NCBI GenBank assembly: GCA_029561505.1
Contig: JAKQXK010000166.1
Coordinates: 1 to 21,014, forward strand
Reading direction: 5' to 3'
Length of the DNA: 21,014 nucleotides
DNA from: Spirochaetota bacterium
GTDB taxonomy: Bacteria > Spirochaetota > Leptospiria > Turneriellales > Turneriellaceae
The notes under the pieces are model-generated. The model saw only the letters and a program-made list of their open reading frames with translations. It did not search any database and was not told the origin of the DNA. Below are positions 1-21,014 of this stretch, one piece after another (position 1 is the stretch's first letter; every line of letters starts with the position of its first letter). The position numbers were made by a program, and so were the translations under genes.

Positions 1-2
1 TG

Positions 3-764
3 AATGACCTCGGCAGCCGTTTGGTCAAACCATTCGTCAAGAACCCTGCGCTGTTCTTTCTCAAACAATACCAGAAACAGGCCGACCTGATTTTCGTGCG
101 CACCCGCGAATTTTACGATCTGATGGTCAAAAAAGGCCACGACGAACGTAAGCTGCGCTATTACCCGGCGGGGGTCAACGCGCGCCACTGGAACCCGCAA
201 AACGCCGATCGCGCCTCTCTGGGTGAACACGGCATCGACCCCGAAATGACCGTCGTTATTTTTGTCGGGCGGATTACGAAAGTCAAAGACATTGAATTTT
301 TGTTGCGGTATTTCACCGAAGAAAAACCCGACAAGGCCGTTTGCGCCGTAATCGGTGGCGGCCCCGAAAAAGAACTCTACGAAAAAAAATACGCAGGTGA
401 TCGCATCAAATTTCTCGGTGTGCAGCGCGGTGCAGCTCTGCAAAAACTCTATGCCAGCGCTGACCTTTATGTTCTGCCTTCGGCGAGTGAAACACTCGGC
501 AAAACCGTGCTCGAGGCGATGGCGTCTGGCACGGGTGTCGTCGTCTCAGACAAGGGCGGCCCAAAAGACTACGTCACGCATGGCGAAAACGGCCTCGTCT
601 TCAAAGCGCACGACTATGACTCTTTCAGAGACACGATGAACGCGCTCTTCACTGACCGGGCACACATGAAGTCGCTGGGCATCAAGGGCCGCGAATCGAT
701 CAGCAACCATACCGACGAAAAACTGTTTGAGTCTTTCACGCGGCATATCGCCGAGTTGGTGTGA
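3..764 (+). CDS. GT4-family glycosyltransferase, C-terminal part (cut by left edge)
   Basis: The frame is open from the first bases of the window (codons at positions 3-20 precede the TTG at 21), so the gene starts upstream and only about 253 residues are visible. The visible part is the GT-B nucleotide-sugar-binding domain. VIFVGRITKVKD opens it, followed by IGGGPEKELYEKKY and then SETLGKTVLEAMASG with GGPKDYVTHGENGLVF. The paired glutamates of the SETLGKTVLE segment are the E-x7-E signature of retaining GT4 enzymes. Family members transfer a sugar from a nucleotide- or phospho-sugar donor to a lipid or glycan acceptor at the cytoplasmic face of the membrane. The wording around TVLEAMASG is closest to alpha-mannosyltransferase-like members, but donor and acceptor cannot be told from this part. 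The stop is TGA at 762-764, and the gene is followed by a gene-free 213-bp gap that contains a palindromic repeat. Confidence 0.88.
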   Translation, partial: NDLGSRLVKPFVKNPALFFLKQYQKQADLIFVRTREFYDLMVKKGHDERKLRYYPAGVNARHWNPQNADRASLGEHGIDPEMTVVIFVGRITKVKDIEFLLRYFTEEKPDKAVCAVIGGGPEKELYEKKYAGDRIKFLGVQRGAALQKLYASADLYVLPSASETLGKTVLEAMASGTGVVVSDKGGPKDYVTHGENGLVFKAHDYDSFRDTMNALFTDRAHMKSLGIKGRESISNHTDEKLFESFTRHIAELV

Positions 765-853
765 CAAGAATACAGCTACCTAAATCGATTCACGGCTGGC
801 CCGACTTTCTCGGCACCGCAGAGCGCAAGAAATCCGCGAAGCGGCGGAAGAAA

Positions 854-935
854 TAACCTCACCCCCCGTCCCCCTCGGCCGCAAGCGTCCCCGACGGCCC
901 ACAACGTGGAGAAGGGGGCCGGGGGGATGAGGTTA
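854..935. repeat. Palindromic repeat, family A, copy 1
   Basis: Imperfect inverted repeat in the gap between the glycosyltransferase and the toxin-antitoxin module. The left end TAACCTCACCCCCCG (854-868) pairs with CGGGGGGATGAGGTTA (920-935) with a single bulged base. Inside it a C-rich tract (869-876) faces GAAGGGGG. The ends CCTCACCCCC / GGGGG(A)TGAGG match the termini of the copy inside the Type ISP gene at 20048-20164, so they are members of one dispersed family. It lacks a downstream T-run, so it is not a classical terminator, although RNA across it would fold strongly. The remaining bases of the gap (765-853 and 936-977) show nothing I can identify. Confidence 0.75.
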
Positions 936-977
936 AATATTTCTTTACGCAACAATCCCCAGCGGCCATGAACGCAT

Positions 978-1193
978 ATGTCGACAGTCGTTGATGAAGC
1001 ACTGGCCATGCCCGTTGAAAAACGGGCAGAGCTGGCAAATCTGCTGCTGCAAAGCTTGAACCCCGCGAATACCGAAATTGAGCAGGCTTGGGCGAAAGAG
1101 GCCGAGGCACGGCTGGCTGCTTACCAGTCGGGTCAGCTGAAGGCGGTCGATGCCCGACAGAGCCTTGAGCAAATACGTTCTCGTTTGAAATGA
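978..1193 (+). CDS. Type II antitoxin, addiction-module component family (PF09720-like)
   Basis: A 71-residue protein that reads like the short antitoxins of the PF09720/TIGR02574 family. It opens VDEALAMPVEKRAELANLLL, continues with a helix-rich middle containing EQAWAKEAEARLAAYQSGQ, and ends EQIRSRLK. Proteins of this family sit directly upstream of a ParE/RelE-like toxin, bind and neutralise it, and usually repress their own promoter. The ATG at 978 was chosen because it gives the expected N-terminal length, although no good Shine-Dalgarno sequence precedes it. The stop overlaps the next start by four bases (ATGA, 1190-1193), which indicates translational coupling to the toxin. I saw no convincing promoter in the 42 bp between repeat copy 1 and the start. 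Confidence 0.85.
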   Translation: MSTVVDEALAMPVEKRAELANLLLQSLNPANTEIEQAWAKEAEARLAAYQSGQLKAVDARQSLEQIRSRLK

Positions 1194-1480
1194 AGCTGCA
1201 AATTCTCGAACCGGCGCTTGCCGAGTTAGATGAAGCGACCCAGTACTATGAGCGTCATGAACGCGATCTTGGAGAGAGCTTCCTAACGGAGTACGGCCAT
1301 TGTCTCGACCGGATTTCTCGTTTTCCGGATGCATGGAGTTTCGCCAGCGCAAATTGTCGCAAATGCCTTTTCAAGAGATTCCCTTATGCCGTCGTCTTCA
1401 GTGTCGTGGATGAAGTTATTCTGGTCATTGCGATTATGCATTTGAGCAGAGAGCCTGCGTACTGGGTAGAGCGTGTCTGA
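1190..1480 (+). CDS. ParE/RelE-superfamily toxin
   Basis: A 96-residue protein with the short alpha/beta fold of the ParE/RelE superfamily. The N-terminus KLQILEPALAELDEATQYY and the following ERHERDLGESFLTEYGHCLD form the two-helix part. RISRFPDAW and CRKCLFKRFPYAVVFSV supply the beta-sheet with the usual basic, aromatic edge, and the C-terminus IAIMHLSREPAYWVERV carries the H-x-x-R-x-P-x-Y-W ending typical of ParE-like members. ParE toxins poison DNA gyrase and RelE toxins cleave ribosome-bound mRNA; the sequence alone does not decide which. The ATG overlaps the antitoxin stop by four bases. The module is complete, with no frameshift or missing terminus, so it is probably functional. It is followed by a convergent lipoprotein gene after 89 bp. 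Confidence 0.87.
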   Translation: MKLQILEPALAELDEATQYYERHERDLGESFLTEYGHCLDRISRFPDAWSFASANCRKCLFKRFPYAVVFSVVDEVILVIAIMHLSREPAYWVERV

Positions 1481-1535
1481 AACATGTCACCCCTTCTCGG
1501 CGCCGGCGCTACGGCAAACAAAGTGAGTCTGCGGC

Positions 1536-1555
1536 TAAGGAGCTCAGTCGAAGGT
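1536..1555 (-). repeat. CTTCGAC-type dispersed repeat, family B, remnant
   Basis: In the short gap between two convergent genes, the minus strand reads ACCTTCGACTGAGCTCCTTA. GAGCTCAGTCGAAGG (plus, 1540-1554) matches GAGCTCGTCGAAGGG at 8320-8334 apart from a one-base indel. It looks like a single arm of the larger structure found downstream of mreB. The rest of the gap is GC-rich and contains the palindrome GCGCCGGCGC, but nothing shows a terminator with a T-run. Confidence 0.4.
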
Positions 1556-1569
1556 TAACGGGGGATGAT

Positions 1570-2121
1570 TTAACCACCCCAGCCATATTTCTTCTCAAAC
1601 TCGGCAAACTCAGCTTCAAGCCCATTCGCCTTGCAGCCCGCTTCGAGGTCTTTGCGCCAGTCTTGCAGGTTTTCAATGCCGTCGACAAGACCCTTCATCG
1701 CCTTGATCATTCCGGTGACGGCAGAGAAGCCTGAAGTCTCTTTTTCTAGCCCCGTTATTTTCTGAATACTTGCCTGAATTTCAGCGACGCCTGATTGCAG
1801 GTCGGTGTGCAGCCGCCGTACGTCTTCGGTTGAAGTCTGCATTTTGGCGAGGGCTTCGACGGCCTGCGCGAGTTTTTTGCTTTCATTGCCTTCATCAAAT
1901 TCGGGAATTTCTTCTTTGCCGGGTTGGTCGCTGCCTTCTTTTTGCTTGAACTTTTCGCTCAGCAACGCCATCAGCGGAAACAGGCTGCCGGCTTTCGGTA
2001 GTTCAACCTGCAGGTAGTGCTTGAGATCTGATTTGATCGCGTCGCTGGTGCCGACCTTTTTTTTACAGGCCAATAACGTGAGCAACACCAGCAAAGAAGG
2101 CAATGCGCGGCGCAGAATCAT
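1570..2121 (-). CDS. Predicted small lipoprotein with helical/coiled-coil body, function unknown
   Basis: The protein has 183 residues if started at the ATG at 2121. From there the N-terminus is a clear lipoprotein signal peptide: MILRRA, a hydrophobic LPSLLVLL core, then the lipobox LTLLAC followed by KKK. An upstream in-frame GTG at 2148 would add nine residues and lengthen the n-region, so I prefer the ATG; neither start has a good Shine-Dalgarno sequence. The mature part is strongly helical and charged. It includes a Lys/Glu/Asp-rich linker (KEGSDQPGKEEIPEFDEGNE) and a probable coiled coil around RRLHTDLQSGVAEIQASIQK. It ends EFEKKYGWGG. I recognise no catalytic motif or family. It is inferred to be anchored in the inner or outer membrane facing the periplasm. 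It lies downstream of the pirin/GNAT pair on the same strand (57-bp gap), but may be separately transcribed. Confidence 0.75.
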   Translation of the reverse strand: MILRRALPSLLVLLTLLACKKKVGTSDAIKSDLKHYLQVELPKAGSLFPLMALLSEKFKQKEGSDQPGKEEIPEFDEGNESKKLAQAVEALAKMQTSTEDVRRLHTDLQSGVAEIQASIQKITGLEKETSGFSAVTGMIKAMKGLVDGIENLQDWRKDLEAGCKANGLEAEFAEFEKKYGWGG

Positions 2122-2178
2122 GCACGCTGCTGCCGGGCAGAGCCGCACGCGTAAACTAAAAAAGGCGGCCGGCTGATG

Positions 2179-2646
2179 CTAGCTTACAAGCTTTCGTTGC
2201 ATAGCATAGTTGGTCAGCCCCTGCCCAGCTCGGTGCACTTCGTTTTCAGCGGTGATTGAAAAGCCATGTTTGCTAAAAAAGTCGCGGGCGGCCTTTGAAG
2301 CTTCAGTATAGAGATGCCCGAGGCGGCGTTCGTCTGCAATGGCGATTGCATGTTTGAGCAACGCGGTGCCAATGCCTTGGCCCTGGTATGCCGGGTGCAC
2401 GTAGGCGCAGTCGATATGGCCGTCGGCTTCGAGTTCGAGAAAACCCGCTACCTTGCTGTCAACAACGGCTACGAACGGCCGCTTGGCGGCAAGTCGCTGC
2501 TGCCAGAATTTTACATCGGCTGGCAGAGGTGCCCATGCATTCTTTTGCTCTGGCGTGTAAACGCTGTCGTCGATTGCGTGCACCGCGGCGCAGAAAATTT
2601 CGATGAGCGCTGCGGCGTCTGCCGGGTGGTAATCACGAACGGTCAT
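2179..2646 (-). CDS. GNAT-family N-acetyltransferase (YafP-like)
   Basis: A 155-residue single-domain GNAT protein. The acetyl-CoA-binding motif A is intact: VHPAYQGQGIGTALL with the Q/R-x-x-G-x-G/A element at residues 88-94. It follows the beta strands VAVVDSKVAGFLELEA and is followed by the C-terminal YTEASKAARDFFSKHGF segment typical of small GNATs. The beginning TVRDYHPADAAALIEIF is the usual first strand and helix. It resembles E. coli YafP and related stand-alone acetyltransferases, which transfer acetyl from acetyl-CoA to an amine, but the substrate cannot be predicted. The ATG at 2646 overlaps the stop of the pirin gene by four bases, so the two are translationally coupled and probably expressed together. 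Confidence 0.9.
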   Translation of the reverse strand: MTVRDYHPADAAALIEIFCAAVHAIDDSVYTPEQKNAWAPLPADVKFWQQRLAAKRPFVAVVDSKVAGFLELEADGHIDCAYVHPAYQGQGIGTALLKHAIAIADERRLGHLYTEASKAARDFFSKHGFSITAENEVHRAGQGLTNYAMQRKLVS

Positions 2647-3353
2647 ACCATCGGCACTTCGATCGCGAGTAGCCGCGCATCGCTAGTCACTTCGATGTCG
2701 ACCGCTTCGAGCCCCGATAGGCCGAGCGCGTCGCGTGTCTGCAGCGTTTCGCCTGCGACGAGCGCCGAACCTTTGATGACGAACAGATAGATGCCGGCAT
2801 TTTCGCCTTCAGGACTGATTTTCACTTTCGCGCCCGGGTCGAACACGCCCTGCCAGAACTGCGCTCGTTGGTTAATCCACAATACGTCTTTGTATTCTTG
2901 CCAGCTGACGAGTCTTATGAACTCATTGCGTTTTGCCTCGAGATCGAAACTGAGCTGGCCATAACGCGGTTCGATACCTTTTTTATCGGGCAGCACCCAG
3001 ATTTGCAGAAAGTTGACTTCTTGTGCTTTGTCGGGGTTAAACTCTGAGTGCATGATGCCGGTGCCTGCAGACATGATTTGCACGTCGCCGCTCAGAATCG
3101 TTTCGCTGCGCCCCGTCGAATCTTTGTGCGCGAGCGAGCCCGAGAGCGGTATCGAAACGATCTCCATATCTGAATGGCCATGCATGCCGAAGCCCATTCC
3201 GGGTGCGACACGGTCGTCGTTCAGCACGCGCAGCGCGCCAAAATTCATTCGATCTTTGTCGTGATACCCCGCGAAACTGAATGTGTGGCTGCTCTTCAGC
3301 CAACCATGATCGGCAAAGCCCCGGCTGGCCGCGCGGTGAATCATCTTTTGCAT
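2643..3353 (-). CDS. Pirin-family bicupin protein (YhhW-like)
   Basis: A 236-residue pirin. The N-terminal cupin contains RGFADHGWLKSSHTFSFAGY, GFGMHGHSDMEI and IMSAGTGIMHSEFNP. Counting from the ATG at 3353, the metal ligands are His58, His60, His102 and Glu104, matching the His-His-His-Glu set of E. coli YhhW. The second cupin (VFDPGAKVKISPEGENAG to the end) is degenerate, as usual. Characterised members are Fe-dependent and some show quercetinase activity in vitro; the physiological role is unclear. The start at 3353 (MQKMIHRAAS) fits family alignments, where M-x-x-V/I-I-H-x-A is common. The extra 16 residues possible from 3401 look non-genuine. A weak promoter candidate lies upstream at 3388-3416. 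Its stop overlaps the start of the GNAT gene. Confidence 0.92.
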   Translation of the reverse strand: MQKMIHRAASRGFADHGWLKSSHTFSFAGYHDKDRMNFGALRVLNDDRVAPGMGFGMHGHSDMEIVSIPLSGSLAHKDSTGRSETILSGDVQIMSAGTGIMHSEFNPDKAQEVNFLQIWVLPDKKGIEPRYGQLSFDLEAKRNEFIRLVSWQEYKDVLWINQRAQFWQGVFDPGAKVKISPEGENAGIYLFVIKGSALVAGETLQTRDALGLSGLEAVDIEVTSDARLLAIEVPMV

Positions 3354-3387
3354 GCCCCCAATGTAACAAAGCAGAGCGCTTCGGCGA

Positions 3388-3416
3388 AGTAAAATTCGCA
3401 TTTACGTCAGATGCAA
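3388..3416 (-). promoter_or_regulatory. Candidate sigma70-type promoter for the pirin gene
   Basis: On the minus strand, TTGCAT (3416-3411) and TTTACT (3393-3388) are separated by 17 bases. Each matches four of six consensus positions. The spacing would place a transcript start near 3381 and a leader of about 28 bases before the ATG at 3353. It lies in the roughly 98-bp divergent gap shared with the NfeD-like gene. This is pattern matching only. Confidence 0.3.
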
Positions 3417-3451
3417 TGAGGCGAAGCGAGCTCAAGGTATATTGTATATTT

Positions 3452-3904
3452 ATGGAAGAACTGACAAACTATGTTATCTGGCTCATCGGTGGATCTATAC
3501 TCGTTCTGCTCGAGTTTCTGATTCCGGGGCTGGTCGTCATTTTTCTGGGTCTTGGCGCTCTCATCACATCAGGGCTTTTGTATATAGGTTACATTCGCGA
3601 CCCCTGGCTCGCCATTGCGTGCTTCGCAGTTACATCGATTTTGATGCTTGTAACGCTGCGCAAAATGGTATTGCGGTTTTATCCGTCGCTCAGCGAAAAG
3701 GTTGAGACTGACGAAGATGTGCTGATTGTTGGTAAGCGGGCCGAAGCAATTTCAGTGCTCTCTGCGCACGACTACTCGGGCCGCGTCAAATATTCGGGCA
3801 CAACCTGGCCTGCACGCAGCGAAGCGGGCGAGATCGCAGAAGGTTCGCAGGTCGAGATCGTCGCGCAAGAAAATATTAACCTCGTCGTGCGCAAGACGGC
3901 GTAA
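3452..3904 (+). CDS. NfeD-like membrane protein with C-terminal OB fold
   Basis: A 150-residue protein of the short NfeD class (like E. coli YbbJ). Residues about 7-70 hold closely packed hydrophobic segments (YVIWLIGGSILVLLEFLIPG, then VVIFLGLGALITSGLLYIGY, then WLAIACFAVTSILMLVTL). The soluble C-terminus reads GKRAEAISVL, GRVKYSGTTWPARSE and GSQVEIVAQENINLVVRK, which is the OB-fold NfeD domain. Short NfeD proteins work with SPFH proteins encoded next to them, as here, and are thought to stabilise or recruit them in the membrane. The ATG at 3452 was chosen because the first membrane helix begins just after it; the longer frame from 3281 is antisense to the pirin gene. The spacing from AAGG (3434-3437) to the ATG is long, so the RBS is weak. 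The region TATATTGTATATTT just before the ATG is AT-rich. Confidence 0.87.
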   Translation: MEELTNYVIWLIGGSILVLLEFLIPGLVVIFLGLGALITSGLLYIGYIRDPWLAIACFAVTSILMLVTLRKMVLRFYPSLSEKVETDEDVLIVGKRAEAISVLSAHDYSGRVKYSGTTWPARSEAGEIAEGSQVEIVAQENINLVVRKTA

Positions 3905-3984
3905 TCTCTGGCAAAACGGCGGTTTCGTCGCGAAACAATTTCGCAATGCGTTTGACATGACGCATGCGCAGGGCAATTAGCCTC

Positions 3985-4938
3985 ATGGAAAATCTCGCAA
4001 CCGTCGTTGTGCTCGCCGTCTTCTTTCTGGTGCTGCGCATGTTTCGCATTATACCGATGCGCGCGCTCGCCGTAAAAGAAAGGCTGGGGGCGTTTAAAGG
4101 GGTTTTGAAGCCCGGCTTTCATTTTATAGTGCCTTTTATCGACCGCATAGCCTACGTGCACGATGCACGCGAGCAGGTAATCGACATACCGAAGCAGCGG
4201 TGCATCACCCGCGATAACGTTGAGGTCGATGTCGACGGCGTTGTTTACCTCAAGGTCGTCGATGCGCAGAAAGCGAGTTATGGCATCGGCAACTACCACG
4301 CCGCGGTGATCTCGCTGGCGCAGACGACCATGCGCTCTGAAATCGGCAAGATGGCACTCGACGATACCTTTCGCGAGCGCGACAAGATCAACGACAAGAT
4401 CGTTATGGAAATCGATAAAGCCTCTGAACCGTGGGGCATTAAGTTCATTCGCTACGAAATACGCACAATCGAACCTTCTGCCAACATGATGAACACCATG
4501 GAAAAGCAGATGGAAGCCGAACGCCAGAAACGCGCAGATATCACGCTCGCACAGGGCGAGAAGCAGGCGCGCATCAACGTGTCTGAGGGTGAAAAGCAGG
4601 CTGCGATCAATGTTTCAACGGGTGAAAAACAGAAGCGCATCAACGAAGCTGAAGGCCGCAGCAAAGAAATCACGCTGGTAGCCGAAGCGACGGCGAATGG
4701 CCTCAGGCGCATCGCGCAGGCAATCGGCCAACCCGGCGGCTCGTCGGCGGTGAAGATGCGTATCGTTGAACAGTTTCTCGAAGAATTCGGCAAAGTGCTC
4801 GCGCACTCTAAAGTCTCGGTCGTGCCTGGCCGCATCGCCGAGCTGCAGACCTATTTTCAGGGCCTCTCGACCCTCACCGGGCAGACGGCTGATGTCGCGA
4901 AAGCGGCGCAGCCACAACAACCAAGGAGCGCAAAATGA
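3985..4938 (+). CDS. SPFH/band-7 membrane scaffold protein (QmcA/slipin-like), first copy
   Basis: The protein has 317 residues from the ATG at 3985. An N-terminal membrane anchor (about 4-22, ATVVVLAVFFLVLRMF) is followed by the SPFH domain: IIPMRALAVKERLGAFKGVL, LKPGFHFIVPFIDRI, RCITRDNVEVDVDGVVYLKV and LDDTFRERDKINDKI, ending EPWGIKFIRYEIRTIEP. Residues 188-231 are four consecutive 11-residue repeats built on GEKQxxIN, which points to a long helical or hendecad coiled-coil region. A C-terminal region ends QQPRSAK. SPFH proteins oligomerise into membrane-bound rings or cages that organise membrane microdomains. An alternative ATG at 3964 would add seven residues without a better RBS. The stop overlaps the second SPFH gene by four bases. 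Confidence 0.92.
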   Translation: MENLATVVVLAVFFLVLRMFRIIPMRALAVKERLGAFKGVLKPGFHFIVPFIDRIAYVHDAREQVIDIPKQRCITRDNVEVDVDGVVYLKVVDAQKASYGIGNYHAAVISLAQTTMRSEIGKMALDDTFRERDKINDKIVMEIDKASEPWGIKFIRYEIRTIEPSANMMNTMEKQMEAERQKRADITLAQGEKQARINVSEGEKQAAINVSTGEKQKRINEAEGRSKEITLVAEATANGLRRIAQAIGQPGGSSAVKMRIVEQFLEEFGKVLAHSKVSVVPGRIAELQTYFQGLSTLTGQTADVAKAAQPQQPRSAK

Positions 4939-5861
4939 ATCCATTTGATATTATTGTCTGGGGCGGCATATTCGTCTATTTTCTCTTCAAGCTCGTGCGT
5001 TCGGTGCGCATTATTGAACCACGCAAAGCGGCGATTGTCGAGCGCCTGGGCAAGTACCACAAAACCCTGCTCAGCGGTTTTCATGTCATGGTGCCGTTTC
5101 TCGACAAGGTAACGTTTGATCAAGATCTGAAAGAAGAAGCGATGACGGTGCCGCCGCAAGACTGTTTCACGCACGACAACGTGAAGGTCGAGGTCGACGG
5201 CGTCATCTACATGATGGTCACCGACCCGATGCTCGCGAGCTATGGCGTAACCGATTTTCGCCAGGCGACCATTCAGCTGGCGCAAACAACGATTCGTTCA
5301 GTGATGGGTACGCTCGACCTCGACCGCACCTTTGAAGAGCGCGAGATGATTAACCAGAAAATCGTGAGCGTGCTTTCAGAAGTCGGCGAGACCTGGGGCA
5401 TTCGCGTGCTGCGCTATGAGATCAAGAACATCGTGCCGCCGGTTTCGGTGAAAAACGCGATGGAGCGCCAAATGACCGCAGAGCGCGAACGCCGCGCTCA
5501 GATTGCCCGCTCAGAAGGCGACATGCAGTCGAACATCAATAATTCAGAAGGCCTCATGACTGAACTCGTGAACCGCTCAGAGGGTGAAAAACAGCGACGC
5601 ATCAACGAGGCCGAAGGTCGCGCGAAAGAAATTGAAGCACTCGCCAACGCAACTGCGCAGGCGATCGAAGCGGTCGCTGCAGCGGTGCGCGAGCCAGGCG
5701 GCAACCAGGCAATGGCTTTGCGGTTGACCGAGTCATACCTCAGCAAACTTTCGGGCATTGCACGCAAAGACGCCACGGTGATTATTCCCTCTGACTTGAC
5801 GCGTCTAGACGAGCAGTTGGCGGCGCTGGGCCTCAAGTCATCGGCAAATAAAGAAAGTTGA
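4935..5861 (+). CDS. SPFH/band-7 membrane scaffold protein, second copy
   Basis: 308 residues, starting at an ATG that overlaps the previous stop and is preceded by a strong AAGGAG (4923-4928). The plan is the same as its neighbour: a short N-terminal hydrophobic anchor (IIVWGGIFVYFLFKLVRSV), then RIIEPRKAAIVERLGKYHKT, SGFHVMVPFLDKVTF, CFTHDNVKVEVDGVIYMMV and LDRTFEEREMINQKI, ending GETWGIRVLRYEIKNIVPP. Residues 193-236 contain four 11-residue repeats beginning SEG or AEG. The two proteins clearly arose by duplication but have diverged; for example LDDTFRERDKIN here reads LDRTFEEREMIN, and the C-termini differ. A tandem pair with NfeD suggests a hetero-oligomer comparable in principle to HflK/HflC. 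However, the closest sequence resemblance is to QmcA and slipins, and no adjacent FtsH protease is seen. Confidence 0.92.
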   Translation: MNPFDIIVWGGIFVYFLFKLVRSVRIIEPRKAAIVERLGKYHKTLLSGFHVMVPFLDKVTFDQDLKEEAMTVPPQDCFTHDNVKVEVDGVIYMMVTDPMLASYGVTDFRQATIQLAQTTIRSVMGTLDLDRTFEEREMINQKIVSVLSEVGETWGIRVLRYEIKNIVPPVSVKNAMERQMTAERERRAQIARSEGDMQSNINNSEGLMTELVNRSEGEKQRRINEAEGRAKEIEALANATAQAIEAVAAAVREPGGNQAMALRLTESYLSKLSGIARKDATVIIPSDLTRLDEQLAALGLKSSANKES

Positions 5862-7093
5862 CCCCTTTCGAACAAACAAATTTCTATCTCGCTAAGGCGT
5901 TTGCCGTCGCGAACCTCGGCGCTGATGTCGAGCGCATGCTGCTGACGCCGCGCCGTGAATTGCAGGTGAAACTCGTCGTTCAGCTCGACAGCGGTGCATT
6001 CAAGACTTTCACCGGTTTTCGCGTTCAGCACGATAACGCGCGCGGGCCGTTTAAAGGCGGTATTCGCTTTCACCACGAGGTCAACCTCGACGAAGTGCGC
6101 TCGCTTGCCTCGCTCATGACCTGGAAAACCGCCGTCGTCGATATTCCGTTTGGTGGGGCAAAGGGAGCTGTGCTCTGCAAACCTGCGGAGCTTTCTGCGA
6201 ATGAAAAACAGCGTCTGACGCGTGCGCTCGTGCGCGCGCTGCACGAAGTGATCGGCCCCGACAAAGATATACCCGCGCCCGATGTCGGCACCTCGGCGAG
6301 TGAAATGGGTTGGTTCGTCGATGAGTTCGAACTGCTGCACGGTTTTGCTCCCGGCGTTGTCACCGGTAAACCGCTGGCGCTCGGCGGCTCTCTGGGGCGC
6401 GACGCTGCGACAGGCCGGGGCACTCTCTTCGCGATTCGCGAAATTCTGCGGCTTGCGGGTGCGGGCGAAATTGCCGGCAAAACTTTTGCGGTGCAGGGGT
6501 TCGGTAACGTGGGTGCCTGGGCCGCGAGGCTCATTGCCGCTGAAGGTGGCCGCATTGTGGCGGTGTCAAACAGCAGAACCGGTGTCTATAACCAGAACGG
6601 CATCGACGCCGAATCGTTATGGCTAACGTACCAAAAGGGTGAGAAATCCTTCGCTGCTGGCGCGGGTGAACCGATCACGAACGCCGAGTTGCTCGCGGTT
6701 GATTGCGACGTGCTTGTGCCGGCAGCATTGGGGGGAGTTCTCACTGCAGAAAACGCCGGCCGCGTGCGCGCAAAATACATCGCCGAAGCCGCGAACCACC
6801 CAGTCACGCCTGAAGCTGACGAAATACTCAGAAAACGCGGTGTTTTGCTGATTCCCGATATACTCTGTAATGCCGGCGGCGTCACGGTTTCTTATTTTGA
6901 ATGGGTGCAGAACGCGCAGCGCGCCACGTGGACAGAGCTCAAGGTCAATGCCGAGCTTGAATTAAAGATGGCAGAGGCATGCCGTAGCGTCTGGTCGCTG
7001 TCGCAAGAGGCAAAAGTTGACCTCAGAACGTCGGCTTTTCTGCTCGCTATTCAGCGCGTCGTTGCAGCTACCCGTTTGCGCGGCTTTCATTAG
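5858..7093 (+). CDS. Glutamate dehydrogenase family (Glu/Leu/Phe/Val dehydrogenase), 411 aa
   Basis: Full-length hexameric-type amino acid dehydrogenase, most like glutamate dehydrogenase, which interconverts glutamate and 2-oxoglutarate plus ammonia. Substrate-site lysines are visible at Lys66 (GPFKGGIRFH), Lys90 (LMTWKTAV) and Lys102 (IPFGGAKGAV), with Asp142 in IPAPDVGTS. The Rossmann domain begins FAVQGFGNVGAWAARL. The strand that follows reads AVSNSRTGVYN, where NAD-specific enzymes usually carry Asp after the first Ser. This Asn and the nearby Arg may favour NADP or dual use (inference). EAANHPVTPEAD replaces the common EGANGPTTPEAD. The predicted start is TTG at 5858, overlapping the second SPFH stop (TTGA). 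The protein is the right length from there, and upstream bases show only a weak purine run. It is the last gene of the NfeD-SPFH cluster and followed by 129 bp before mreB. Confidence 0.92.
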   Translation: MTPFEQTNFYLAKAFAVANLGADVERMLLTPRRELQVKLVVQLDSGAFKTFTGFRVQHDNARGPFKGGIRFHHEVNLDEVRSLASLMTWKTAVVDIPFGGAKGAVLCKPAELSANEKQRLTRALVRALHEVIGPDKDIPAPDVGTSASEMGWFVDEFELLHGFAPGVVTGKPLALGGSLGRDAATGRGTLFAIREILRLAGAGEIAGKTFAVQGFGNVGAWAARLIAAEGGRIVAVSNSRTGVYNQNGIDAESLWLTYQKGEKSFAAGAGEPITNAELLAVDCDVLVPAALGGVLTAENAGRVRAKYIAEAANHPVTPEADEILRKRGVLLIPDILCNAGGVTVSYFEWVQNAQRATWTELKVNAELELKMAEACRSVWSLSQEAKVDLRTSAFLLAIQRVVAATRLRGFH

Positions 7094-7222
7094 CGGGTTT
7101 TTGAAAACGAAGCTGGCAGCCGGCGCCAAAACCGAAAATTCGAAAAGCCGGCAGCATTCGCCAAAAGTGTTTTTGGTTGTCAGGTTGTTGAGAGGCGAGG
7201 GTTAGCCTGATTAAAGGTATAT

Positions 7223-8239
7223 ATGATATTTGATTGGTTTCACTCGCTTTTCTCAAACGACATGGGTATCGATCTCGGTACCGCGAACACACTGGTGTAC
7301 GTTAAGGGTCAGGGCATTGTGCTCTCAGAACCTTCAGTCGTCGCCATACAGGCATCGACTGGCAAAGTGCTCGCGGTCGGTCAAGAGGCAAAGCGTATGC
7401 TCGGCCGCACACCCGGCGAGATCGTGGCGATACGCCCGATGAAAGACGGCGTGATCGCCGACTTTGAAACCGTCGAAAAGATGATCCGCTATTTTATCAA
7501 TAAGGTGCACAACCGCGCAACCCTGGTAAAGCCCCGCATCGTGATCGGTGTACCGTCGGGCATTACCGAAGTTGAGCGTCGGGCCGTGCGTGAATCTGCA
7601 GAACAGGCCGGCGCGCGCGATATCTTCTTGATCGATGAAGCTTTTGCTGCCGCGCTCGGCGCGAAAATTCCGGTACATGAGCCTGCGGGCAACATGATCA
7701 TCGATATCGGCGGTGGTACGACAGAAATCGCGGTTATCTCACTCGGCGGCATGGTGATCGCCGACAGCATTCGTATCGGCGGCGACGAATTCGATGAGGC
7801 CATCATCAAGCATCTGCGTCTGCACCACAACCTTATCATCGGCGAGCGCACTGCCGAAGAGATTAAACTCGCCATCGGTAATGCAATGCCCGAGAAGAAG
7901 ACAGAAACGTTTGAACTCAAAGGCCGCGACGCGGGTACAGGTCTGCCACGTACTGTGGTGATCGACAGCACTGAAGTGCGTAAGGCCCTGAAAGAACCGA
8001 TCGATGCAATTGTCGAAGCGACAAAAATTGCGCTCGAGAAAACTCCTCCCGAACTCGCAGCCGACATCGTCGAGCGCGGCATAGTTATGACGGGCGGTGG
8101 TTGCCTCTTGAAAGGTCTCGATAAACACATTTCGAAAGAAACCGGAGTGCCGGTGATTCGCGCTGAAAACCCGCTCAACTGCGTGGTCGAAGGCACAGGT
8201 AAGTATCTCGAAGAGCTGAAATATCTGAAAGGAAGATAG
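7223..8239 (+). CDS. mreB: Rod-shape-determining actin homologue MreB
   Basis: A 338-residue bacterial actin. The phosphate-1 loop is [14 protein letters not shown], followed by PSVVAI and the conserved [12 protein letters not shown]. The interdomain and nucleotide-binding parts [17 protein letters not shown] (here IVIGVPSG), [28 protein letters not shown] and GGDEFDEAI are intact, as is the adenosine motif [14 protein letters not shown]. MreB forms membrane-associated filaments that guide peptidoglycan synthesis in rod-shaped or helical cells. An N-terminal [10 protein letters not shown] can act as the amphipathic membrane-binding helix. The ATG at 7223 follows AAAGGT (7213-7218) at a good distance. 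Unusually, mreC and mreD do not follow: the next gene is convergent, so mreB is monocistronic here. I saw no firm promoter in the 129-bp gap upstream. Confidence 0.97.
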
Positions 8240-8256
8240 AAGCCCTGATTGGGCCG

Positions 8257-8333
8257 TCATACTTCGACAGGCTCACTAAGGTGAGACTTCGTCGCAGCAT
8301 GACAAATCTTTGTCATACGGAGCTCGTCGAAGG
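8257..8333. repeat. Structured dispersed repeat, family B, between convergent genes
   Basis: CTTCGAC (8262-8268) pairs with GTCGAAG (8326-8332). Between them lie two more hairpins: CTCAC/GTGAG with loop TAAG (8272-8285), and the perfect palindrome ATGACAAA-TC-TTTGTCAT (8299-8316). The whole could fold as a three-way junction. It sits between mreB and the convergent DUF4416-like gene. It may therefore end transcription from both sides, although no T-run follows. Related fragments lie at 1536-1555 and inside the Type ISP gene at 19955-19977. Confidence 0.65.
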
Positions 8334-8348
8334 GTGATTACCAGTGCC

Positions 8349-8813
8349 CTACTTTGTCTCGCCCTTCACCAGCTGCCAGACATCATTTAAATAAAGCCCG
8401 GCGCGCCGGTCGCGAAAAGTTTCGTCGCTAAGTGTATGGCTTGCGAGCACCTTGCCCGAGAGCACCAGCTGTGCTTTGAAATAGAGTTCGCCTTCGATGT
8501 AGATCGACCCGGCAGAGGGTGCATATCCTGCCGAGACAACATTCGTATGGCTGACATACCCCGGTATCAGCTTCACGCCGTAAATTTTCGACTGCAAACC
8601 AAAAACCTTCTGCGCGAATTTATCAAATGCTGAAATACGCCGCATTTCTTTGAAGGCGAGAAATTTAAAGCCTTGTCCCTGCGCGGGTAAGGGCAGCGGT
8701 CTCGAGGCATAGTCATAACCCGGCAGGTTTTTCTCAACCGCAGCAATTGCCTGTATCAGCTCGTCGTCGCCCGAATATTCAAGCAGCAGAATGAAGCGGC
8801 AGTGGTCGTTCAT
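8349..8813 (-). CDS. DUF4416-like protein of unknown function
   Basis: A 154-residue soluble protein without signal peptide or membrane segment. It opens with a strand containing FILLLEYSGDDELIQAIAAV. After LPGYDYASRPLPLPAQGQGF come FLAFKEMRRISAFDKFAQKV and then KLIPGYVSHTNVVSAGY. The pattern (a short N-terminal strand-helix unit, an F/Y-rich beta region, then I-x-PGY-x-x-x-x-x-V-x-A and a late Y/F-x-D segment) resembles the DUF4416 family, which has no known activity. I could not verify this with a search. The ATG at 8813 overlaps the stop of the HEAT-repeat gene by four bases, so it is the last gene of the long minus-strand operon. It is followed by a structured repeat. Confidence 0.6.
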   Translation of the reverse strand: MNDHCRFILLLEYSGDDELIQAIAAVEKNLPGYDYASRPLPLPAQGQGFKFLAFKEMRRISAFDKFAQKVFGLQSKIYGVKLIPGYVSHTNVVSAGYAPSAGSIYIEGELYFKAQLVLSGKVLASHTLSDETFRDRRAGLYLNDVWQLVKGETK

Positions 8814-10135
8814 AACTTTGGCAGTTTACGTTTCATCAGTTCAACCAGGTAGCTTTTTATCTGAACGCGTATCGATTGGTCTTTCTCGAGATCGTATGTG
8901 ACAAAGAGGTATTGAATCGTCGCTTCGCTGTCAAACTGTGAAACCGAAGCAAGCGCTGCTGATCGTAGCAGCTGCGCCCGCGCCGGGTCAGCAAGAACTG
9001 CGAGCAATTGCGGCAGGTGTTTCTTCTGCTTGAAGGCACCGAGCGCTACAACGGCTTCAAGCACGATCGCCTGTTCAGCGCTTGTTGCAACGAGGTGTGC
9101 AAGCGGTTCGGCGCAGCGCTGTTCAGCAAACCGAATACAGGCATGCGCCGACCAGAGAAGCAAATCGGTATCGCTTTCTTTTTTGAGAAGCGCGAGCACA
9201 CCATTCATGCCGCCCCCCGAACCCAGTGAGAGTAAAGCGCGAAGCAGCGCATGTTTTTGCGCCATATCTGACTCTTTGGCGAGTTGCTCTGAAATCGCGT
9301 TGGCGTAGCGTTTATCGTTCTGTGCCAGCGCCGATTCGAGCGCTTTGGTGCGCACAGGCAACTTCGTGTCGCTGATGAGTCTCTGTATTGCCGAGAATAC
9401 CGGGCCCGTCTTGAATTGGCGAAGAATTTCGACGGCTTTAAGGCGCACCTCTTCGTCAGCTTCGCCCTGCGCGAGGTTAATAACGCCATATTGCGCCTTG
9501 TCGGACGCAATCGCTTCAAGGGTTTTCAGGGCAAAATAGCGCACATTCTTGTTCGGGTTCGAAAGCTGCAGCAGCAGCAAAGGTACTGCGCGTTCGTCTT
9601 TTAGCGCCAGCAGGGTTTCCATCGCATAAATTTTATCAATGGCGTTTTCTGCTGCGAGCAGCTGGCCGATTAGCGGGTAGATGCGCTCGTCGCGGCGGAT
9701 AGCGACCGCGCGGTTGGCTTCTGCCCTGAGCGCTGCCTGCGGGTGTACAAGAAACGGCGCTATCGTATAGATGAGGTCGGGGTTCTTATTGGGCCCGGCA
9801 GCCTTGAGACATAACTCGGCATAATCGACGTCGTCTTCAACGCGGTTTTCTTTGATCATGCGCAGAAGTTCATTGTGCAGGTGCTTGCCTGAGACTGCGT
9901 CGTGGCGCTCTTTCTCGGCGATGGCACGTGTGAATCGCTTACGTTGTTTTTCTTTCGCTTTCGCAAACCAATCGACAAGTTTGTCGGCGTCTTCTTCAGC
10001 CGGTTGGGTGGCCGAAAAAATTTCGAGAGCGCGCGCATGGTCGTCAGCCGCGATAGCGGCGTCGATCGCCGGGTCGGCGTGCAGCTGGCTCAGGCAGCAC
10101 AGCGACCAAGCTATCACGAACGCCAGGTATTTCAC
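8810..10135 (-). CDS. Exported HEAT-repeat protein
   Basis: A 441-residue protein starting at GTG (10135), which overlaps the folC stop by four bases (GTGA). The N-terminus MKYLAFVIAWSLCCLSQLHA is a signal peptide with probable cleavage after LHA, so the protein is inferred to be periplasmic. After a charged helical linker (about 60-110), residues about 120-430 form a run of HEAT-like helical pairs. Examples are RAEANRAVAIRRDERIYPLI, YAMETLLALKDERAVPLLLL, YFALKTLEAIASDKAQYGVI, RLKAVEILRQFKTGPVFSAI and LEAVVALGAFKQKKHLPQLL. Such solenoids act as protein-binding scaffolds; no catalytic motif is visible. A phycobilisome-lyase-type HEAT protein is excluded by context. Translational coupling on both sides ties it to folC and the DUF4416-like gene. 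Its partner is unknown, possibly one of the large exported proteins at the head of the operon. Confidence 0.82.
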   Translation of the reverse strand: MKYLAFVIAWSLCCLSQLHADPAIDAAIAADDHARALEIFSATQPAEEDADKLVDWFAKAKEKQRKRFTRAIAEKERHDAVSGKHLHNELLRMIKENRVEDDVDYAELCLKAAGPNKNPDLIYTIAPFLVHPQAALRAEANRAVAIRRDERIYPLIGQLLAAENAIDKIYAMETLLALKDERAVPLLLLQLSNPNKNVRYFALKTLEAIASDKAQYGVINLAQGEADEEVRLKAVEILRQFKTGPVFSAIQRLISDTKLPVRTKALESALAQNDKRYANAISEQLAKESDMAQKHALLRALLSLGSGGGMNGVLALLKKESDTDLLLWSAHACIRFAEQRCAEPLAHLVATSAEQAIVLEAVVALGAFKQKKHLPQLLAVLADPARAQLLRSAALASVSQFDSEATIQYLFVTYDLEKDQSIRVQIKSYLVELMKRKLPKL

Positions 10136-11340
10136 AGGCCGAACCTCACTCGCAATTCGCCGTAAACCGCCATGCTCCCGGTGAAAATGTGCAGCGCTTC
10201 GTCTGCTTCAAGTAGTGCCCTGATTTCATCGTCAGTGGGCGCAGCCAGATTCTGCGGTCTGTTTTCAGTTGTAAAATATCCCGCAACGCCCATCGGAAAC
10301 AGAAATAACCTGGCCTTTGCCCCGAGCCCGGCTGCCAAAACACTGCAAAATTGCGCAAGATCTCGTTCAACCATCGTATTCAGAAAAATGTTGCAGCGCG
10401 ATTCAGGTTGTCGATTAACAATCTCGACAAGTGCCCGCATAGCCACCGTGTTGTGCCCCGAGTCGAACACTATTCGTGGGTGCGTGCGCACCACGCTGAA
10501 CCGCCCGAATACAGGTTGGGCCAGCACCTGCCGCAACCTAGCGTCATGATCATCGCCCGATGAGAATTCACGTTGAAGAATCTGCTGCGCAAACTGCCGG
10601 TTTCGCTCGGTAAAATCTTCGCCCTCACTGGCGATGATGACCAGTTCAGACTGCCTCGCAGCACAGGTTTCTTGCAGCACCTGCAGCGCTTCTGGCTGCT
10701 GCGCGCAGGTGTAAACGCGCTGCGCGTTGCGAATGATGCCGGCTTTTTCGCGTGCAATCTCTGTAATGGTATTGCCTAGTATCTGCTGGTGGTCTAAGCC
10801 AATTCTGGTAATGACGCTAAACGCTGATTGCAGGTTGTTCGTTGAATCAGATTTGCCCCCAAGGCCCGTTTCGATTACGGCACAGTCGACCTTCTGGTCG
10901 GCGAATATTTCAAACGCCATCGCTGTCATCGCATCGAAAAACGAAAGCGCGCCGGCATCGCCATCGTTGCGAAGTTTGGCCCAGGCGGTGGTCAGCAGCT
11001 CGTCAGAGATCGGTTCGTCGTTCAGCAGCACACGCTCTTTGAGACTTATGAAATGAGGTGAAAGGTATGTGCCGGTCTTATAGCCCAGCGCGATCAGGCC
11101 GCGCGAAAGATAAGTGGTCGCACTGCCTTTACCCACGGTGCCGGCGATGTGAATTGTCTTATAGCGGTATTGCGGATTTCCCTTTGCCGCTAGATGGTCG
11201 CGCAGTACTGCCGGGTCATAAGCGCCCGGCGCAAACCGACGGCTCCGTTCGAAGTTACGTCCGCTGAAAAAGTCCAGAATTTCTTTTTCAATCGGTGCGG
11301 GCTTTGGCAACGTGGCAGAGACCGGTCTTTGATTAATCAC
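10132..11340 (-). CDS. folC: Folylpolyglutamate synthase / dihydrofolate synthase
   Basis: A 402-residue Mur-ligase-family enzyme that adds glutamate to folates (and, in bifunctional members, makes dihydrofolate from dihydropteroate) using ATP. Visible motifs are the P-loop HIAGTVGKGS (64-73), SPHFISLKERVLL, ETGLGGKSDSTN, ITRIGLDHQQILGNTITEIA with REKAGI (Lys199, the position often carbamylated), and a C-terminal-domain FDSGHN. Two positions differ from the common pattern: the P-loop has Val where Asn is usual (GTNGKGS), and SGHN replaces GAHN. The middle and C-terminal domain are slightly short compared with the usual 420-440 residues. It starts at GTG (11340), overlapping the previous gene's stop by eight bases. 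It sits between envelope-type genes, which is an unusual neighbourhood for folC. Confident as a family member; the exact activity is less certain because of the variant P-loop. Confidence 0.9.
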   Translation of the reverse strand: MINQRPVSATLPKPAPIEKEILDFFSGRNFERSRRFAPGAYDPAVLRDHLAAKGNPQYRYKTIHIAGTVGKGSATTYLSRGLIALGYKTGTYLSPHFISLKERVLLNDEPISDELLTTAWAKLRNDGDAGALSFFDAMTAMAFEIFADQKVDCAVIETGLGGKSDSTNNLQSAFSVITRIGLDHQQILGNTITEIAREKAGIIRNAQRVYTCAQQPEALQVLQETCAARQSELVIIASEGEDFTERNRQFAQQILQREFSSGDDHDARLRQVLAQPVFGRFSVVRTHPRIVFDSGHNTVAMRALVEIVNRQPESRCNIFLNTMVERDLAQFCSVLAAGLGAKARLFLFPMGVAGYFTTENRPQNLAAPTDDEIRALLEADEALHIFTGSMAVYGELRVRFGL

Positions 11341-13066
11341 TTTTCAGCTGCGCCTCGATTTCCTGTAAGCGGTTGATCCACAGGTGGGTTGCTGCGGGGT
11401 CGCCCTTCGCCGCTTCTATTTTGCGCTTGATGCGCTTGATCTCTTCAATGCGAAAATTATTCTCTGACAAAGCCAGATCTTTGTCGGTGTCAAACGGTGT
11501 CACAAAAAAAAGATAGTGCTGCGTCGGCCCAAGCACGCGGCTGCGGTCGTCGCGGATCGCGACGTGCAGGTAATACCGGCCCGCAGCACGAATTTTGAAA
11601 GCGATTCGGCCAGACGCGGCCGCGATGGGTCGCTTTGGAACCGTGTCTGGCTTATTGTCTACCTCGGCATAATAGCTGCCGGGGTTCAGATTTTGTATTA
11701 AGAATTCTGCCTGTCCGGGCGTCACCATTCGCGGTGCAACCTGATTACGCAAAATAACTTCGGGCTCGGGCGGGGCGTATTGCCACAACAGCGGAATATG
11801 GTAGACCCGCGAAAAAGATCCGGTGCGCAGGTTTCTGACCTGCATATGCAAGACATAGGCCCCTTCTTTGCGTGCGGCGAACTGCAGCGTGTTCGAGGGT
11901 ATCAGCTTTGCTTCATTTAATGGTTCGCTGCCGGCATTCTGGTCTAACAGGTAGCGATACGCATATTCGCTGCCCTTCGGCGTCGCCCAGTTGACGAGCA
12001 TCACGGGCGGGTTGCGCTTCACGTCGAGCCGCCAGTCGATATCGGTGATGATCGCGGTAGGTGCGTTCCACGTTTCGAGAAAAATGTGCCTGATCTCTGT
12101 CTCGAGCAAGAAGGTGAGCTGGTTGGTGTTGTCGATCATGGGGTAAATGTGCCCCGGCCAAAAGAGTTTTCTCTCTTCGAGGCGAGCCTTGCGGCGAGGT
12201 ACCGGAAAGTCATCGAATACCAATTTGTACGCTGAGGCGATGTGATCTGCTGTGAGAATAATATTCAGCTCTTTATTGAAATTGATGGGTATTACCCTGT
12301 CGACAAAAGTAAGGCGGGGATCTTTAACCAGCAGGTTTCGGCGAAGCTCGTTGCCAGCTATATTGAATTGCCACAGGGCCCCTTCGAGGTCGAGCCCGAT
12401 CAGATGAATAACATTGCGGTAGCGGTAAAAGCGCGCACTTTTCACCGGGAAAGGTAATTGGTACGACCGATAGTCGCCGTCTTTCCACGTTGTCCATGTG
12501 TGACCCGATGGCGATGCCGACACGTAGTGTACGCCGCCGTCAGTCCATTGTAAGAACATTAGCTCGATCGGGTCACGGCTCACCATGATGTCGGTGGTGC
12601 GGTTTTCGCTCCAGTATTTTATCGAATAGTTCTTGTTGTTATAGGCGTAAAACAAACATGACGGATTGCCGGCCACGATGTTGACGCGTGCGTCGACGTC
12701 ATAAACGTTATAGCCAAGCGCAAACTCGTTTGAATATTTCACCTGACCCGCAAAGTCGACGGCTATGAACGATATGAGTTTTTCAAGATTGTAGACGCTG
12801 ACGATCAGATCGCCGTCTTCCATCGGAAAATGCTTTAACAGGTCGGGTACACGCCGAAACCTGTGCACCCTTTGCAGTGAATATTTCTGGTCTGCGACCC
12901 TTCCGTAAACAAGGTTCAGGTCATCATCCATCGCGAAGAAACGCGCTATCCACGAAGACCATTGTGTTCTGATGAGCTTCAGATTCGCGATCGGCCATTC
13001 GCCGCCGCTTTGCGCAAAAAGGGGCAGTGTGCAACACAAAACAATATGCAGAAACGCGCGCCGCAT
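11333..13066 (-). CDS. Large exported protein with Ig-like C-terminal modules, function unknown
   Basis: 577 residues from the ATG at 13066, which shares one base with the upstream stop (TGATG). MRRAFLHIVLCCTLPLFAQS is a signal peptide. Residues about 20-320 are rich in short beta strands with aromatic residues and may form a propeller-like domain (inference). From about 340 there are Ig/FN3-like beta modules: PPVMLVNWATPKGSEYAYRY, GAYVLHMQVRNLRTGSFSRV, and later GRYYLHVAIRDDRSRVLGP with HYLFFV. The last 50 residues are a charged helix (EEIKRIKRKIEAA to LQEIEAQLKSD). The GxYYLHxxxRD...HYxF pattern recurs in the protein encoded immediately upstream, so the two share a module. No enzymatic motif was recognised. 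Earlier in-frame ATGs (13075, 13111) lie inside the upstream gene and would extend the n-region. Inferred to be periplasmic or outer-membrane-associated. Confidence 0.75.
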   Translation of the reverse strand: MRRAFLHIVLCCTLPLFAQSGGEWPIANLKLIRTQWSSWIARFFAMDDDLNLVYGRVADQKYSLQRVHRFRRVPDLLKHFPMEDGDLIVSVYNLEKLISFIAVDFAGQVKYSNEFALGYNVYDVDARVNIVAGNPSCLFYAYNNKNYSIKYWSENRTTDIMVSRDPIELMFLQWTDGGVHYVSASPSGHTWTTWKDGDYRSYQLPFPVKSARFYRYRNVIHLIGLDLEGALWQFNIAGNELRRNLLVKDPRLTFVDRVIPINFNKELNIILTADHIASAYKLVFDDFPVPRRKARLEERKLFWPGHIYPMIDNTNQLTFLLETEIRHIFLETWNAPTAIITDIDWRLDVKRNPPVMLVNWATPKGSEYAYRYLLDQNAGSEPLNEAKLIPSNTLQFAARKEGAYVLHMQVRNLRTGSFSRVYHIPLLWQYAPPEPEVILRNQVAPRMVTPGQAEFLIQNLNPGSYYAEVDNKPDTVPKRPIAAASGRIAFKIRAAGRYYLHVAIRDDRSRVLGPTQHYLFFVTPFDTDKDLALSENNFRIEEIKRIKRKIEAAKGDPAATHLWINRLQEIEAQLKSD

Positions 13067-15573
13067 CAGGCCCATGCCCCTGCATAAAAAGCGAGGCGTT
13101 TTCTTTGCCACACCGCGAGCAGCACCAGCGCCGCCAGAACAAGGCCCAGCGTCTGGTAAACCTGCCGGCGAAATTCTTTTCGCACATCGGGCACATCGAT
13201 CATGCGCGAGTCATATGTGAACTGCAGCCGCTCGGGCCCCTTAAACAGGGTCTTGGCATTGAGAAAATAGTTTCCCGGCTTTTGCAGATAGATGAACTCT
13301 ACCGGCGCAGAGAAATTGATGTCGCCCTGCGGCACGCGCTCGGCACTTGCTATCTCCCACACGAAACCCTTGACTTTTACTTTTTTGGGCGCCTGATAAT
13401 TCAGGCGGATCTCTAAAATACCACGGTCAAATTTCGAACTGATGAGTTCGGCTCTGCCACCCACCTGTATCGCGTCGCGTTCTTTTGGCAACACGACCTT
13501 TTCATATTCAATATCTGTGAACTGAAATTTCTTGCGGGCGCGCGGGTCGTTCGAATCAAAGTAAAAATGCCTCGGTGCAGCCCTGGTACCGTCAGCATAG
13601 ACGATGCCCAGCGAAATAACGCTGATACCGCGCTCGAGGTTCTTGATGCGCGCAGTGTAAATATTCTCATTGGCTTCGAGCGGTGCACGTTTGCCCTGAA
13701 AAGGGTCACGAATGTCAAAGCCCGACTGCTGATAGACTTCACGAATGCCTCGCGCTCCGTTATCTTGAATCGTGAAGGTTATATCAGGGCGCGTGATCAC
13801 GTCTGCCTCTGCATTGTGGCGTATTGTCAGGTCATTGCGCTCATTCAGCCCGATTTCGACGCGATAAAACGCGCGTTCAGAGACATTGCCGCCCAGATCG
13901 ACGGCCTCGACGGCAAACACATACTTACCTGCGGGTACGCTAGCGAAAGTCAGTTCTGTTGAGCCGGTTGTTTCGGTGAATTTGCGCGGTAACTTTTCGG
14001 CAAATGCATAGCGGTAGGTCTGAATACCGCTGTCATCGGCTGCATTGAACTTCAGCACAACGTCTTGCCGTGAATCGGGAATGCCGTTTTCATGTGTTGT
14101 GCTGGTGATAACGGGCCGGCTCGGGGGCACCGAATCAACGACGAATGGGTAGTGTTTAATGGGTGAAACGTTACCCGCTTTGTCTCGGTATTTGATATGC
14201 AGGTAATACGCACCCCCGTTCAAACCGGGTATGGTGATCTGCGTTGCGCGCGCATTGAGGTTAAAGAGATCGGGGTCTGTTTCTTTCTGGTCGTCGATTA
14301 CCCAGGCATAACTCTCGACGCCAGAAATGTCGTTTGGCTTAGGCCATTGAAAGATCGCATCGCTTGATTTTGAAATCTGACCGAGCGCGTGCGTGCGTGA
14401 GAAGATGCCAACCGGGTCGGCTGTCGTGTCGGTTTCACGCATGCAGAGTGCGGGGCCGCACCCGTAGAAGAGGTACGGGCGATTGCCGATACGCGCGAAC
14501 TCGAGCGGTCGTGCAGAAATACCATCGCGGGTGACGCGGTGATCGACACCCACAAACGTATTTTCGGGCCGATCAAGAAATTTCGCGTAGATTTGCGGCG
14601 CCCCGTTACGGGTGTCTTGCCACGCTGTGACGACCGTGTCTGACCCCGCTACGATTGCCGGCAAATAGCTCGGCGCCGCGTTCTCGCTGACGCGCAGAGG
14701 TTCTTGACCTTCGGGTGCGGCGAATATTGACCAGACTTTATCAGGGTTGCTCTGCCAGACGAAAACGAGCTTATCTTTGGCGTCGGTCATGCGCGCAGAG
14801 AAGTTCTGCGCGCCGTTTGCGGTGATACGCAGATTGCCTGCCCAGCTGGCGCCGCCGTCGAGACTATAAGAGCGAAAAATGTCGTCGATCAATGTCGACT
14901 CTGCACGGTTTTGGTATAAGATATCGAGCCTGCCGCCACGCCGCAACACTGCGGGAAAAAGCGCACCTCGAGTCGCACCGCTGATTTCGGCGACCGCACT
15001 CGTGCCATAAAACTGCCCGCTGCCGCCGACTGCGGCCGTGAGGCGAAATCTGTTTGTCCCAGCTGGTTCTTGATACAAGATGATATGCTTGCCAGTGCCC
15101 GTCATTTTCGCGAGTGGCAGAATCGCATTCAGCTTGCCCGCTGTTGCCGGCAACACCTGTTTCGGCGATAGCCCCTCGACACCTGATGCGCTGTACGCAT
15201 AATAGATGCCAGATGCTCCCCCCTGAGGCAGCGTCTCTTGCCATGAGACAAGAATTTCGTTGCCGAGTACCGATACCGAAGGGTGCAGCGGAAACTGCTG
15301 CTCAGCGGGGCCCAGCGTGACTTCAGCAACAAGCCGGCGGGTGAATTTACCTGAGTCGCTGTAGACGAGCGCAATTTCAGCTTCGGTGGCGACGTTCTTG
15401 GTGAACGGAGCTTTAAGTGACGCCGTCACTGCATAAAGGCGGCTTTCGCCCTCATGGCAGCAGCTTGAATACTCTTCTGCGCGGCGGTCGACGAGCACCG
15501 GGTCACCCCAGCCAATCGGGTCGGCGAACAACCCGGTCAACGGAATTAGAATTGCGAGTCGGCAATATCTCAT
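13066..15573 (-). CDS. Exported beta-propeller (Asp-box) plus Ig-like protein with C-terminal membrane anchor
   Basis: 835 residues. A signal peptide (MRYCRLAILIPLTGLFA) is followed by a propeller-like region up to about residue 380. It carries a sialidase-type Asp-box, SLDGGASW (about 236-243), and repeated strands such as HPSVSVLGNEILVSWQE, LFPAVLRRGGRLDILYQN and LPAIVAGSDTVVTAWQD. Next come Ig/FN3-like modules, for example GGAYYLHIKYRDKAGNVSP, DDSGIQTYRYAF and VPAGKYVFAVEAVDLGGNVS. At the C-terminus TLGLVLAALVLLAVW followed by RKR is a membrane helix with a basic cytoplasmic tail, so the body faces the periplasm. Asp-boxes are structural and do not show sialidase activity, and I see no sialidase FRIP motif. 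The ATG is placed directly after a GGGAGGGGGA tract that belongs to a palindromic repeat and can serve as RBS. Probable carbohydrate- or protein-binding envelope component. Confidence 0.8.
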   Translation of the reverse strand: MRYCRLAILIPLTGLFADPIGWGDPVLVDRRAEEYSSCCHEGESRLYAVTASLKAPFTKNVATEAEIALVYSDSGKFTRRLVAEVTLGPAEQQFPLHPSVSVLGNEILVSWQETLPQGGASGIYYAYSASGVEGLSPKQVLPATAGKLNAILPLAKMTGTGKHIILYQEPAGTNRFRLTAAVGGSGQFYGTSAVAEISGATRGALFPAVLRRGGRLDILYQNRAESTLIDDIFRSYSLDGGASWAGNLRITANGAQNFSARMTDAKDKLVFVWQSNPDKVWSIFAAPEGQEPLRVSENAAPSYLPAIVAGSDTVVTAWQDTRNGAPQIYAKFLDRPENTFVGVDHRVTRDGISARPLEFARIGNRPYLFYGCGPALCMRETDTTADPVGIFSRTHALGQISKSSDAIFQWPKPNDISGVESYAWVIDDQKETDPDLFNLNARATQITIPGLNGGAYYLHIKYRDKAGNVSPIKHYPFVVDSVPPSRPVITSTTHENGIPDSRQDVVLKFNAADDSGIQTYRYAFAEKLPRKFTETTGSTELTFASVPAGKYVFAVEAVDLGGNVSERAFYRVEIGLNERNDLTIRHNAEADVITRPDITFTIQDNGARGIREVYQQSGFDIRDPFQGKRAPLEANENIYTARIKNLERGISVISLGIVYADGTRAAPRHFYFDSNDPRARKKFQFTDIEYEKVVLPKERDAIQVGGRAELISSKFDRGILEIRLNYQAPKKVKVKGFVWEIASAERVPQGDINFSAPVEFIYLQKPGNYFLNAKTLFKGPERLQFTYDSRMIDVPDVRKEFRRQVYQTLGLVLAALVLLAVWQRKRLAFYAGAWA

Positions 15574-15626
15574 TCCCCCTCCCGTCCTCCCCCGCGCGCG
15601 GGGGAGGTGCCGCAGGCGGAGGGGGA
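15574..15626. repeat. Palindromic repeat, family A, copy 2, overlapping an RBS
   Basis: The outer arms TCCCCCTCC (15574-15582) and GGAGGGGGA (15618-15626) are perfect inverted repeats. Inside is a second, perfect 22-base palindrome CCTCCCCCGCG/CGCGGGGGAGG (15586-15607). Read on the minus strand, its last bases are GGGAGGGGGA directly before the ATG at 15573, so the repeat provides the Shine-Dalgarno of the 835-aa protein while also able to hide it in a hairpin. It shares the C-rich/G-rich style, but not the CCTCACCCCC terminus, of the copies at 854-935 and 20048-20164. Confidence 0.7.
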
Positions 15627-15646
15627 CATCGACAAGAGGATTCTCG

Positions 15647-16603
15647 TCATAACTCTATTTCTAATCCCTCGTACGCGGCCATGATCTGCAGCGGATGGTT
15701 CGGTGCCATCATGCTTTTGTATTTAATCGCCTGTAGAAGTACGTTGTCCATTTTTTGGTCGTCATATGACGGGTCGTGGTGGTAGAGCACGAGTTTCTTG
15801 ACTTCACTCTTTATTGCAATATCTGTCGCAATCGCCGCCGACGAATGGCCCCAGTCAATTTTCTGCAGACTTTCTTCAAAGGTATATTGTGTATCGAACA
15901 CCAGAACATCTGCGCCGAAGAAATAATCGATATAGGGGCCGATATCTTCGAGTGTTTCGAGATTAAATTCGGCGTCAGAACAGAAGATAAAAGTTTTGCC
16001 ATTCGGTTGTTTGAACTTGTAAGAGTAACATCCCCCCGGGTGTCGCACCGACTTCGCCGTGACGTTCAGGCCATAGACATCGACGCTGCCCGTCTCTTCG
16101 AAATGCTGAAATGTCTTCTGCGCGTTCAGTTCGTCAAAAGTCAGGGGAAAGTGCGTCGTCACCATTTGGTAGCGCAGCCGTGTTTCGATATCGGGAAAGC
16201 ACGAATAGAAATTCAGTTTATTACCGGGAATAAAAATTGGCACAAAAAACATGAGGCCCTGAATATGATCCCAGTGAGAGTGCGTGAAGAAAAATGCCAT
16301 GTCGTCTTTGCCCGTCATCTTGCCGCGCGACATCAGCGCGTTGCCCAGCGCTCTGAGACCTGTGCCGGCGTCGATGACGACGGTTTTGTTTTCGCTCGTC
16401 TGAATCTCGATGCACGTCGTGTTGCCGCCATAAGTGCCTCGTATTGAAAATGGCAGGTTGCCGATAAAGTTCTCGATGGCTTCGCGCGAGAGCAGGTCTG
16501 CCGGGCTCGCAAGTTCGAGCACTTTGCGAATTTTGTCTTCGACCTGACGGGCGGTGATGGCGGTTGCGAGCGAGCCGCGCACACCCCAAAAGCGAATGAA
16601 CAT
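15647..16603 (-). CDS. MBL-fold metallohydrolase (PhnP/Lactamase_B_2-like)
   Basis: 318 residues from the ATG at 16603. It opens MFIRFWGVRGS, the standard beginning of a widespread MBL-fold subgroup, and the YGGNTTC segment that normally follows within about ten residues is pushed back to 58-64 by a 45-residue helical insertion (AITARQVEDKIRKVLELASP and following). Metal-binding residues are visible: HSHWDH (108-113), His188 (VRHPGG), Asp210 (FCSDAEF), His253 (WGHSS) and His275/276. It should therefore be an active two-metal hydrolase, probably a phosphodiesterase, with unknown substrate. A longer start at 16618 adds MKSGA, but the family alignment favours 16603, preceded by GGGAG at short spacing. 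It is the first gene of the six-gene minus-strand operon and faces marC across a 93-bp divergent gap with a perfect hairpin. Confidence 0.88.
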   Translation of the reverse strand: MFIRFWGVRGSLATAITARQVEDKIRKVLELASPADLLSREAIENFIGNLPFSIRGTYGGNTTCIEIQTSENKTVVIDAGTGLRALGNALMSRGKMTGKDDMAFFFTHSHWDHIQGLMFFVPIFIPGNKLNFYSCFPDIETRLRYQMVTTHFPLTFDELNAQKTFQHFEETGSVDVYGLNVTAKSVRHPGGCYSYKFKQPNGKTFIFCSDAEFNLETLEDIGPYIDYFFGADVLVFDTQYTFEESLQKIDWGHSSAAIATDIAIKSEVKKLVLYHHDPSYDDQKMDNVLLQAIKYKSMMAPNHPLQIMAAYEGLEIEL

Positions 16604-16646
16604 GGCTCCCGATTTCATAGGGCGAACGCGTCAGCAATGATTTTTA

Positions 16647-16689
16647 GTTTCCCTAAAACAGTGTGCGTAGCACACTGTTTTAGGGAAAC
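16647..16689. promoter_or_regulatory. Perfect 20-bp inverted repeat in divergent intergenic region
   Basis: GTTTCCCTAAAACAGTGTGC (16647-16666), loop GTA, and its exact reverse complement (16670-16689). It lies between the divergent MBL-fold and MarC-family genes. The right arm contains AGGG (16682-16685), the only Shine-Dalgarno-like bases before the MarC ATG at 16697, so a folded transcript would hide them. No T-run follows in either direction, so it does not look like an intrinsic terminator. It could be an RNA switch-like hairpin, an operator for a dimeric or multimeric repressor, or a small mobile repeat. The function is inference; the symmetry is seen directly. Confidence 0.7.
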
Positions 16690-16696
16690 GGCAGAC

Positions 16697-17284
16697 ATGG
16701 AAGATTTTTTACGCGCGATTATCGTGACGTTTATCCCCATTTTTGTCGCGACTGACGCGGTCGGCATTCTGCCCATTTTCGTCGGCATGACGCGTAAGCG
16801 CAAGGCTGCTGAGCGCCGCCGCATCGTCGCGCTTTCGATGGTAACTGCTTTTGCGCTGACGGCAATCTTCACCGTCATGGGTAAGGCAATTTTTCGCTTC
16901 ATGGGCATCACGGTGTTTGACTTCATGGTAGCGGGGGGAGTTATACTCTTCATTCTGGCAATTCTCGACGTCATGGGTGCGCGCCATAATCACGACGATG
17001 ACAGTGGCGCTATGGGCGTTGTGCCGCTGGGTACCCCCATGGTGGCCGGGCCGGCGTTGATTACTACCTGCGTGCTTATGGCGAATGAATATGGTTTTGC
17101 CGTGACGCTCATCTCGCTTGCGGTCAATATCACTATCGCTGGCTTGTTATTCTTGCAGGCCCCGCTTCTGACTAAGATTCTGGGTGACGAAGGTTCGGCC
17201 GCACTTTCAAAAATCACAAGTCTTTTGCTCGCTTCTATCGCCGTAATGATGGTGCGCCGCGGCGTGCTTTCGATGGTGAATTGA
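16697..17284 (+). CDS. MarC-family (UPF0056) integral membrane protein
   Basis: A 195-residue polytopic protein with six hydrophobic segments: AIIVTFIPIFVATDAVGILP, ALSMVTAFALTAIFTVMG, FDFMVAGGVILFILAILDVM, GTPMVAGPALITTCVLMAN, AVTLISLAVNITIAGLLFL and ITSLLLASIAVMMV. The paired DAVG-x-x-P and PLGTPMVAGPA motifs are diagnostic for MarC proteins. Members were once linked to multiple antibiotic resistance, but that role was not upheld; they may be small-molecule exporters, with unknown substrate. A histidine/aspartate-rich cytoplasmic loop (ARHNHDDDSGAM) lies between helices three and four. The ATG at 16697 was chosen because the family N-terminus is M-x-x-F-x-x-A-x-x-x-x-F-x-P-I-F; the longer frame from 16637 only translates the hairpin. 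Followed after 29 bp by a sugar dehydrogenase gene. Confidence 0.92.
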   Translation: MEDFLRAIIVTFIPIFVATDAVGILPIFVGMTRKRKAAERRRIVALSMVTAFALTAIFTVMGKAIFRFMGITVFDFMVAGGVILFILAILDVMGARHNHDDDSGAMGVVPLGTPMVAGPALITTCVLMANEYGFAVTLISLAVNITIAGLLFLQAPLLTKILGDEGSAALSKITSLLLASIAVMMVRRGVLSMVN

Positions 17285-17313
17285 TTCAGGCAAATATCGA
17301 ACGGAGCATTACC

Positions 17314-18573
17314 ATGAAAAAGAAATGGAAAATTGTTATCGCGGTCTTTGTTCTTGCCGGCGCCGCTGTGCTGTTCTTCACCGAAGAGATAAAAGGCAAG
17401 ATCATTCATATACTTGGCGCGGCAGAAAACTACAAAGTCGAAGGCGACCCCAATGCGATGCAGCCACGCTTTAACGACGCCGACGTGCAGCGCGAGAAAA
17501 TTCATGTTTACCTCGCCCAGATTGCCTCAGGTTTCACACAGCCGGTAGACATTCAGTTCTCGCCCGTAGAAAAAGAAGTCGCGCTCATTGCCGAAAAAAC
17601 CGGTGCGCTCAAATGGGTTAACTTCAAGACCAAAGCAACGGGCACTCTCGCTAAAATTGACGTGCTCGTGAGCGCAGAAGAGGGGCTGCTCGGCGTTGCC
17701 TTTCACCCGGCATACGCATCGAATGGCAAGATCTACCTCAATTACGTCGCGAAAGAAAATGGCAATGACGTGAGCCGTGTTTCTGAGTGGGTTGTTTCAA
17801 AGCCCGCTGAGCTTTCAGGCGCGACGCTCGCGAGCGAGCGTATTCTCATGCGCGTGGCGCAGCCTTATGCAAACCACAATGCGGGCCAGCTTGCATTCGG
17901 CCCCGATGGGATGCTCTACATCGGTTGGGGTGACGGTGGTTTCAAAGACGACCCGAAGGGTAACGGACAGAACCCACTCACGCTGCTGGGCAGCATGCTC
18001 AGAATTTCTGTCGAGCCAGATGCAAACGGAAAGCCTTACTCGATACCGAAAGACAATCCTCATGTTGGTGATGCGCGTTATGCTCCCGAGACCTGGGCGA
18101 TAGGATTTCGCAACCCTTGGCGTTACAGCTTCGACCCCAAAGGGCGGCTCATCGTTGCCGACGTCGGGCAAGACAGGTATGAAGAGATCGACATCGTCGA
18201 GAAAGGCGGCAACTACGGCTGGAAACACCGCGAAGGTTTTCACTGTTTTGAACCCAAAGAAAATTGCGCGACGGCAAATTTATTGAACCCCGTTTATGAA
18301 TACGGTCGCAAAGAAGGCCAGTCTCTCACCGGCGGGTACGTTTACACTTCAACAGAAATTTCGGCACTGAAGAATAAATATGTCTTCTCTGATTTTATCA
18401 GCGGCCGCATCTGGGCGATCGATTTGCCCGACAATGCGCAGGGCAAAGTGCAGAAGGTTTACACGCTGGGGCAGTGGCCGGTGCTGATTTCGAGCTTTGG
18501 GCGCGACGCAGCGGGTAATGTCTATGCGGCCGATTTCGGCAGCGGCAAGATTTTTCGGTTGGCGGTGAGGTAA
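17314..18573 (+). CDS. PQQ-dependent aldose sugar dehydrogenase-like protein (GSDH family)
   Basis: 419 residues. An N-terminal basic/hydrophobic segment (MKKKWKIVIAVFVLAGAAVLFF) is a signal peptide or signal anchor, without a lipobox. The six-bladed propeller of the soluble glucose/sorbosone dehydrogenase family follows. GFTQPVDIQFSP begins blade one. EEGLLGVAFHP, NHNAGQLAFGPDGMLYIGWG, WAIGFRNPWRYSFDP, DVGQDRYEEIDIVEKGGNYG and GGYVYTST are all recognisable, and the His of NHNAG is the expected catalytic base. Known members oxidise aldoses in the periplasm with PQQ and pass electrons to a carrier. A pair of cysteines (HCFEPKENC) may form a disulphide. Whether this species makes or imports PQQ cannot be seen here. 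The ATG at 17314 follows ACGGAG (17301-17306) at seven bases. A TTG at 17281, overlapping the marC stop, is a less likely start. Confidence 0.9.
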   Translation: MKKKWKIVIAVFVLAGAAVLFFTEEIKGKIIHILGAAENYKVEGDPNAMQPRFNDADVQREKIHVYLAQIASGFTQPVDIQFSPVEKEVALIAEKTGALKWVNFKTKATGTLAKIDVLVSAEEGLLGVAFHPAYASNGKIYLNYVAKENGNDVSRVSEWVVSKPAELSGATLASERILMRVAQPYANHNAGQLAFGPDGMLYIGWGDGGFKDDPKGNGQNPLTLLGSMLRISVEPDANGKPYSIPKDNPHVGDARYAPETWAIGFRNPWRYSFDPKGRLIVADVGQDRYEEIDIVEKGGNYGWKHREGFHCFEPKENCATANLLNPVYEYGRKEGQSLTGGYVYTSTEISALKNKYVFSDFISGRIWAIDLPDNAQGKVQKVYTLGQWPVLISSFGRDAAGNVYAADFGSGKIFRLAVR

Positions 18574-18619
18574 CTGTCTATTGTAGCGGCAGGGGAGGCA
18601 TGGCGAAATAGGTTTTCAT

Positions 18620-19171
18620 TCACAGGCCGCGTGACAGCTCTGCGCGCGCTTCACGGTCATGATATTCTTCGAGCACATACAACGCATTCGATAGCATCAG
18701 AATATTTTCGGCCGTGCAGCCCTTTATTTTCGCCTTGTAGATAAGCTTGGCCAGAAAAATCAGGTAGTTGTCTTTCGCTGGTTGGGGCAAAATTAGTCTC
18801 GCACCGAAAATCTGTTTCTTTACAGTATCTGATTCAGGGTTACTGCGAACGAGATCGCAAATGATTTGAAAACCTGTCATAACACCGAGTAATTCGCTGG
18901 CTAAGCGCGCAGCAAAACTTGCGTTTGGCCCCGATTGGAATGGCGTCGCCTTAGCGATGGCAAACATCATTGCTGCGGCTATTTTATGTCGGTCAATATG
19001 GTTAAACCCATTTTGCATTTCGGCATGAATCATGGTTCGCAGAACCTCGTATTCCCGATGGATACGTTGCTGTGAATTCAATTCAAATTTGAGACCGGTA
19101 ATCTCTTCGACTATCTTGGAATGAGGACGAATTCCGGAATTCCAGAGTTTCAGGTACTCCGTATCGTCCAC
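18620..19171 (-). CDS. Uncharacterised 183-aa protein next to a Type ISP R-M gene
   Basis: A soluble, mostly helical protein starting at GTG (19171), four bases after the stop of the 55-aa gene, with no independent Shine-Dalgarno, so it is probably coupled to it. The beginning MDDTEYLKLWNSGIRP and the central HAEMQNGFNHIDRHKIAAAM are the most distinctive parts. The latter puts His, Asp, Arg, His and Lys in a short stretch that could be a catalytic or metal site (speculative). The rest (ASFAARLASELLGVMTGFQI, DNYLIFLAKLIYKAKIKG, NALYVLEEYHDREARAELSR) is helical and lacks a signal peptide or membrane segments. I do not recognise a family. Base composition looks lower in G+C than the rest of the window, as in the first part of the R-M gene. 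Its place at the end of the R-M transcript suggests an accessory or defence role, unproven. Confidence 0.65.
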   Translation of the reverse strand: MDDTEYLKLWNSGIRPHSKIVEEITGLKFELNSQQRIHREYEVLRTMIHAEMQNGFNHIDRHKIAAAMMFAIAKATPFQSGPNASFAARLASELLGVMTGFQIICDLVRSNPESDTVKKQIFGARLILPQPAKDNYLIFLAKLIYKAKIKGCTAENILMLSNALYVLEEYHDREARAELSRGL

Positions 19172-19175
19172 AGGT

Positions 19176-19343
19176 TTACTTGGTTTTTAGTAATGTTTCA
19201 CGATAGAAATCAGCCAGCGAGGCGGTGAACTCAACTTTCTTCACGCTGATTTCGTCGTTGTCTTCGAGGAGCATCTCTTGAAACTTTTCGTCAGAGATGG
19301 GGGCGAAGTATTTGTCCGAAATCTCTCCGTAAGCAGTTTTCAT
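19176..19343 (-). CDS. Small acidic 55-aa protein
   Basis: The start was chosen at ATG 19343, because AGGAG (19353-19349) with a five-base spacer precedes it; a frame beginning at 19433 would lack a RBS and reads through a probable terminator hairpin. The 55 residues begin MKTAYGEISDKYFAPISDEK and continue FQEMLLEDNDEISVKKVEF, giving a markedly acidic protein, and end in LADFYRETLLKTK. No family is recognised. A small acidic protein made from a strong RBS directly before a larger unknown protein (four-base gap) is the arrangement seen in many toxin-antitoxin and immunity pairs, so it could be an antitoxin-like partner of the 183-aa product. It could equally be a small R-M controller or inhibitor. 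These are hypotheses from layout only. Confidence 0.65.
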   Translation of the reverse strand: MKTAYGEISDKYFAPISDEKFQEMLLEDNDEISVKKVEFTASLADFYRETLLKTK

Positions 19344-19348
19344 TCTCT

Positions 19349-19353
19349 CTCCT
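19349..19353 (-). promoter_or_regulatory. Shine-Dalgarno deciding the start of the 55-aa gene
   Basis: AGGAG on the minus strand, five bases before the ATG at 19343. It is one of the best RBS matches in the window and marks the true start inside a longer open frame. Confidence 0.7.
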
Positions 19354-19412
19354 AAACGCAGCCAATATCGGAAATCGAAACAGGCTGTAATTCGTTTATC
19401 GGCCAAAATCAG

Positions 19413-19429
19413 CCCGGGCCGCACCCGGG
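19413..19429 (-). terminator. Weak candidate terminator after the Type ISP gene
   Basis: Eleven bases past the Type ISP stop, CCCGGG (19429-19424), a five-base loop TGCGG and CCCGGG (19418-19413) can form a short GC-rich stem. It is followed by CTGATTTTGG, with only four consecutive Ts. It may slow or partly end transcription before the 55-aa gene. Confidence 0.35.
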
Positions 19430-19439
19430 TCAAGGTTTT

Positions 19440-21014
19440 TCAGAATTTCTTCACCTTCTCAATCTCACCCATGACGCGCGCTGTTTCCGTCAACGCGACA
19501 ATGATCTTCTGATAGTGCATGACATCGTCGGTGGTCAATGTTCGCCCTTTACGGTCTTTGAGCCACTTCTGCGCGGGCTGGTAGCCGCCGATATAGAACG
19601 ACCAGGCGACTTCAGGCACGTTGTCGAAGAACTGGTCTTTGTTGATAAAGACTTTGCCGAGACCTTTCGCCGTTGGTTCGAAGCTGATCTTCTCTACTTC
19701 GTTCGAGCCGCTGACGCTGAACTTTGTGATGGGCTTCGTCAGCTTCGGCGATTCCATGAGATGCAGTGCCCGCAATTCGCCACCGAGTTCAGCGAAGGCC
19801 CAGAATTCTTTGGCGCTGGTGGGGTATGGCACGCGTGGGAAGTCGATTTTCAGGAACTCTTTGTATTTCTCGCGGTAGTTGGGTGAGTGGAGAACGCCGT
19901 AGATGTAGTCGAGCAGATCGATTGGGGCGAAGGTTTTGGTGGGGCGTTTGCGGCGGTCGCTGAGCGCAGCCGAAGCGCCGTCGTCTTCGAATTTGAGGGC
20001 GATCTTTCCTGCGATGGCGGCAACGATTTCGGGGTTGAGGTTGGGGACCTCACCCCCCGGCCCCCTCTCCATTACATGGAGAGGGGGAGAAAGAGTATCT
20101 TTCCCTTTCGAACCCCGCGCTTTCGCTCCCCTCTCCACATTGTGGAGAGGGGTTGGGGGTGAGGCGCCAAACATGTCGGTGGGTTTGGATTCGGAGTAGA
20201 GGTAGAGGGGAGCTAATGAGTTAACCTCTTTGATGCTTAGTGAGTGAAGCTGCACGATATTATTGAACAAGAAAGCATCTGCAAACTGGCGGTCGCCTTC
20301 GATAGTGCGAGTTAAGGTCAATGCAATGTTATTACGATTAAGCAAATGCTGCATGATTTTTCGCTGTGGACTTGCATAGAGGCCGCGAGAATTTCCCGTA
20401 TAGAAAGTCATTCTGTTGTCAAATGGCCTGTATGCGCAAGTTGTCGGTCTTACGATCTGTATGTTAGCTATTGCATCTTTTTTAGCTGTTGGTACTGTCC
20501 AGTCGCGGGCATCTTTGTCGCCCAATGAAAACTTATTACGTATTTCAGCCTCAGTTTCAGTCACGATGAAATTGATATTTTGCATCAACTCTTTTTCTGT
20601 AAATCCGACGTTAATCGAATCTCGCGCTGTAACAAACCCTATTGTCATTTCGGGAAATAACAGCTGAAGATTAATACCCGCATCGTATTCAGTACGGCCT
20701 TCAATACTTATCCCAGAAAAAAAGAAAAAAGGCGCGTCGGGTTTAATCCGCTCAAATTTTGTCGAACCAAGAGCACGTTTTATGAGAATTGAATTTTTCT
20801 TTTCTCGTTCACCCCACAAATCAAGACGGTGAACATTACCAAGAACATCTTTTTTCTTTTTACCAGTTTTAACCAACAAGATTATCGCCACCCCCTGCTG
20901 AATATCGAAAACGTTCTCGTCGTTTGACCCATCAGGGGTTCTCTCTTTCTTCTTAGAGTTGCCATGCAAATCTAGCACATAAATCTTGTCAAAGGTCTTC
21001 AATAAATGCCAGCG
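19440..21014 (-). CDS. Type ISP restriction-modification enzyme, C-terminal part (cut by right edge)
   Basis: The frame is open to the window edge (Arg-Trp-His-Leu precede the TTG at 21002), so about 524 C-terminal residues of a much larger protein are visible. KTFDKIYVLDLHGNSKKKE, PDGSNDENVFDIQQGVAI and FFFFSGI are the segment that follows the NPPY methylase motif in single-chain Type ISP/IIG enzymes. RPFDNRMTFYTGNSRGLY begins the DNA-recognition half, and the end (FAPIDLLDYIYGVLHSPNYR, FLKIDFPRVPYP, KGRTLTTDDVMHYQKIIVAL) matches the Type ISP C-terminal domain. Such enzymes combine nuclease, helicase-like ATPase, adenine methylase and target recognition and restrict foreign DNA. Oddities: a 39-codon palindromic insertion (20048-20164), a second repeat-like stretch (19955-19977), and a change from AT-rich (upstream half) to GC-rich (downstream half). 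The reading frame is intact throughout the visible part. Confidence 0.9.
   Translation of the reverse strand, partial: RWHLLKTFDKIYVLDLHGNSKKKERTPDGSNDENVFDIQQGVAIILLVKTGKKKKDVLGNVHRLDLWGEREKKNSILIKRALGSTKFERIKPDAPFFFFSGISIEGRTEYDAGINLQLLFPEMTIGFVTARDSINVGFTEKELMQNINFIVTETEAEIRNKFSLGDKDARDWTVPTAKKDAIANIQIVRPTTCAYRPFDNRMTFYTGNSRGLYASPQRKIMQHLLNRNNIALTLTRTIEGDRQFADAFLFNNIVQLHSLSIKEVNSLAPLYLYSESKPTDMFGASPPTPLHNVERGAKARGSKGKDTLSPPLHVMERGPGGEVPNLNPEIVAAIAGKIALKFEDDGASAALSDRRKRPTKTFAPIDLLDYIYGVLHSPNYREKYKEFLKIDFPRVPYPTSAKEFWAFAELGGELRALHLMESPKLTKPITKFSVSGSNEVEKISFEPTAKGLGKVFINKDQFFDNVPEVAWSFYIGGYQPAQKWLKDRKGRTLTTDDVMHYQKIIVALTETARVMGEIEKVKKF
19955..19977 (-). repeat. CTTCGGC-type repeat core, family B, inside the Type ISP coding frame
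   Basis: The minus strand reads CGCTTCGGCTGCGCTCAGCG followed by ACC, close to the CTTCGAC-xx-GCTCA core of the repeat at 8262-8275 and its remnant at 1536-1555. It encodes GASAALSDRR between KFEDD and the conserved FAPIDLLDY, a place where I would expect a shorter loop. The resemblance is short, so the call is tentative. Confidence 0.4.
20048..20164 (-). repeat. 117-bp palindromic element, family A, copy 3, inserted in frame in a gene
   Basis: The ends are perfect 10-base inverted repeats, CCTCACCCCC (20048-20057) and GGGGGTGAGG (20155-20164). Inside are two hairpins: CCCCCTCTCCAT/ATGGAGAGGGGG with loop TAC (20061-20087), and CCCCTCTCCACA/TGTGGAGAGGGG around one T (20128-20152). The length of 117 bp is exactly 39 codons, without a stop in the gene's frame. 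It encodes roughly ASPPTPLHNVERGAK..., then ...LSPPLHVMERGPGGE, so the two hairpins give two similar peptides (SPP-x-LH-x-V/M-ERG). It lies between YLYSESKPTDMF and PNLNPEIVAAIAG. Confidence 0.85.

Follow-up and report, generated by a model that had tools for sequence, protein, structure and literature searches.

An in-frame palindromic element in a spirochaetal Type ISP restriction enzyme gene and related units flanking DUF559 nuclease genes

Why does a gene for a restriction enzyme carry a DNA palindrome within its reading frame, and by what means did this palindrome arrive there? The question is raised by a contig of a spirochaete of the family Turneriellaceae. The window, i.e. the whole stretch of 21,014 nucleotides that was analysed, is the entire contig C308 of a draft metagenome-type assembly (722 contigs, 83% complete), and the N-terminal part of the gene is therefore missing. 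The following features of the window are relevant here. Units were scored with R1, a covariance model of one unit built from 29 sequences, and the two units of the element belong to the alignment of R1 itself, which applies to both of their scores.

19440 to 21014, minus strand: Type ISP restriction-modification enzyme, C-terminal 524 amino acids, cut by the contig end (Pfam PF18135, Type_ISP_C)
20048 to 20164, no strand assigned: 117-bp palindromic element, made of two hairpin units in inverted orientation and bounded by 10-bp terminal inverted repeats, with 39 minus-strand codons
20048 to 20087, plus strand: left unit, consisting of the tag CCTCACCCCC and a hairpin (R1 64 bits, E 5.4e-14)
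20128 to 20164, minus strand: right unit, inverted (R1 57.9 bits, E 1.6e-12)
857 to 932, no strand assigned: diverged intergenic relative of the element (R1 889-932, E 1.1e-4; 857-878, E 1.4e-3)

Results and discussion

Structure of the element

An earlier note on this DNA had described a 117-bp element with 10-bp terminal inverted repeats and two hairpins, and this description was confirmed. Its ends are exact inverted 10-mers (CCTCACCCCC, 20048-20057; GGGGGTGAGG, 20155-20164), and two hairpins with CCCCTCTCC/GGAGAGGGG stems lie between them. The plus-strand DNA of positions 20038-20174 folds with -47 kcal/mol in comparison to a shuffle mean of -22.86 (z -8.27), and none of 200 shuffles was as stable. 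The tag occurs four times in the window, where 0.16 matches are expected, a number reached by 0 of 100 shuffles. A search of the window against Rfam gave 0 matches. The minus-strand frame is open across the element, whose 117 bp correspond to 39 codons (about residues 284-323 of 524), and the encoded peptides include SPPTPLHNVERG and SPPLHVMERG, which are the two similar SPPxLHxxERG peptides noted before. The related non-coding copy, formerly placed at 854-935, is likewise real; it is diverged and intergenic at 857-932.

Three other regions of the window were noticed. A GC-rich palindrome at 15575-15627 (R1 9.6 bits, E 0.44) is perhaps a decayed relative of the element. A perfect 20-bp inverted repeat with a 3-base loop (16647-16689) is located at the start of the frame 16637-17284, and an adjacent pair of similar genes with repeats in common, which presumably encode SPFH/PHB-domain proteins, occupies 3964-5861.

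The linker of the Type ISP enzyme

The specificity domain Type_ISP_C was matched by residues 119-516 of the 524 residues (E 6.7e-85), and this match spans the element. The gene had been called otherwise intact, which can be judged for these C-terminal 524 residues only, as the contig end cuts the gene. The linker between the motifs PLYLY and PNLN comprises 50 residues, about 11 of which look host-derived. Of 485 confirmed Type ISP homologues the best 80, all of them named, were compared; the median length of their linker is 16 residues and 77 of the 80 possess at most 29, while the three longer ones (96-101 residues) contain unrelated sequence. The alignment with homologues proposed in the earlier note thus supported an insertion, and the same 39 residues without DNA palindromy were not seen outside the genus among these best 80. 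Of the claim that exactly 39 sense codons were added, the open 117-bp frame stands, and how much longer the host linker became on balance is less certain than the 39 codons of the element itself.

One homologue of the same genus (L114), whose downstream protein is nearly identical to that of the window, has an element-like stretch at the window's insertion point, as judged by eye, and is the only such case among the best 80 of 485. A divergent Type ISP gene of genome G006 contains another element within the same linker, and palindromic sequence is present in this linker in three Type ISP genes of the genus. The Type ISP homologue of Algoriphagus ratkowskyi (L164) showed a palindrome-type peptide, LTPNPSPEGDG, elsewhere in the same region.

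An AlphaFold model of the host protein (35 sequences, mean pLDDT 84.6) gave a pLDDT below 50 for residues 284-314 between confident segments, and the insert is thus modelled as a disordered loop. Of the two effects suggested earlier, a tolerated spacer is favoured by this model, and no result supported a tuning of specificity. An adaptive role of the insert within the enzyme, by which it tunes DNA specificity or regulates the mRNA through its hairpins, is very improbable. Its location in the specificity domain, a very stable RNA hairpin (-77.7 kcal/mol) and the recurrence in the linkers of three Type ISP genes would agree with such a role, but the linkers of 77 of the 80 homologues are short, the loop is modelled as disordered, and the same element is found in unrelated proteins.

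Dispersal in the genome and the genus

The element is dispersed, and further copies in the same genome, for which the earlier note had asked, were found. A second full-length copy (C148:11997-12119, 123 bp, 78% identity to the full 117 bases) lies in frame within a gene with a Methyltransf_30 domain, which we take to be an MnmC-like methyltransferase. The third, from G004 (123 bp), is in frame in an Lhr-type helicase. All three in-gene copies have the same orientation and phase and encode SPPxPLHxVERG; three further full-length copies (118, 112 and 120 bp) are intergenic.

A search of 61 genomes with the element DNA, in which 14 candidates were scored in three of the genomes, gave matches in 7/7 genomes of the genus and in 2/54 others. 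With R1 (E <= 1e-3), at least 77 sites were detected in four genomes of the genus (G000, 10; G004, 38; G005, 19; G006, 10). This is a lower bound, since 150 candidates were scored per genome and the 857-932 copy is outside that set. No target-site duplication was found: a 2-3 bp match was present at 8 of 53 elements in comparison to about 4 expected. A protein search with 47 residues of the element gave one match, the glycosyltransferase P0001, which carries three consecutive element-type peptides at its C-terminal end; a gene end in G006 (L079) resembles that of this glycosyltransferase.

That the segment is native to Type ISP enzymes and conserved in them, or that it arose as an artefact of assembly, has a negligible probability. 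An artefact might be suspected in a draft metagenome-type assembly of 722 contigs and 83% completeness, but the segment is missing in the homologues, similar DNA (78% identity) occurs in an unrelated gene, and copies are also present in a relative with 2 contigs and 99% completeness. It is nearly certain that the element of the window is a dispersed palindrome inserted in frame. The observation of the earlier note as a whole is thus confirmed, including its likeness to the behaviour of Rickettsia palindromic elements with a different sequence. Its interpretation is partly supported; the nuclease gene which lies between such units in related loci had been missed.

Insertion into coding frames of unrelated genes

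For the 77 R1 sites 76 loci were fetched, as two sites of G006 share one locus. At 31 of the 76 loci the copy is located within an open frame of at least 200 codons and at a distance of 30 or more codons from its ends, in comparison to 1047 of 1520 segments drawn at random from the same loci (69%). Copies are therefore depleted in frames, and those which keep the frame are survivors. An in-frame insertion with Pfam domains or homologues on both sides was recognized at 15 of the 76 loci, a strict count which leaves out frames with a domain on one side or none. The hosts are UvrC, RecQ, MnmA, Fmt, DUF4007, Lhr, LeuRS, an MptE-like protein, acyl-CoA dehydrogenase, MetH, Type ISP (three, two of which are parts of one split gene), an HsdR/methylase fusion and an MnmC-like gene.

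The copy in MnmA interrupts the HUP domain between positions 38 and 41 of its profile. The site in the MnmC-like gene holds a short remnant in G004 and a longer variant in G001, whereas about 14 host residues are present there in G003, G005 and G006; the insertion therefore replaced host sequence, or the loss came after it. Even among copies that keep the frame, some elements with automatically set ends have lengths not divisible by three, and small changes at the junctions are therefore likely.

DUF559 genes between inverted units

The Vsr-like nuclease DUF559 (PF04480) was detected in 6 of 14 genomes searched (G000, 2; G001, 3; G005, 1 fragment; G006, G009 and G057, 1 each). No match at E <= 0.001 was obtained in G002, G003 and G004, and among the 14 genomes DUF559 was also absent from G008, G010, G011, G012 and G019. 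At three loci (L297, L298 and L303) R1 units directly flank the DUF559 gene on both sides in inverted orientation. The locus of G057 (L299) has a unit on each side, one of which is weak. One unit adjoins the gene at L302 (inverted-flank score 18.5) and another the fragment at L301. L296 and L300 have distant or weak R1 matches only, and L296, the own-genome copy, is without a close inverted pair (score 8.0). The locus L304 ends at a contig end.

One cassette was inserted as a single in-frame piece. Residues 457-697 and 848-1027 of the Type ISP protein of G006 align with residues 1-241 and 242-421 of the homologue L096, and the insert between them consists of 150 in-frame codons, namely a unit, DUF559 and an inverted unit. 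The alignment to L096 is contiguous, so the host gained 150 codons and kept all its own residues. This gene is additionally interrupted by an unrelated frame of about 1 kb (L283/L284, G006:C8 about 21691-22735), presumably a DUF1016-type nuclease, and the host is therefore probably not intact. Two HsdM proteins (L334 and L340, 67% identical) carry DUF559 at differing points, and each has a palindrome-like short stretch at the point used in the other.

An alignment of 29 DUF559 proteins, among them the cassette copies, shows no variation at D71, E82 and H88 (in L303 numbering). A PDB sequence search with DUF559 gave 3HRL as the sole match. A fold search with the predicted model (mean pLDDT 82) likewise gave 3HRL as best match, the only one with E below 0.001, followed by the homing endonuclease I-Bth0305I and, more weakly, by AbaSI/PvuRts1I and Vsr. 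The name DUF559 is rare in the literature searched; a paper on Caulobacter VsrA is, in the portion available, among those which use it (PMC12907096). A link between DUF559 and palindromic units was not found in this literature, which mostly excludes subscription journals.

The explanation which we consider probable is as follows. The 117-bp element would be a non-autonomous mobile element of REPIN-like build, a spacer between two inverted hairpin units, and would have been inserted in frame into the Type ISP specificity domain at a flexible linker. It may have been kept because it is stop-free in that frame and merely lengthens a disordered loop. The cassette in which the same terminal units enclose the DUF559 gene is probably the autonomous form; the short elements would be copies without this gene, and the 117-bp form may descend from the cassette. 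That DUF559 cassettes are autonomous relatives of the short elements is likely. We hypothesize that the nuclease moves the elements, for example by cutting the hairpin ends or the target DNA.

This hypothesis is weakened by the loci without inverted flanks and by G004, which has the most R1 sites of the genomes counted (at least 38), yet no DUF559 match. The palindromes could instead move by a Y1/IS200-type transposase acting in trans or by replication template switching at hairpins, and DUF559 would then be a passenger between two units. We regard this as rather unlikely. G004 does possess three IS200-type TnpA genes besides its numerous sites, and many other palindromic repeats are tied to Y1 transposases according to passages of PMC3116915. 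However, the Y1 genes of these genomes have their own, different palindromes at their ends (eight loci inspected) and are classified by score as IS200/IS605, falling short of the cut-off of the REP-associated model. The 12 Y1_Tnp loci showed one unit place in total, about 1.4 kb from the gene, and G000 (83% complete) has 0 Y1_Tnp matches but two of DUF559. The recurrence of enclosed DUF559 genes in four phyla with different ends also argues against a passenger. On the flanks of the Y1_Tnp loci, RAYT or IS200 was rejected as partner of the element. IS200/IS605-type transposase genes of the genus (L084, L085 and L090-L094) lie between palindromes of their own, e.g. GGGTTTAAACCC.

DUF559 loci beyond the genus

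DUF559 was detected in 49 of 392 genomes of Spirochaetota (96 matches, E <= 1e-10). Flanks were analysed at 34 loci (28 from this survey and another six from the genus and G057); 32 of them had full 150-bp flanks. The inverted-repeat flanks of 23 of these 32 exceeded the 95th percentile of 183 shifted control windows, 12 exceeded their maximum, and nine were at or below the 95th percentile. Nine of the 96 matches are in frames of more than 500 codons. Seven of these nine are restriction-modification genes (HsdR, three HsdM, an N6_N4 methylase, an Eco57I/MmeI-type methylase and Type ISP); in the remaining two, DUF559 is at the N-terminal end of other frames. The inverted-flank scores of the seven (22.5, 22.0, 19.5, 18.0, 11.5, 9.5 and 9.0) thus indicate clear DNA palindromes in four.

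Among 12 hand-chosen plasmid records (of 39), six had DUF559 flanks above all 96 controls (maximum 17.5), namely Deinococcus psychrotolerans (57), D. proteolyticus (48.5), Sphingobium (26), Sphingomonas parapaucimobilis (26), Azospirillum lipoferum (25.5) and Pseudanabaena (24). Synechocystis (12.5) and Picosynechococcus (12) remained under the maximum, and inverted flanks were absent in the records of A. brasilense, Sinorhizobium, Photobacterium and E. coli. The cassette lies between paaD and paaZ in D. psychrotolerans and between sufB and sufC in S. parapaucimobilis. Enclosure of DUF559 by inverted repeats was thus found in four phyla, with differing end sequences.

In G065 an exact end pattern occurs 69 times, the reversed control 0 times, and seven DUF559 matches are also present in this genome. 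One short element of this genome (L389) contains a DUF559-like sequence (48.3 bits in comparison to at most 34.0 in 360 shuffles); it is the only one of 18 short G065 elements with a remnant above all shuffles. Palindrome-type peptides in the tails of DUF559 proteins, searched with a loose pattern, were a weak finding (7 of 38 database proteins). No relative was found in the viral contigs searched for DUF559.

These data are compatible with a widespread class of mobile elements in bacteria, which we propose tentatively, putting its chance somewhat below even. In such a class the palindrome-enclosed DUF559 nuclease would be the mobilising enzyme, and the cassette would enter reading frames, strikingly often those of restriction-modification genes, and would shed short REP-like palindromes which become in-frame peptides in ordinary proteins. 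DUF559 might then be the missing partner of palindromic repeats for which no transposase is known.

Comparison with known systems

Rickettsia palindromic elements are short palindromic DNA found in frame in unrelated protein genes, according to the accessible parts of PMC10969869 and PMC3733652. The element of the window resembles them, as it is palindromic and in frame in several unrelated genes (15 of 76 loci), but belongs to another lineage, differs in its end sequences as judged by eye, and has a link to a nuclease gene which is proposed here.

Two palindromic units in inverted orientation with a spacer between them are a feature shared with the REP/REPIN elements that have a RAYT transposase, as far as the consulted sections of PMC3116915 describe them. 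In contrast to the REPIN-RAYT system, none of the four genes tested here was above the model cut-off as a RAYT-type gene, and the units do not flank a REP-associated tyrosine transposase (12 Y1_Tnp loci, one distant unit). The ends are CCTCACC/GGTGAGG, and many copies lie within coding frames.

Several species carry intragenic GTAG and CGTC REPs in frame in DNA repair and tRNA genes, and in this 2013 survey CGTC REPs, whose hosts include Spirochaetes, seem to be without a dedicated transposase (PMC3733652, available portion). Both these REPs and the present units are thus found in frame in genes, but the tags differ, and the main text of PMC3733652 contains neither CTCACC nor GTGAGG, 'restriction' or DUF559.

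As in MITEs, many dispersed, short and non-autonomous copies with terminal inverted repeats are present. The differences are the missing target-site duplication and the proposed partner, a nuclease and not a DDE or Y1 transposase. An internal deletion of a fuller element, as in MITEs, would be reflected in the DUF559 remnant of one of 18 short G065 elements. The EDxHD/Vsr-like homing endonuclease I-Bth0305I has a fold similar to that predicted for the nuclease, but the cassette described here occupies many unrelated sites and kept the frame in the case tested.

An in-frame palindrome as such is already known in kind, since in-frame Rickettsia palindromic elements and intragenic REPs have been described in the source portions cited above. 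New is that the same units, inverted, flank DUF559 nuclease genes. With a nuclease gene between the units, the entry of short palindromes into reading frames and the movement of those which lack a transposase become testable questions. If the proposed relation is true, it would give DUF559 genes a role and account for the presence of some of them within restriction-modification genes.
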